54,897 bases of DNA from Nitrospiria bacterium (GCA_036397255.1 DASWJH010000084.1:1-54897); one strand, 5' to 3'. Positions 1 to 54,897 are shown, counted from the first letter of the stretch. Numbers and translations are program-made. Notes: generated from the letters alone by a model not told the origin.

Positions 1-96
1 CCGGCAGGCAGGAATCCAGGCTCTTTAAAATCAACAACTTCTGGATTCCCGCTCCCCGATAGAGGCATTCGAGGACAGGTTTCGCGGGAATGACGG
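1..96. repeat. dispersed palindromic repeat, copy 1 (cut by window edge)
   Basis: This stretch matches 9653-9748 over the same 96-base length with only a few differences, mostly in the A/T-rich middle. It ends in CGGGAATGAC, the inverse of the GTCATTCCCG that opens the complete copy at 9620. It therefore looks like the right-hand part of a palindromic, non-coding dispersed element whose left end lies outside the window. Confidence 0.8.
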
Positions 97-130
97 CTAA
101 TGCATAGAATATAGATTGTTCTTGAAAATC

Positions 131-216
131 TGTAGTGCTTGCAGCTCAGAGGGAAGCTCCGCGCTATATTTTTCGGAGGATAATGTCATCGTAATTATGA
201 AATGGAGGACTAAGGA
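131..216 (+). repeat. repeat A core, left copy
   Basis: These bases match the reverse complement of 54352-54441 with short indels. Shared blocks include TGTAGTGCTT, AAGCTCCGC, TTTTCGGAGGAT and GTCATCGTAATTATGAAATGGAG. In both places a palindromic GTCATTCCCG-type element lies on the same side of the core, so the two form one composite unit present in inverted orientation at the two ends of the window. The short reading frame across it is not a convincing gene. Confidence 0.75.
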
Positions 217-297
217 CCAATCCAACCCATGCAGGGGGTTCGAATTTTTTTTTGCATCGGTTGAATTGAAGGATGGGCTAAAGAAGATGGAAAAAAA

Positions 298-1722
298 TTA
301 GTTTTCTTCAAGAAGGTTTAAAAAAGCCGCCACAACCTGAGGATCAAACTGTGTTCCCGAGAATTGTTTGAGTTCTGCGATGGCCCTAACCTTTCCCGGC
401 GCTTTTCGGTAGACACGATCAGAGGTCATGGCATCAAACGCATCCAAAACGGCGATGATGCGAGATCCCATGGGAATGGCATCCCCGGAAAGCCCGATGG
501 GATACCCTTTTCCGTCAAAGCGTTCCTGGTGGTGGAAAATGAGGGGAGCGACCGGGGCTAAAAACTTAATCTGTTTTACAATATTGGATCCTAATTCCGG
601 ATGTTTTTTCATAACCTCAAATTCTTCTTCTGTAAGGGGACCCGGTTTATTTAAAATTGATTCCGGTATTCCGATTTTACCGATATCGTGAAGAATGGCC
701 GCATATTTAATATGTTCTGTCTCTTCCGGGGAAAGCCCAAATTGTTTGGCAATGTCGGCGGCAAAATCAACGGTTCGATCGCTATGGCCCCGAGTGTAGG
801 CGTCCTTGGTTTCCAGGGCATCCGCTAAGGCTCTGATGGCCTCAAAATGGGACTCCTCCAAGTCATTAAAAAGCCTATTATTGTCAATGGCAATGGCTAA
901 ATGATTTAAGAGAATGGTTATAAATTCGATGTCGGTTTGGCTTAATTTATTTCGCTCGAGCTTTCTCAAGACAATGAGAATACCTACAATTCCCTGTTTT
1001 CCTCGGATCGGAAACCCCAGTGCTGAAGAAAGTTGGTAGTGAAGGATGATCTGCTCAAAAAAAGGATCTGAAGGGCTTTGATCCACCAAAATAAGAGTTT
1101 CCTCCCGCTCGGCAACCCATTCGGCCATGGAAAGCAGGTGCTCTTTTTGTTCCGGCAAATCGTCCTCCAAACGAAGAACCAGTTCTTGGGTTTGACGATC
1201 ATTCAGGAAAATGGCAGTACTGGAGGCCTTTAATTCCCTTTTGAGAACGTTGGAGGTAGTTCGCAGTAAACCGTCCAGGTCTTCGTGGTGAATGCAGCCA
1301 TGGCTGATTTCAAAAAGAGGTAAAAGCAATTTTAACCGGACATTTTCCTTTACCAGTCGATTTTTTTCCAAGGCATCTTCAACACATTGGGAAAGCTCCT
1401 GGTTCGTGAAAGGTTTTAAAAGAATTCCTTGGGCCCCTAAGTGGAGGGTGTGAAGCGCTTTTTGAATGTCAGCCTGTTCGGTAATGATAATACTGGATAA
1501 ATCGCTTTGAATTTCATGAACATGATCCAAAAAATCGTAAACGTTTCTTTCTGAGAATTGAAGTTGGGTGAGAAGAATGTCAAACTCTTCTTGTTTAATT
1601 TGACTGAGACCCTCTTTGACGGATTGTGCGGTGGTGACGGCATATCCCTTCTGGGAAAGGGTATCTTTGCACAAATCAAGAATTTTTTGCTCTTTTTCAA
1701 TGACCAAAATTTTTCCGCCCAC
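298..1722 (-). CDS. HD-GYP c-di-GMP phosphodiesterase with degenerate receiver and GAF domains
   Basis: The 474-residue protein has a receiver-like domain (about 1-120), a GAF-like sensor region (about 150-285) and a C-terminal HD-GYP domain (about 290-474). The HD-GYP part shows AAILHDIGKIGIP and HHQERFDGKGYP, the metal-binding and GYP signatures expected of a cyclic-di-GMP phosphodiesterase. The receiver looks unphosphorylatable: the usual phospho-acceptor Asp position is Gln53 (LLTQLQF) and the acidic pair near residues 9-10 is EK, while the conserved Lys-Pro (103-104) remains. The start is GTG at 1722 with an AGAGG stretch upstream. It reads away from the rhodanese gene. Function as a phosphodiesterase is strong by family; the input signal is unknown. 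Confidence 0.9.
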   Translation of the reverse strand: MGGKILVIEKEQKILDLCKDTLSQKGYAVTTAQSVKEGLSQIKQEEFDILLTQLQFSERNVYDFLDHVHEIQSDLSSIIITEQADIQKALHTLHLGAQGILLKPFTNQELSQCVEDALEKNRLVKENVRLKLLLPLFEISHGCIHHEDLDGLLRTTSNVLKRELKASSTAIFLNDRQTQELVLRLEDDLPEQKEHLLSMAEWVAEREETLILVDQSPSDPFFEQIILHYQLSSALGFPIRGKQGIVGILIVLRKLERNKLSQTDIEFITILLNHLAIAIDNNRLFNDLEESHFEAIRALADALETKDAYTRGHSDRTVDFAADIAKQFGLSPEETEHIKYAAILHDIGKIGIPESILNKPGPLTEEEFEVMKKHPELGSNIVKQIKFLAPVAPLIFHHQERFDGKGYPIGLSGDAIPMGSRIIAVLDAFDAMTSDRVYRKAPGKVRAIAELKQFSGTQFDPQVVAAFLNLLEEN

Positions 1723-1867
1723 CGATGCCTCTGCTTTAAAATATATTATCTTATTTAATGGTTAGTATAACGGGCAAAGACAGTTTGTCAAACCACTTTG
1801 GGGTTCCATTTCCTCCCTCCAAACCCTGGTGGTTTAAAGGAAAGAGAGTCTCAACAGGTTTCTGTTC

Positions 1868-1897
1868 TTGACGTGAGGGTTTTTTAGAGGGTAATAT
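1868..1897 (+). promoter_or_regulatory. putative sigma-70 promoter for rhodanese gene
   Basis: TTGACG (1868-1873) is followed after 18 bases by TAATAT (1892-1897). Transcription would begin near 1904, almost at the first ATG (1906), which slightly favours the second ATG at 1924. Confidence 0.4.
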
Positions 1898-1905
1898 TAA
1901 AACCA

Positions 1906-2250
1906 ATGGAAAACGAAGCATTTATGGCCAAGGTTCAAACTACCCCTCTCGAAATCAAGAAAAAATTGGATGGAGGGGAGGAACTCTTCATATTGGATGT
2001 TCGGGAACCCCAGGAGTTTGCTTATGCCCGGATTGAGGGGGCCCAGCTGATTCCCTTAGGTGAACTCCCTTCCCGTTACCATGAGCTGGAAACGGACAGG
2101 GAAATGGTTGTTTATTGCCATCATGGTATTCGAAGTCTTCAAGCAGTTTACTTCCTGGCTCAAATGGGTTTTAAACGGGTGAAGAACCTGGCGGGTGGAA
2201 TTGATGCATGGTCCACCCAGGCGGATCCCCAGGTTCCCCGTTATGGTTAA
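1906..2250 (+). CDS. single-domain rhodanese-like sulfurtransferase
   Basis: The 114-residue protein is one rhodanese domain. It has the early ILDVREPQEF motif and an active-site loop YCHHGIRS with Cys71 as the persulfide-carrying residue (CxxGxRS form), followed by the typical LAGGIDAW near the C-terminus. Such stand-alone rhodaneses move sulfane sulfur in the cytoplasm; the acceptor here is unknown. It is separated by 32 bases from the DUF507 pair on the same strand and could be co-transcribed with it. Two starts are possible, ATG 1906 and ATG 1924 (MAKVQTTPLE); neither has a strong Shine-Dalgarno, and the predicted promoter position slightly favours 1924. Confidence 0.88.
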   Translation: MENEAFMAKVQTTPLEIKKKLDGGEELFILDVREPQEFAYARIEGAQLIPLGELPSRYHELETDREMVVYCHHGIRSLQAVYFLAQMGFKRVKNLAGGIDAWSTQADPQVPRYG

Positions 2251-2282
2251 CTTTAATCGGGTAGAAGCTTCCGTCCCACAAA

Positions 2283-2564
2283 ATGCGACTCACCAAAGAA
2301 CGAATTCTATCCATATCTAATTTAGTTCTTGATCGACTTCTCAACGAAGGGTTATGTGTGATCCATCTCCCTAAGGAAGAACTGGTTCAAAAAATTGAGC
2401 ACCTCATTTCGGAGGAGTTGATGGTTGAAGACCGGCTTAACGAAGAAGTCAGAGAGATTTTAAAAAATTACCAGGACCAGATTGATCGAGGGGACGTGGA
2501 TGACCGAAAGATGTTTTTGATGTTAAAAAATAAATTGGTCAAAGACCGAGGGATTATTCTTTAA
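2283..2564 (+). CDS. DUF507 family protein, copy 1
   Basis: This 93-residue charged, mostly helical protein matches the DUF507 pattern: a start MRLTKERILSIS, a central block of acidic residues with EELMVEDRLNEEVREIL, and a short C-terminal helix. DUF507 has no established function. It is followed 21 bases later by a shorter-diverged paralogue, a tandem arrangement that I believe is common for this family in Nitrospirota and Desulfobacterota-like genomes. No signal peptide or membrane segment is visible. Confidence 0.8.
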   Translation: MRLTKERILSISNLVLDRLLNEGLCVIHLPKEELVQKIEHLISEELMVEDRLNEEVREILKNYQDQIDRGDVDDRKMFLMLKNKLVKDRGIIL

Positions 2565-2585
2565 CCTCTAGGAAGAGCACCAAAA

Positions 2586-2864
2586 ATGTTTCTCAGCGAA
2601 GAAAAAATCTCCCACCTCTCCCACCTGATTTTAAATCAATTGAAGCGCGAGAAGGGGTGTGTTTTCCAAGGGGATGAGGTTCAGGTGCTTAGGGAGATTA
2701 AAAAGGTTTTTTCGGGAGAATTGAAACTGGATGAGGATTTGGATCGCCGGGTCCGCGCCAAATTGGAATCCTATTCCCGCCGTATTATTGAAGGAAGTTC
2801 CGAATGGAATGTGCTGTACCAAAAAACCTTTGAAGAAGAACTCAAGAAAAGAAAAAGGGGGTAG
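2586..2864 (+). CDS. DUF507 family protein, copy 2
   Basis: This 92-residue protein parallels its upstream neighbour: MFLSEEKISHLSHLIL aligns with the first helix, and GELKLDEDLDRRVRAKLESY with the central acidic helix. It ends in a lysine/arginine-rich tail (KKRKRG). The Shine-Dalgarno AGGAAG lies before ATG 2586. Its TAG stop directly abuts the ATG of the membrane protein gene at 2865, so the two are very likely translated together. Function is unknown; the pair may form a heterodimer, which is only an inference. Confidence 0.78.
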   Translation: MFLSEEKISHLSHLILNQLKREKGCVFQGDEVQVLREIKKVFSGELKLDEDLDRRVRAKLESYSRRIIEGSSEWNVLYQKTFEEELKKRKRG

Positions 2865-3323
2865 ATGGCAGAAATTCAATTAGATCCAACAAAAGTGGAA
2901 GTGCTTAAAACACTCTATCCTATTTTTAAGAAAGAGGTGTATGAACGTCGTGAACAACTGACGAGGATCGGTCGGTTTGGTATTGGTTTCTATGTGGGGA
3001 TCATTGTACTATGTTTTGTTTTCCCGGTTAATGTTGGATCTCCATCCCTTCGTTTATATAGTGCCTTGGCCGTTGTTATTTTAACAGGGGTTCTCATTTA
3101 TCAGATGAAACAGCACCGAAACCGGCATATCATGGCCAAGCAAGCGGTGATTGAGATAGAAAAAGCCCTTCATCTTTTTGAACCCGGTTTCTACCTTTTG
3201 GGCAAACCCCTCTATCCCGAAGAATGGAGCCGTTACAAGGGGGGACAAGGAGAGTTGACGTTAACGAGTTTCCTTTTAATTATCCTTGCGGGAATCACGG
3301 TTTTCACCCTCTGGTCTGTTTAG
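2865..3323 (+). CDS. uncharacterised membrane protein with three predicted transmembrane segments
   Basis: I do not recognise this 152-residue protein. It has a charged N-terminal cytoplasmic-type segment (about 1-37), two closely spaced hydrophobic segments (about 38-56 and 62-81), a charged middle with HRNRHIMAKQ, and a last hydrophobic segment at the C-terminus (about 133-151). The start codon touches the stop of the DUF507 gene, implying translational coupling and a shared operon. Confidence 0.7.
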   Translation: MAEIQLDPTKVEVLKTLYPIFKKEVYERREQLTRIGRFGIGFYVGIIVLCFVFPVNVGSPSLRLYSALAVVILTGVLIYQMKQHRNRHIMAKQAVIEIEKALHLFEPGFYLLGKPLYPEEWSRYKGGQGELTLTSFLLIILAGITVFTLWSV

Positions 3324-3461
3324 GGAATCGGCATCTCATAAAACCTTTATTGGTCCTATAGAACGAAAAAGGGGGTTTTCCGGTTGTTAAAAAATGTAGT
3401 GTTGAGATGATCCATACCACGGGTTTTTCCCGTGCTCATCCTTTTTTTAAAACTTTCCATG

Positions 3462-4700
3462 GCCTATTTAAAACAAGTATTAACCATTGCCACTTCTGAT
3501 TCGGGAGGCGGAGCGGGAATTCAAGGAGACATAAAGGCCATGCAGGCCAATGGGGTTTTTGGTTTGTCTGTTTTGGTGGCCTTAACGGCTCAAAATACCC
3601 GGACCGTTTCCGCCGTTTTTTCCCTTCCCATCGATTTTATTGAGGCGCAACTGGAGGCTGTTTTTAACGATTTTGATTTAGGGGCGGTTAAGACCGGAAT
3701 GCTTTTCTCCAGTGAAATCGTTGAGGCGGTCTCTAAAAAGCTTCTTGATCGCCGCGTGCGGAATTTGGTAGTAGACCCCGTGATGATATCTAAAAGCGGT
3801 TGTGAACTTCTCCAACCCGCTGCGGTTGAAAAAATGAAAGGGGTCTTATTTCCCCTGGCCAGACTGGTAACACCTAATATTCATGAGGCCCAGCGATTAA
3901 CCGGACAAGAGATTAAAACATTGGAGGATGCAAAACAGGCGGCCAAAACCATCCAGGGCTATGGAAGTGAAGCGGTGTTGATTAAAGGAGGGCATTTGCT
4001 TTCTGAACCTGCCACGGACCTTTTATTTGATGGAAAGCAATTTAAGATTTTTAGAGGGGAGTTTTTCGAAACCCCCAATACCCATGGAACGGGGTGTACC
4101 TATGCATCGGCCATTGCTGCTCATTTAGCCTTAGGAACAGATTTAAGTGAAGCGGTAGAGAATGCCAAAGGGTACCTGACGGAGGCTATTCGTAACAGTC
4201 TTTCAATTGGGGGGGGGCATGGACCCACCCATCATTTTTATTTTATATCTGGTCCGCCAATTGGGAAAAAAAAGGAAGTGAAGACCTTATCTCGTTCCCC
4301 TCTTTCTTTTCAGGGGTTGAAACACCTTGCGCTTTGGGTGATGGATATGACCCGCTCGCGGGCTTTTTATGAAGGATTATTGGGGTTAAAGGTTGTTTGG
4401 GAACCCGATTCCGACAATGTTTACTTAAGCTCGGGAGAGGATAATTTGGCCCTTCATTCCATTTCCCCAAAAGATCTGGATCGTTTTCAGCAGGGTGTTG
4501 GTCAATTTCTTGACCATTTCGGTTTTATTGTGGAATCCCCCCAGCAAGTGGAAATTATTGCGAAAAAAATGGAAGAAGCGGGTGCCCCCATTTTAAATCC
4601 CGTTCGGTTTCATAGGGATGGGAGCTGTTCTTTTTATATGGCAGATCCCGATGGAAACCGGATTCAAATTCTTTTTGAACCCACCATTAGTCAAAAATAG
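3462..4700 (+). CDS. thiD: hydroxymethylpyrimidine (phosphate) kinase fused to a VOC-family domain
   Basis: Residues 1-260 are a ThiD kinase of thiamine synthesis: VLTIATSDSGGGAGIQ at the N-terminus, DPVM, and NTHGTGCTYAS carrying the GTGC anion-hole loop. The usual family protein ends at about 265 residues, but this one continues into a vicinal-oxygen-chelate (glyoxalase/dioxygenase-type) domain of about 115 residues. In that domain His in LKHLAL, His in LDHFGF and Glu in ILFEP sit where metal ligands are expected. No stop or frame change is seen at the join. I chose ATG 3462 because it gives the normal ThiD N-terminus; GTG 3432 would add ten residues. No TPP riboswitch is recognisable upstream. 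The role of the VOC domain is unknown. Confidence 0.9.
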   Translation, partial: AYLKQVLTIATSDSGGGAGIQGDIKAMQANGVFGLSVLVALTAQNTRTVSAVFSLPIDFIEAQLEAVFNDFDLGAVKTGMLFSSEIVEAVSKKLLDRRVRNLVVDPVMISKSGCELLQPAAVEKMKGVLFPLARLVTPNIHEAQRLTGQEIKTLEDAKQAAKTIQGYGSEAVLIKGGHLLSEPATDLLFDGKQFKIFRGEFFETPNTHGTGCTYASAIAAHLALGTDLSEAVENAKGYLTEAIRNSLSIGGGHGPTHHFYFISGPPIGKKKEVKTLSRSPLSFQGLKHLALWVMDMTRSRAFYEGLLGLKVVWEPDSDNVYLSSGEDNLALHSISPKDLDRFQQGVGQFLDHFGFIVESPQQVEIIAKKMEEAGAPILNPVRFHRDGSCSFYMADPDGNRIQILFEPTISQK

Positions 4701-4767
4701 ACCCCAACCCATTTTGAAGCCCCTGCGGTTTTTTTGGAATGCTCCCCACTTTTTTTGTGGGTATTCC

Positions 4768-5202
4768 TTAAAAGGGTGAAAGGGAAGGGATGGGAACGGG
4801 AGCAGAATTTAATTTGTCGAGAGTGGTTTGGTTTAGAAAAAAGATGATACTTTCCTGAATTTTTAGTAAAGGTCTTCGGATGGTACAATGATCCAGTTGT
4901 TGGCAAAGGGAACTGCCATTATTACAATGGGTAATTTCAATGGGCCCTTCAATGGCTGTGAGGACCTCCCCGATGGTAATATCTTTTAATTCCTTTGATA
5001 GGGAATATCCCCCCTTTGGACCATTTTGACTCCGAACCAACCCCTTTTTAGCCATTTTTTGAAGGATTTTTGCAAGATGTTCTACCGGAATATCAAATCG
5101 TTCGGCGATGGTTTTTGCGTTGACGACTTCTTCAATTTTTCGGGAAGCGATATAGTGTATGGCAATCAATCCATAATCAGCCTTTTTGGTTAATTTGAGC
5201 AA
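4768..5202 (-). CDS. Rrf2-family transcriptional regulator with three-cysteine cluster motif
   Basis: The 144-residue protein starts MLKLTKKADYGLIAI, the standard Rrf2 winged-helix opening, and has GPKGGYSLSK in the wing. Cys93, Cys100 and Cys106 form C-x6-C-x5-C, close to the iron-sulfur ligands of IscR (C-x5-C-x5-C) and NsrR, so an Fe-S or NO/redox sensor is likely by family. The start is TTG at 5202 with GGAGAGGG just upstream; a longer frame reaching 5412 has no family support. The gene lies downstream of the FNR-type regulator on the same strand, with an FNR-like box between them. Confidence 0.88.
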   Translation of the reverse strand: MLKLTKKADYGLIAIHYIASRKIEEVVNAKTIAERFDIPVEHLAKILQKMAKKGLVRSQNGPKGGYSLSKELKDITIGEVLTAIEGPIEITHCNNGSSLCQQLDHCTIRRPLLKIQESIIFFLNQTTLDKLNSAPVPIPSLSPF

Positions 5203-5284
5203 GACACCCTCTCCGGTGAGGTAAGGTGGTAGAGGTGAGACGGTTCTAATGTACGTAACGTAACGGAAAGGAGAGGGTTTTTCA

Positions 5285-5298
5285 TTGATCGATATCAA
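5285..5298. promoter_or_regulatory. FNR-type binding site TTGAT-N4-ATCAA
   Basis: The 14 bases TTGATCGATATCAA form a perfect palindrome matching the FNR consensus half-sites. The site lies 83 bases upstream of the Rrf2 start and 55 bases past the stop of the adjacent FNR-type gene. That position suggests the FNR-like protein controls the Rrf2 gene. I see no convincing -10 at the exact class II spacing. Confidence 0.65.
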
Positions 5299-5353
5299 GA
5301 AAAATATTGATGGGTGGCAGTCAACAGGAATTGGATAGAGGAAACCGAAAAAA

Positions 5354-6064
5354 TTAATTGGATAGAGTTTGAAGCCTTTGTTGGTTAATGAGGATAATTT
5401 GTTTTCCTTCAACTTTGATTACCCGGTCTTTTTTAAATTGACTGAGAAGTCTGACCGCTGTTTCAAGGGTCATTCCCGTCATTTCTGCAATTTCTTCCCG
5501 TTTAAGAGTGATGCCCAGGGCGATCCCGTCCTTATTTTTAACCCCATAACTTTTTGCAAGGTCCAGAAGAATTAGAGCCAAACGCCCTTTTGCATCCTTA
5601 AAAGTCAACTGGTTAATTCTTTGTTGGGACTTCTCCAGTTCCTGACTTAACACATTTATTAGACGAATGGAAAGATCCGAATGGTTTTTCAGAAGAGTGA
5701 GAAAATCTTCTCGTTCGAAAAAGGTGACTTCTGACCGTTCAAGGGTTTCCGCGGTTACCGTATGCTTGCCTGTATTAAAGAGACCATTTTTTTCAATAAT
5801 TTCCCCCGCAGATACAATCTTTAAAATTTGCTGCTGGCCAAATCGTGAAGAGTTCGTCAGTTTTATCCTTCCTGAACACAGGATATATATTCCGTGGGAG
5901 GGAGTATCTTCATGGAAGATAATGTCATGTTTGTCATAATTATGGATTTTTTTAATTTCCATGAATTCATTTAATTCATCATCCGTCACCCCTCCGCAAA
6001 AAAGGCTGATTCCCCGGGCAACACAAGCTCGGCAGTCTGTAAAATGATTGGGTTTTGAATTCAT
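5354..6064 (-). CDS. CRP/FNR-family regulator with N-terminal cysteines
   Basis: The 236-residue protein has an N-terminal cysteine group C11-x2-C14-x8-C23, a cyclic-nucleotide-binding-like barrel with a fourth Cys at 63, a dimer helix, and a C-terminal winged helix KREEIAEMTGMTLETAVRLL. FNR of E. coli uses four cysteines to hold an oxygen-labile 4Fe-4S cluster; the spacing here differs but the layout is similar. The recognition helix keeps E and R of the E-xx-S-R motif (here E-xx-V-R), in line with a TTGAT-type site. The start is ATG 6064 with AAAGG upstream; TTG 6070 is less likely. Confidence 0.87.
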   Translation of the reverse strand: MNSKPNHFTDCRACVARGISLFCGGVTDDELNEFMEIKKIHNYDKHDIIFHEDTPSHGIYILCSGRIKLTNSSRFGQQQILKIVSAGEIIEKNGLFNTGKHTVTAETLERSEVTFFEREDFLTLLKNHSDLSIRLINVLSQELEKSQQRINQLTFKDAKGRLALILLDLAKSYGVKNKDGIALGITLKREEIAEMTGMTLETAVRLLSQFKKDRVIKVEGKQIILINQQRLQTLSN

Positions 6065-6433
6065 TGTCAAACCTTTTTTTGATAACCAACAACTTTCATG
6101 CTCTGATATAGCATAATTGGGAAGAGGAATTCAAGGTAGATTCCTTGTACCTAACCCTATTGCCCTGCCCGGATAGGGGGAAGATTGAAAATATAACGTT
6201 TAGGGCCAAGCAGGAATGGGAACGAGAGGAACCTGTTTCTTCAATCACGCACCTGAAATATTCACTTCCCGCTTATCCTTTTGGAAACCCAATGGAACGG
6301 ACTAGGCCCCTAAAGGTTAGTTACCCGACGTTCATCCAAGCGCTAAGGGTCATTATATCGTTCTGCAACCAAAAAAAGTGGTTTTGAAAGTGGCGGTGAA
6401 AATTTAAGAAATGAATCCGGGAAGGAAAAGGGC
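6065..6433. other. intergenic region, no feature recognised
   Basis: Between the FNR-type gene and the methyltransferase stop I see no RNA gene, clear repeat or convincing coding sequence. A short plus-strand frame (6145-6387) has no recognisable domain and no Shine-Dalgarno. The promoter of the FNR-type gene must lie near 6070-6130. Confidence 0.5.
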
Positions 6434-7321
6434 TTAGATTTTGGTGAAATCGGGGTGGGAAGGCTCGGCAGGGGAATGGATGGATGAATTTCCTTTCCCC
6501 TTAAATTGAATAAGCCAAACCTCTTGTGGGAAACGGTACCACCCATCAAAAATAAACGATTGGAGGAAATCCCCCATGGGGGGATGGCCTAACCAAAACT
6601 CAACAGAACGTAAATCAAAGGTGCATTTGGATAGGTATCGCTCGAGGGTTAAGGTATCTGATTGTTTGATTGTGTGAAAAAACTTCAAGGAAGTGACTTC
6701 ATAACGAATACCCTTGGTCTCCAAGGTAGAAACTACCCGTTGGGCATCCAAAAAGGAGGAAAATTCACCGGGAGTAAAAAAGATCTGAAGGTAACGCTCG
6801 TAAAAAGAGATATAAAAAGAATGACGAGCCGCAAGATATATCAAACAGACCCCGTTTAAGGGGTTCAACAGGGAGCGGATTTTATCGATACTGGAGGGCA
6901 ACTGCTCAAAGGGAAGTGTATACAATGAATGAATAGCCCAAATGATTTGGTACTGTCCCAGGTTGAATGGATGAAGTGGAAGGGTCTCAAGGGTTGCTTG
7001 ATATTGCTTTCCTGGCAAAAACGGAGGATTTAAAGATTTTTTTAAAGCCAAAAGGGAATAGGGAGAAGGGTCCAAAAAATCATAAATGATAACGGGGTTT
7101 TTTAAATTTTTGGTTTGGGTCAATAGGGATGGGAATTTTCCGGTTCCGCACCCAACGTCAAGCAATTTTGGGACTCCTGAAAAGCCTTTAAAAAGGTCCT
7201 CCCAAGAAAGCCGGTCAATCAATTGAAGGTAATCTATTTCAGCAACTTTAAACCAGGAGTCAAAATCCTGATCTTTCGTGTAAAATTTGCAATTTCTCCC
7301 TAAAAGGTCTGAAATATTCAT
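6434..7321 (-). CDS. SAM-dependent methyltransferase, uncharacterised
   Basis: The 295-residue protein carries class I methyltransferase motif I, KLLDVGCGTGKF (about residues 52-63), and an acidic strand end IIYDFLDPSPYS afterwards. The C-terminal half contains many aromatic residues and no catalytic motif I can name, so the substrate is unknown. It starts 6 bases after the Dabb lipoprotein gene stop, implying one operon. Confidence 0.75.
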   Translation of the reverse strand: MNISDLLGRNCKFYTKDQDFDSWFKVAEIDYLQLIDRLSWEDLFKGFSGVPKLLDVGCGTGKFPSLLTQTKNLKNPVIIYDFLDPSPYSLLALKKSLNPPFLPGKQYQATLETLPLHPFNLGQYQIIWAIHSLYTLPFEQLPSSIDKIRSLLNPLNGVCLIYLAARHSFYISFYERYLQIFFTPGEFSSFLDAQRVVSTLETKGIRYEVTSLKFFHTIKQSDTLTLERYLSKCTFDLRSVEFWLGHPPMGDFLQSFIFDGWYRFPQEVWLIQFKGKGNSSIHSPAEPSHPDFTKI

Positions 7322-7327
7322 AGGGGG

Positions 7328-7753
7328 TTAATCTATAAAATCATAAACCAAAACCTTTTGAGTCAGGGGTTGAACTAATTCCTTAACCAATTTTTTGTGA
7401 TGGGGGTGGGAGAGATATGAATTCATCGCTTCTGGATTGGGAAAGGAGACCATAATGGCCACATCGAAGGAGCTATCCGCGATATTTCTGTGGCTGGGTA
7501 AAACAGACCCTGCTTTCATACTGAGAACCCCGGGAATTTCAGAGAGTATTTGGGAGCCTTCAACCAATTTATTTCGATGTTCCAGATTCCCCGGGTCCTT
7601 CAACCAGCAGATGACCACATGGTGGATGTTTCCATTGATGGGGGATTTTTTTTGAGGGGTTGAACAGGAAATTAACCAAAAAGTAAAAAAAATACAAAAT
7701 CCCAAACCCAAGTGAAAAAAATTGAATGGCATAGATTTCAGGAAAGATTTCAT
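7328..7753 (-). CDS. lipoprotein with Dabb (stress-responsive alpha/beta barrel) domain
   Basis: The 141-residue protein begins with a basic and hydrophobic signal peptide ending in the lipobox FWLISC, so it is probably a lipid-anchored envelope protein. The mature part (HHVVICWLKDPGN... then ADSSFDVAIMVSFPNPEAMNSYLSHPHH) matches the Dabb ferredoxin-like fold. These domains form dimeric barrels with varied roles. It is the first gene of a short operon with the methyltransferase. Confidence 0.78.
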   Translation of the reverse strand: MKSFLKSMPFNFFHLGLGFCIFFTFWLISCSTPQKKSPINGNIHHVVICWLKDPGNLEHRNKLVEGSQILSEIPGVLSMKAGSVLPSHRNIADSSFDVAIMVSFPNPEAMNSYLSHPHHKKLVKELVQPLTQKVLVYDFID

Positions 7754-7992
7754 CCTATTTCAAAATTATCCATTTAGGGCGGTATGGATCAATGAAGTTT
7801 ACAACGTTTAAAAGGATATTAAAAGTGATAAAAATTTTTAAATCAAACCTGCGAACTTCAATACCCCTGGTGTTAAAGTTCATCTGTGGAGTCAACCGAA
7901 AACCTTATCTCAAAGGGACCTGGAAATAGAGAGGTCTTTTTTGTGTCCGATATATCCCAGGGGAAGGCACCCTCGAATATTGGGGGTGGCCT

Positions 7993-8538
7993 TTAAATGG
8001 CCTTGAAGGAGTTTTTCTTTTGTATTTCCTCCAACGTTTTTGGCCAATCCTTTTTGAGTAACCGGGATAATGCGCGGTCCGCTAACAATTTTCCATGCGT
8101 CTGACAAGTGGGACAATAATGGGTCTCGTTGTCCTTATAACGAATTCGCTGAATGGGACTTTTGCAGTTGGGGCAGGGTTTTTTGAACCGCCCGTGGACA
8201 GACATTCCATCCCGAAAGGCTGTTACTTTATCAGGAAATTTATCCCCAGTTTCTTCCCGAAGGGTGTTCACCCATTGGGTGAGAGTTGCTCTTGCCGCGT
8301 TATACAAAATCCTGGTTTCTTCTTTCGTTAGATTTTTTGTCATTGCAATAGGGGATAAACGGGGGCGGTGAAAAATTTCATCGGAGTACGCATTGCTTAT
8401 TCCGCTCAACAGATGTGGATCGGTTAGGGCTCTTTTTAAGGTGTGATTTTTGTTTTTAAGAAGTTTGTAGAAAATATCGAAATCGGCGTTTAAAATATCA
8501 ATTCCCCCCGGGTCTTGAGCCTCAAGACTCTTCCCCCC
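7993..8538 (-). pseudogene. C-terminal fragment of formamidopyrimidine-DNA glycosylase (Fpg/MutM family)
   Basis: About 180 residues match the Fpg/Nei C-terminal half. They include the helix-two-turn-helix region LTDPHLLSGISNAYSDEI and a zinc finger with CPNCKSPIQRIRYKDNET followed by CPTCQT. The catalytic N-terminal domain (Pro2, Glu3 and the Lys of the beta-sandwich) is absent. Instead, the reading frame runs without interruption into a piece of sodium/solute symporter at a GGGGGG run near 8536. DNA binding may survive but glycosylase activity cannot be expected. Either a real deletion fused two genes or this is an assembly chimera. Confidence 0.85.
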
Positions 8539-9480
8539 TTGGATGGCTGTAAACACCAAAAGAATTAAACCTATGCAGAAAGAAAAGGCCCACACCTGTT
8601 GAGGGGCGAAAGGTTTAGGGTTGCGGTTTGCGAAAGCCCACATGGAAAATGCCGGAGCGGATTGAATACCCATCAAGGCAAACATATACATCAGAATCAT
8701 CATTCCCGTCCAGGCACCCCCGGTGGCCTTGGTTCCTTCAGGAACCCATTGAATGACCCCTGGAATGGCGAGGTAATGACTATAACCGTCCGGGGTTCGG
8801 TTGATATCTGTTTGCGCCAAAGCGGCGATTCCTTCATTCAACCGGCCCCAGCCCCCTACAAAATTCAATGTGGCCCAACCGATGGCAACAATGCCGAAGG
8901 CCAGAAGGAGACATTGTATGGTGTCCACATAAGCCACTGCACGCAATCCACCGGAAGCAACGTAGATTAAAACAACCGCGGACAACAGCCACATCCCCGC
9001 CTCAACCCCTAGCAAACCATCGGTTAAAACATTAAACAGAAAACCTGAAGCCCGCAATTGGAGCCCCAGGTATGGAATTGAAAACACCAAGGCAACCAGG
9101 ACCACCAGATTTCGGATTATGTCGGATTGAAAGTAATGGGAAAGCATCTCCCCCGGGGTGACATATCCGAAGCGTTTTCCCAACATCCACTGGCGTTTCA
9201 AAAAAATGACTCCAGTTAAAGGAATGGTAATAGCGTAGAATGAGGCATAGGCGTATTGAAACCCATCCCGGTATTAAAGGCCCGGATGCCCAATGAAAGT
9301 CCAACCGGAAAATGAAGTGGCCGTGGCGGCTAGAACAAAAACCCAGATGGGAATTCTTCTTCCTGCGATAAAGTAATCACTGGCGGTATATGCCGAGGAG
9401 GCACCTTTGATTCCCCAATAGATGCAATACATCCAATAGAGACCTACAAAAATGGCCAACCAGACAATAGCACCGTTCAT
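8539..9480 (-). pseudogene. truncated sodium:solute symporter (SSS family) with in-frame stop
   Basis: The frame starts at 9480 (MNGAIVWLAIFVGLYW) and shows the SSS-family opening ASDYFIAGRRIP and FSGWTFIGHPGL. It is then broken by TAA at 9274-9276, and continues in the same frame with YRDGFQYAYASFYA and KRFGYVTPGEML. Several transmembrane segments follow, ending at about the sixth or seventh. The remainder of the normal 500-plus residue transporter is missing and replaced in frame by the glycosylase fragment. Both the nonsense codon and the truncation mark it as non-functional. Confidence 0.85.
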
Positions 9481-10258
9481 ATATTTTTGGGTCTTCGTGT
9501 AATCGAGTGGGTGAAAACTGTTAAAAAGTGTTTAAGGTCCATACAGGGCAAGGGTCAAGTCAAAGTCATTCTGTGGTTGAAGCCTTTGAAGTATTAGAGG
9601 TTCCTGCAAAATCCAGTTCGTCATTCCCGAATGGTTTTATCAGGCCCGCCTGCCGGCAGGCAGGAATCCAGGATTCAAAAAATCAACATCTTCTGGATTC
9701 CCGCTCCCCGATAGAGGCATTCGAGGACAGGTTTCGCGGGAATGACGGGAAGGGCCTGGATTTCCGCTTTCCCCTGCCTGCAAGTGCCCGCCGGACAGGC
9801 GGGTAATGACGAAATTTACCCACTCACTTCCACGATGAGCCAGAAAAAGGAAATCACGATTACGCCCTAACCGGGTTGTAACCGTTTTTTAAAGACACCG
9901 ATTTTTAAAATCCCCCCACCGGGCTTACGAAAACTTTTTGTGTCATGAATCGATTATTTAAATGACAGTTTAGAAATCTCATTTCTTTCTCCTTTTTATG
10001 TTTTGAAACCTGTTCTAACACCCCCTCCTCAGGTTTCTATAAAGGGGAAATGAACCCCTGTTTGGATTCAGTTAAAATTGTGTAAAGGACCTAAAATCAA
10101 AAGCAGTAGGGGTAAAGGTCGCAAAGGTTAAGGGTTCCGAGGAAGAAGAGGTTTTCCGGAACGAAAATGGTCTGGGTGAAAAAAGAAATGGGTGTTGGAG
10201 TAGAAATAGTGCTTAAAATTTAATGTGAGGAAAATCTGGAGGCCCAAACCAACAAGTC
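9481..10258. other. long intergenic region with dispersed repeat
   Basis: Apart from the palindromic repeat at 9620-9748 and a related short piece around 9770-9810 (GCCCGCCGGACAGGCGGG hairpin), I see no gene, tRNA or recognisable structured RNA. Short reading frames here run through the repeat and are not credible. Confidence 0.6.
9620..9748. repeat. dispersed palindromic repeat, complete copy
   Basis: The element is bounded by GTCATTCCCG and CGGGAATGAC as terminal inverted repeats, with an internal CCGCCTGCCGGCAGGCAGG palindrome and the pair GGAATCCAGG/TCTGGATTCCC. Its right 96 bases match 1-96. It has no coding capacity, so it resembles a MITE or REP-like element. Confidence 0.8.
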
Positions 10259-10852
10259 TTATTTCTGCACCATTGGCCTAACTTCTTTAATTACTGCTTT
10301 TCCAATACTTCTAAGGGTTTCAACAACCCCTCTTCCTTGCGATGCAACGGCCTCAAAAAATGGGACATTGTATTCATTTAATAAACGATTCAAAACATCG
10401 ATTGTTGAAATATTGGGCAGGTCCCTTTTGTTGTATTGAATGACTAGGGGAAACCTATCTAGTTTTTTCCCTTCCTCTAAGAGATTTTCTTTCAGATTAT
10501 GGAAGCTCAACCGGTTAGAATCAAACGCCTCAATTTGAGAATCTGCGACAAAAACAACCCCGTCAGCCCCTCTGAGGACCAATTTTCGGGTGGTATTATA
10601 AAAAACCTGACCAGGAACCGTAAAAATATGAAACCGGACCTTGAAACCTTTTATCTCCCCCACTTCAAAAGGGAAAAAATCTAAAAAAATGGTCCGATCC
10701 CCTTGAGTGGGCACGATGGCTAATTTCCCCTTACTTTCCCCGGGAATCCGCTGATAGACCTTTTGAAGATTGGTTGTTTTTCCGCAAAGCCCAACACCAT
10801 AATAAACAATTTTCACGTTGATTTCATGGGTAGCGTAATTCACCAAGGCCAT
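10259..10852 (-). CDS. mglA: MglA-like small GTPase
   Basis: The 197-residue protein has the expected MglA start MALVNYATHEINVKIVYYG, a P-loop GVGLCGKT, the TVPGQ switch-II motif and NKRDLP for guanine specificity. MglA proteins set cell polarity and switch motility or pole-localised machines, normally with a roadblock-domain partner MglB, which is not seen here. ATG 10852 is chosen because it restores the family N-terminus; a TTG at 10873 adds seven residues. The gene follows the GGDEF-EAL gene by 21 bases on the same strand, so GTPase and c-di-GMP signalling may be co-expressed. Confidence 0.9.
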   Translation of the reverse strand: MALVNYATHEINVKIVYYGVGLCGKTTNLQKVYQRIPGESKGKLAIVPTQGDRTIFLDFFPFEVGEIKGFKVRFHIFTVPGQVFYNTTRKLVLRGADGVVFVADSQIEAFDSNRLSFHNLKENLLEEGKKLDRFPLVIQYNKRDLPNISTIDVLNRLLNEYNVPFFEAVASQGRGVVETLRSIGKAVIKEVRPMVQK

Positions 10853-10873
10853 TTTTATAACAACCCTCTGCAA

Positions 10874-12304
10874 TTATTTTTTGGGACCATCAAGCTCTTT
10901 TGGAAAACCAAGTAAATACCCTTGGACAGGGTCAATCCCCAGATCCTTCACCGCCTGTAATTCTTCTTCAGTTTCAACACCCTCTGCAATGATCCCTTCT
11001 TTGGAATAGTTCCGGAGTGCAAGAACCAAATCTCTTAAAAATTTCAAAAATTGCTTGGAGGAAACAGCTTGTACGATGGTGGACCGATCCATTTTGATAT
11101 AATCCGGAATCAGCTGAGAGATGAAAGGCAACGAAATAAATCCTGCACCAAAATCATCGATGGCAAATTTATACCCATGGGCTCGCCATAATTTAGTGAT
11201 TTTCAAATGATTTTCGATATCATAAAGCGCTTCCGCTTCCGAGATTTCAAGTATCACTTCCATATTTTGAGGTTTTGGATAGGGTTGAAACTGACCCAAA
11301 ACACCAAAATCCACATTTATGAAAACCCGTTCTAAGTTGAGTTCACTGGCCTTTTTCAGTTGTATTTTAAAACAAAGTGACTTGAGATCTTTCAACTGGC
11401 CCACGGCTTCATACCTTTTAAAAAAATCCTGGATGCTCAACTTACCCTCTGGATCCCGGCTCAAGGCTTCATGACCCAACACGGTATTGGTCCGGACATC
11501 CACCACCGCTTGGAAAACAACGTTTACCGTTTTTTCATCCAAGCGATATTCTTCCTCACCGATGTGGATTTTATCTCCACCCTTTTTTGCAATATACAGG
11601 GCACGGTCCGCTAAACGGATCAATTCATCTACATCCCTCCCATGCTCGGGAAAAAGGGAAACCCCAATGCTAATATCCAGGTCTAACGGGGCGGTATGGT
11701 TTATTCTTCCTATTCCTTTTCGAATCCGATCCGCCACGATCAAAACCCCCTGACGGGTGGTCTCTGATAAAACCACCAGAATTTCATCTCCTCCCCAACG
11801 AAAAACCAAATCGACACCCCGAGTCGCATCCCGGATACTTTTTGCAACCTTTTTTAAAACCTCATCCCCCACTTGATGCCCTAAGGTATCATTAATATTT
11901 TTAAACCGATCCAAATCGCAAAGGAGAATGGCCACAAGATGATGGGCCCGCTCCGCCCGATTGATTTCATCCTCAATCCGTTCATCTAAATATTGCCGGT
12001 TGAGTAACCCTGTCAGGGTGTCCCGCATGGCCTGTTTTTCTAAAAGCCGTCTGGTTCGCCCAATTGAAACCCGGGCTTGGACCGCATAACCGCAAAAAAG
12101 TCCAATAAGAATGACAAACCCTGTTATTTCTTTATAAGAAATAAAATTAAAAGCAGGGGATACCCCATCCCCGTCGCTTGAGAAAATAAAAAAAGTTACC
12201 ACGGCAAATCCACCGAAGGCAATTAAAAGGGTCAGGGTAAGAACCCAAAGCTGCCATTCGCGTTTTTCAATGACCTTAATTCCCCCTTGAGGAATTTCTT
12301 TCAC
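10874..12304 (-). CDS. membrane GGDEF-EAL dual-domain c-di-GMP protein
   Basis: The 476-residue protein has two N-terminal membrane segments (about 18-40 and 59-76), a GGDEF domain with the catalytic variant RWGGDEI (about residue 167), and an EAL domain beginning HEALSRDP. The EAL part keeps DDFGAGF, IKMDRS, AEGVE and VQGYLLG, so phosphodiesterase chemistry looks intact; the cyclase loop is GGDEI rather than GGDEF and could also be active. It could make, break or sense cyclic-di-GMP at the inner membrane. It is upstream of mglA in the same operon. Confidence 0.9.
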   Translation of the reverse strand: MKEIPQGGIKVIEKREWQLWVLTLTLLIAFGGFAVVTFFIFSSDGDGVSPAFNFISYKEITGFVILIGLFCGYAVQARVSIGRTRRLLEKQAMRDTLTGLLNRQYLDERIEDEINRAERAHHLVAILLCDLDRFKNINDTLGHQVGDEVLKKVAKSIRDATRGVDLVFRWGGDEILVVLSETTRQGVLIVADRIRKGIGRINHTAPLDLDISIGVSLFPEHGRDVDELIRLADRALYIAKKGGDKIHIGEEEYRLDEKTVNVVFQAVVDVRTNTVLGHEALSRDPEGKLSIQDFFKRYEAVGQLKDLKSLCFKIQLKKASELNLERVFINVDFGVLGQFQPYPKPQNMEVILEISEAEALYDIENHLKITKLWRAHGYKFAIDDFGAGFISLPFISQLIPDYIKMDRSTIVQAVSSKQFLKFLRDLVLALRNYSKEGIIAEGVETEEELQAVKDLGIDPVQGYLLGFPKELDGPKK

Positions 12305-12590
12305 AAAGACTCCTTCCCAATAAATTATTTCACAAAACCTGGATGGACTCTTAAGTATACCAACTCTTTGAAATTGGTCAAAAACTGAAACACAATCCTT
12401 TTAAATGAAACCAATGAGAGTCCTGCCAAACACAGTTGCAAGAGGGATCGATGACTTCTACCCCTTTTGGGGTTTGAAAATTGAATCGAAAGAAAATGGA
12501 AGGCCTTGGGTGAAAGGGGAGGGAAAACCGTTATGATATTCTGGTTTCCGGTTGAGGGTACAAACTCATTTTAACCCTAAATTTTTTTTC

Positions 12591-12726
12591 AATAAAAATC
12601 CCCGCAGCAAGACTGCGGGATATTCAGAGGAAAAGCTAAATCCTCAAATCCCCCTTTATCCCCCTTTTCTAAAGGGGGAACCTAAGCGGTCACCCCGAAG
12701 CTCGCTACGGGGAATAGCAAGTTTAA
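12591..12726. repeat. repeat B, triple-hairpin element, copy 1
   Basis: The 136-base unit matches 30463-30600 almost base for base. Three consecutive hairpins are visible: CCCGCAG-CAAGA-CTGCGGG, CCCCCTTT-TCT-AAAGGGGG and CCCCG..CGGGG. In this copy the middle of the third hairpin reads GAAGCTCGCTAC, where the other copy has GTAGCGAGCTAC, as though the loop were flipped. It forms the end of the truncated zinc-ribbon gene frame. Confidence 0.85.
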
Positions 12727-13125
12727 TGTCTTCGTTCCCCTGAGCGGGTAAAAAAGGCCTAAAAAATGTTTGCAGTCCACACAGGGAAAGGACTTTGAGG
12801 AATTCATGGATGTGATTTGATTTGCAAATAGGAAAAGAGAAAAAGTTTGGGCTAAAAAGGACAGCCGGCAAGACAAACAATAGGGGTGATTATCCCCCTC
12901 AACCACCATCCAATTGCACACCTTATATGTGACGTAGTTAACACACATTCGATATCGCCCTTGGACTCCGGATGGATTTTGCAAATGCCATAACCCGTGG
13001 GGTCCCGGGTCCAAGCCACCCAACATATAACGATCCGGTAGAAAACCCACCAAACGGCCACACACCAAACAGGATGAGTTCTCAAAATGAAGCTGGTTTT
13101 TACACTGACAAAAAAAGGTTTTCAT
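12682..13125 (-). pseudogene. N-terminal zinc-ribbon of a putative zinc-binding metallopeptidase, truncated
   Basis: Residues 1-88 match the zinc-ribbon start of the family annotated as putative zinc-binding metallopeptidase (DUF2248-like). The Cys pairs are FCQCKNQLHFENSSCLVCG, and later CVNYVTYKVCNW and HPYCLSCRL. The normal protein continues for more than 200 residues into the peptidase domain, which is absent. After CRL the frame becomes unrelated sequence, and its last residues are encoded inside repeat B. The fragment may still be expressed but cannot be a peptidase. Confidence 0.65.
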
Positions 13126-13376
13126 TTTAACAAAAGCAAAAACCCCTTATTTGGGTTAACAGGATTTCAATTGAGACCCGGTTAGAACATTATACCAAAA
13201 AAGATTTTCCTCCTCTATAAAATGGATTCCCAGAGAAAAGCCAATGGGGTTAACTCCTCTTACCCGTTAAGCAATTTTAACTAACCTAAACCATGATCAT
13301 ATGATGATGAAGAAGGTTCTCATCCTCATCAAAGGCGCCGTTGGGATTTCTACTTTTATGATGGATTTTTGAGCAT

Positions 13377-13453
13377 TGGTGCGCCTGGAGGGATTCGAAC
13401 CCCCGACCCCTTGGTTCGAAGCCAAGTACTCTATCCAGCTGAGCTACAGGCGC
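13377..13453 (-). tRNA. tRNA-Arg (anticodon TCG), CCA encoded
   Basis: The reverse complement folds as a full cloverleaf. The acceptor stem is GCGCCTG/CAGGCGC, the D-arm contains AGCTCAGCTGGATAG, the anticodon stem CTTGG/CCAAG encloses loop CTTCGAA with anticodon TCG, and the T-arm contains GGTTCGAATCC. Discriminator A and CCA are encoded in the DNA (13377-13380). Confidence 0.95.
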
Positions 13454-13630
13454 GGAATGAGATGGGTTTTGAATTAGCGGAGGGGAATCTGAACCCCCTC
13501 CCCGTCGTCCTTGCCCTTCGGGCGGAACTCCTCCGAGGGGGCCAAGCCCATTAGGGCACCGAATTCATCGATGGTTACCCCATGGGAGCACACCCTCCTC
13601 AAAACCTACACGGGGTTGGGGTTATTTTTT

Positions 13631-13707
13631 TGGGGTGAGTGAGGGGAATTGAACCCCCAACCCCTGGAGCCACAGTCCAGTGCTCTAACCGTTGAGCTAC
13701 ACTCACC
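13631..13707 (-). tRNA. tRNA-His (anticodon GTG), CCA and G-1 encoded
   Basis: The acceptor stem is GTGAGTG/CACTCAC, the anticodon stem CTGGA/TCCAG encloses loop CTGTGGC with anticodon GTG, and the T-arm reads GGGGGTTCAATTCCCC. A G at 13707 gives the histidine-specific G-1, opposite discriminator C (13634), followed by encoded CCA. Confidence 0.95.
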
Positions 13708-13855
13708 ATCAATCCTATTTTGATACCTAAAAAGAATGCAAAGAAAAATGATAATTTTACCAATTGCCGATAGGCTTGATTTTTCTAACATGTTGGTAGA
13801 AGGGATGTCAATAGGCTCGCATTGTATCTTTTAAATTTACTTAATTTCTTGGAAA

Positions 13856-16447
13856 TTAACCTGAGGATTGAAAGGCTAATTTACCATCTTTCACGTCAAC
13901 CTGGATGGAATCCCCCTCTTTGAATTCCCCTTGAAGAAGACTCACAGCAAGTGGATTAAGGATATCCCGTTGAATCACCCGCTTCAATGGCCTCGCCCCA
14001 AACACAGGATCATACCCTTCCTGAGCCAAATATCTTTTAGCGGCCTGGGTTAAATCTAATTCAAGGCGTCGATCCGTTAAACGTTTTCGAACAAGCGCTA
14101 TCTGGATCTCTACAATTTTCCCAAGCTGTTCCATGCTTAACCCGTGGAAAATAATGATATCATCCACACGGTTGAGGAATTCGGGGCGGAACTGTTCTCG
14201 GAGGGCTCCCATGACCAAGGATTCCATTTTCTTCTCTTCTTTCCCGCCAAGTTCCTGAATATGTTGACTTCCTAAGTTTGATGTCATGATCACCACACAA
14301 TTTCTAAAATCCACTTTTCGGCCATGCCCATCGGTCAGCCGGCCATCATCCAGCAGTTGGAGTAATATGTTAAAAACATCTGGATGGCCTTTTTCAATTT
14401 CGTCAAATAAGAGGACACAGTAAGGCCGGCGGCGAACCGCCTCCGTGAGCTGGCCCCCTTCCTCGTACCCGACATACCCTGGGGGAGCCCCGATTAAACG
14501 GGCAACGGAATGCTTTTCCATATATTCTGACATATCTATCCGCGTCATGGCCTGCTCATCATCAAAAAGAAACTCGGCCAAAGCACGGCTAAGTTCCGTT
14601 TTCCCTACTCCGGTGGGCCCCAGAAAAATAAAAGAACCCAAAGGCCGGTTGGGGTCCTGAATGCCTGCCCTTGCTCTTCGAATCGCATTGGAAACCGCTG
14701 TCACCGCCTCTTCTTGGCCAATAACCCTTTTTCGAAGACGTTCCTCCATATGAATGAGTTTTTCAACTTCCCCTTCTATCATCCGTTGAACTGGAATACC
14801 TGTCCATTTTGACACAATCGCGGCTACATCCTCTTGATCCACCTCTTCCTTCAGCATTTTATGTTCCGTTTGAAGATCCACCAACCGTTTATTTTCTTCT
14901 TCCAAAGCCTTTCCCAGCTCAATGAGCTTTCCGTATTTGAGTTCCGCCGCTTTTCCTAAATCTCCCTCCCGCTCGGCACGTTCTGCCTCCCCCTTGAACT
15001 GCTCTAACTGCTCTTTGTATTTGCGAATCCGCTGAATGACATCTTTCTCAGCCTGCCACTGGCCCTTAAGCTGACCTCCCTGCTCCCTCAGTTCCGACAA
15101 CTCTTTCTCAATCTTCTCCAAACGCTGTTTTGAAACCTCATCCTGTTCCTTTCGGACCGCCTCCCGCTCGATCTCCAATTGCTTGGAACGGCGCTCGATT
15201 TCATCCACTTCGGATGGCATACTATCTATTTCCATTCGAAGTCGGGAAGCAGCTTCATCAATTAAGTCGATGGCTTTGTCGGGAAGAAACCGATCAGAAA
15301 TATACCGGTGAGAAAGGATCGCCGCTGTGACCAATGCATTATCCTTAATCCTGACCCCGTGATGGACCTCATACCGTTCTTTGAGCCCCCGCAAAATGGA
15401 AATGGTATCTTCAACCGTCGGTTCTCCAACCAAAACGGGTTGAAATCTTCTCTCTAGTGCAGCATCTTTTTCAATATATTTTCGATATTCATTTAAGGTG
15501 GTCGCACCAACGCAACGAAGCTCTCCTCTGGCCAAAGGGGGTTTCAGCATGTTGGAGGCGTCCATGGCCCCTTCTGCTGCCCCCGCCCCAACCAAGGTAT
15601 GAAGCTCATCAATGAAAAGAATAACCTTACCTTCGGACTCCACGATCTCCCGAATGACCGCTTTTAACCGATCCTCAAACTCTCCCCGGAATTTTGCCCC
15701 GGCAATGAGGGAACCCATATCCAAGGCCACAATCTTCTTGTCTTTTAAACCTTCGGGAACATCACCATTCACCACCCGTTGGGCAAGCCCTTCAGCGAGG
15801 GCGGTTTTTCCAACCCCCGGCTCACCGATTAAAACCGGGTTATTTTTGGTTCGGCGGGAGAGAACCTGGATAACCCGTCGGATTTCCTCATCCCTTCCGA
15901 TAACTGGATCCAACTTCCCACGCCGGGCAAGGTCTGTTAGGTCTTTGCTATACCGAGCCAATGCTTGATACTTTTCTTCTGGAGAGGGGTCCGTGACCCG
16001 CTGGGTTCCACGGATTTCCAAAAGAACTTTTAATATTCGATCCCGGGTCACCCCTCCTTCCTTCAGCAATCTTCCCGCTGCACCATCACCCTCTGCAAGG
16101 GCCAGTAAAAAATGCTCCGTGCTGATATACTCATCCTTCAGCTTGGATGCCTCCTCCTCCGACCGGTCAAATACCCCTTTCATACGAGGGGTAATATACA
16201 CCTGACCTGCTGACCCGGGTCCTTCCACCCGAGGCAATTGGTCCACTTCTTTTTCTGCCTTTTTGCGAATCCCACCCCAATCCACTCCTAATTTTTTAAG
16301 AAGCGAGGGAATCAAACCTTCCTTCTGGATTAATAAAGCCAGCAGCAAATGCTCCGCATCCATCTGTTGTTGGTTTCGTTTCTCGGCCAGTTGCTGGGCC
16401 TCTTGAATGGCCTCTTGGGATTTTATGGTTAAACGATCAAAACGCAT
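13856..16447 (-). CDS. clpB: ATP-dependent disaggregase ClpB
   Basis: The 863-residue length is typical of ClpB. An N-terminal repeat domain (about 1-145) starts [18 protein letters not shown]. The first AAA module has GEPGVGKT, a long charged coiled-coil middle domain lies around residues 405-530, and the second AAA module has GPTGVGKT and [13 protein letters not shown], with arginine-rich [13 protein letters not shown] near the end. With DnaK it resolubilises aggregated proteins. The gene sits 47 bases downstream of an HspR-like repressor, a known heat-shock arrangement. Confidence 0.97.
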
Positions 16448-16494
16448 GGTCTTATTCCTCCAAATCCATTTCCAAAAAATTTTTCGTTTTTCAT

Positions 16495-16863
16495 TTAATC
16501 GGGATCACACGCCGAGAACCTTTTTTTCGGTTGAACAGATTCAGACAGGTGATTGCGGGTGTCCATTATATCTTGCAACAATTTCTCCAATTCCTGTATT
16601 TCTTCACTCCTAAAACTCCGCCCACGCCAAATCATCTGGAGAATCATCTCCACCCCTGCCAGATTGACTCCAAAATCCCGGGTTAAACGGATCACCAGTT
16701 TTAAATGCTCCACATCTTCTTGTGAATAGAGTCTGGTATTTCCCTTTGAGCGGCTGGGAACAATCAAACCTTCCCTTTCATAAATCCTCAGCGTTTGGGG
16801 ATGAACCTGAAGAAGCTCGGCCACAACCCCTATCATGTAGGCCGGTTGTTTTTTTTCAAACAT
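16495..16863 (-). CDS. hspR: MerR-type heat-shock repressor, HspR-like
   Basis: The 122-residue protein has a MerR helix-turn-helix ([26 protein letters not shown]) and the [14 protein letters not shown] wing, followed by a short helical region and a basic tail. The lack of a long effector domain and the position immediately before clpB point to HspR. HspR binds HAIR operators (CTTGAGT-N7-ACTCAAG). Only a half-like CTTGAAT occurs upstream (near 16933), so operator assignment is weak. The divergent neighbour is the lytic transglycosylase gene. Confidence 0.82.
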
Positions 16864-16998
16864 ATAAAAATAAAACCTCTCCTAATCCCATAGGGCTCAA
16901 CAATAAAAACATTAAATAATGATCTAAAAGCTGCTTGAATTAATACACTGGCCTAACCGGAAATTTCAAAAATCTAATATATAAAACGTGACTAGCGT

Positions 16999-17033
16999 AA
17001 ACTATAAAACCTTATAAATCTACTATAAAGTTT
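16999..17033. promoter_or_regulatory. helically phased TATAAA repeats upstream of transglycosylase promoter
   Basis: TATAAA occurs three times (beginning about 17003, 17013 and 17024), roughly one helical turn apart. The block is flanked by AAACT at 16999 and AGTTT at 17029. It lies just upstream of the -35 box at 17040, where an UP-like element or an operator for either divergent gene could sit. Confidence 0.35.
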
Positions 17034-17039
17034 GAAAAT

Positions 17040-17068
17040 TTGACAGTGCAGGGGGTGGGTGTTATGGT
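17040..17068 (+). promoter_or_regulatory. sigma-70 promoter for lytic transglycosylase gene
   Basis: A perfect TTGACA (17040-17045) is followed after exactly 17 bases by TATGGT (17063-17068). The gene starts 35 bases later. The same TTGACA-N17-TATGGT pair occurs at 25048. Confidence 0.65.
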
Positions 17069-17102
17069 TTTTGTAGATTAAATCAGGAAACCAAATCAGA
17101 AC

Positions 17103-17807
17103 ATGCAAAAAACATTGATTATATTAATGTTTTCTATTTTATGGATGGTGGGGGAAGCCCTGACCTTATCCCCAAAGACTTTTCCAGGAGAAATTTTTCA
17201 ATATATAGATGATCAAGGAGTGATTCATTTCACAAACGTTCCAACCGATCCCCGATTTAGACCCCAATTAATTCCTAAACTTCCCAATTTTCCCCCTGTC
17301 CGCTATGGTTATTTTGACTTTCACAATACCATTCATTCTGTGGCCCGCAGGGAAGGAATCGACCCCCTTTTAATTCGGGCGGTGATCAAAGTGGAATCCA
17401 ACTTCAATCCATATGCAATATCTAAAAAAGGGGCACGGGGGTTAATGCAGTTAATGCCTCCAACCGCATCTTCCCTTGCCGTTCAAAATCCATTTGATCC
17501 CATTGAAAATATTACAGGAGGGGTTCGGTACCTAAAATACCTTCTCAACCGATTCGAAAATAACCTGATTCTTTCTCTTGCCGCCTACAATGCGGGGGAA
17601 AAAGCAGTGGAAAGGCACAAAACGATTCCACCCTACAAAGAAACAAAGCATTATGTGGCCAAGGTCCTTGGGCTATATAAACAATATATCCAGGAAGAAA
17701 GGATCAAAACCACGACCCGGATTTTTACATCCAAGGGAAATCTTCAATTTCATCATCCTCCCAATGCTCATCAGGAAATGAGGACTTCCACTGTACAATT
17801 TGACTGA
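17103..17807 (+). CDS. secreted lytic transglycosylase (SLT) with DUF4124-like N-terminus
   Basis: The 234-residue protein has a signal peptide (about 1-19), then a short DUF4124-like strand region (IFQYIDDQGVIHFTNVPTDPRF), then a Slt-type transglycosylase domain (about 75-190). Glu in VIKVESNFNPYA is the likely catalytic acid, followed by GARGLMQLMP and AAYNAGEKAV. It should cleave peptidoglycan glycan strands in the periplasm. The last 37 bases overlap the convergent nadB gene. A -35/-10 pair lies 35 bases upstream. Confidence 0.93.
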   Translation: MQKTLIILMFSILWMVGEALTLSPKTFPGEIFQYIDDQGVIHFTNVPTDPRFRPQLIPKLPNFPPVRYGYFDFHNTIHSVARREGIDPLLIRAVIKVESNFNPYAISKKGARGLMQLMPPTASSLAVQNPFDPIENITGGVRYLKYLLNRFENNLILSLAAYNAGEKAVERHKTIPPYKETKHYVAKVLGLYKQYIQEERIKTTTRIFTSKGNLQFHHPPNAHQEMRTSTVQFD

Positions 17808-19375
17808 ACCCAACGAAGGGAAAGATGTTTTTCTTTTAATGGGTTTTGAGGGTTAGAATCCTTCCGGGAGTGCGCCCCCACGCTCTCTTCCCTCAAGAGA
17901 GAAGCCGTTGATATACATTTCCCCAAGAGAAGAAGATTTTTTAGTTCAAGCTTGGGCTGATTTTGATAGGTTCCTTTTAAGATCCATTCCCACTTTTGGA
18001 TGAAAGATAAGGTTCGCTCAATTCCTTTCTGATCTCTGACGATTCCAATGCCTTCCCACATGGTCTGCTGCAAATCTTTTCGGATGGAAGAAATTTCAGC
18101 ATTTGAAATCTCATTGACTTCTCCTCCCGATAGCAGGGTTTTTTGGATTTTTTTCAATTGATCCTTGGCAGGAAGGGCCAAATTCTCCGAAGCCTGGCCC
18201 GCGAAGTCTCCCACTTTTTTTCCAAACACCAACCCTTCAAGAAGGGAATTGCTGGCTAAACGATTGGCGCCGTGAACGCCAACACAAGCAACCTCCCCCG
18301 CCCCAAAAAGACCCTCTACTGAAGAAGACCCATCCACAGAAACCTTCATTCCCCCCATCATGAAATGCATGCTAGGAGCCACTGGAATCATTTGCTCAAC
18401 GATATCCAACCCATAGGAGAGACAGGTCTGATAAATTTTTGGGAAACGGCCTTTTATAAAATCCTTGGAAAGATGGGTAACATCCAAAAATACACAGGGG
18501 GTTCCGGAATTCTGCATTTCTTGCCAAATGGCACGGGCCACCACATCTCTTGGGGCCATCTCTGCATCGGGGTGAAACTTCTTCATAAAAGGGGCCCCTT
18601 CTTGATTTCTAAGAATGGCCCCCTCACCACGCATGGCCTCAGACAAAAGAAAAGGAGGGGCTCCAGGAAGCAAAAGAGAAGTGGGATGAAATTGCACAAA
18701 CTCCATGTCCTCTAAAAGAGCCCCCCCTCTGGCAGCCATGGCCATCCCATCCCCTGTGGCCACGCCGGGGTTGGTGGTTCTCCAATAAAGCTGTCCCACT
18801 CCACCGGTAGCCAGCACAGTGATACGAGAAAAAATGATTTGTTGTCTTTGGGTTTCTTGGTTCAAAAGGGTTGCACCAATGCATCTTCCGTCATGAATAA
18901 TTAAATCCATGCTAAACATATTGTCCATTCGGGAAATAAGCGGGAATTTTTTAACGTGGTTTAAAAGGGTCACCATCATTTCTTCCCCAGTAGAATCCCC
19001 TTTGGCACGAAGGATTCGACCCTTTTGGTGGGCGCCTTCCTTGGCAAACGCAAACTCCTCCCCGATACGGTCAAAACATGCCCCCCAGGAAATCAGCTCT
19101 TGAATTCTCTGGGGGCCTTCCTCCACCAGTACCCGAACTGCCTCTTCTCGACACAAACCTTTCCCAGCCCTCAATGTATCTTGAAAGTGAATTTCAATAT
19201 CTTTGGGGTCCTGAATGGCCACAGCAACACCCCCTTGAGCCTGTCCCGAGCTACCCTCTAAAGGAGCGCCTTTGTTGACAATCACCACATCGCCGAACCG
19301 GCTCAACTCAATGGCGGCCCGCAATCCAGCGATTCCTCCTCCGATAACCAGGCTATGACAAAACATGAAATCCAT
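17771..19375 (-). CDS. nadB: L-aspartate oxidase
   Basis: The 534-residue flavoprotein begins with the FAD-binding motif VIGGGIAGLRAAIEL and has SSGQAQGGVAVA, LATGGVGQLYW, PTSLLLPGAPPFLLSEAMRGEG and MHFMMGGMKV, all typical of NadB and related succinate dehydrogenase flavoproteins. It oxidises aspartate to iminoaspartate for NAD synthesis. The ATG overlaps by one base the stop of the upstream lipoprotein gene, and the 3' end overlaps the convergent transglycosylase gene by 37 bases. Confidence 0.95.
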   Translation of the reverse strand: MDFMFCHSLVIGGGIAGLRAAIELSRFGDVVIVNKGAPLEGSSGQAQGGVAVAIQDPKDIEIHFQDTLRAGKGLCREEAVRVLVEEGPQRIQELISWGACFDRIGEEFAFAKEGAHQKGRILRAKGDSTGEEMMVTLLNHVKKFPLISRMDNMFSMDLIIHDGRCIGATLLNQETQRQQIIFSRITVLATGGVGQLYWRTTNPGVATGDGMAMAARGGALLEDMEFVQFHPTSLLLPGAPPFLLSEAMRGEGAILRNQEGAPFMKKFHPDAEMAPRDVVARAIWQEMQNSGTPCVFLDVTHLSKDFIKGRFPKIYQTCLSYGLDIVEQMIPVAPSMHFMMGGMKVSVDGSSSVEGLFGAGEVACVGVHGANRLASNSLLEGLVFGKKVGDFAGQASENLALPAKDQLKKIQKTLLSGGEVNEISNAEISSIRKDLQQTMWEGIGIVRDQKGIERTLSFIQKWEWILKGTYQNQPKLELKNLLLLGKCISTASLLREESVGAHSRKDSNPQNPLKEKHLSLRWVQSNCTVEVLIS

Positions 19376-19857
19376 TATGGCTGCCTCAGTTTTTTCAATT
19401 CAAAGGGAGAATCCCCCTCAATACCCAGCACAAGAGGCTCTTTCTTTCCCTCAAACAGGAAGACCATATCACCTTTTTTGGAAAAAACGGTTCCTTTTTC
19501 TTTTCTTTGCCATTTCCCTTGCCAATGGATATAAGCTTTAGCCTTGGCTTCCTGAAGAATTACCTTCTCAATAAAAAATTTTAGGGTAACCGGATCCAAT
19601 TGCACAAATATATGGTCTAAATTCTTTTCCAGTATAAGGGCCCCATTGGCATCTTCTTGGGAAAAATATTTTAAAAATTCCACAGGATCTTTTTTTATAT
19701 AACTGGTCCGTAATGTTTCGATAACGTGATCCATTTCCCTAACTCTTAAACCATCCTCTGAAGGAACCAGATTTCCCTTAGAGCAAGACGCCTCAACCAA
19801 AAAAATAAGGGAAAAAAATAAAACAGTGGAAAAAAATGCCCATAGAGATTTTTTCAT
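19375..19857 (-). CDS. putative lipoprotein of unknown function
   Basis: The 160-residue protein has a classic lysine-plus-hydrophobic signal sequence ending in EASC, a plausible though not ideal lipobox. The mature part has helices followed by strands ending FELKKL, suggesting a small alpha+beta fold, perhaps NTF2-like, which is a guess. It is translationally coupled to nadB (one-base overlap), but no functional link is obvious. Confidence 0.65.
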   Translation of the reverse strand: MKKSLWAFFSTVLFFSLIFLVEASCSKGNLVPSEDGLRVREMDHVIETLRTSYIKKDPVEFLKYFSQEDANGALILEKNLDHIFVQLDPVTLKFFIEKVILQEAKAKAYIHWQGKWQRKEKGTVFSKKGDMVFLFEGKKEPLVLGIEGDSPFELKKLRQP

Positions 19858-19919
19858 AAGAGGATTATATAAACCAGTTCTCCAAAATGCAAGAAACCTG
19901 AGTTTTCAGTGAAATGTTC

Positions 19920-19948
19920 TTGACAAGGTTTCAGGGAATGTGTAACTT
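19920..19948 (+). promoter_or_regulatory. putative promoter for SLC13 permease gene
   Basis: TTGACA (19920-19925) is followed after 17 bases by a weak -10, TAACTT (19943-19948). The gene starts 39 bases later. Confidence 0.4.
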
Positions 19949-19987
19949 GGCCCAGCACTCTGGCCTTTTTGTATTGAAAGGGCTTGA

Positions 19988-21400
19988 ATGGCCTTTTTGT
20001 TCCCGTTACTGGTAAAAAGAAAATGGTTTCTAATCTGCTTTTCCCTGGGAGCCCTGCCTCTTTTTTTTGATCCCCCTTCCGGACTTACCCCCGAGGGTTT
20101 CAAAGTTCTCAGCATCGCCGGAATTGCAATTCTCCTTTTTATTACAGAACCGATTCCCCTCCCCACCGTTGCCCTATTGATTGCTGTCCTTCAGGTTTTA
20201 TTCCAGATTGGAACCCCAACGGAGGTGGCAAAATCCTTTATGAGCGATTCTGTTTTTTTTATCATGGGATCTCTCATGCTAGCCGTTGCCATTGTAAAGC
20301 AAAAACTGGATAAGCGGATTGCTTTAGCCATTCTCCGAATCACGGGTCCCAGTGTCTATCGAATCACTTTCGGGTTTGTGATCGTATCCGCATTAATTGC
20401 CTCAGTTGCGGGAGAGCACACCGTCACCGCCATGATGCTTCCCGTAGTCATTACACTCATTACATTCACCTCAACGGAACCCCAAAATATACGCAACTTA
20501 TCCATCCTGCTCCTTCTCTCCATCGCATATGGTGCCATGATCGCAGGTTTTGGAACGCCTTCAGGGGGCGCCCGAAACGCAATCATGATTGCTTATTTTA
20601 GGCATCTTTTTGACATTCGGATCAGTTATCTTACATGGATTGGATACCTTTATCCCCTTCTTTTCCTGCAGGTCCCTTTTGTGACCTACCTCCTTTATAA
20701 AACGTTTAAACCAGAGGTACAAAATCTTCAGCCAGCCATCTCCCAACTGAAAGAGAAGGTAAAAGGGGAAGGGAAGCTTACGGACAAAGACCGTTGGACA
20801 ATTGCAATTTTCTTATTTACAATGCTCCTTTGGATCACCGTAAGTGATCAAATCGGGCTTGGTATCACCGCCCTCATCGGTGTTTTTCTTTACCTCCTTT
20901 TTGACATTGTAAAATGGGAAGACCTCAATAATGGAATTAACTGGGGGGTCATTCTCATATATGCCAGTGCCATCTCCCTCGGTATTTCAATGAAAGATAC
21001 CGGGGCCGCCAACTGGCTGGCCAATGCCCTGCTAGGGTGGTTGACCACAAACGGGGCCCAAAACGATCTCCTTATTTTGGGAATGATCGCTATCATCACA
21101 ATGGCCATCGCCTCCTTTATCAGCAGCGGGGCGGCCGTAGGGATGCTCGGCCCCATAACCTTAGAATTGGCCCGACTTGGAGAAACCTCCATCATAGCAG
21201 CAGGGTTGATTACCGTCATGGCATCCTCGTTTTCTTTTATGACAGCGGTGGCCTCACCCGCATCCCAGATTGTTTTATCCAGCGGTTACATCCGGAAAAA
21301 AGATTTCCTGAAGGGGGGCTGGAAAATCACCCTGGTTTCTTTAATACTACTGCTTTTATATTCCCAAACCTATTGGAAATTGGTGAATCTCCCCCAATAG
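19988..21400 (+). CDS. SLC13/DASS-family anion permease
   Basis: The 470-residue membrane protein has about eleven hydrophobic segments. It shows family landmarks such as FITEPIPLPTVALL, FMSDSVFFIMGSLMLA, GAMIAGFGTPSGGARN and SSGAAVGMLGPI, with two duplicated re-entrant halves. DASS proteins usually move dicarboxylates or sulfate using sodium; the substrate here is not readable. It is followed 39 bases later by a two-domain universal stress protein on the same strand, a pairing often seen with transporters. Confidence 0.9.
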   Translation: MAFLFPLLVKRKWFLICFSLGALPLFFDPPSGLTPEGFKVLSIAGIAILLFITEPIPLPTVALLIAVLQVLFQIGTPTEVAKSFMSDSVFFIMGSLMLAVAIVKQKLDKRIALAILRITGPSVYRITFGFVIVSALIASVAGEHTVTAMMLPVVITLITFTSTEPQNIRNLSILLLLSIAYGAMIAGFGTPSGGARNAIMIAYFRHLFDIRISYLTWIGYLYPLLFLQVPFVTYLLYKTFKPEVQNLQPAISQLKEKVKGEGKLTDKDRWTIAIFLFTMLLWITVSDQIGLGITALIGVFLYLLFDIVKWEDLNNGINWGVILIYASAISLGISMKDTGAANWLANALLGWLTTNGAQNDLLILGMIAIITMAIASFISSGAAVGMLGPITLELARLGETSIIAAGLITVMASSFSFMTAVASPASQIVLSSGYIRKKDFLKGGWKITLVSLILLLLYSQTYWKLVNLPQ

Positions 21401-21439
21401 ACCAAATTTCCTTTTTTTTAAGGAAGGGGAGATAAAATT

Positions 21440-22414
21440 TTGGAAGACCCCAAAGGTTTTAAAATGCTCAAGAGTCTCGGCATGAAAATTTTAATATGTA
21501 CGGATGGGGAAGAAAATGCCGAAAAAGCGCTCATCTTTGGGGGCCAATTTGCCAAGGAGCTCCAAGCCGATGTTTCGGTCCTTTATGTAAGACCCAAGGA
21601 ATCCGGTATGGATCGCATTCATCTCAGCACAGCCCGAGAAAAGCTTACCGAGTGGGATCTTGAAATTCCCGGGGTGGCCATTTTAAAAAAAGCCCAAGAA
21701 ATTCTGACCGGACTGGGCCTCACACGCCTTCTTCCCTCAGGGGAAGTTGAAATGCGTCACACCTTTAGGGAAGGAATCTATGGTGCCACTGAGATTCATT
21801 TTATCGGAGAACATGGGGAAAATGTTCGTTTACGGTTAAGAGAGGGGAATTCAACAGAAGAAATTTTAGAGGAATCCGAAGTAGGTCAATACAATCTCAT
21901 TATAACGGGTTCAAGGGGCCACAAAGGAATAACCCGCTATTTTGTAGGAAGCACCGCCCTTCGGATTGCGGAGCATGCCAAATGCTCCGTTTTGATTGCA
22001 AAAAATATCCGGCAAGGTGATTCCTTCCTCATGTGCACCGATGGATCCCCCTTGGCTGAAAAAGCTGAAATCTTCGGGGCCAAAATTGCCCAAGCCCTTT
22101 CAGCCAAGGTTACTGTACTCTCTATCGCCAATGAATCGGTCCCGATTGAAAAAGCAACGGAAAGAGCCCGCCGTGCAGAGATGATCCTTTCCCAAATGGG
22201 ATTAAATCCACAGGTCAAGGTCATTGAAGGTTCTCCCTTTGAAGTGATTATTAATGAGGCAAAAGACCATGCCATCGTGGTCATGGGGGCCAGTGGCGCT
22301 TCCCCGGTCAGACGATTTTTTTTAGGAAGCGTTCCCCTGAAAGTGATTGAGTATGGAGAATGTCCCGTGCTCATTGTTCGGGAAAAAACACAGGAAACGG
22401 AAAACGAGGCTTAA
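21440..22414 (+). CDS. tandem-domain universal stress protein (UspA family)
   Basis: The 324-residue protein has two UspA-like domains. The first (about 15-190) has ILICTDGEENAEKAL and TGSRGHKGITRYFVGSTALRIAEHAKCSVLI. The second (about 195-320) has FLMCTDGSPLAEKA and MGASGASPVRRFFLGSVPLKVIEYGECPVLIV. The G-x2-G-x(9)-G-(S/T) nucleotide-binding motif is visible in both. TTG 21440 is favoured as start because AGGGGAGAT precedes it by about nine bases; ATG 21464 or 21482 are alternatives. Confidence 0.88.
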   Translation: MEDPKGFKMLKSLGMKILICTDGEENAEKALIFGGQFAKELQADVSVLYVRPKESGMDRIHLSTAREKLTEWDLEIPGVAILKKAQEILTGLGLTRLLPSGEVEMRHTFREGIYGATEIHFIGEHGENVRLRLREGNSTEEILEESEVGQYNLIITGSRGHKGITRYFVGSTALRIAEHAKCSVLIAKNIRQGDSFLMCTDGSPLAEKAEIFGAKIAQALSAKVTVLSIANESVPIEKATERARRAEMILSQMGLNPQVKVIEGSPFEVIINEAKDHAIVVMGASGASPVRRFFLGSVPLKVIEYGECPVLIVREKTQETENEA

Positions 22415-22513
22415 ATATTTTCTTTCAGGTATTGAAAAAGGGAAAGACTTATGTTAGGTTGACACCGCTTTTGAGGAAAGGGTTCTAGTTGAACCAGAGA
22501 AAAGGGGTAGACC

Positions 22514-22609
22514 TTGTCCAGAGTGGTCAAAAAGCGCAGAAAAAAGATGCGCAAACACAAACACAAAAAACTTCTTAAAAAAACCCGTCATCAGCGGAGA
22601 AAACGATAA
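22514..22609 (+). CDS. AURKAIP1/COX24-domain small basic protein
   Basis: A TTG start gives a 31-residue peptide: MSRVVKKRRKKMRKHK, then HKKLLKKTRHQRRKR. The pattern of KKRRKKMRKHKHKKLLKKTR matches the very short AURKAIP1/COX24 domain family found in many bacteria, thought to be ribosome-associated, analogous to mitochondrial small-subunit protein mS38. A GGGGTA stretch lies before the TTG. It stands alone between two universal stress protein genes and is easily missed because of its size and TTG start. Confidence 0.85.
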   Translation: MSRVVKKRRKKMRKHKHKKLLKKTRHQRRKR

Positions 22610-22665
22610 GGTAAAGGTATTTCACGTTTGTTTCTGAAAATTTTTTAAAACAAACCACTGAAACA

Positions 22666-23493
22666 TTATGTAAGGCCTTTTCGCGGTACAGCCACCAAAA
22701 CAGACATTTTGGCGTGCTTGACAATGGTATACGAAAAGTTTCCCAAAAACAGACTGGACAGCCCCTTCCAGGCTGACGATCCGACGATTACCAAATCGTG
22801 ACCTTCTTCCACCGCCTCCTCTAAAATTTCTTCTTCCGGAACGCCTTCTCTCATTTTCAATGTGGGTTGCAATCCGTATTGTTGCTCCAGACTGGAGGCG
22901 ATTTTTTTGAGGTAATTCGTCTCCAGGGGATAGCGTTCAAAAATAACCCGCTGTTCTCGGACATGGATGCCGTACATGACCGGAAGTGGAACCACATACA
23001 ACAGGGTTAAGGATCCTCCGAGCGCGCGGGTGATCTCCCCCGCCCTCCGAATGATTTGACGTTTCTCTTTCCCCAAACGCAAGGGAAGGAGAACTTTCGA
23101 AGCGCTCCCTTTCTGACGGACCACCAGGGTAGAGATTTGGAGGTGCTCCACCACGTGAACGGCCGTATCCCCCAAAAAGAATTCTAAAATGCCCCGGGTG
23201 CCATGGGACCCCAAAAGAACCATTTCATACCCCTGCATGGACTCACTCAAAATCTCCTTGGCCGGGTGCCCTTTGCGGACGATACTTTCAAACTCAACCT
23301 CAAGCCCATCTAAAATCTGACGGGTCCTGCCCTGAATCTTTTCCACATCAACAGGATCCCTTTTGTCTTGAACCGTTAAAACCGTTACTTGGGCCCCAAC
23401 CCCTTTGGCCAATTGACCCCCCAATTGGACCGCCCACTCTCCAAAACCCGATCCTCCATTGCAAACTAAGATTTTTCGTTTTAATTCATTCAT
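22666..23493 (-). CDS. tandem-domain universal stress protein (UspA family)
   Basis: The 275-residue protein has two Usp domains. The first ends in LGSHGTRGILEFFLGDTAVHVVEHLQISTLVV and the second in VGSSAWKGLSSLFLGNFSYTIVKHAKMSVLVAV, both with ATP-loop-like glycine patterns. The start is ATG 23493 (MNELKRKILVCNGGSG), which overlaps the end of the TauE/SafE gene by eight bases (ATGAATGA), so translation is coupled. The likely role is stress-linked regulation of the co-transcribed permease. Confidence 0.88.
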   Translation of the reverse strand: MNELKRKILVCNGGSGFGEWAVQLGGQLAKGVGAQVTVLTVQDKRDPVDVEKIQGRTRQILDGLEVEFESIVRKGHPAKEILSESMQGYEMVLLGSHGTRGILEFFLGDTAVHVVEHLQISTLVVRQKGSASKVLLPLRLGKEKRQIIRRAGEITRALGGSLTLLYVVPLPVMYGIHVREQRVIFERYPLETNYLKKIASSLEQQYGLQPTLKMREGVPEEEILEEAVEEGHDLVIVGSSAWKGLSSLFLGNFSYTIVKHAKMSVLVAVPRKGLT

Positions 23494-24511
23494 GGCTGAA
23501 ATAACGTTTCTCCTCCCACATTCCCCTTGCCAATCCAAAAATAATAAGAACCGACATATAGACGGCCAGGGCCAATATCAATATTCCCGCTAGGTTTCCC
23601 AACAAAGGAATCGCCCAAGAATCTCCCACCTGTTTTAAAACAACAGAAACTCCCGCCAATAAAACTGAATAACCGAAATAAAGTCGGATTCGCATACTTT
23701 TAATATATCGGGTGGCAATACTCCCCAGTTGTGCTCCCACCGCGGCTCCGACCAACATAATCATTGCGGCAATTAAATCCACCTTTCCTTCTAAGGCATA
23801 CACAAAAGCACCATATCCTGAGGAAAAAATGATCTCGAATAGATCGGTTCCAACCGCCACCGTGGTGGGAACCCCCAACACATAGACCAAGGCAGGCATC
23901 CGAATGTAACCCGCGCCTCCTCCCAAAAAACCGGCAAAAAATCCCGTGGCAAATCCGATAAAAATAATGACCCAAACCGAGATAGAAGGAATATTGGACA
24001 CCCTTAGGTTGACCATGGGAGGAATTTTAATTTTTAACACCCAACGGGAAAGGGCGGTCCCTAAACTCTCCTCCTGCCCAATCCCCTTCAGGGGTTTCAC
24101 AAACCGGGTAAAACGAAAATAATCATAAACCATATAGGAACCAATGCTTCCCAACACAAAGATATATATTCCCCTGACCACTGGACTGGTCAGTCCGGTT
24201 TTTTCTAGAGAAAGAATCATCTCTTTTCCGAGTTCAACACCGAAAACCGTTCCAAAAATCATTAAAAGCCCAAGCTTTATATCCACATTCCCCATTTTTT
24301 GATGGCGAAAGGTGGCGATGATAGACTTTCCCATAATATGGGCCAAATCAGTTCCGATGGCAAAGGCCATCGGGAAACCGAAAATGTTCAATGCCGGTGT
24401 CACAAACCAAGAGCCTCCCACCCCAAAAAAGCCTCCCAACACACCCACACAAAAACCGATCAGAATTAAAAGATAGGGATTAATGACCACCCCGGACATG
24501 GGAAGTTCCAT
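23486..24511 (-). CDS. TauE/SafE (TSUP) family sulfite/anion exporter
   Basis: The 341-residue membrane protein has two homologous halves, each opening with a TSUP signature: VGVLGGFFGVGGSWFVTPAL near residue 20 and ATGFFAGFLGGGAGYIRMPALVY near 195. About eight transmembrane segments are visible, with a cytoplasmic linker in between. The family exports sulfite, sulfoacetate or related organosulfur anions; the substrate here is unknown. It is 15 bases downstream of a small membrane protein and overlaps the downstream Usp gene. Confidence 0.92.
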   Translation of the reverse strand: MELPMSGVVINPYLLILIGFCVGVLGGFFGVGGSWFVTPALNIFGFPMAFAIGTDLAHIMGKSIIATFRHQKMGNVDIKLGLLMIFGTVFGVELGKEMILSLEKTGLTSPVVRGIYIFVLGSIGSYMVYDYFRFTRFVKPLKGIGQEESLGTALSRWVLKIKIPPMVNLRVSNIPSISVWVIIFIGFATGFFAGFLGGGAGYIRMPALVYVLGVPTTVAVGTDLFEIIFSSGYGAFVYALEGKVDLIAAMIMLVGAAVGAQLGSIATRYIKSMRIRLYFGYSVLLAGVSVVLKQVGDSWAIPLLGNLAGILILALAVYMSVLIIFGLARGMWEEKRYFSHE

Positions 24512-24526
24512 AAGAGCCGTTTCTCC

Positions 24527-24694
24527 TCAGCGGTTGATCTTTCTTACACGAATTCCAAGCAATTTGAATACATACCCGGCCACCGTACCTAAGAAAAGAC
24601 CCTCCAAGGCCATAACAACAATCACCGTCATTGCAAAGAGAAATGGAGAATGGTTTTCCCAATGATTCAAAAGAGCGATCATTTGGTTCAACAT
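24527..24694 (-). CDS. small single-pass membrane protein upstream of the TSUP gene
   Basis: From ATG 24694 (preceded by GGGGG) the 55-residue protein has one strong hydrophobic segment, LFAMTVIVVMALEGLFLGTVAGYVFKLL, and a basic C-terminus GIRVRKINR. An alternative longer frame from 24772 adds 26 residues without Shine-Dalgarno support. I do not recognise the family. It lies 15 bases ahead of the TSUP transporter and probably functions with it. Confidence 0.6.
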   Translation of the reverse strand: MLNQMIALLNHWENHSPFLFAMTVIVVMALEGLFLGTVAGYVFKLLGIRVRKINR

Positions 24695-25047
24695 AAAACC
24701 CCCATATAAAGAGAAAATCCGAAACACCTCATTATAGGAAAAAGGGAGAAGCCATGCAAAGGGGAAATTCATTTAAGATTGTTAAAAGGCTTTTTCCTTT
24801 TTTAAACAACGATGGAAAAAACCTGTTCTTCTTTTTTTTAAAATAGCATCTAATGTTTTGCCGTAAAAATTCATTGAAAAAATCGAGGCCGTCATTCCCG
24901 CTTGAGCGGGAATCTAGAAGTCAAAAAGGTCTGGACTCCCGTTCGTTCCACCTAAAGTGGTAACAGCCGGATTGACACCGGAATTAATCAAGTTATGTGT
25001 GGGCGTTCCAATAGAAAATATAAACCCTTAACATCAAAGTCTTTTTC
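24695..25047. other. intergenic region with repeat
   Basis: Besides the short palindromic element at 24891-24950, I see no gene or known RNA between the divergent small membrane protein and the TRL-like gene promoter. Confidence 0.5.
24891..24950. repeat. partial GTCATTCCCG palindromic repeat
   Basis: GTCATTCCCG-CTTGAG-CGGGAATCTAGA is followed by CTGGACTCCCGTTCG. It matches the left side of the dispersed element at 9620 and 54570, but its right end has decayed. Confidence 0.7.
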
Positions 25048-25076
25048 TTGACAGAAAATTGGGGGTTTGATATGGT
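25048..25076 (+). promoter_or_regulatory. sigma-70 promoter for TRL-like lipoprotein gene
   Basis: A perfect TTGACA (25048-25053), a 17-base spacer and TATGGT (25071-25076) precede the gene start by 59 bases. Confidence 0.65.
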
Positions 25077-25135
25077 CCTATCCGAAAAAAGCATTTTTCA
25101 TTTAAAACCTAAAACGAGGGTTGAGGAGGAACACC

Positions 25136-25480
25136 ATGGGAAAACGGTTTTGTCTTTTATTCGGTTCGCTAATGTTAACCTTAACTTTAACCGCTTGCGC
25201 AGGAGTAGGAGGATATACCCAACCGGCAGGCCTTTTTCCTGCAGGGTTTCTATTCACCGATTCGGTTTCAGGGTCCCAAGTTTATGAAAATGGTGTTACA
25301 CCCAAGAAAGAAGGAAAAGCATGCGGTAATTATATTTTATTTGTGGGAACAGGTGATACCTCGGTCGAGGCCGCAATGAACAATGGAGGAATCAAGAAAT
25401 TGGTTTTTGTGAAACAGTCTATTAAATCCGTCCTTGGCCCCCTCTTTGGTGAGGTCTGCACCATCGCCCGTGGAAACTAA
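25136..25480 (+). CDS. TRL-like family lipoprotein
   Basis: The 114-residue protein has a signal peptide with lipobox LTLTAC (Cys about residue 16). The mature domain, with GGYTQPAGLFPAGFLFTDSVSG, then GKACGNYILFVGTGDTSVEAAMNNGGIKKLVFVKQ, matches the TRL-like envelope family of unknown function. Two later cysteines (GKACG and EVCTI) may form a disulfide. ATG 25136 has a near-perfect GAGGAGG six bases upstream. A strong promoter precedes it. Confidence 0.82.
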   Translation: MGKRFCLLFGSLMLTLTLTACAGVGGYTQPAGLFPAGFLFTDSVSGSQVYENGVTPKKEGKACGNYILFVGTGDTSVEAAMNNGGIKKLVFVKQSIKSVLGPLFGEVCTIARGN

Positions 25481-25520
25481 AAAGGGTCTAATTTTCCGAG
25501 CGTCAAAATTTAGACCATTC

Positions 25521-25549
25521 TTGACATGTGATTTTTGGTATGTTAATTT
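25521..25549 (+). promoter_or_regulatory. putative promoter for DUF3015 gene
   Basis: TTGACA (25521-25526) is followed by GTTAAT after 16 bases (or TAATTT after 17). The gene starts about 100 bases further on, leaving an untranslated leader. Confidence 0.45.
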
Positions 25550-25648
25550 CGGTTCGGATTTTTAAACCTTTGGAAAAAAAGTGAATTTCTTTAAAAAGTT
25601 TTAAATGAAACCCCAAGCGGTTAAAAAAATAACCCAGGAGGACACCAA

Positions 25649-26137
25649 ATGAAAAAGCTGGTTTTATTGGGAGCTATGGCAGGAATTTTGTTTTCGGTAC
25701 CTAGCGTTTACGCTGTCGGAAAACATCCAATGGCAGGCTGCGGTTTGGCCTATTTCCTCTTTGCCAAAGATAATAATAGCAAGGGAATTCAGATTCTTGC
25801 TGGAACCACCAACGGTTTTATGGGAACCCAAACCTTTGGGATTACCTCAGGTACTTCAGGTTGTACAGAAGATGGGGCACTTGCCTTTAATAAAGAAATA
25901 GAGGTTTATGCTTCAATTAACCTCACCAATTTATCTGAGGAAATGGCTAAAGGAGAGGGAGAATATGTTACCGCATTTGCTTACCTTTTGGGAGCCAATG
26001 ATGAAACAGTTCCAGTAATGCTGAGATTTTTTCAAGAAAAATACATTTCATTTTTCCCTTCGGAAGAAACAAATTCCCTTGAAATGCTGGATGCTTTAAG
26101 GGCAGAACTTTTAGCTCATCCGGAATTCCTTGGTTAG
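25649..26137 (+). CDS. DUF3015 family secreted protein
   Basis: The 162-residue protein has a signal peptide (about 1-22, cut near VYAVGKH) and a mature domain with AGCGLAYFLFAKDN, QTFGITSGTSGC and GEGEYVTAFAYLLG. These are hallmarks of DUF3015, with two cysteines likely disulfide-bonded. Members are periplasmic or surface proteins without defined function and are often found next to DUF4105 proteins, as here. GAGGACACC precedes the ATG, and a strong intrinsic terminator follows the stop. Confidence 0.88.
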   Translation: MKKLVLLGAMAGILFSVPSVYAVGKHPMAGCGLAYFLFAKDNNSKGIQILAGTTNGFMGTQTFGITSGTSGCTEDGALAFNKEIEVYASINLTNLSEEMAKGEGEYVTAFAYLLGANDETVPVMLRFFQEKYISFFPSEETNSLEMLDALRAELLAHPEFLG

Positions 26138-26178
26138 AAAGAACCAAAAATAACCTCTTTTTTTAACCTAAAAAAACG

Positions 26179-26216
26179 GGCTGGGTGTCTTAAAGAAAGA
26201 TGCCTAGCCTTTTTTT
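26179..26216 (+). terminator. intrinsic terminator after DUF3015 gene
   Basis: A 13-pair stem (GGCTGGGTGTCTT with AAGATGCCTAGCC, three G-T wobbles) and a five-base loop are followed by TTTTTTT. It separates the DUF3015 gene from the DUF4105 gene. Confidence 0.85.
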
Positions 26217-26254
26217 ATGGTTAAAAAATTTTTTCTCAATCAATCTAAATTCAA

Positions 26255-28195
26255 ATGCTAAACCTTTACCATTTTAAAATTTGGTTTTCCTTTGGAATTA
26301 TTACCCTTTCCTTTATTTTATATTTTAATTTTCCGGTTTTCGGCCAAGATACAACCGATGAATACCTAAATGAACTCATCGAAAAAGCCCGGGGGGGGGA
26401 ATTGTGGAACCATCGGTACTGGCATCTTCTGCTTCATTATAAAAAGGATTGGTGGGGAGGTTATAAAAGCCAAGCGGATGGATTGAATTTTTTCTTATCG
26501 GTAACCGGGAGAAAAAATCCTCAAGCGGAATTAGAAGCAACGATAACAGCTTTTTTTGAACCCTTACCAAAAAATCCTGAAGACCAACATCCCCAATGCA
26601 GGTTTCCCGCCCGATACACCTGGTTAAAAGAACAATTGAATTTTGACCCCGAAAATCTTCAGGAGCAACCCTGCCCCCGGTTAGAAACCTGGCGTTCACG
26701 TCTGGATCCCCAGTCCATTACGATCATCTTCGCTGACGCCTATCTCGATAACCCTGCCTCGATGTATGGTCACACGTTTCTCCGCCTGAATCATAAATCA
26801 CATGGGCCTGAAGAAAGACTATTGGATTATACCATTAATTTTTCTGCCGATACCACCACCCGGAATGGGGTCATGTTTACAATCAAAGGTCTTTTCGGGG
26901 GATACCCAGGGCGGTTCTCCACCACACCCTACTATATTAAGGTTCAATCCTACACCAACTTGGAAAGCCGGGATTTATGGGAATACCATTTGAATCTCAC
27001 ATCTGACCAAATCAATCGGTTGGTTCTGCACCTTTGGGAAATGGGAACCACCTATTTCAACTATTTTTTTCTGGATGAGAACTGTTCTTATCAATTGCTT
27101 CCTTTAATTGAAATTGCAAACCCGAAATTATATCTCACAGACTCCCTTCACCCTTGGGTCATTCCCGTTGACACGATCCGTGTATTAATCCAACAACCGG
27201 GATTGGTCACCAGTGTGGAATATAGGCCCTCCCATATGAACCAAATGTTAAACAAACGTTCCCTTCTCTCTCCAAATGAAATTGAGGTAACACAGGCCCT
27301 TTCGGAGAGAATGGATGAAGAAGCTCAACAAGAATTGGCCCGATTCCCCGATTTAAGGAAAGCATTGATTCTCGACACCGCATATGACTATTACCGTTAC
27401 CGGGAAGGGTTCACCCGGAATCAGGGTAAAGAAAGCAAAAAACGGGAACGAAAAATTCTTTTAGCTCGAAACCAATTGGGTCCGCAACCGTCTTATATAA
27501 AAAAAATTTCCAAAACTGAATCACCACTTAGTGGCCACCAGACCGGACGAACAGGGTTCGGCTTCGGTTTAACTCGAAATTCTACCTTTGAGGAGGTCTC
27601 CTTTCGACCAGCTCTTCATGATCTTGCCGGAAATCAAACCGGATTTATTCCCAACAGCCAACTCGAAATGTTTCACTTGGTTTTACGGTTTGATAACAAG
27701 GACCGAACTCCTTTTGTTGAAAAGTTAAATTTATTGGAAATTATATCTCTTTCACCTTGGGACCGCTGGATTAAGAAATTTTCATGGAAGGTCACCACGG
27801 GACTGGATTTAGCAAAAGAACTGGACTGCATTCCTCGAAAATGTTTGTACTACGGGTTAAATGTAGGAAAGGGGTTAAGCCTAAAAACGGAGTTTTTTCG
27901 ACAAGAAATTTTATTTTTAATGGCCGAAGCAGATATGGGGGTAGGAAGAGTGTTTAGGGATTATTATCGATTGGGAGGGGGGGGAAGGGTCGGACTCCTT
28001 TTGGACATAACATCCTTTTGGCGTATCCAAATCGAGGGAGCGCTCACTCACTTCCCTTTAGGAGATATTCATACCAATTTGGATATTACCGCAACGCAGG
28101 CTTTTTCGTTCTCTAATGACCTTGAATTTCGCTTTACCATTCAAAAGGAAACTGCTTACAAAGAAGCCCTCTTTTCCTTCAATAAATATTTCTAA
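26255..28195 (+). CDS. DUF4105 (Lnb N-terminal-like) periplasmic protein
   Basis: The 646-residue protein has a signal peptide (about 1-30). The central DUF4105 region shows IIFADAYLDNPASMYGHTFLRLNH, GLFGGYPGRFSTTPYYIKVQSY and YFFLDENCSYQLLPL. The His in YGHTFLR and the Cys in DENCSYQLL recall the cysteine-peptidase-like core of the NlpC/P60 superfamily, to which Lnb-type acyltransferase N-domains belong. The C-terminal part (about 420-646) is rich in alternating polar and aromatic strands and ends in NKYF, suggesting an outer-membrane barrel. Function is not established. Confidence 0.85.
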   Translation: MLNLYHFKIWFSFGIITLSFILYFNFPVFGQDTTDEYLNELIEKARGGELWNHRYWHLLLHYKKDWWGGYKSQADGLNFFLSVTGRKNPQAELEATITAFFEPLPKNPEDQHPQCRFPARYTWLKEQLNFDPENLQEQPCPRLETWRSRLDPQSITIIFADAYLDNPASMYGHTFLRLNHKSHGPEERLLDYTINFSADTTTRNGVMFTIKGLFGGYPGRFSTTPYYIKVQSYTNLESRDLWEYHLNLTSDQINRLVLHLWEMGTTYFNYFFLDENCSYQLLPLIEIANPKLYLTDSLHPWVIPVDTIRVLIQQPGLVTSVEYRPSHMNQMLNKRSLLSPNEIEVTQALSERMDEEAQQELARFPDLRKALILDTAYDYYRYREGFTRNQGKESKKRERKILLARNQLGPQPSYIKKISKTESPLSGHQTGRTGFGFGLTRNSTFEEVSFRPALHDLAGNQTGFIPNSQLEMFHLVLRFDNKDRTPFVEKLNLLEIISLSPWDRWIKKFSWKVTTGLDLAKELDCIPRKCLYYGLNVGKGLSLKTEFFRQEILFLMAEADMGVGRVFRDYYRLGGGGRVGLLLDITSFWRIQIEGALTHFPLGDIHTNLDITATQAFSFSNDLEFRFTIQKETAYKEALFSFNKYF

Positions 28196-28205
28196 AAAAA
28201 CTATT

Positions 28206-28586
28206 TTATTTTGCTATCATACCTGGAGGAGCCGGGGCCAGAACAGCAAAGGCCCAGGCCTCGCCAGCTGGAAAATTGTGAATCCTAACAACTTTATGGT
28301 CCCGAATTTCAATCTGGAGGTCCCTTCGCCCAACAGAACCATAAGAATACCAGTTTAAATAATTAAAAAAAGCTCCGTTTTTGTACCGGTACACCCAAAT
28401 GGTTTTCTGGTCATCGGTATAAACCTGATCAGGCACACCAAAAGCTTGAATCACTTCTTCGGGTGAAAACCCTTCGGAGACCGCATCTACCCCTTTCACA
28501 GCAACAGGAGAACCCATATTGGTAAACGCACAGCCCCAGCAAAAGAATATTCCAAGAAACCCTAAAAGATAAGATATTTTTGGCAT
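28206..28586 (-). CDS. small lipoprotein with BamE/SmpA-like motif
   Basis: From ATG 28586, with AAAGGA upstream, the 126-residue protein has a signal peptide and lipobox WGCAF. The mature part has FSPEEVIQAFGVPDQVY, the helix-turn typical of BamE/SmpA-like domains, followed by strands (TIWVYRYK, LQIEIRDHKVVRI). A second copy of this design lies directly upstream. The substrate or partner is unknown. Confidence 0.7.
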   Translation of the reverse strand: MPKISYLLGFLGIFFCWGCAFTNMGSPVAVKGVDAVSEGFSPEEVIQAFGVPDQVYTDDQKTIWVYRYKNGAFFNYLNWYSYGSVGRRDLQIEIRDHKVVRIHNFPAGEAWAFAVLAPAPPGMIAK

Positions 28587-28599
28587 CTTTTTTCCTTTT

Positions 28600-28950
28600 T
28601 TATTCTGCAACGGCGCCTTGAGCAGATAAAATTCCAATCGAACTTCCCGAAGGAAGCCAGCGAGATGATTGGTATTTCCCATCAACAAGTTTTATTTCAA
28701 AATCTCTTGCCTTGGTCTGGCCAAACAATAAAACAAAAAACCCTTTCGTAGTTCGATAGGTCATATATTCCGAATCCCCTAAATTTACATATTTGTCTGG
28801 TGGACCTAGTTGTTCTACAATAACTTGTTTAGTCGTTCCCTCGGAAAAAGTAGGAGAAACGTCATGAATGTTTCCCCTTGAAAATCCCCCAAAAGCGCAA
28901 CCCGTTATATAAACCGTCAGAACCAATACCAATGTCAGCATTCCCTTCAT
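28600..28950 (-). CDS. small lipoprotein with BamE/SmpA-like motif
   Basis: The 116-residue protein begins MKGMLTLVLVLTVYITGCAFG with a good lipobox. The motif KQVIVEQLGPPDKYV corresponds to the BamE-like helix of the neighbour, followed by YMTYRTTKGFFVLLF strands. ATG 28950 has GGAGG nearby. The two genes are 13 bases apart and likely co-transcribed paralogues. Confidence 0.7.
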   Translation of the reverse strand: MKGMLTLVLVLTVYITGCAFGGFSRGNIHDVSPTFSEGTTKQVIVEQLGPPDKYVNLGDSEYMTYRTTKGFFVLLFGQTKARDFEIKLVDGKYQSSRWLPSGSSIGILSAQGAVAE

Positions 28951-29125
28951 GATTTCCTCCAAGGTCTTTACCAAAACCAAAGTAATTTTTGTGAAATTTT
29001 CCCAATAAAATGAATGTACACTAACCAAATAAAAAATTTGTGTCAAGTGTTAATTTTAGTGCATTTATTGCTAAGAGAAAAGGAATGAATTGTTCCTAGT
29101 TGAAATTTGTTTAATATTCCTTCTC

Positions 29126-29725
29126 TTAAAGAAAATAAAAAACAACTCCCCCTAACCCGGAAAAACCACCCAGGTTCTCAACCTCTGTTTCTTCAAAATG
29201 GGTCAGTTGAATGTCAAAACTGGCTCTTCCTTCCGCAAAAAATGAAACATTAGAGTTCACCGGAACAAGAACTCCTACTAAACCAAATATTCCGCTACCC
29301 ATCCCCACTTTATCAAAAACCTCAATACCGGGGCGCTCCCGTTCTATTTTTTCTGTATCGATGATATTGAGAGCAATTGAAAAACCTCCCCCTGCGTAGG
29401 GTGTGAATCCCTTCTGGAATAAAAGAAATTTCGCCATCGCCCGAAAAGCAACCGACTTCGACTCCACTCCCCGGACACCTAAAAATTTTGTTTTAAATTG
29501 TCTATATTCCAACTCCCCTCCCACTAAAACGTGAGATAATACCGGTAAAAACAGCCCTCCCGTCGCCACAAATCCCGAATGTCCGTCGAATGGGACAAAC
29601 TTTCCTCCACCCAGGCTAAAGAAAAAATTTTCTTCTTCCATAACAGCCCAAGATAGTGACGGGCTCAAACACCCAATTAAACCTAAAAATAAAGTAAAAA
29701 AAATTCGGATTTGTAATGCTCTCAA
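29126..29725 (-). CDS. outer-membrane beta-barrel protein
   Basis: The protein has a signal peptide (RIFFTLFLGLIGCLSPSLSWA), then alternating amphipathic strands with glycine-rich turns (FFFSLGGGKFVPF, TPYAGGGFSIALN, SFFAEGRASFDIQL), and ends FYFL, as small eight-stranded OmpA/OmpW-like barrels do. TTG 29725 is chosen since GGGGAT lies before it and the putative promoter would start transcription near the alternative TTG at 29752. Function unknown. Confidence 0.7.
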   Translation of the reverse strand: MRALQIRIFFTLFLGLIGCLSPSLSWAVMEEENFFFSLGGGKFVPFDGHSGFVATGGLFLPVLSHVLVGGELEYRQFKTKFLGVRGVESKSVAFRAMAKFLLFQKGFTPYAGGGFSIALNIIDTEKIERERPGIEVFDKVGMGSGIFGLVGVLVPVNSNVSFFAEGRASFDIQLTHFEETEVENLGGFSGLGGVVFYFL

Positions 29726-29757
29726 AATAAATCCCCACTCATCCTTCAACAATATAT

Positions 29758-29788
29758 ATCATAGTATTATTAAAAAAAAACCTGTCAA
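29758..29788 (-). promoter_or_regulatory. putative promoter for beta-barrel gene
   Basis: On the minus strand TTGACA (29788-29783) is followed by TATGAT (29763-29758) at 19 bases, or TACTAT at 16 bases, in a very A/T-rich stretch. Confidence 0.5.
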
Positions 29789-29957
29789 TAACCTTTCTTC
29801 AAAATCCTCAAAAAAAACCTTTAAAAACAAATAATTTTAAAACACCCGCCCTTTTTCCGGCCCTTCACTCCACTTGCCTTTCGAAGGAAAGTTTGCCTTG
29901 TGAACCCAACCTGTGCTAGAAGAATCGATTAACATCCAAAGAATAGAGGAGGAGACA

Positions 29958-30449
29958 TTGGGAAGCCAAAATTCATTTGATATTGTTTCACAAATTGATC
30001 TACAAGAGGTCAAAAATGCCATCGAGCAGGCAATGAAAGAAATTCAACAGCGGTTTGATTTTAAGGGAAGTAAAAGTAAGATTTCGCTGGAAGAAAAAGA
30101 AATGGTGGTAATTTCGGATGATGAATACAAATTAAAAAGCGTTATCGACATCCTACAGTCCAAATTGGTTAAAAGAGGAATTCCCTTAAAAGCCCTGACC
30201 TATCAAAAATTTGAAGAGGCGTTGGGGGGAACCATTCGGCAAAAAATCACCCTTCAGGAAGGAATTCCTCAGGAAAAGGCCAAAGAGATCGTCAAAGAAA
30301 TAAAACAATCCAAATTCAAAGTTCAGGCCCAAATCCAGGGGGACCAGCTCCGTGTTTCAGGAAAGAACAAAGATGACCTTCAGGAAATTATGAAACACCT
30401 CAAAGGAAGGGATTTTGGAATCGACATGCAGTTTACCAACTACCGTTAG
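29958..30449 (+). CDS. yajQ: YajQ-family nucleotide/c-di-GMP-binding protein
   Basis: From TTG 29958 (preceded by GAGGAGGAG) the protein is 163 residues, exactly the family size, and starts [18 protein letters not shown]. It continues with [11 protein letters not shown] and ends [12 protein letters not shown], both diagnostic of YajQ. Members bind cyclic-di-GMP or other nucleotides and modulate transcription factors. With two other c-di-GMP proteins in the window it may be a receptor for that messenger. A triple-hairpin repeat begins 14 bases after the stop. Confidence 0.94.
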
Positions 30450-30462
30450 TATAACATCCTAC

Positions 30463-30600
30463 AATAAAAATCCCCGCAGCAAGACTGCGGGGTATTCAGA
30501 GGAAAAGCTAAATCCTCAAATCCCCCTTTATCCCCCTTTTCTAAAGGGGGAACCTAAGCGGTCACCCCCCGTAGCGAGCTACGGGGAATAGCAAGTTTAA
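30463..30600. repeat. repeat B, triple-hairpin element, copy 2
   Basis: This is a nearly identical copy of 12591-12726. The hairpins are CCCCGCAG-CAAGA-CTGCGGGG, CCCCCTTT-TCT-AAAGGGGG and CCCCGTAG-CGAG-CTACGGGG. It could act as a terminator for yajQ, although no T-run follows. Confidence 0.85.
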
Positions 30601-30603
30601 GGT

Positions 30604-30689
30604 GTCATTCCGGCCGTTACCACGCCAGTGGGAATGAGTTGGAATCCAGTGTTTTTTGATTCCTGGGTTCCCGCTACCGCGGGAATGAC
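30604..30689. repeat. GTCATTCC palindromic repeat
   Basis: It opens GTCATTCCGG and closes CCGCTACCGCGGGAATGAC, with GGAATCCAG and TTCCTGGGTTCCC inside. It is a diverged member of the 9620 family directly abutting repeat B. Confidence 0.7.
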
Positions 30690-30761
30690 GGCCTTAATTT
30701 TTCAAAGTATTTCTAAGACATAACACCAGTGTAGTGGGTCATAATTCCTAATAACTTGACT

Positions 30762-30833
30762 GTCATTCCGGGCTTCACCCGGATTCCGGCTCCCCGTTAT
30801 AAGGATACAGGGACAAGCTTCGCGGGGAATGAC
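30762..30833. repeat. GTCATTCC palindromic repeat
   Basis: GTCATTCCGGG to CGCGGGGAATGAC, with internal GGATTCCGGCTCCCCGTTAT and ACAGGGACAAGCTTCGC, resembles the right half of 9620-9748. Confidence 0.7.
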
Positions 30834-30924
30834 GGGTTGGATTTTCGGGTAAAAGTGCAGAACGCCCCACACATGAGAAGTGTTCCTCCCGTTGTGTGGA
30901 GAGAAGGGTAAGGGTAAAGGGATT

Positions 30925-31977
30925 TTATTGCGTCAATTCGGACTTTGCACACCGAAACCCAAAACCTTTATTCCGAATTTTTGGGGTGAAGCGCGTTCGA
31001 TTGTAGCTGGGGGCGCTTAAACCGCACCCATAAGAAAGACAGTCGTACCAAGAACCCCCGCGCAAGACTTTATTAATCTCCCCATAGTGCATATTAAAAA
31101 CAGTGTTCCCTGGATAGGGTTGATACCAACTGGATGTCCATTCATAGACATTTCCAGCCATATCATAAAGTCCATAGGGACTTTTTCCAGATTCAAAGCT
31201 TCCCACCGCAAGGGTTCCCCCTTCCTTACCTTGGGACAACCACCGTTGGGGTGTATTGGCTTTTTGGATATCAAACTGGTTTCCCCAAGGGAAAACCCGG
31301 CCATCGGTTCCCCGGGCCGCTTTTTCCCATTCCGGTTCGGTGGGAAGCCTTTTCCCAGCCCAGCGGCAAAAAGCTACTGCATCATTCCAATCCACGTAAA
31401 CTACGGGATGGTTTCCTTTGCCCGCAGGAAAAGTTCCGTTCAACCAATGTTTGGGAATACGATGGCCTGTCTCTTTTACAAACAGATCATACATGGCATT
31501 GGTGGTTTCATACCGATCGATCCAATATCCCTTTAAATTAATCGAGTGCAGGGGTTGCTCATCGGAATTGCCCGCACCCTCTGAACTACTACGCCCGTTA
31601 TTTCCCATTAAAAACGGTCCCTCTGGAACATAAACCATTTCTTGTGAAAGCACCGGTTCCTGTGGGGAGCCTTTGGAAATAAAATCCTTTTCCTGATCGG
31701 TTAAGAGCGTTTCTCGGCTGGGAACATGGAAAGGTCCTTGGCCTCTTGATTGGTCGATCTCTCCCTTTTGATTGTCTGAAGTTTCAACCAAAGGGTTTTC
31801 ATCATGGCATCCCTGACATTCGGGTTGTTTTTTAGGAAGTAAACCCTGTTTTTTGCTCTGATGGCAAAGAAGGCATGAGGATTCCATCGGTATAGAAACC
31901 GCATCAGTGGAAAAAACCCGTGCTGTTAAAACAAATGAAAACAGCAGGAAAAATAAAAAAAATCCATTGTAAATCAT
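30925..31977 (-). CDS. periplasmic di-haem (CXXCH) plus formylglycine-generating-enzyme-like protein, copy 2
   Basis: The 350-residue protein has a signal peptide (about 1-24), two c-type haem motifs (CLLCH 35-39, CQGCH 54-58), a linker, then an SUMF1/FGE-sulfatase domain (about 112-345). That domain has GPFLMGNNG, KRLPTEPEWEKAARG, FPWGNQF, YDMAGNVYEWTSSWY and LRGGSWYDC, ending GFRCAK. The pair C-x4-C in SWYDCLSYGC recalls the copper/active-site cysteines of FGE, offset by one residue. It starts 12 bases after its paralogue. Exported haem proteins with this domain are reported mainly as uncharacterised; substrate oxidation or a structural role are both possible. Confidence 0.88.
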   Translation of the reverse strand: MIYNGFFLFFLLFSFVLTARVFSTDAVSIPMESSCLLCHQSKKQGLLPKKQPECQGCHDENPLVETSDNQKGEIDQSRGQGPFHVPSRETLLTDQEKDFISKGSPQEPVLSQEMVYVPEGPFLMGNNGRSSSEGAGNSDEQPLHSINLKGYWIDRYETTNAMYDLFVKETGHRIPKHWLNGTFPAGKGNHPVVYVDWNDAVAFCRWAGKRLPTEPEWEKAARGTDGRVFPWGNQFDIQKANTPQRWLSQGKEGGTLAVGSFESGKSPYGLYDMAGNVYEWTSSWYQPYPGNTVFNMHYGEINKVLRGGSWYDCLSYGCGLSAPSYNRTRFTPKIRNKGFGFRCAKSELTQ

Positions 31978-31989
31978 ATTACCGAAAAT

Positions 31990-32961
31990 TTATGAGGATT
32001 TTGCACATCGGAATCCAAAACCCCGATTTTTGGTTTCGGGTTTAAAATAACCCCGGTTAAAAGTAAAGGCACTAATTCCACAACGATAAAAAGAACAGTC
32101 AACCCATGATCCCCCGCGCAAAACCCTGTACCCACCATTATAATAATGAGCCTTTGGTCTAGGGTTTCCAGGATAGGCCACGGCCCAGCTGTTGGTCCAT
32201 TCCCAGACATTTCCCCCCATATCATAAAGCCCAAAGGGACTTTTGCCTTCAGGAAAATGACCCACGGGAGTGGTATCACCAATTTTCGATTGGGGGGTAT
32301 TCGCTTTTTGCGGGTCGAATGTATTCCCCCAAGGAAATAAACGACCATCCACTCCCCTCGCCGCCTTTTCCCATTCTTCCTCAAAAGGGAGCCTTTTATT
32401 CACCCATTGGCAATAATCGTGGGCATCATACCAAGTTACAAAATTGACCGGATGCTCATCTTTTCCAGAAGGATATCTCCCTTGAACCCAATCATCCGGA
32501 AAGGGTCTTTTTGTTTCTTCAGCGAAAACCTTATACTCCCGATGGGTCACCTCATATTGATCCATATAGAATCCCGGGAGCGTCACGGTATGGGCTGGCG
32601 CCTCGTCCGGATGTCTTTTATCGTAACCCATCGTAAAAGCCCCCCCAGGAATAAAAACCATCCCTTCCACCGGCTCAGAAACAGGTATTGCCACACCTGG
32701 AAATTCAAGGGGAATGGGAGGCGGGTTTTTCATTTCAAATGCCAAAGATCCCGTATGGCAGGAAGAACAATCTTTTTCAATGGGAATTTTTTCAGGATGG
32801 GTTTCGGCGTGGCAGGATAAACATCCTCCAGAAGAAAAAGTCCGATCCAAAAAGGACTGGTTCTTTTTCCCAGACACAGTACTCCCTCCATAGACAAGGA
32901 GAGATAAAAGAAAAAACAACACACCCAAAAAACGTTTTTTACAAAAAAATGGAATCATCAT
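31990..32961 (-). CDS. periplasmic di-haem (CXXCH) plus formylglycine-generating-enzyme-like protein, copy 1
   Basis: The protein of about 323 residues has a signal peptide and two CXXCH motifs (CLSCH and CSSCH, 18 residues apart). The FGE-like domain has GGAFTMGYDKRHPDEAPAH, KRLPFEEEWEKAARG, FPWGNTF, YDMGGNVWEWTNSW, LRGGSWVDCSFYRC and GFRCAKS. Both cysteines of the C-x4-C pair are retained. The order of domains and spacing match the downstream copy, so the two arose by tandem duplication. The start is ATG 32961; a TTG at 32976 is less likely. Confidence 0.88.
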   Translation of the reverse strand: MMIPFFCKKRFLGVLFFLLSLLVYGGSTVSGKKNQSFLDRTFSSGGCLSCHAETHPEKIPIEKDCSSCHTGSLAFEMKNPPPIPLEFPGVAIPVSEPVEGMVFIPGGAFTMGYDKRHPDEAPAHTVTLPGFYMDQYEVTHREYKVFAEETKRPFPDDWVQGRYPSGKDEHPVNFVTWYDAHDYCQWVNKRLPFEEEWEKAARGVDGRLFPWGNTFDPQKANTPQSKIGDTTPVGHFPEGKSPFGLYDMGGNVWEWTNSWAVAYPGNPRPKAHYYNGGYRVLRGGSWVDCSFYRCGISAFTFNRGYFKPETKNRGFGFRCAKSS

Positions 32962-33039
32962 AGGAAGGGGAGCCAAACCCTTATCTGGCCATCATGGATT
33001 AGGAAGGAAATCAAATCGTACGGTTTTGGAGGGTTGGGG

Positions 33040-33696
33040 TCAGTTTTTCTTCGGCTGGGACCCCTTTTCCCAATCGGAAAGAAATTTCTTGAGACCAATG
33101 TCTGTCAAAGGATGTTTGATAAGCTGGTGGATGACATTTAAAGGCATAGTGGCCACATGAGCCCCCGCCAAAGCCGCATCCACCACATGAACCGGATTAC
33201 GGATACTTGCAGTCAAAACCTCCGTCTGAAATCCATAATTTTCATAAATGGTAACGATTTGGCGAATTAAATCCATTCCTTCCTGACTGATATCATCCAG
33301 CCTTCCGATAAAAGGACTGACATAGGTTGCCCCCACTTTGGCCACCACCAAGGCTTGATTCGGTGAAAAAACCAGGGTCATGTTCACCTTGATCCCTTCT
33401 GAAACCAATTGCTTGGCGGCTTTAACCCCTTCCGAAATGGTTGGGAGTTTCACCACAATATTTTTGTGTATTTTGGCAAGCTCTCTCCCATCCTTCACCA
33501 TGGCTTTGGCTTCAACACTGACCACTTCTGCGCTTACGGGACCATCTACAATGGAGCATATCTCTTTTAATAGGGATTCAAATTCTCGACCTTCCTTAGA
33601 CACCAATGTGGGATTGGTGGTCACCCCATCCAGGATTCCCATTTCCTGGGCTTCCTGGATCTCCTTTACGTTGCCGGTGTCGATAAAAAATTTCAT
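33040..33696 (-). CDS. transaldolase (TalC/Fsa type)
   Basis: The 218-residue protein starts [16 protein letters not shown] and has [26 protein letters not shown] and [31 protein letters not shown], all standard for the short transaldolase/fructose-6-phosphate aldolase subgroup. A Schiff-base Lys lies in the [15 protein letters not shown] region. It should act in the pentose phosphate pathway. ATG 33696 has GGAGCAGGG upstream; a longer frame to 33732 lacks support. Confidence 0.92.
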
Positions 33697-33926
33697 TCCC
33701 TGCTCCTTATCTTGAAGAATTTCGTTAATCAAATCAAAAAACAGGCTGATTTAATTCTGGGGAAAACCAGTGATCGTATCTTATCCAAACCCCCTAAAAG
33801 TGTCAAGAAATATAGGCCAACCTCCGGTTCCGTTTACCATCGAAAACAAAATAGGTTTCCTTTCGGTGAGTTTTTGACAAGGATGACCCGCTATGTTAGT
33901 TTTATTAGGACCCCACCTTGGAAGAG

Positions 33927-33955
33927 TTGACTATAGTTACGAATGCGAATCTAAA
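33927..33955 (+). promoter_or_regulatory. putative promoter for glycerophosphodiesterase gene
   Basis: TTGACT (33927-33932), 17 bases, then TCTAAA (33950-33955), 56 bases ahead of the coding start. The rest of 33697-34011 shows no gene or repeat. Confidence 0.4.
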
Positions 33956-34011
33956 CCTTTCCCAAAAGGCTTTGTAATCGCTAAATAAAAACATCTTCTC
34001 TTGAAAAATAT

Positions 34012-34818
34012 ATGGATTCTCCGCTCTCATCTACCCCCACCTCTGAAATCGTGTCAGAACGGATTTCTGAAAAGGCACCACCATTGCCTCACCCTTTAAA
34101 CATTGCTCACCGCGGCGCTTCAGCCTATGCCCCGGAGAACACGTTGGCCTCTATCCAAAAGGCAATGGATATGGGAGCAGACATAATTGAACTGGATTTA
34201 CACCAAACAAAAGATGGAGTTCCAGTGGTCCTACATGACACATCCCTCTGGAGGACGGCCGGAATTCGACGCAATGTGGGAAGCCTCACGCTTAAGGAAA
34301 TACAGAAACTGGATGTGGGGCGTTGGTTCAACCCAAAGTTCGAAAACCAACGCATTCCAACTCTTCAAGAGGTTTTAGAAATGGTCCAGGACCGGGTGAC
34401 CTTGAACCTGGAGTTGAAACAGGGAACCTCCCCCTATCCAAACTTCACAGATAATATAATTCACCTGCTCAATCAGTGTCATCTCTTTTCGAAAACTTTG
34501 ATTTCATCCTTTCACCATGGAACCATTCAGAGAATTAGAAAGGATTTTCCGGAAGCCTTTCTTGGATATCTCTCCCATCGTGAAGCCACTTCAAAAATTT
34601 TTTCCAGTGCAATAGATCTCAAGGCCTACTCCTTACACATTCCCTTTCGGAAAATTTCCCCCGCCCTTTTGGATAAATCCCATTCCCGGGGCTTTCAGGT
34701 GTTCTGCTACACTGTCAATCATCCCGATGAAATGAAACGGTTTCTCAAAATGGGAGTGGATGGCCTATTCACCAACTATCCCGACCGCCTTGCCAAACTC
34801 ATCACTGAGTCTATCTAA
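34012..34818 (+). CDS. glycerophosphodiester phosphodiesterase
   Basis: The 268-residue protein has the GDPD core NIAHRGASAYAPENTLASIQKAMDMGADIIELDLHQTKDGVPVVLHD, with HRG, E-x-D and H as metal and catalytic residues, and LNLELKQG further on. No signal peptide is evident, so it is likely cytoplasmic, hydrolysing glycerophosphodiesters to glycerol-3-phosphate. The first 25 residues are a low-similarity leader. A weak promoter lies upstream. Confidence 0.9.
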   Translation: MDSPLSSTPTSEIVSERISEKAPPLPHPLNIAHRGASAYAPENTLASIQKAMDMGADIIELDLHQTKDGVPVVLHDTSLWRTAGIRRNVGSLTLKEIQKLDVGRWFNPKFENQRIPTLQEVLEMVQDRVTLNLELKQGTSPYPNFTDNIIHLLNQCHLFSKTLISSFHHGTIQRIRKDFPEAFLGYLSHREATSKIFSSAIDLKAYSLHIPFRKISPALLDKSHSRGFQVFCYTVNHPDEMKRFLKMGVDGLFTNYPDRLAKLITESI

Positions 34819-34950
34819 AGATAAAATAAGCTTTTTTTTGCTCCTTTCCAGGTGACTTAAAGGTTGCCATCACTTTTTTCCCTATGTTATGATCGAGGTT
34901 CGAAACATTTACTCAAGGTTTAGATCCATCATAACCGATAACCCCGTGTG

Positions 34951-36372
34951 ATGATAAAAACCAAAGGAGAAAAACGGGCTGTTTGCTTAGGCGTTGAACA
35001 AGCCCTGATAGAGGCCGGGATATTTCAAAAAACCACCCAATCCTCTCGAGATCCTTCTCGTTGGCGTATTTCCCCACACCCGTTCTGGATCAGCCAAGAG
35101 GAAATTCAATTTCTCGAAAACCTCGGGCCCGCTCTCCTCTCTTTTTATAAAGCCCTCAACCAGCTCTATTTCAAAAGCATCAAGGGAATTCAACCAAAAT
35201 GGTGTTCCGCCTACTTGGATCAAGGAAAACCAGAAGCCCTTATCGCCTATGGGCGGATGAATCGGTTCAAACAGCACATCCCTTTGGTTATTCGCCCTGA
35301 TCTAATTCCAACGGATTCAGGAATGATCGCAACCGAATTGGATTCTGTTCCAGGGGGGATAGGAACCACCGCTTGCCTCTCGAAAGCCTATGAAACCCAA
35401 ACGTTTTCGGTGGTCGGTGGGCCCTCGGGAATGTTGGATGGATTCTCAAAAGCAGTCCGGTCCTTTGCCAAAAATGAAAACCCAGTTTTGGCAATCGTCA
35501 TTTCTGAAGAATCCAAGGATTACCGGGCAGAGATGAAATGGTTTGGAGAAAAAATGGGAGAGTCGGGTATCAAAACCCATGTGCTAGAACCCAGGGAAGT
35601 TCAATTTAGCGAGGAAGGGTTATGGCTAGATCAGGGCTCAGGCCCGGTTTCTATAGATGTGTGTTACCGATTTTTTGAGTTATTTGATTTAATGAATATT
35701 CCTAAATCGGAGTTGATTCTCTACAGCGCAAAAAAAGACAAAATCTCTCTGACCCCTCCCGTCAAACCGTTTTTAGAGGAGAAGCTTGCTTTTGCTTTAT
35801 TTCATCACCCCGTTTTGCAGCCATTCTGGGAAAAAGAATTGGGGGAGGAAACCTTCGGACTCTTGAAAGATCTGTTTCCGAAAACCTGGGTTTTGGATCC
35901 AAGAGAAATCCCTCCCCATGCTATAATTCCTGACCTCAAACTCGGCCCTCATTCGATTACGAGTTGGTTTCAGCTGAGTCATGGTACCCAGCAAGAGCGC
36001 CAATTTGTGATTAAACCCTCCGGGTTTTCAGAATTGGCCTGGGGAAGCCGGGGGGTTTATGTGGGCCATGACCTTCCTGCAAAGCAATGGGAGGCCGTCT
36101 TAAAAAATGCCATAGATCAGTTTAACAAAACCCCCTATATTTTGCAGAGTTTCCATAAAGGAAAACGGTTTGAGATGGAATATGTGAATTCTCCTTCTCG
36201 GGAATTGATCCCCATGGCAGGTCGCGTTCGTCTATCCCCTTACTATTTTGTGGTTGAAAATCAAGCTGTTCTCTCAGGAATTCTTGCCACCCTCTGCCCC
36301 ATTGATAAAAAATTGATTCACGGAATGGGTGATGCCATTATGGGCCCCTGCGGTCTTCGAAACGAGAATTGA
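34951..36372 (+). CDS. ATP-grasp-like protein (glutathionylspermidine-synthase-like), uncharacterised
   Basis: The 473-residue protein has DSGMIATELDSVPGGIG, CYRFFELFDLM and a C-terminal region FVIKPSGFSELAWGSRGVYVG. These resemble the nucleotide-binding parts of glutathionylspermidine-synthase/ATP-grasp ligases, though I cannot name the substrate. It heads a closely spaced cluster with a glutaredoxin-like protein, a lysine-aminomutase-like enzyme and Dcd. A peptide or amine ligase using beta-lysine is conceivable but purely inferred. ATG 34951 or GTG 34948 are possible starts. Confidence 0.5.
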   Translation: MIKTKGEKRAVCLGVEQALIEAGIFQKTTQSSRDPSRWRISPHPFWISQEEIQFLENLGPALLSFYKALNQLYFKSIKGIQPKWCSAYLDQGKPEALIAYGRMNRFKQHIPLVIRPDLIPTDSGMIATELDSVPGGIGTTACLSKAYETQTFSVVGGPSGMLDGFSKAVRSFAKNENPVLAIVISEESKDYRAEMKWFGEKMGESGIKTHVLEPREVQFSEEGLWLDQGSGPVSIDVCYRFFELFDLMNIPKSELILYSAKKDKISLTPPVKPFLEEKLAFALFHHPVLQPFWEKELGEETFGLLKDLFPKTWVLDPREIPPHAIIPDLKLGPHSITSWFQLSHGTQQERQFVIKPSGFSELAWGSRGVYVGHDLPAKQWEAVLKNAIDQFNKTPYILQSFHKGKRFEMEYVNSPSRELIPMAGRVRLSPYYFVVENQAVLSGILATLCPIDKKLIHGMGDAIMGPCGLRNEN

Positions 36373-36381
36373 GGAATTTTG

Positions 36382-36630
36382 ATGTTGAAATTATACAGTC
36401 TGGAGTTTTGTCCTTACTGCGAAGTGGTCATCAAAAAATTGAATGAATTGGGGCTGGCCTATGAAAAAATTGAGGTTCCGGCTGCTCGGCCTCAAAGAAA
36501 AGAAGTATTTCAGGTCTCAGGTCAAAATACCGTTCCCGTTCTTCAGGATGGAGATGTTGTGTTATCCGATGAGGAAGAAATTGTGGGATACTTGGATCGC
36601 ACGTATAACTCTTTGAAAAAAGGAGATTGA
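36382..36630 (+). CDS. glutaredoxin-like protein
   Basis: The 82-residue protein is a thioredoxin-fold domain with MLKLYSLEFCPYCEVVIKKL (CPYC redox motif), then NTVPVLQDGDVVLSDEEEIVGYL, the cis-proline and glutathione-binding end typical of glutaredoxins and GST N-domains. It starts 10 bases after the ATP-grasp-like gene and its stop overlaps the region preceding the KamA start. It is likely a thiol-reducing partner. Confidence 0.87.
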   Translation: MLKLYSLEFCPYCEVVIKKLNELGLAYEKIEVPAARPQRKEVFQVSGQNTVPVLQDGDVVLSDEEEIVGYLDRTYNSLKKGD

Positions 36631-36635
36631 TATCC

Positions 36636-37721
36636 ATGGAACAATGGGTAAAAGATTTGAGAGCGAGCGTTGTAAAAGCAGAAGATTTAGAAAGGCATCT
36701 GGGTGTTCCCTCTGAAGAGGTTCAAAAAGTGATACAAGAATATCCCATGCGGATTACCCCTCATGTTTTAAATCTGATCAAGGAAAAGGGAGATCCCATT
36801 TGGAACCAGGTCGTTCCTCAATCCGCTGAAATGGAAAACACCAGCCATTGTATTGATGACCCCTTACATGAAGAAAAAGACAGCCCGGTTCCCCATTTGG
36901 TCCATCGCTATCCCGATCGGGTTTTATTTATGGTCACCAACCAATGCCCCATTTACTGCCGCTTTTGCACTCGGAAAAGGTTGGTTGGAAAACCTGGTTT
37001 TGTTTCAAAAGGAGATCTGATGAAAGTGGTGGAATACATTTCCAATCACCCGGAAATTAGGGATATCATCCTCTCTGGAGGTGACCCGTTACTCATTCCG
37101 GATGGGCACCTGGAAACCATTCTTAAGGCCCTGAGGGGAATACCAACCTTGGAAATTATTCGAATTGGAAGCCGGGTTCCTGGAAGCCTACCCTCCCGAA
37201 TCACGGATAAGCTGTGTGACATGCTCAAAAAATATCACCCCCTGTATATGAACCTGCACTTCAACCATCCCGATGAAATTACGCCTGAGGTAAAACAGGC
37301 TTGCGAAAAATTAGCAAATATCGGGATTCCCCTGGGCAGCCAAACCGTGTTATTAAAGGGAGTCAATGATGATCCTGATGTGATGAAACAGTTAATGCAA
37401 AAATTACTGGCCATTCGTGTAAAACCCTACTATTTATATCAAACGGATTTGGTCAATGGGACAGAGCATTTTCGGGAAAGCGTGGAAAAAGGGTTGGAGA
37501 TTATCCAAGCGATCCAGGGACACACCTCTGGAATGGCGGTTCCTCATTTTGTCATTGATGCGCCGGGAGGGGGGGGGAAAATCCCCATTCTGCCATCGGA
37601 TAATCTCTTGTCCATCAATAGCCGCGAGGTTATTCTAAAAAACTATGAAAACAAAGTGTATCAATATCCCCAACCAAAGCATGTGGAAATACCCATTGAA
37701 GAGGAGGTGAGCCGTGATTAA
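36636..37721 (+). CDS. KamA-family radical SAM aminomutase (lysine 2,3-aminomutase-like)
   Basis: The 361-residue protein has the radical-SAM cluster motif [12 protein letters not shown], then [53 protein letters not shown] and [15 protein letters not shown]. The TDL and IDAPGGGGK aspartates are those that bind the lysine side chain in lysine 2,3-aminomutase, and are generally absent from EpmB, so beta-lysine formation is the better guess. The usual C-terminal extension is shorter. ATG 36636 has AAGGAGAT eight bases upstream. The stop overlaps the Dcd start by 8 bases. Confidence 0.85.
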
Positions 37722-38265
37722 GAGTGATCGTTGGATTAGAGAGAATTCTATCCGCAAAGGAATGATTAAGCCATTTGAAGAAAAACAAATACGGGGCAAC
37801 GCCATTTCTTTTGGTCTTTCATCCTACGGGTATGATATTCGGATTGCCGATGAATTTAAAATTTTCACTAACATCAATACCACTATCGTAGATCCCAAGG
37901 CGTTTGATAAAGGTTCTTTTGTGGATTATGAAGGAGAGGTCTGTATTATTCCTCCCAACTCTTTTGCTTTAGGTAGGAGTGTGGAATATTTCAGAATTCC
38001 AAGAAACGTCATGACCATTTGTGTGGGAAAATCGACTTATGCCCGTTGTGGCATTATTACCAATGTCACCCCCTTTGAACCGGAATGGGAAGGGTTTGTG
38101 ACCTTAGAAATTTCGAACACCACCCCTCTTCCAGCAAAGATTTATGCCAACGAGGGGATTGCCCAGGTTTTATTTTTTGAAAGCGATGAACCGTGTGAAA
38201 CTTCCTATGCCGATAAGAAAGGGAAATACCAAGCTCAACAGGGTGTCACCCTTCCCAAGGTTTAA
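37714..38265 (+). CDS. dcd: dCTP deaminase
   Basis: The 183-residue protein starts [10 protein letters not shown] with a GTG codon at 37714, overlapping the KamA-like gene by 8 bases, with GAGGTGAG before it. It has [21 protein letters not shown] and [38 protein letters not shown], the trimeric dUTPase/dCTP-deaminase core. It converts dCTP to dUTP on the way to thymidylate. The genomic link to amine metabolism is probably incidental. Confidence 0.95.
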
Positions 38266-38294
38266 ACCCCATTAAACCGTCTTTCCCAAAGGAA

Positions 38295-39152
38295 TTGAAC
38301 AAACCCATTCATTTTCTAAAACCCGCACCTGAAGAAACCTGGCTCACCACCACCGATGGGTTAAAGCTTTTCACACATTCCCATTTACCAAAAATCATTA
38401 AAGGCCATCTCTGCGTGATTCACGGTCTAAGTGAACACTCTGGCCGGTACACCCACTTGATTGAATATTTTCTCCCGTTGGGTTATGCGGTACACCTGAT
38501 GGATCAAAGAGGTTTCGGAAGGTCCCAGGGTTTACGAGGCCATGTGGACCGATATGTTCAATATCTGGATGACCTGAATGGTTTTATAAAACATGTTCAA
38601 AACAAGTTTTCCCATGGAAAAACCTTTCTCATTGGACACAGTTTGGGAGGGGTCATCGCTTCCGCCTTTGCAATGACCCATGATTCCCACCTGGAGGGAA
38701 TCATCCTCTCCGCACCAGGCCTGAGGATCCGTAATTTTCATAGGTCCCTTTATGGCGTGGTAAAAATATTAAACTGGTTTAAACCCAACCTCCAACTCCG
38801 CCATACACTCCGGTATCGGCACCTCTCCCATGACCCATCCGTTGGAAAGGCCTACATTCAGGATCCACTGGTTCACCCCTTTATCACCCCCCGCTTCTTT
38901 TTGGAATTTAATCACATGCTCTCATTTGTGCATAGGAATCCTCACCGTCTTCACCTTCCTTGCTTAATCCTATGTCCAACCGGTGATCGAATCGTCAATC
39001 CCCAGGGAAGCATTGAGTTTTATCAAAACCTCAAAAACCCTCTCAACACACTGATCACCTATCCGGGATTTTTTCATGAAATATTCAGTGAGGTTAGAAA
39101 GGAACAGGTCTTTTCGGATGTGAAATCCTGGCTTGAAACAGTTAAAAAATAA
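38295..39152 (+). CDS. alpha/beta hydrolase, monoacylglycerol-lipase-like
   Basis: The 285-residue protein shows CVIHGLSEHSGRY (oxyanion region), MDQRGFGRSQG, the nucleophile elbow LIGHSLGGVIAS (Ser in GHSLGG), PTGDRIVNP (acid) and FHEIFSE (His). This pattern is found in monoglyceride lipases and lysophospholipases. It begins at TTG 38295, with AAAGG shortly before it; start choice uncertain. Substrate unknown. Confidence 0.85.
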   Translation: MNKPIHFLKPAPEETWLTTTDGLKLFTHSHLPKIIKGHLCVIHGLSEHSGRYTHLIEYFLPLGYAVHLMDQRGFGRSQGLRGHVDRYVQYLDDLNGFIKHVQNKFSHGKTFLIGHSLGGVIASAFAMTHDSHLEGIILSAPGLRIRNFHRSLYGVVKILNWFKPNLQLRHTLRYRHLSHDPSVGKAYIQDPLVHPFITPRFFLEFNHMLSFVHRNPHRLHLPCLILCPTGDRIVNPQGSIEFYQNLKNPLNTLITYPGFFHEIFSEVRKEQVFSDVKSWLETVKK

Positions 39153-39296
39153 TGGGGCCCTTAAAGAAATTGATTTGGCAAGGGAGACTGTGTTAATATG
39201 GCTTCCGATGGGGAATTAAGGTTTTCCCACCTCCTATTGATGGTTCAGATATAACCGACCTGGTTTCTTTTTTAATCAAGGATATTTAAGGATAAA

Positions 39297-40373
39297 GTGG
39301 GGGAATTCAAAGAACAGGATATCATTGGCGTTTTAAGTAAGGTCCAAATGCCTGATCTTGAAAAAGATTTAGGAACACTCAACGCCATTCAAGACCTCAA
39401 AATAAAAGGATTTGAGGTAGAACTGACCCTTTTGCTGACCACCCCAGCTTTTAAATCCCTTACGGCAGAACTGCGGGACCTGGTGGAAAAGGCTCTCCGT
39501 TCCCTTCCCGAAATATCAAAGGTGACCGTTCATTTTAAATCACAGATCACCTCGGGAGACTCCCAAGTCAAGGATAACCTTATACCCCAAATCAAAAATA
39601 CCATCGCCATTAGCAGCGGAAAGGGGGGGGTTGGTAAATCTTCAACAACCGCTAATCTGGCGGTTGCCCTCTCCCAAGCCGGTGCTGCAGTGGGAATACT
39701 CGATGCGGACATCTATGGCCCGAACATCCCGATGATGATGGGAGTTCAAAAACCCCCAACCAATCAAGGGAAGAAACTGGCTCCTGCAGAAAGCCACGGA
39801 ATCCAGATCATGTCCATGGCCTTTATGGTTCCTGAGGACCAACCCGTGGTCTGGCGAGGGCCAATGATTCATGGCGCCATACAGCAATTTCTCAGGGATG
39901 TGGCATGGGGGGAGTTAGATTACCTTTTCGTAGACTTGCCTCCGGGAACAGGAGATGCTCAACTCAGTATCGTTCAACTGGTTCCTTTAACGGGAGCGGT
40001 GATTGTCACTACCCCTCAAGATGTGGCGCTCCTTGATTCTAAAAGGGGGCTGGCTATGTTTCAAAAAGTCCATGTTCCTCTTCTGGGTATTGTGGAGAAT
40101 ATGAGTACCTTTATTTGTCCCCACTGCCAAGGAAAAACCGATATTTTCAGTCACGGGGGCGGCCGCGAAGCCGCCAAAAAACTGGGTGTCCCTTTTCTAG
40201 GAGAAATTCCCATCGACCCTTCTATCCGTGAAGGGGGGGACCATGGAAAGCCCCTCCTGGTGTCCCACCCCTCCTCCCCTCAATCGGAGGTTTTCCGGGG
40301 AATTGCACGGAGCGTCGCAGCGAAAATTAGTTCAAATAATGCCACCAAACAATTTTTTACCATCATTCAATAA
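39297..40373 (+). CDS. Mrp/NBP35-family iron-sulfur carrier ATPase
   Basis: The 358-residue protein has an N-terminal MIP18/DUF59 domain (about 1-85) and a P-loop domain with AISSGKGGVGKSSTTANLA, ILDADIYGPNIP, VDLPPGTGDAQLS and CPHC, characteristic of Mrp/ApbC. It would bind and transfer Fe-S clusters to target apoproteins. GTG 39297 starts the frame after AAGGATAAA. The gene precedes the proteasome operon with a 395-base gap, so it is probably a separate unit. Confidence 0.92.
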   Translation: MGEFKEQDIIGVLSKVQMPDLEKDLGTLNAIQDLKIKGFEVELTLLLTTPAFKSLTAELRDLVEKALRSLPEISKVTVHFKSQITSGDSQVKDNLIPQIKNTIAISSGKGGVGKSSTTANLAVALSQAGAAVGILDADIYGPNIPMMMGVQKPPTNQGKKLAPAESHGIQIMSMAFMVPEDQPVVWRGPMIHGAIQQFLRDVAWGELDYLFVDLPPGTGDAQLSIVQLVPLTGAVIVTTPQDVALLDSKRGLAMFQKVHVPLLGIVENMSTFICPHCQGKTDIFSHGGGREAAKKLGVPFLGEIPIDPSIREGGDHGKPLLVSHPSSPQSEVFRGIARSVAAKISSNNATKQFFTIIQ

Positions 40374-40768
40374 CCCTTTCTCTTGCTATTGCCTAACCCA
40401 ACAAACTGTCATCGGTTTTTTTAAAAGCGGTAGATACCCACGGGAAGAGCCCCTGCCACTTTTTAACCACAAATCCAATTGACTTGCCTTCAGCGAGAAG
40501 TCCGCCTCACACACGCCTTAAAGAAATGGTCCTTTGGTTGGCATCACCCGTGGGTATTTAACTAGTGAGCAAAAACGAACAATAGGGGGCTCCATCTGGC
40601 TTTGCCCAAGCGAAAGTGGGGTTTGGGGCCGGAAGACCGGCAATTTGTTTTGCCGGACGGGCCCTCAATTTAGGCAACCACGCCAACCCCAATATATAGA
40701 GGATGACACCCCAATCCGGTTTATGTTATTCTAAAAATCGTTTTGATTAACCCTTGGGTAAAATTCTT
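40374..40768 (+). promoter_or_regulatory. structured leader region upstream of the proteasome operon
   Basis: No gene is recognisable. The hairpin GCCGG-AAGA-CCGGC (40628-40641) is mutually exclusive with CCGGCAA-TTTGTT-TTGCCGG (40637-40656), because both use the same CCGGC. TACCCACGGG near 40434 is the exact inverse of CCCGTGGGTA near 40548. Such alternative folding could reflect attenuation, but no T-run or leader peptide is clear and no promoter could be fixed. Confidence 0.4.
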
Positions 40769-42496
40769 ATGAGCGACCATCACCCTCAATCGACGGGAAT
40801 TTCAGATTCTAGTGAGGAAAACAGCCGAGGGTCAGCAAAATCCCCTTCCGAGCAGAATGAAACCTCCATTGGCCTGATTGATCAGCTTTTAACCGCTACG
40901 GACCTGCAGGACCCACGGCACCAGACGCTTTACCGGCTCCGGCAATCGCTTCTGAACGGGGAAATTACCGTTCAAAAAGCAGAAACGGAAGTCAAAAAGC
41001 TCCAAGAGGTTCTGCAAAAAGTAACCTCTCCCGCCAACCGGGTTGGAACGCTATTGGGTCTACCTGCCACCGGAATGGCCCACATCATTATTGGGGGATC
41101 GGAATATCATGCTCAAATTGATCCCAGACTTTCTAAAGAAGATTTAAAAATCGGTTCACAAATTTTAGTCAATGAAGCCTTTGCGGTGATAAAAGGCTTG
41201 GACTATGATCGTGGGGGTCCTGTGGCTAAGGTAGTAGACGCTCTTCCGGACGGAAGAATTCGGGTTGGCCAAGAACAAGGCTTGCAAAATATTCTCCTGA
41301 TTCGATCCACTCAACTGGCAAACAAAGCGCTTCAACCCGGGGATACGATTCGAATGGACCCCAGCCAACGGGTAGCCATTGAAAACCTGGAACGACCCGA
41401 AACCCGGCAACACCTTTTAGAGGAAATTCCCCAGGTCTCTTGGGAGGAGATAGGGGGTCAAAAAGAAGCGGTAACTGCCATTCGTCGCGCCATTGAGCAT
41501 CCCCTGCTTAATCCTGAAATTTTTAAACGATTTCAATACCAGCAACCCAAAGGGTTTCTCCTGTATGGGCCTCCGGGATGCGGTAAAACGCTGATCGGGA
41601 AAGCCACGGCCTTTAGCCTTGCAAAGCAACTCTCTAAGCAACAGGGTAATAAACCGCTCCAACAGTTCTTTATGCATATCAAAGGGCCCGAAATATTAAA
41701 TATGTGGCTAGGGGAATCCGAGCGGATGGTCCGGGATCTCTTTACCCAGGCAAAATTAAAAAAGAAAGCGGGGTTTCTCCCCTTTATTTTTATAGATGAA
41801 GCGGAATCGATTTTAGGCACCCGAAGGGCCATGCGGTCTTTGAATATTTCCAACACGCTGGTTCCTATGTTTTGCACAGAAATGGATGGTATTGATTCGC
41901 TGCGGGATGTGGTGATTATCCTTGCCTCCAACCGTCCCGATATGATTGATCCTTCCATTCTACGACCGGGGCGGATTGACCGAAAAATAAAAGTAAAACG
42001 ACCCGATGAAAAAGGGGTCTCTGAAATTCTAAATATTTATCTGACCCCTGATATCCCTCTGGACCCCCAACTGCTGGAAATACACGGGAATGATCCCGAA
42101 GCGGCTAGACAGGCTTTAATCCAACAAGGCGTCGACCTTTTGTTTCAGCGGTCCGAAGAAAATCAGGTCCTGACCGTCCAATATCGCAATGGAAAGCGGG
42201 ATATTCTTTATCGGGGAGACCTGGTTTCTGGGGCGATTCTTGCCGCTTTGATCCATCGGGCAAAAGAAAAAGCCATCCAACGAACCCTTCAGGAGAAAAA
42301 AGGCGGGGGAATTCAAATGTTAGATTTAAAGGAGGCCGTGGAAGAAGAATATCGAGAAGGTGAAATTCTACCTCCCGAGGATTCCTCTGAGGAATGGTTA
42401 AAACTTTTGGACAAAGATCCCCATCAGGTGGTCAGTGTCTTGGCGTCCCGTAAGGGGAAGAGGGAAAGATCTATCCATCCTCAAACGATCATTTAA
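40769..42496 (+). CDS. arc: ARC/Mpa proteasomal AAA+ unfoldase
   Basis: From ATG 40769 the protein is 575 residues. It has an N-terminal low-complexity part, a coiled coil (about 55-90) that in Mpa binds the modifier, an OB-domain region, then one AAA module with YGPPGCGKTLIGKA (Walker A), IFIDEAESILGTRR (Walker B) and ASNRPDMIDPSILRPGRIDRKI. ARC hexamers feed tagged proteins to the 20S chamber. The C-terminus reads HPQTII and lacks the HbYX/QYL tail that docks Mpa to the proteasome gate. It leads a six-gene operon. Confidence 0.94.
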   Translation: MSDHHPQSTGISDSSEENSRGSAKSPSEQNETSIGLIDQLLTATDLQDPRHQTLYRLRQSLLNGEITVQKAETEVKKLQEVLQKVTSPANRVGTLLGLPATGMAHIIIGGSEYHAQIDPRLSKEDLKIGSQILVNEAFAVIKGLDYDRGGPVAKVVDALPDGRIRVGQEQGLQNILLIRSTQLANKALQPGDTIRMDPSQRVAIENLERPETRQHLLEEIPQVSWEEIGGQKEAVTAIRRAIEHPLLNPEIFKRFQYQQPKGFLLYGPPGCGKTLIGKATAFSLAKQLSKQQGNKPLQQFFMHIKGPEILNMWLGESERMVRDLFTQAKLKKKAGFLPFIFIDEAESILGTRRAMRSLNISNTLVPMFCTEMDGIDSLRDVVIILASNRPDMIDPSILRPGRIDRKIKVKRPDEKGVSEILNIYLTPDIPLDPQLLEIHGNDPEAARQALIQQGVDLLFQRSEENQVLTVQYRNGKRDILYRGDLVSGAILAALIHRAKEKAIQRTLQEKKGGGIQMLDLKEAVEEEYREGEILPPEDSSEEWLKLLDKDPHQVVSVLASRKGKRERSIHPQTII

Positions 42497-42514
42497 AATT
42501 TCCAAAGGCCCCTT

Positions 42515-44086
42515 ATGGCAAAGCCCGAATCCGAAAAACCCCACATGTTTAAACTCTTTGGAATAGAAACCGAATATGGAATTACCCGGGAGGACCTCGA
42601 AACAGTGGACCCAGTCATTGAATCCATGGAATTGGTCAGGACCCATCTTCAGGGTAAATTTCAACAGGAATGGGATTACCAAGGGGAAGACCCGCACCAA
42701 GACGCTAGAGGTACCCGTGTCAAAGGGTTAAGCCAAGACGACGAAGAAAAAGCCTTCCTCAAAGGGATTGACTCAAACCGTCCCTTTACCTTTTATGAAA
42801 TGAAAAGCGATCTGGTGTTGTCCAATGGAGCGCGATTTTATAACGATCACACTCACCCGGAATTCTCAACCCCCGAATGCAACCGAATCAAAGACCTGGT
42901 GATCTACGATAAGGCAGGGGAATGGACCTTACGGCAGGCCGCAGGGAAACGAAATCTGAGTTTAGGGCGGGGGAAAGTTCAGCTTTATAAAAATAATACC
43001 GACTTTCATGGACACAGTTATGGGTGCCATGAAAATTACCTCCTTCCACGTTCCGTCCCTTTTGAAACCATAGCCCAAAATCTAATCCCCTTCCTGGTCA
43101 CCCGCCAAATTTTCACAGGGGCTGGGAAAATGGGGATTGAATCACCGGAAAACGGGTTTCAGTTTGGAGAATTTCAAATTTCACAACGGGCAGATTTTAT
43201 TGAGACAGAACTGAGTATTGAAACAATGAAAGATCGTCCCATTGTCAACACACGGGATGAACCTCATGCAGACCCCTCTCTATTCCGCCGTCTTCATCTT
43301 ATTTTAGGGGATTCCAATATGTCGGAATACGCCACCGCCCTGAAAGTAGGAACCACATGGTTGGTGTTGACACTCATCCATCGGGGAAAAGCTCCGAAAA
43401 TTTTTTTAGAAAACCCCGTCCAAACTATCCGAAAGGTCTCAAAAGATCCAAGTTTGAGGCAAACCCTCCGAAGCCAAACAGGGAAAACCTTAACAGCCAT
43501 ACAGGTTCAATCCGAATACCTGTTAGCGGCTCAGAAAAACCTTTCGGGAGAAGACCCAGAAACGGACTGGATTTTAAGCCAATGGGAAGAGGTATTAGCG
43601 CTATTGGAAACCGATCGGTCAAAATTAAAAGATAGGGTAGACTGGATTACGAAAGAATGGCTTCTCAACACTTTTTGTGATGAAGAAAAAATTTCCAAAA
43701 CCGATCCCTGGCTGGTTAGTTTAGATCTGGAATACCACAACCTAGACCCGGAAAGAGGGTTGTACACGGCACTTGAAGCAGAGGGGAAAATTCAGCGGCT
43801 GACCACCGATCAGGAAATCCAAGAGGCCCTCATTTTTCCGCCGGAGGGAACCCGGGCCAGAATTCGTGGTCTTTGCATTCGTAAGTTTAAGGACCAAATC
43901 CAATCCATTCAATGGGAAAAAATATCCTTCAAAAACGGGTGGCATAAACCCGTACTCAATATGGAGAGACTTCTAGACCCTAGAGAAATTAACGAATGGC
44001 ACACACAATTGGAAGCCGCATCAAGTTGGAAGGAAGCAATGAATGTTCTGAGTAGTTTAAAGAATCGGATCCACCTAAAAAATTAA
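42515..44086 (+). CDS. dop: Dop, deamidase/depupylase-like enzyme
   Basis: The 523-residue glutamine-synthetase-like protein begins GIETEYGITRED, has the Dop-type extra segment near residue 50 (QEWDYQGEDPHQDARG, where Dop homologues carry WDYE...DARG) and conserved GARFYNDHTHPEFSTPEC, with Asp111 as the probable catalytic aspartate. KNNTDFHGHSYGCHENYLLPRS and NTRDEPHADPSLFRRLHLILGDSNMSEYATALK follow. These features distinguish it from PafA. Since UBact already ends in Glu, deamidation is not needed and removal of the tag from substrates is the more likely task. It follows ARC by 18 bases. Confidence 0.93.
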   Translation: MAKPESEKPHMFKLFGIETEYGITREDLETVDPVIESMELVRTHLQGKFQQEWDYQGEDPHQDARGTRVKGLSQDDEEKAFLKGIDSNRPFTFYEMKSDLVLSNGARFYNDHTHPEFSTPECNRIKDLVIYDKAGEWTLRQAAGKRNLSLGRGKVQLYKNNTDFHGHSYGCHENYLLPRSVPFETIAQNLIPFLVTRQIFTGAGKMGIESPENGFQFGEFQISQRADFIETELSIETMKDRPIVNTRDEPHADPSLFRRLHLILGDSNMSEYATALKVGTTWLVLTLIHRGKAPKIFLENPVQTIRKVSKDPSLRQTLRSQTGKTLTAIQVQSEYLLAAQKNLSGEDPETDWILSQWEEVLALLETDRSKLKDRVDWITKEWLLNTFCDEEKISKTDPWLVSLDLEYHNLDPERGLYTALEAEGKIQRLTTDQEIQEALIFPPEGTRARIRGLCIRKFKDQIQSIQWEKISFKNGWHKPVLNMERLLDPREINEWHTQLEAASSWKEAMNVLSSLKNRIHLKN

Positions 44087-44107
44087 TTTATTGCGGGAGG
44101 AATCATC

Positions 44108-44326
44108 ATGGAACCCAGAAAACCTCAAATTTCACAAACTGTTTTCTCGATCCCTTTTTCTTTCGAACGGAGAAAGCACCCCATAGAGCCCATTCAGCGG
44201 CCACTGGATAAGGACGGTCCCCGAAAACCAGACGTGGGGTCCCCCGAAAAAGATAACCTCTTAAAACGCATGCGCAAGGTCGATCCCAAACAAGCGGAAC
44301 GCTATCGACAAAGAACCGGCGAATGA
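44108..44326 (+). CDS. ubact: UBact, ubiquitin-like bacterial modifier
   Basis: The 72-residue protein is strongly polar and proline/lysine/arginine rich with no hydrophobic core, so it is likely disordered. It starts MEPRKPQISQTVFSIPF and ends PKQAERYRQRTGE with a terminal Gly-Glu, the conjugation end expected for UBact (Pup ends GGE or GGQ). It is placed between Dop and PrcB, where the modifier gene sits in such clusters, with GGAGG eight bases ahead of ATG. Because Glu is encoded directly, PafA could use it without prior deamidation. It is unlikely to be a random frame given context and C-terminus. Confidence 0.93.
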   Translation: MEPRKPQISQTVFSIPFSFERRKHPIEPIQRPLDKDGPRKPDVGSPEKDNLLKRMRKVDPKQAERYRQRTGE

Positions 44327-44351
44327 TCGTGAAAAACAAAGGAGAGCTGCA

Positions 44352-45131
44352 TTGAAAGGGGATTTTTTGAATCTACTTCAACAGAATGGATATCGTTTTG
44401 AACATTCCTTATCGGTAGAAAAACATCGAGAAAAAGACGCCATTACCCAAGGGACAACCATTCTCGCGTTCAAATATAATCAAGGTGTTTTGGTCGCTGG
44501 TGATCGCCGAGCCACTGCCGGAAATGTCGTAATGCATGATCGAACAGACAAAGTTCTGGAAATCGACCGACACAGTGTGTTGGCTATTGCCGGGGTCCCT
44601 GCTACGGCGTTTGAAATCGCACGGATATTGGATCATTCATTTAAATATTATCGAAGAAGCCAACTTCAAGATTTGAGCTTGGAAGGAAAGGTCCGTGCCC
44701 TATCCAGACTTCTGAAAGAAAATATTCCCATGGCCCTGCAGGGAATCGGGGCCATTGCTCCGATTTTTACCTTATATGATATAGGGCTAAGAACAGGACG
44801 TATTTATTTCTATGACATTCTAGGAGCAGAATTTACAGGGGTAGAGTTTGCCACCTCTGGCTCCGGATCTCCGACCATCCGAGGAATTCTCCATTATGTC
44901 AATTGTTGGACCCCCACACCGCTTTCCCAAATGACCGAATCAGAGGCTCTTTTGCTTTCCTTGAGAATACTTGAGACCGCTGCGGAATTCGATTCTGCAA
45001 CTGGGGGAATTAAAAAAGAAGCGAACATATTTCCAGTGATCAAACTAATTACCAAAGAGGGAATCCAAGAAGTGAACCCCACCCATCTTCGGGAAATTTT
45101 CCTTCAAGGGGTAGAGAAAACCCATGTTTGA
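44352..45131 (+). CDS. prcB: 20S proteasome beta subunit
   Basis: The 259-residue protein has a propeptide of 34 residues cut before Thr35 in QG-TTILAFKYNQGVLVAGDRRATAG, where the new N-terminal Thr is the nucleophile. A Lys after DKVLEID and a second Thr/Ser-rich region around ATSGSGSPTIRG match actinobacterial PrcB. It forms the proteolytic rings. TTG 44352 with GGAGAGCTGC ahead is the start. Its end overlaps prcA by 8 bases. Confidence 0.95.
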   Translation: MKGDFLNLLQQNGYRFEHSLSVEKHREKDAITQGTTILAFKYNQGVLVAGDRRATAGNVVMHDRTDKVLEIDRHSVLAIAGVPATAFEIARILDHSFKYYRRSQLQDLSLEGKVRALSRLLKENIPMALQGIGAIAPIFTLYDIGLRTGRIYFYDILGAEFTGVEFATSGSGSPTIRGILHYVNCWTPTPLSQMTESEALLLSLRILETAAEFDSATGGIKKEANIFPVIKLITKEGIQEVNPTHLREIFLQGVEKTHV

Positions 45132-45933
45132 GGAACCCTATCGATGGATTGAGGCCGTTGAAAACCGAAGGGCCTATTTAGACGACCAATTCAAGCAGGG
45201 CAGTCCTGTGGTGGCATTGGTGTATAACGCCGGCATATTATTGCTCACCTTCAGTAGCGGCACTCAAAAAATTTATGAAATTTATGATCGCATCGCTTTG
45301 GGTGGAATGGGACACCCTGCAGATCTGGAAAGAATGCGAGCCTCGCTTTTAGAAATGGCTCATCTTGAAGGATTTAATCGCTCACCCTCTGATGTTACCA
45401 TCGCCCGGCTCATGAAATTTGGTTTGGCACCACCCGTGAAACAGGCCTTTGAAGAAATATTCCGGGCCCCGGTTGTGATTAAACTCCTCTTGGTTCAATT
45501 AGACCCATCTTTCCACCGGACCCCCATCATGTCATTGGATTATGATGGCATTTTTGAGGAATATACAGATATGGCCGTCTTGGCCGCAAACCCAGTAATC
45601 GGTCAACGGATGACCGATTACTTGAAAAAAACAAAAAACCTTTCCTCATTACCCCGAGATGCCGCCATTCAACTGGCGCTTAAAGCCTGGGCGGTAGGTT
45701 TTTCGAGCCAAAATAAATTTGCCGAGGAAAGAGAACAAGAAGAGAAAAAAGGAAAAGCTTCTCTCCCGTCCTCTTCCGAAAGGGATGTGATCATCAAAAA
45801 AGCCCTTCAAACCCTTAAACCTGAAATAGCCGTTCTGGAAGAAGGGCACCCCGGATCCTCTAAATTCCGAACTTTGGGCCCTAAAGAAATGGAATCCATT
45901 CTTACCCAGTGGGTTCACCCCTCAAAGGAATAA
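45124..45933 (+). CDS. prcA: 20S proteasome alpha subunit
   Basis: The 269-residue protein matches the alpha-subunit fold: helix WIEAVENRRAYLDDQFKQGSPVVALVYNAGILLLTFS, then KIYEIYDRIALGGMGHPADLERM, and IMSLDYDGIFEEYTDMAVL. It has no catalytic Thr, as expected for the gate ring. The C-terminal 60 residues are highly charged (EEREQEEKKGK) and probably flexible. The ATG overlaps the prcB stop (ATGTTTGA), ensuring coupled synthesis of the two subunits. Confidence 0.94.
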   Translation: MFEEPYRWIEAVENRRAYLDDQFKQGSPVVALVYNAGILLLTFSSGTQKIYEIYDRIALGGMGHPADLERMRASLLEMAHLEGFNRSPSDVTIARLMKFGLAPPVKQAFEEIFRAPVVIKLLLVQLDPSFHRTPIMSLDYDGIFEEYTDMAVLAANPVIGQRMTDYLKKTKNLSSLPRDAAIQLALKAWAVGFSSQNKFAEEREQEEKKGKASLPSSSERDVIIKKALQTLKPEIAVLEEGHPGSSKFRTLGPKEMESILTQWVHPSKE

Positions 45934-45934
45934 A

Positions 45935-47362
45935 ATGCTCAATCGGATCATGGGTTTGGAAACCGAATATGGTTGCCTTATCACCAGCGAATCCCCTTCT
46001 TTATCTCCGGAAGAAGTGGGCCACCGATTAAAAGATTATCTCTTTCAGAAAAAACAAATCGGGATAGTGGATCTTCACCACCGTGGCTATGATGAACCCC
46101 CTGGAAATGGAGGTTTCATTGTGAATGCAGGGCGTATTTATATGGACATGGGTCATCTTGAATATGCTTCCCCAGAATGTGCCTCCCTTTTAGATATGGT
46201 GACCTTTGACCGTGCGGGGGATTGGATTCTGCAAAATGCCTTAAGGGAAATACATCCCGAAGATAAAATTGATTTAATAAAAAATAACATCGATCATGAG
46301 ACAGGGGCAACCTTTGGTTCCCATGAAAATTTTCTGGTTAGCCGCGCTTTCCCATTTAACCTTGAGGGCCTCTCCCAACTTCTTCCTTTTTTGGTCACCC
46401 GTCAGATTTATTCAGGGACAGGAAGGGTAGGAATCCATCAAACCCTTGGAGATTGGATCCTTTTGGAGGAAGGAAAAGGAAGCAAGAAAGATTCACCATC
46501 GGGTCAAAGCCCATTTCAAATTTCCCAGCGCGCAGATCATATTGTCAATGAATTCTATCAATGGGTCCAATTTAACCGAGCAATCGTTAATACCCGGGAT
46601 GAGCCCCTTGCAGATCCCACCCGTTATCGTCGTATTCACCTCTTGATCGGGGATTCCAATATGTCGGAGTTTGCAACCGCTCTTAAAATCGGAACGACCA
46701 TTTTGGTCCTTCAACTGATTGAGGAGGGTAAAGGTCCAAACCATTTGAACCTGAAAGACCCCGTCCAAAGTTTAAAAAGCATCTCAAGGGACCCACTACG
46801 TCAATGGATCATTCCCTTGGAAAGTGGAAAAACCATTTCAGCCATTGACATTCAAACCGAATATCTGTCACGGGCAAAGCAATTTCTCAAAGGACAAGAC
46901 CCAGAAACCGATTGGATCCTGGTGGAGTGGGAACGGGTATTAGGGGATCTACGAGGGGATTATCATCATTTAGTTGATCGGGTGGATTGGGCTGCCAAGC
47001 GCTGGCTTTTGGAAACCTTTATTGAGTCCGAAGGACTGGATTGGAACGATCCTTGGATCAAAAGCCTAGACCTGGCCTATCACAATCTTGATCCCAAAAG
47101 AGGACTCTTCTTTGGCCTTTTGGAAGAGAACCGGGCCCTTCGCTTTACCACAGACAACGCTATCCAGTTAGCTACACAAAACCCACCCCGCAACACCCGG
47201 GCCTTTGGGAGGGGGAATTTAATCAGCCACCTGATTCACAATCCCTCTCCTTATGTCATCAACTGGGCTGCGTTTCAGATCAAGGGAAAAAACCCCTTCC
47301 CGATGGCCGATCCATATAAAACCTATGTTCATGAAATCAAATCTCATTTAAACTGCGTGTAA
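45935..47362 (+). CDS. pafA: PafA, modifier ligase
   Basis: The 475-residue protein starts MLNRIMGLETEYGC and has a shorter N-terminal region than Dop, NAGRIYMDMGHLEYASPEC (Asp71 equivalent to the catalytic Asp of PafA), and NTRDEPLADPTRYRRIHLLIGDSNMSEFATALKIG. It also retains PETDWIL and a C-terminal domain ending HEIKSHLNCV. By homology it forms an isopeptide bond between the C-terminal Glu of the modifier and a substrate Lys. The gene begins one base after the prcA stop. Confidence 0.93.
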   Translation: MLNRIMGLETEYGCLITSESPSLSPEEVGHRLKDYLFQKKQIGIVDLHHRGYDEPPGNGGFIVNAGRIYMDMGHLEYASPECASLLDMVTFDRAGDWILQNALREIHPEDKIDLIKNNIDHETGATFGSHENFLVSRAFPFNLEGLSQLLPFLVTRQIYSGTGRVGIHQTLGDWILLEEGKGSKKDSPSGQSPFQISQRADHIVNEFYQWVQFNRAIVNTRDEPLADPTRYRRIHLLIGDSNMSEFATALKIGTTILVLQLIEEGKGPNHLNLKDPVQSLKSISRDPLRQWIIPLESGKTISAIDIQTEYLSRAKQFLKGQDPETDWILVEWERVLGDLRGDYHHLVDRVDWAAKRWLLETFIESEGLDWNDPWIKSLDLAYHNLDPKRGLFFGLLEENRALRFTTDNAIQLATQNPPRNTRAFGRGNLISHLIHNPSPYVINWAAFQIKGKNPFPMADPYKTYVHEIKSHLNCV

Positions 47363-47461
47363 CCAGAACCGTTTTTCAGCACCGATTGGCACAGGAAGGG
47401 CTGAAGAGACCTATTGGAATTACCAAAAACGTTCGGTTCACAAACCCATAGCGGAAAAAAA

Positions 47462-48019
47462 ATGGATGTCTCTGCAGTGTGGATGAAATTTCACAAAGAC
47501 CTGCACCGGTTCCTTTCAAAACAGGTGAGGAACAAACAGGATGCGGACGACATCCTTCAAGATATTTTTATCAAAATCCATAAACATTCCAACCAGCTGA
47601 AGGTAGAAGAAAGCCTCAAGGCTTGGGTGTTTAAAATCGTAAAAAATGCCATGGTTGACCATTATCGAAGAGAAGGAAAACAGGCCACCCCTCAAGTGGT
47701 TTTCGATAATTTCAGCGACCAAGCCCATCAGATTACGTTCAATGAAGAAGCAGGCCAATGTCTGAAGCCTATGTTGGAAAACCTCCCGGAACGTTACCGG
47801 TCGGCACTATTCCTAACAGAGTTTCAGGGAATCACCCAAAAAGAATTAACCCAACACCTAGGTCGGTCATTGTCCGGGGCCAAATCCAGGGTACAAAGGG
47901 GAAGAGAGAAACTAAAAACCCTATTACTGGCTTGTTGTCATTTTGAACTAGATCGGTTAGGAAATATTCTCGAGTATGAAAAAAGGGGAAAAGATTGCCA
48001 ATATTGCAAAAAATGCTAA
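47462..48019 (+). CDS. ECF-type RNA polymerase sigma factor, SigZ-like
   Basis: The 185-residue protein has sigma region 2 (FLSKQVRNKQDADDILQDIFIKIH), a linker, and region 4 (LENLPERYRSALFLTEFQGITQKELTQHLGRSLSGAKSRVQRGREKLKTLL). It ends in a cysteine-rich tail ACCHFELDRLGNIL, then CQYCKKC, characteristic of SigZ-like factors. The start is uncertain: ATG 47462 or TTG 47414. It lies 99 bases after pafA on the same strand and could be in the same transcript; no anti-sigma gene is visible. Confidence 0.88.
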   Translation: MDVSAVWMKFHKDLHRFLSKQVRNKQDADDILQDIFIKIHKHSNQLKVEESLKAWVFKIVKNAMVDHYRREGKQATPQVVFDNFSDQAHQITFNEEAGQCLKPMLENLPERYRSALFLTEFQGITQKELTQHLGRSLSGAKSRVQRGREKLKTLLLACCHFELDRLGNILEYEKRGKDCQYCKKC

Positions 48020-48079
48020 GATCAGTAAGAGGAAAATAGATAGATTCTAAAAATTTTCCCCAATGGAAAATTGAACCAA

Positions 48080-49210
48080 ATGAAAAATATTTTTAAAACG
48101 AAAGATGAAAGACTTTTACCAACCAGGACACCCCTTTTCCTTGCCTTTTTTATTTTTTTGATTTTTCTGCACCCCTTAAAAGCCTCGACCTTTGAATTCA
48201 AAGGTTTCGCTGACGTAACGTTTAATTATACCGACAACAAACAAGATACCACTGATAGGAATACCAATGGGGCTTTTTCCCTAGGCCACCTAGATTTATA
48301 CCTATCTCACTCCTTAAATGATCGAATCGATGTTCTCGGTGAAATTCTCATTGAAGGAGAAGATAATGGAGAATTTGAGATTGATTTAGAGCGGTTACAA
48401 ATCAGTTATTATTTTCGTGATGAGTTTATTGTCCGGGCAGGGCGATTTCATAATGTGTTGGGGTATTGGAACACAGCCTATCACCACGGTTCTCTTTTAT
48501 ATACAACCATCGATAGGCCATCCTTCCTACAATTTGATGACCAGGGAGGGGTTTTACCCACTCACCTGATCGGTCTTTGGTTAACAGGTCGGTTATCCCG
48601 AAACCAAGGAACACTAGAGTATAGTGTCATGGCAGGGAACGGTCCAAAAATTAAAAACGCCGGAACAACCGGAAGTTTAGATCCAAACAGTGTTTCGGAC
48701 AATAATAAAAACAAAGCCCTTTCATTTCATTTGGAAATTTTGCCATCAAAAATTGAGGGACTGGGAATTGGAATCTCCGGAAACTTTAGCGAAATACAAT
48801 TTTTTGATATAGATGGTAATCGCATTTTGGTTGGAGGAGCCAACCAAGTCATCCAAGAAATTCTAAGTGCAGATTTAGAATATTCTGCCAAAAATATTGA
48901 ATTAATTGCTGAGGGATATCAGATACGTGACCATGGGTCTGGAGCCTCGCATTTCATCAATTATGCCTGGTATATACAAGGGGGTTATAAATTTCTAGAA
49001 CGCGTCACCCCTTATGTACGGCATGAGCGTTTTACCATACATGAAGAAGATCCCTATTTCCTTGCCCTGGGAAAACAGGATAAAAAAATCACTGTTGCGG
49101 GGATCCGTTTTGATATCATGGCTTTCAGCGCCCTTAAAGCCGAGGTCCGGTTGGTGGATAGCACGGACCATTATGAAGAATATGCCGTTCAATGGGCCTT
49201 CGCTTTTTAA
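48080..49210 (+). CDS. outer-membrane beta-barrel protein, porin-like
   Basis: The protein of about 376 residues has a signal peptide (LFLAFFIFLIFLHPLKA, cut near residue 36), then strands in the style of FKGFADVTFNYTDN, LDLYLSHSLNDRIDVLGEILIEGE, GRFHNVLGYWNTAYHHG, and finishes AVQWAFAF. A C-terminal aromatic and regular alternation suit a 14-18 stranded porin-like barrel. The start is ATG 48080 or TTG 48071. It overlaps the convergent small gene by 4 bases. Confidence 0.75.
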   Translation: MKNIFKTKDERLLPTRTPLFLAFFIFLIFLHPLKASTFEFKGFADVTFNYTDNKQDTTDRNTNGAFSLGHLDLYLSHSLNDRIDVLGEILIEGEDNGEFEIDLERLQISYYFRDEFIVRAGRFHNVLGYWNTAYHHGSLLYTTIDRPSFLQFDDQGGVLPTHLIGLWLTGRLSRNQGTLEYSVMAGNGPKIKNAGTTGSLDPNSVSDNNKNKALSFHLEILPSKIEGLGIGISGNFSEIQFFDIDGNRILVGGANQVIQEILSADLEYSAKNIELIAEGYQIRDHGSGASHFINYAWYIQGGYKFLERVTPYVRHERFTIHEEDPYFLALGKQDKKITVAGIRFDIMAFSALKAEVRLVDSTDHYEEYAVQWAFAF

Positions 49211-49494
49211 GGAGGGGAAAGCCCAAGGTCCACCTTCTTTCTTGGGGAAAGGGGATCACTCGTTTCGGGTGGAATTCCTTCCAGTCGATTGGCAAAAAGG
49301 TCCCACACCTCTTTATTTTTTCCGATCTCTAAATCTCTTTTCATGAGGGCTTGTAACCGTTTGCGGGCCTTATCCAAATCCGGATTGTGGGCATCATCCA
49401 CCACTTTTAAAAAATTCTCCACAATCCCCTTTACCTCAGGCCCCTCGTCCCTTAAATCCTTTAAAAATACTGAAACTTCAAAATTGGTAATCAT
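49207..49494 (-). CDS. hypothetical small charged protein
   Basis: I do not recognise this 95-residue protein. It is helical and charged (SVFLKDLRDEGPEVKGIVENFLK, ARKRLQALMKRDLEIGKNKEVWDLF), with a proline-rich C-terminal end and no signal peptide. ATG 49494 has GAGAGGA upstream, supporting a real gene. Its last bases overlap the convergent barrel-protein gene. Confidence 0.55.
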   Translation of the reverse strand: MITNFEVSVFLKDLRDEGPEVKGIVENFLKVVDDAHNPDLDKARKRLQALMKRDLEIGKNKEVWDLFANRLEGIPPETSDPLSPRKKVDLGLSPP

Positions 49495-49537
49495 CCGATT
49501 TTCCTCTCCGAGAAAAAAATTTTAAAAATTGAAACGG

Positions 49538-51100
49538 TTAATGGTTCACGCTTTTCTTAGTATCCCCTGGGTTACCCTTTGAACGGTTCAAAAAAGTGAT
49601 CGCCTCTTTTCGACTTTTAACACGCCCGGTTAATTGCTCTTCCCGAAGCATAGATAGAATTTCTCCAACCTGGGGCCCCGGCCCGACTCCATAAATACGC
49701 ATCACGTCCTCCCCATTTAAAAAGGGAGCAGGAACTTTCCGGAACTGTTGGGCTTTTTTTTGGATTTTGGTTATTCTCTCTTTCACCTGGTAATAGCTGG
49801 TCAAATTAGGAAACCCGTCCTCGTGAATGGTGGCCAGGGAATCAGCCAAAATTAACTGTAATAAAGTTTTTCCCGGAAAGCCGGGTTTTAAAAAATAGCG
49901 TTCAATGGTCGTTGCTTTCATTTCCATTACCTGGCCCTGAACCAATATTAGGTGCTTTCCAACCAACCAGGATAAATCCTCAGAATCCACATGTAAAAGG
50001 TCCCCTTTCGGATATTGTGAAAGCTTCAAACGGCGGCAAATTTTAGATGCCATTTGCGCCCCTACACGGTCATGCCCGTCAAAGCGAATCCGATCGGTCC
50101 CATCCCGCTCAGGAGTTTTGAGCGTGTGGGGTTTTCCGAGATCATGTAATAAAACCGACAGAACCAGTTCCGCACTCAAAGGCTCCCCTGGGAACTCTTT
50201 CCGAAAGGTTGGGGAAGATAATTGAGCCAAGGCCAACCTTGTATGGGTCCAAACGTCCCCTTCACTATGGAAGTTTTTCGGCTGAGGACAACCTTTCATG
50301 GAAAGGATTTCCGGTAAAATGATTTCCATGGCCCCGCTTTGACCGAATAAATCAAAAGCCTTAACCGGATCATAGGTTAGGGCCTGCACCATTTCCTTAC
50401 CGATTACCTCCCTTGGAACCACAAAACTTTCATCCTCATGCCGGTTCACAAGGCCAGAAATCAGGCCTTTGAGGGCCATCCAGGTCTCTTCCTCAATCTC
50501 AAAACCCAATTGACAGGCAAAACGGATTCCCCGTAGAATTCTTGAATAATCCTCTTGAAACCGAACCCTTGGATCTCCCACCGCACGAAGCTTCTTCCCC
50601 GTTAAATCACCCGACCCGCCAAAGGGATCCAGCACCTTTTCGGTCCGAAGGTCAAGGGCCATGGCATTTACCGTAAAATCCCGGCGATTTAAATCTTCTT
50701 CCATGGGAAGGTTAGGGTCAGAATCAATTATAAATTCTCGATAAACACCGCGTAATCCCTTAGATTTCTCCGTTCGTGGAAGGGCAATGTCAACCACTCC
50801 GCTTCCTTTCGCCTTTGGAGCCCACTTAAGCACACCAAAATTTTTTCCAACAACCTGGACCTTGCCTAAATTTTTTAAAGCCTCTTCTAAATCTGGTAGG
50901 GCAACCTTCCGGACCACCAAATCCAAATCTTGCGTTTTCTTTCCCAACATCAAATCTCGAACCACACCACCAACCAGATAAAACTCGCCCTGGGGAAACA
51001 GGTCAAAAAAATCAAAAAACCCGGTATTTCTTATCAATTCAATAACTTGAGGAAGGCCCTTCTTCAGATTTTGGCTCAATGGGTGATTCATTTGTACCAT
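49538..51100 (-). CDS. tRNA nucleotidyltransferase (CCA-adding/poly(A) polymerase family) with HD domain
   Basis: The protein has the head signature FYLVGGVVRDLMLGKKTQDLDLVVR (GGxVRD and D-x-D metal motif), RRDFTVNAMALDL, DPFGGSGDLTGKKLRAVGDP, EDYSRILRGIRFACQLGF, then an HD-type region VLLHDLGKPHT and HDRVGAQ. It would add or repair 3' CCA on tRNAs, although both tRNAs here already encode CCA. Start is uncertain: ATG 51100 (MVQMNHPLSQ) or TTG 51154. Confidence 0.9.
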   Translation of the reverse strand: MVQMNHPLSQNLKKGLPQVIELIRNTGFFDFFDLFPQGEFYLVGGVVRDLMLGKKTQDLDLVVRKVALPDLEEALKNLGKVQVVGKNFGVLKWAPKAKGSGVVDIALPRTEKSKGLRGVYREFIIDSDPNLPMEEDLNRRDFTVNAMALDLRTEKVLDPFGGSGDLTGKKLRAVGDPRVRFQEDYSRILRGIRFACQLGFEIEEETWMALKGLISGLVNRHEDESFVVPREVIGKEMVQALTYDPVKAFDLFGQSGAMEIILPEILSMKGCPQPKNFHSEGDVWTHTRLALAQLSSPTFRKEFPGEPLSAELVLSVLLHDLGKPHTLKTPERDGTDRIRFDGHDRVGAQMASKICRRLKLSQYPKGDLLHVDSEDLSWLVGKHLILVQGQVMEMKATTIERYFLKPGFPGKTLLQLILADSLATIHEDGFPNLTSYYQVKERITKIQKKAQQFRKVPAPFLNGEDVMRIYGVGPGPQVGEILSMLREEQLTGRVKSRKEAITFLNRSKGNPGDTKKSVNH

Positions 51101-51294
51101 TTCCAACAAACCCCTTTTTTCCCAACTCCGAATTTTAGCATTCTCAGTCTGCAAATGTCTATTTGGGGTTCAAACGAATTTTTTCTTTAAATAAGGAGAG
51201 AAAAATAAAAGGGATTTTGCTACCCAGAGGGATTTTTGTTCGCTTAAAATAGGAGACACTGCTAATGGAAGGAGATTGGGTTAAGAAAAGACAC

Positions 51295-51744
51295 TTAAAA
51301 CCTCGCCAAATAGATTGCGATCAAAGAGGTCAAAAAGCCAAAAAGAAGAATTCCTAAATTGATCCATTCTACTGATGCAGGGGAATTAGGGGAAAGGGAC
51401 CTCCTTCCTCCAGAACCCATCACCACATCCAAAACGATACTCAAGCCGATCACAACGGCAACCAAAAATAATTTAATCATTAAAATCCCTCCCCAGTCGG
51501 ACTCCAACCGGGCGGACCCTCCCTCGTAGAGAAGATTCATTACCCCGGTCACAATCAAGGTAATCAGACTGACCCACCGAACGGTTTTAAATCGCTGGTT
51601 GACCTTCCGTTGAATGTCCAGGTCTCTTGCTGTCGAATTGGCCCCAAGCAGAACCGGGCCTAAAACCAGCCACTGAAACAACATCCCCCCAAACCAGAAA
51701 ACAACCGCAATTAAATGGAACCACAGGATCAAAATTGGAAACAT
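51295..51744 (-). CDS. CopD-like membrane protein
   Basis: The 149-residue protein has four transmembrane segments: FPILILWFHLIAVVFWFGGMLFQWLVL, VRWVSLITLIVTGVMNLLY, ILMIKLFLVAVVIGLSIVL and LGILLFGFLTSLIAIYLA. WFHLIAVVFWFGG is typical of the CopD superfamily. It is probably an inner-membrane protein; the link to copper is not demonstrable from sequence alone. Confidence 0.75.
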   Translation of the reverse strand: MFPILILWFHLIAVVFWFGGMLFQWLVLGPVLLGANSTARDLDIQRKVNQRFKTVRWVSLITLIVTGVMNLLYEGGSARLESDWGGILMIKLFLVAVVIGLSIVLDVVMGSGGRRSLSPNSPASVEWINLGILLFGFLTSLIAIYLARF

Positions 51745-51842
51745 TAATGATCACCCAAAAAAATTCTAAACCTTTTAATATTCAGTATTCAGGAAATGTA
51801 TTCTGGTTTTTAAAACGTGTATAGAAGGGATCAACTTTTCCA

Positions 51843-52664
51843 TTAATCCTTTTTCCTTTTTCTTTTCATTTTGGCCTCTTCCGGAGGGGTGTGTTTATTT
51901 AAAAGGACGATGAGCATCACAAAACCTAGCCCAAACATTGGAAAACTTAAAACCTGCCCCATAGAAAAAGGCCCCATAATAAAACCTAGGTGAGCATCGG
52001 GTTCCCTAAAAAATTCAACAAAAAACCGAAACCCCCCATAACCCATGATCATGGTCCAAAAAAGAACTCCCCTGGGCAAGGGCTTCCGGCTTAACACCCA
52101 AAGGATTGTAAATAGAGTTGCCCCTTCTAAAAACGCTTGGTAAAGCTGAGACGGATGACGGCATATATCCCCTCCCGTTGGAAAAACCATACACCAGGGA
52201 ACATCCGTCGCCCTGCCATAAAGTTCACCGTTAATGAAATTTCCAATCCGCCCAAAAAACAAGCCCATGGGGGCCACCACTCCTGCCAAATCGGCTACCT
52301 CATGAAAGGAGTATCCCCTCTTCCAACAAAAAAGAGAGCCCGCCACCAACACTCCCAACAAACCCCCATGAAAAGACATCCCACCTTCCCAGATGGCAAT
52401 AATTCGTCCTGGATGATTCCAATAAAAATCGAAATTATAAAAAAGGACATACCCCAACCTTCCCCCAAAAATGACCCCCATGGCCGCATAAAGGACCAAA
52501 TCGGGGACTTCCTCTACTTTCATTTTGACCTTCAGCCGAACCACAAGCTTTTTCAAAAAGAATAGGGCCAAAATAAAAGAGATGGCATACATGAGGCCGT
52601 ACCAACGCAGCTGGAGGGGGCCAAGCTTTACAAGGGTTGGATCAATTTGCGGATAGGGAATCAT
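51843..52664 (-). CDS. lgt: prolipoprotein diacylglyceryl transferase
   Basis: The 273-residue protein has seven hydrophobic segments, the family block GRIGNFINGELYGRATDVPWCMVFP and HPSQLYQAFLEG, plus ARG/RLGYVLFYN. Lgt attaches diacylglycerol to lipobox cysteines, matching the several lipoproteins in the window. The start is ATG 52664; TTG 52676 is an alternative. Confidence 0.95.
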   Translation of the reverse strand: MIPYPQIDPTLVKLGPLQLRWYGLMYAISFILALFFLKKLVVRLKVKMKVEEVPDLVLYAAMGVIFGGRLGYVLFYNFDFYWNHPGRIIAIWEGGMSFHGGLLGVLVAGSLFCWKRGYSFHEVADLAGVVAPMGLFFGRIGNFINGELYGRATDVPWCMVFPTGGDICRHPSQLYQAFLEGATLFTILWVLSRKPLPRGVLFWTMIMGYGGFRFFVEFFREPDAHLGFIMGPFSMGQVLSFPMFGLGFVMLIVLLNKHTPPEEAKMKRKRKKD

Positions 52665-52733
52665 AGAGGCGCCCAATTTGAAAAAACCGTAAAATTATGA
52701 AGGAAAGGGGAGGGTGAGTCAACCAGAAAGGGA

Positions 52734-53339
52734 TCAAACCTGGGAATGCTCTAACATGGCACGGAGACTTCTCGCACAGGCCCTGTAAACGGAGGTATTT
52801 TTCTTGGCTTTAACCAGAAGGGTGGCCCCTTCTGCAACGGCGACCAATAAATGAGATAAGGCCTTTGTGTCTACTTCTTTTCGGATTTCTCCTTTTTGTT
52901 TTCCTTCCCGAAGAACCAGATTCATTTGGTGGGCCCATTCATCAAAAATCTGGTCCACCCGCTCCCGAAACCCATCGTGAACATCGGACATTTCCAAGGC
53001 AAAATTTCCGAAGGGACAGCCGATCAGACAACCGTTTTTGGCGAGATGCTTCTCCCCCTTGGAGAAAAAGGAAAGGATTTTCCCAATGGACGTTCCATTT
53101 CCCTGTATCATCTCATTGAGATTTTCCCGAAAAAAGGCAGAATAGAGATCGATCACCGCATATCCCAACGCCTCTTTACTCTTAAAGTGGAAATAAAAAT
53201 TGCCTTTTTTGACTTTGGAATCCCTCAGGATATCATCGACACTGGTTCGATGATATCCGTTGAGAAAAAACAGGCGCTGGGCAGATTTTAAAACCTTATT
53301 CCGAGTAATTTCACCTTTTGTTGGAAACGTTTTCTTCAA
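52734..53339 (-). CDS. TetR-family transcriptional regulator
   Basis: The 201-residue protein has an N-terminal helix-turn-helix (TRNKVLKSAQRLFFLNGYHRTSVDDILRDSKVKKGNFYFHFKSKEALGYAV) and a ligand domain including KNGCLIGCPFGNFALEMSD. It starts at TTG 53339; no better start is visible. It lies 42 bases behind the zinc-ribbon gene, downstream of a large palindrome typical of TetR operators, so it is probably autoregulated. Confidence 0.9.
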   Translation of the reverse strand: MKKTFPTKGEITRNKVLKSAQRLFFLNGYHRTSVDDILRDSKVKKGNFYFHFKSKEALGYAVIDLYSAFFRENLNEMIQGNGTSIGKILSFFSKGEKHLAKNGCLIGCPFGNFALEMSDVHDGFRERVDQIFDEWAHQMNLVLREGKQKGEIRKEVDTKALSHLLVAVAEGATLLVKAKKNTSVYRACARSLRAMLEHSQV

Positions 53340-53381
53340 ATGCTAGAACTCACAGAAAAGTTTCGCGGTTTCAGGGAAAGG

Positions 53382-53597
53382 TTATTTGCTTTTTCCCGTG
53401 AAAAAAGATGATTTTAACACCTTGTTTCCGCGACTCCGGGTTAAAGGACGATTACCCCTATTTCTCATGATAACAGGATCCAGAATCTCACCGCAAGTCA
53501 AACAGCGCCAACCGTAAAATGTTATTTTACCCGTATCATCCCTTACATCCTGAAACCGCTCTGGGAGCATGACCCCTTTGCATCTTGGACAATTCAC
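53382..53597 (-). CDS. small zinc-ribbon protein
   Basis: The 71-residue protein has MNCPRCKGVMLPE, then YGWRCLTCGEILDPVI (two CxxC pairs) and a basic C-terminal tail. GTG 53597 is preceded by GGAGG. It is first in an operon with the TetR gene, with the operator palindrome 25 bases upstream. It may bind nucleic acid or serve as a partner protein; function unknown. Confidence 0.72.
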   Translation of the reverse strand: MNCPRCKGVMLPERFQDVRDDTGKITFYGWRCLTCGEILDPVIMRNRGNRPLTRSRGNKVLKSSFFTGKSK

Positions 53598-53621
53598 TTT
53601 AAACCTCCATTGTAAGCATTG

Positions 53622-53653
53622 TATAAATAAACTGACTAGTTAGTTTATTTATA
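53622..53653. promoter_or_regulatory. 32-base near-perfect palindrome, probable TetR operator
   Basis: The centre is ACTAGT flanked by AAACTG on the left and TAGTTT on the right, and extended by ATAAAT/ATTTAT arms. Only one symmetric pair differs. It begins 25 bases upstream of the zinc-ribbon start and would control the zinc-ribbon and TetR genes. Confidence 0.75.
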
Positions 53654-54019
53654 ACCTTGAACCCGCGCTTTTGTCAAGAGAATGTTTTTCAGGGAAAACA
53701 GGGTTTTTCTTTAAGACTCTGGGGAGAAAACGATAGAATGGGAATAATTAGATTCTTTTTCAAATTAAACAAAGGGTTTTTATGGAACCACCGTTCCCTC
53801 CACCCTCCCATCTTTCCCGTTTCAGGAATCACCCAAGTGAAGCCCCTGTTTTAACAAACGAAAAAACTTCTTTCCGAAAAGGGGGGGGATTTTTTTTTGG
53901 CCTTTGGCTTCTTATTCAATATGGTTTTTCCAGGCCAAACAAAGGTTGAAATCGCAACGGTCCAATAAGGTCAAAGAGCCGATCAGCCAAGGTTCCTGCT
54001 CAATGCTTAGGGGTACGTG
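53654..54019. other. intergenic region, no feature recognised
   Basis: No gene or known RNA is evident. A run GGGGGGGG (53881-53888) precedes a T-run. The stretch may hold unrecognisable remains of the permease gene that follows. Confidence 0.4.
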
Positions 54020-54375
54020 GTGCCCCAGAACCAAGGCACTGTGGCCAACCGTACAGTTTAAATCGACACCCTTCGGGCCCTCGGATTCTATCGTGGAAGC
54101 ATCCTGTTTGCATTTTTGATTGAATCGATTTTCCTATCTCTAATGGAAGCCTTAATGAAACTTTTTTTAGCCTTGTCCCTTCAAATGATGACCCCGTCTT
54201 TACCACTTACTTGGCCACTTTTGCAGAGGTGGCCTTTCGGTTTACTCTAACTCCCATTATCGTAATACTGGCCATGTCTTTTTCTCTTGTCATGGGAATT
54301 GAGGGGAGTCTCCTCCCCTCCTTCAAAGCGGCCCGGAAAAACATCGTCCAATCCCTTAGTACTCCATTTCATAAT
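54020..54375 (+). pseudogene. FtsX/MacB-family ABC transporter permease, C-terminal remnant
   Basis: Pieces in two frames match one permease end. VANRTV, then a TAA where Glu is expected, then IDTLRALGFYRGSILFAF and LIESIFLSLMEALMKLFL come first. A frame change before 54200 leads to TTYLATFAEVAFRF, LTPIIVILAMSFSLVMG and LLPSFKAARKNIVQSL. The stop codon, the shift and the lack of an N-terminal part show decay. It lies beyond a TetR operator and ends in repeat A, hinting that an efflux operon was lost here. Confidence 0.75.
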
Positions 54376-54441
54376 TACGATGACGTATCCTCCGAAAAGA
54401 CACAGAGCGGAGCTTGCCTCCGCGCTGTAAGCACTACATCT
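54352..54441 (-). repeat. repeat A core, right copy (inverted relative to left copy)
   Basis: The reverse complement matches 131-216 with short indels. Here it overlaps the end of the permease remnant. Confidence 0.75.
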
Positions 54442-54459
54442 GTTGAAAAAGTATCTACG

Positions 54460-54531
54460 CGTCTTCCGGGACACTGCCCGGAAGACGTGGCCCCTTCGGG
54501 CCAATGTCTTTATCGACAACTTTTTGTCGAT
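54460..54531. repeat. three consecutive hairpins between repeat A and palindromic repeat
   Basis: CGTCTTCCGGG-ACACTG-CCCGGAAGACG (11 pairs), GGCCC-CTTC-GGGCC (5 pairs) and ATCGACAA-CTTT-TTGTCGAT (8 pairs) follow each other closely. The left copy of the composite lacks this hairpin segment. Confidence 0.75.
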
Positions 54532-54569
54532 GTTGACACCCTAAGTGCCCATATTGTGTGCATTAGGCC

Positions 54570-54647
54570 GTCATTCCCGCGAAAGCGGGAATCCAGGAGC
54601 CATTGGTTTTAAAAAACTGGATTCCCGATTAAACATTCGGGAATGAC
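54570..54647. repeat. palindromic GTCATTCCCG repeat, short copy
   Basis: The 78-base element is GTCATTCCCG-CGAAAG-CGGGAATCCAG, a short A/T-rich centre, CTGGATTCCCG-ATTAAACATT-CGGGAATGAC. It is the clearest terminal-inverted-repeat member of the family. Confidence 0.85.
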
Positions 54648-54856
54648 AGACTAAGATTTCAACACCGCTAAAATACGTTAGCGAATTTACGAAAAGGAGC
54701 ACTTAGTATCCTTTAATATATTCCATCAACTCAGTTAAAACTTATTTCAATAGGTAATGAGCCTGTCCGGCAAACCATTAAGTTAGGGATAGCACATTGG
54801 CGAATGTGATCCGTGCGGAATTATTCATCCATCGAAGAGTTAGAGGGTCCATCGAT

Positions 54857-54897
54857 ATGGAAGTCATGGTATATGCAAGAGAGGCATCCATGTCCGT
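54857..54897 (+). CDS. possible partial gene at window edge
   Basis: ATG 54857, with TAGAGGG upstream, opens 13 codons (MEVMVYAREASMS) and runs off the window. The start vaguely recalls some IS transposase N-termini, which would suit the repeat-rich surroundings, but the fragment is too short to assign. Confidence 0.2.
   Translation, partial: MEVMVYAREASMS

Follow-up and report, generated by a model that had tools for sequence, protein, structure and literature searches.

The stretch of DNA analysed here, referred to as the window, comprises 54,897 nucleotides from a Nitrospiria bacterium (GCA_036397255.1, DASWJH010000084.1:1-54897). Between positions 40769 and 47362, six open frames follow each other on the plus strand in the order ARC, Dop, UBact, PrcB, PrcA and PafA (Table 1). 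The intergenic spacings are 18, 21 and 25 bases, followed by an overlap of 8 (PrcB/PrcA) and a gap of 1; an earlier description of this DNA, made without database searches (the sequence-only reading), had given six genes on one strand with gaps of 1-25 bases and one overlap of 8, and the reading frames of the window confirm this. Pfam and NCBIfam profile searches put a name on all six proteins. Of the fetched relatives with a contig that covers the operon, nearly all have the same six genes together, and their co-occurrence is therefore far beyond chance; protein identities between the window operon and the nearest relatives found are about 50-63%. In Chthoniobacteraceae, ARC-Dop, the tag-core genes and PafA are found on different contigs. 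The flanking genes in the window (ApbC/Mrp, a hydrolase, a SigZ-like sigma factor and an outer-membrane-like protein) were considered as further parts of the system and rejected, because they have no counterparts around the UBact operons of relatives. A scan for sigma-70 promoters and terminators gave nothing in excess over shuffles.

Table 1. Genes and features of the UBact-proteasome operon, in window coordinates.
Feature	Position	Strand	Basis
ARC/Mpa-like proteasomal AAA+ ATPase, 575 aa, UBact type	40769..42496	+	PF00004, PF17758, PF16450; TIGR03689 449 bits (cut-off 504.75)
ARC N-domain helices, residues 33-43 and 49-86	40865..41026	+	AlphaFold pLDDT 82-90, alignment
ARC Walker A, GPPGCGKT	41567..41590	+	columns 267-274 invariant in family
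ARC Walker B, FIFIDE	41783..41800	+	D343, E344 invariant
ARC tail, Thr-Ile-Ile where a GQYL/HbYX-type docking motif is expected	42485..42493	+	tail comparison
Dop-type depupylase homologue, 523 aa	42515..44086	+	PF03136 543 bits; TIGR03688 464 bits
Dop-loop with conserved Trp53 (WDY..EDP..DARG), approximate limits	42647..42814	+	absent from both PafA types
Dop Thr237, equivalent of the Dop alpha-loop Thr	43223..43225	+	alignment to 4b0r
UBact, 72-aa ubiquitin-like tag, C-terminus RYRQRTGE	44108..44326	+	PF20513 73.3 bits, NF033388 76 bits
UBact conserved basic C-terminal block, residues 33-72	44204..44323	+	PF20513 match, charge
PrcB, catalytic 20S beta subunit, 34-residue propeptide	44352..45131	+	PF00227 82 bits; TIGR03690 163 bits, cut-off 192
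PrcB catalytic Thr1 (precursor Thr35)	44454..44456	+	aligned to residue 1 of mature PDB beta chains
PrcB Asp17 (mature-chain numbering)	44502..44504	+	window translation
PrcB Lys33 (mature-chain numbering)	44550..44552	+	window translation
PrcA, divergent 20S alpha subunit, H0 helix, pocket Lys49	45124..45933	+	TIGR03691 46 bits
PafA-type ligase homologue, 475 aa, without Dop-loop	45935..47362	+	PF03136 447 bits
PafA residues 287-386, sorting by system and not by enzyme; putative tag-recognition segment	46793..47092	+	scan, trees, site likelihoods

The 72-residue protein ending Arg-Thr-Gly-Glu had been called UBact, and the name stands: it matches both UBact profiles over the C-terminal block with its R-T-G-[EQ] end and passes both cut-offs (27.8 bits for PF20513, 35 bits for NF033388), and its gene adjoins PafA/Dop-family and proteasome genes. 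The proposed comparison with UBact and Pup comes out in favour of the former; the Pup profiles PF05639 and TIGR03687 do not match the window tag, whereas they give 75.8 and 58.6 bits for a Pup encoded elsewhere in the genome (see below). Among 102 UBact homologues, 84 end in RTGE and 18 in RTGQ. The window tag should need no deamidation, since it already ends in Glu, while the Gln-ended homologues would. A second, weak UBact match in one genome (G141; 26 bits, below the cut-off) was put down to chance, having no system genes nearby.

For the other five proteins, the sequence-only reading had suggested HMM searches. Each does have the expected family as its best NCBIfam match (proteasome ATPase, Dop, PafA, 20S beta and 20S alpha), but all five score below the curated equivalog cut-offs (score/cut-off in bits: ARC 449/505, Dop 464/492, PafA 345/551, PrcB 163/192, PrcA 46/139). 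They are nonetheless clear homologues of Pup-proteasome proteins. The interpretation of 40769-47362 as a complete UBact-proteasome operon, put forward in the earlier description, is supported by profile evidence, because the tag lies above its family cut-offs; the core subunits and enzymes are also identified.

The two ligase-family enzymes are, as previously claimed, separable. The second gene product fits the NCBIfam Dop model better than the PafA model (464 versus 380 bits) and aligns with the PDB structure of Dop (4b0r) at E 1e-110. For the sixth gene product the two models score equally (345.2 bits for PafA, 345.1 for Dop), and its PDB matches are PafA (4b0t, 4bjr) and also Dop; the catalytic motifs are present in the PafA-type consensus, and PF03136 indicates the Pup-ligase fold. 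The alpha-loop Thr (T217) of Dop binds the last residue of the tag, and a role for the Dop-loop Trp has been described as well (PMC8599861). Both residues are found in gene 2 and neither in gene 6, which supports the assignment of the former as Dop-type and the latter as PafA-type. The Dop frame has an alternative start at an internal ATG (42545).

The ATPase is read from ATG 40769 (MSD...), as in most relatives. It has an AAA domain (104 bits) and both proteasomal-ATPase OB domains, and the Walker motifs noted earlier are intact. UBact-type ARCs form a clade apart from Pup-type ARCs (support 100). The AlphaFold model of the window protein is of medium confidence overall (pLDDT 75), with higher values in the N-domain helices. 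In UBact-type ARCs this domain has a disordered head, followed by a short helix and a single helix of 38 residues; it is shorter than, and in sequence unlike, the Pup-binding coiled coil, with a longest Pro/Gly-free run of 35 residues versus 65 in Pup-type ARCs. The long coiled coil of Pup-type ARC is the Pup receptor (PMC8755798).

In the 20S core, Thr35 of PrcB, predicted to follow a 34-residue propeptide, does align with residue 1 of mature beta chains, and every one of the 93 family members whose start motif matches keeps Thr1, Asp17 and Lys33. The subunit with the lowest similarity is PrcA. Its Pfam Proteasome score of 19.7 is just short of the cut-off (22.4); the AlphaFold model has a pLDDT of 92, Foldseek matches it to M. 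tuberculosis PrcA (E 6e-16, TM 0.88), and the pocket lysine K49 is invariant in 26 aligned sequences. A core made of PrcB with its catalytic residues and an alpha-type PrcA is thereby supported, with assembly and peptidase activity as predictions.

By homology, with the roles of ligase, Dop, ARC and core taken from PMC8599861, PMC10465538 and PMC8755798, the pathway would run as follows. The PafA-type ligase would use ATP to phosphorylate UBact at its C-terminal Glu, which it would then link to substrate lysines. The Dop-type enzyme would strip UBact from substrates, and would deamidate the tag in species with a Gln end. The UBact-type ARC would capture the tag via its own short N-terminal helices, unfold the substrate and feed it to the PrcA/PrcB core, where propeptide cleavage would expose the active Thr.

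The source genome contains a second, Pup-type system, which the sequence-only reading missed. There are four Pup_ligase genes in the assembly, two of them on contig C105, where the minus strand encodes ARC, Dop, a 66-aa Pup ending in VQKGGE, PrcB, PrcA and PafA. All six parts lie above the canonical Pup-system cut-offs, which the window enzymes and subunits fail. In 296 sampled genomes of the phylum, UBact is present in 104, Pup in 138 and both in 97; most genomes with both systems have four ligase-family genes. Two complete, apparently orthogonal tagging systems are the rule in UBact-bearing Nitrospirota. In Nitrospira and one further family (f3), no operon partners are found within 7 kb of the Pup gene. 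An orphan Pup was considered there and rejected; an ARC-Dop-PrcB-PrcA-PafA operon is intact elsewhere in those genomes, and the tag gene has therefore merely relocated, to about 50 kb from its own operon in N. moscoviensis and about 215 kb in N. defluvii. Each of the verrucomicrobial UBact genomes examined has just two ligase-family genes, and therefore UBact alone; of two poribacterial genomes, one has both systems.

UBact conjugation-proteasome clusters of Gram-negative bacteria were reportedly described by Lehmann et al. in BBRC in 2017. The window alone is a further example of the described UBact system in Nitrospirota: tag family (PF20513, NF033388), gene set and phylum are the same as in the known clusters, with no difference in kind, and the operon is also present in N. 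moscoviensis and N. defluvii. The wider two-system result is more interesting than the window operon itself. A precedent is Leptospirillum ferrooxidans, for which a 2012 review gives two whole copies (L1 and L2); the tag of the second copy has no GGE (PMC3511204, Fig. 2). As in the window genome, a single Nitrospirota genome holds two complete systems whose genes are in the same order; however, they were described as pupylation copies before UBact was named, and the spread across the phylum and the molecular differences are absent from the portion of the review drawn on here. In the literature searched on UBact, Nitrospira and Pup, the 2017 UBact paper aside, co-occurrence was found only in this Leptospirillum note.

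The window operon and the Pup-proteasome of Actinomycetota and of C105 share gene order, enzyme folds, catalytic residues, a 20S alpha/beta core and a G-[EQ] tag end. They differ in that the window has no PF05639 match, five enzymes under the cut-offs, no GxYL tail, a shorter ARC N-domain and a reversed tag charge. UBact-type proteins form clades of their own and are without the GQYL docking tail, which had likewise been overlooked. Consistent differences between the systems are seen in the charge of the tag, the enzymes that handle it, the N-domain and docking tail of the ATPase, and the alpha subunit.

The charge reversal was followed in 22 paired genomes. Over the last 40 residues, the median net charge is +4 for UBact and -5 for Pup, and the difference (+10) has the same sign in 22/22 pairs. 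UBact-type PafA is more acidic than its Pup-type counterpart by a median of 14 charges (21/21 pairs), and UBact-type Dop by 12 (21/22 pairs); PrcB, used as a control, has no charge shift. Column by column, the charge shifts of PafA are correlated with those of Dop (r 0.46, 0 of 5000 shuffles), although the paired genomes share ancestry and maybe one ancient divergence, so that p-values overstate their independence. One example of a reversed-charge column is UBact-type Glu366 opposite Pup-type Lys342. Almost the full length of the window PafA and Dop can be aligned with the PDB structures 4BJR, 4B0R and 7OXY (PMC8599861), but both enzymes differ in the segment corresponding to residues 287-386 and in net charge.

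Taken as a whole, the operon is likely to encode a complete UBact-proteasome pathway, in parallel to a second complete tagging-degradation system of the same genome. We infer that both systems would be active. The two pathways are most likely insulated from each other, because they differ in tag charge, tag-handling enzymes, ARC N-domain and ARC tail. Without insulation, the ligases, depupylases and ATPases of both operons would accept both tags, and the second operon would serve dosage or condition-specific expression. Such sharing is unlikely, though some observations lean towards it: the catalytic residues are all common to UBact-type and Pup-type ligases and depupylases, both tags have the same kind of ending, and neither system depends on the other, with Pup alone in 41 genomes and UBact alone in genome G019 (single contig, 99% complete). 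It accords poorly with the opposite charges of the tags and the parallel shifts of ligase and depupylase, with the system-specific segment of these enzymes, and with the different ARC N-domains and docking tails.

A second alternative concerns the coupling of ATPase and core. In M. tuberculosis, the GQYL motif binds Mpa to the core (PMC8755798). A G[HAQ]Y[LF] tail is present in 35/35 Pup-type ARCs, whereas 88/89 UBact-type ARCs have an [IV][IVE] tail and 0/89, including the window protein (TII), have a GQYL-type or penultimate-Tyr docking motif; some of the loci counted come from the same species. UBact might then be mainly a reversible, non-degradative modifier, its ATPase uncoupled from the 20S core. 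We consider this distinctly improbable, as prcBA is retained in the operon of nearly all fetched relatives with a spanning contig, conservation extends to the PrcB residues Thr1, Asp17 and Lys33 and to the pocket Lys of the alpha ring, and the replacement tail is itself conserved. We infer that the Ile/Val-ended ARC still docks on its own core; coupling is not assured, because the motif known to be needed for docking is missing.

That the Pup operon is a binning contaminant of a UBact-only organism is hardly credible even for an assembly in 122 contigs, given an estimated contamination of 0.5% and a tetranucleotide profile of C105 that correlates with the window at r 0.982 (0.980 among window parts, 0.29-0.77 for loci of other genomes), and is refuted for the group by the presence of both systems in 12 single-contig genomes of the phylum. 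The closed genomes of N. moscoviensis and N. defluvii also hold both.

A tree of 67 sequences has four clean clades, with PafA joining Dop within each system (support 96); on the same set, the Dop versus PafA grouping, equivalent to a single ancient duplication, is not rejected (AU p 0.23). When verrucomicrobial and actinobacterial rows are included, the signal is mosaic. The full set of shared columns then favours UBact versus Pup (97.8; AU p 0.19 against Dop versus PafA). Removal of window PafA residues 300-430 recovers Dop versus PafA (98.3), with UBact versus Pup not rejected (p 0.35), and residues 300-430 alone give UBact versus Pup (97.6) and reject Dop versus PafA (p 0.018). One Dop/PafA duplication before the systems split is therefore contradicted, though not rejected, by the all-column trees (AU p 0.19-0.23).

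Since region 300-430 had been picked after the charges were seen, two further scans were run without a preset region. In an unsupervised similarity scan, the top 100 columns correspond to residues 287-386 (0 of 5000 shuffles). Site-wise likelihoods under fixed groupings put the strongest stretch of 100 columns at residue 285 onwards (43 log units, 5 of 5000 shuffles), favour Dop versus PafA at the ends and active-site parts, and give an overall tie (-1.6). The segment is flanked by the catalytic motif blocks on one side and by the C-terminal domain on the other. Its motif is DW..K.WLL..F..E....W.DPW..SLDLEYHN in UBact enzymes and DWV.K..L..SY..KKG..W.DPR..MMDLQYHD in Pup enzymes. On the simplest reading, residues 287-386 are probably a tag-recognition surface that was altered jointly in both enzymes. 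Candidate causes, unranked, are a double origin of the pair, gene conversion and parallel selection. The chances are evenly balanced that the UBact ligase and depupylase are mosaics, with catalytic parts that group with the corresponding Pup-system enzyme and an internal segment that groups by system. The pair would then have arisen twice, or the tag-recognition segment of both enzymes would have been replaced jointly, through gene conversion or parallel selection, at the charge change of the tag, and Nitrospirota would have two naturally orthogonal tagging systems.

Bacteria with two covalent tags, each apparently served by a dedicated ligase, eraser, unfoldase and proteasome, would illustrate how ubiquitin-like signals stay separate in one cell. 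The charge-reversed tag, the putative specificity segment of 100 residues in both enzymes and the Tyr-less ATPase tail are testable statements, and the organisms concerned include nitrite-oxidising Nitrospira. Existing Nitrospira proteomes are searchable with two mass tags. The '-GE' remnant on lysines proposed in the sequence-only reading is to be amended, as trypsin would leave Thr-Gly-Glu; calculated from residue masses, the remnant on Lys is +287.11 Da for UBact (...R/TGE) and +243.09 Da for Pup (...K/GGE).

The residue that precedes the catalytic Thr of UBact-type PrcB (n = 93) is predominantly Ala (67/93), followed by Gly (24/93) and Ser (2/93). The usual residue at autoprocessing sites is Gly, in contrast to this Ala majority; the residue in the window is listed in the table.

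On the 3' side of the operon, 51 bases separate the end of PafA from the start of a SigZ-like ECF sigma factor gene. Comparison of flanking genes found no such gene adjoining the UBact operons of relatives. Pfam and NCBIfam profile searches with the 379-residue protein encoded further downstream returned no matches.

Features of the window and of the second operon in the same genome
Feature	Position	Strand	Remarks
Residue before PrcB catalytic Thr	44451-44453		Gly
SigZ-like ECF sigma factor gene	47414-48019	same as PafA	NCBIfam 219 bits (cut-off 212)
379-aa protein	48071-49210		signal-like N-terminus; outer-membrane beta-barrel look
Pup-proteasome operon, contig C105	L005:7030-13429	minus	

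The genome of the window (G000) harbours a second tagging system, a complete, canonical Pup-proteasome operon on contig C105, with thiamine-biosynthesis-like genes upstream on the same strand.

Genome G179 (99% complete) contains UBact and four ligase-family genes, while the Pup search gave no hits there; its Pup gene was either missed or lost, with the ligases retained. In G131 (locus L168), the UBact-type ARC ends in ...YAPKN, the only one with a deviating C-terminus, which may reflect a frameshift or assembly error; no separate PrcB frame was found at this locus.

In several loci (L184, L191, L210, L215, L216, and others from Nitrospira and family f3), the Pup gene and its otherwise intact ARC-Dop-PrcB-PrcA-PafA operon are separated by tens to hundreds of kilobases, and neighbourhood-based annotation would therefore overlook this gene.
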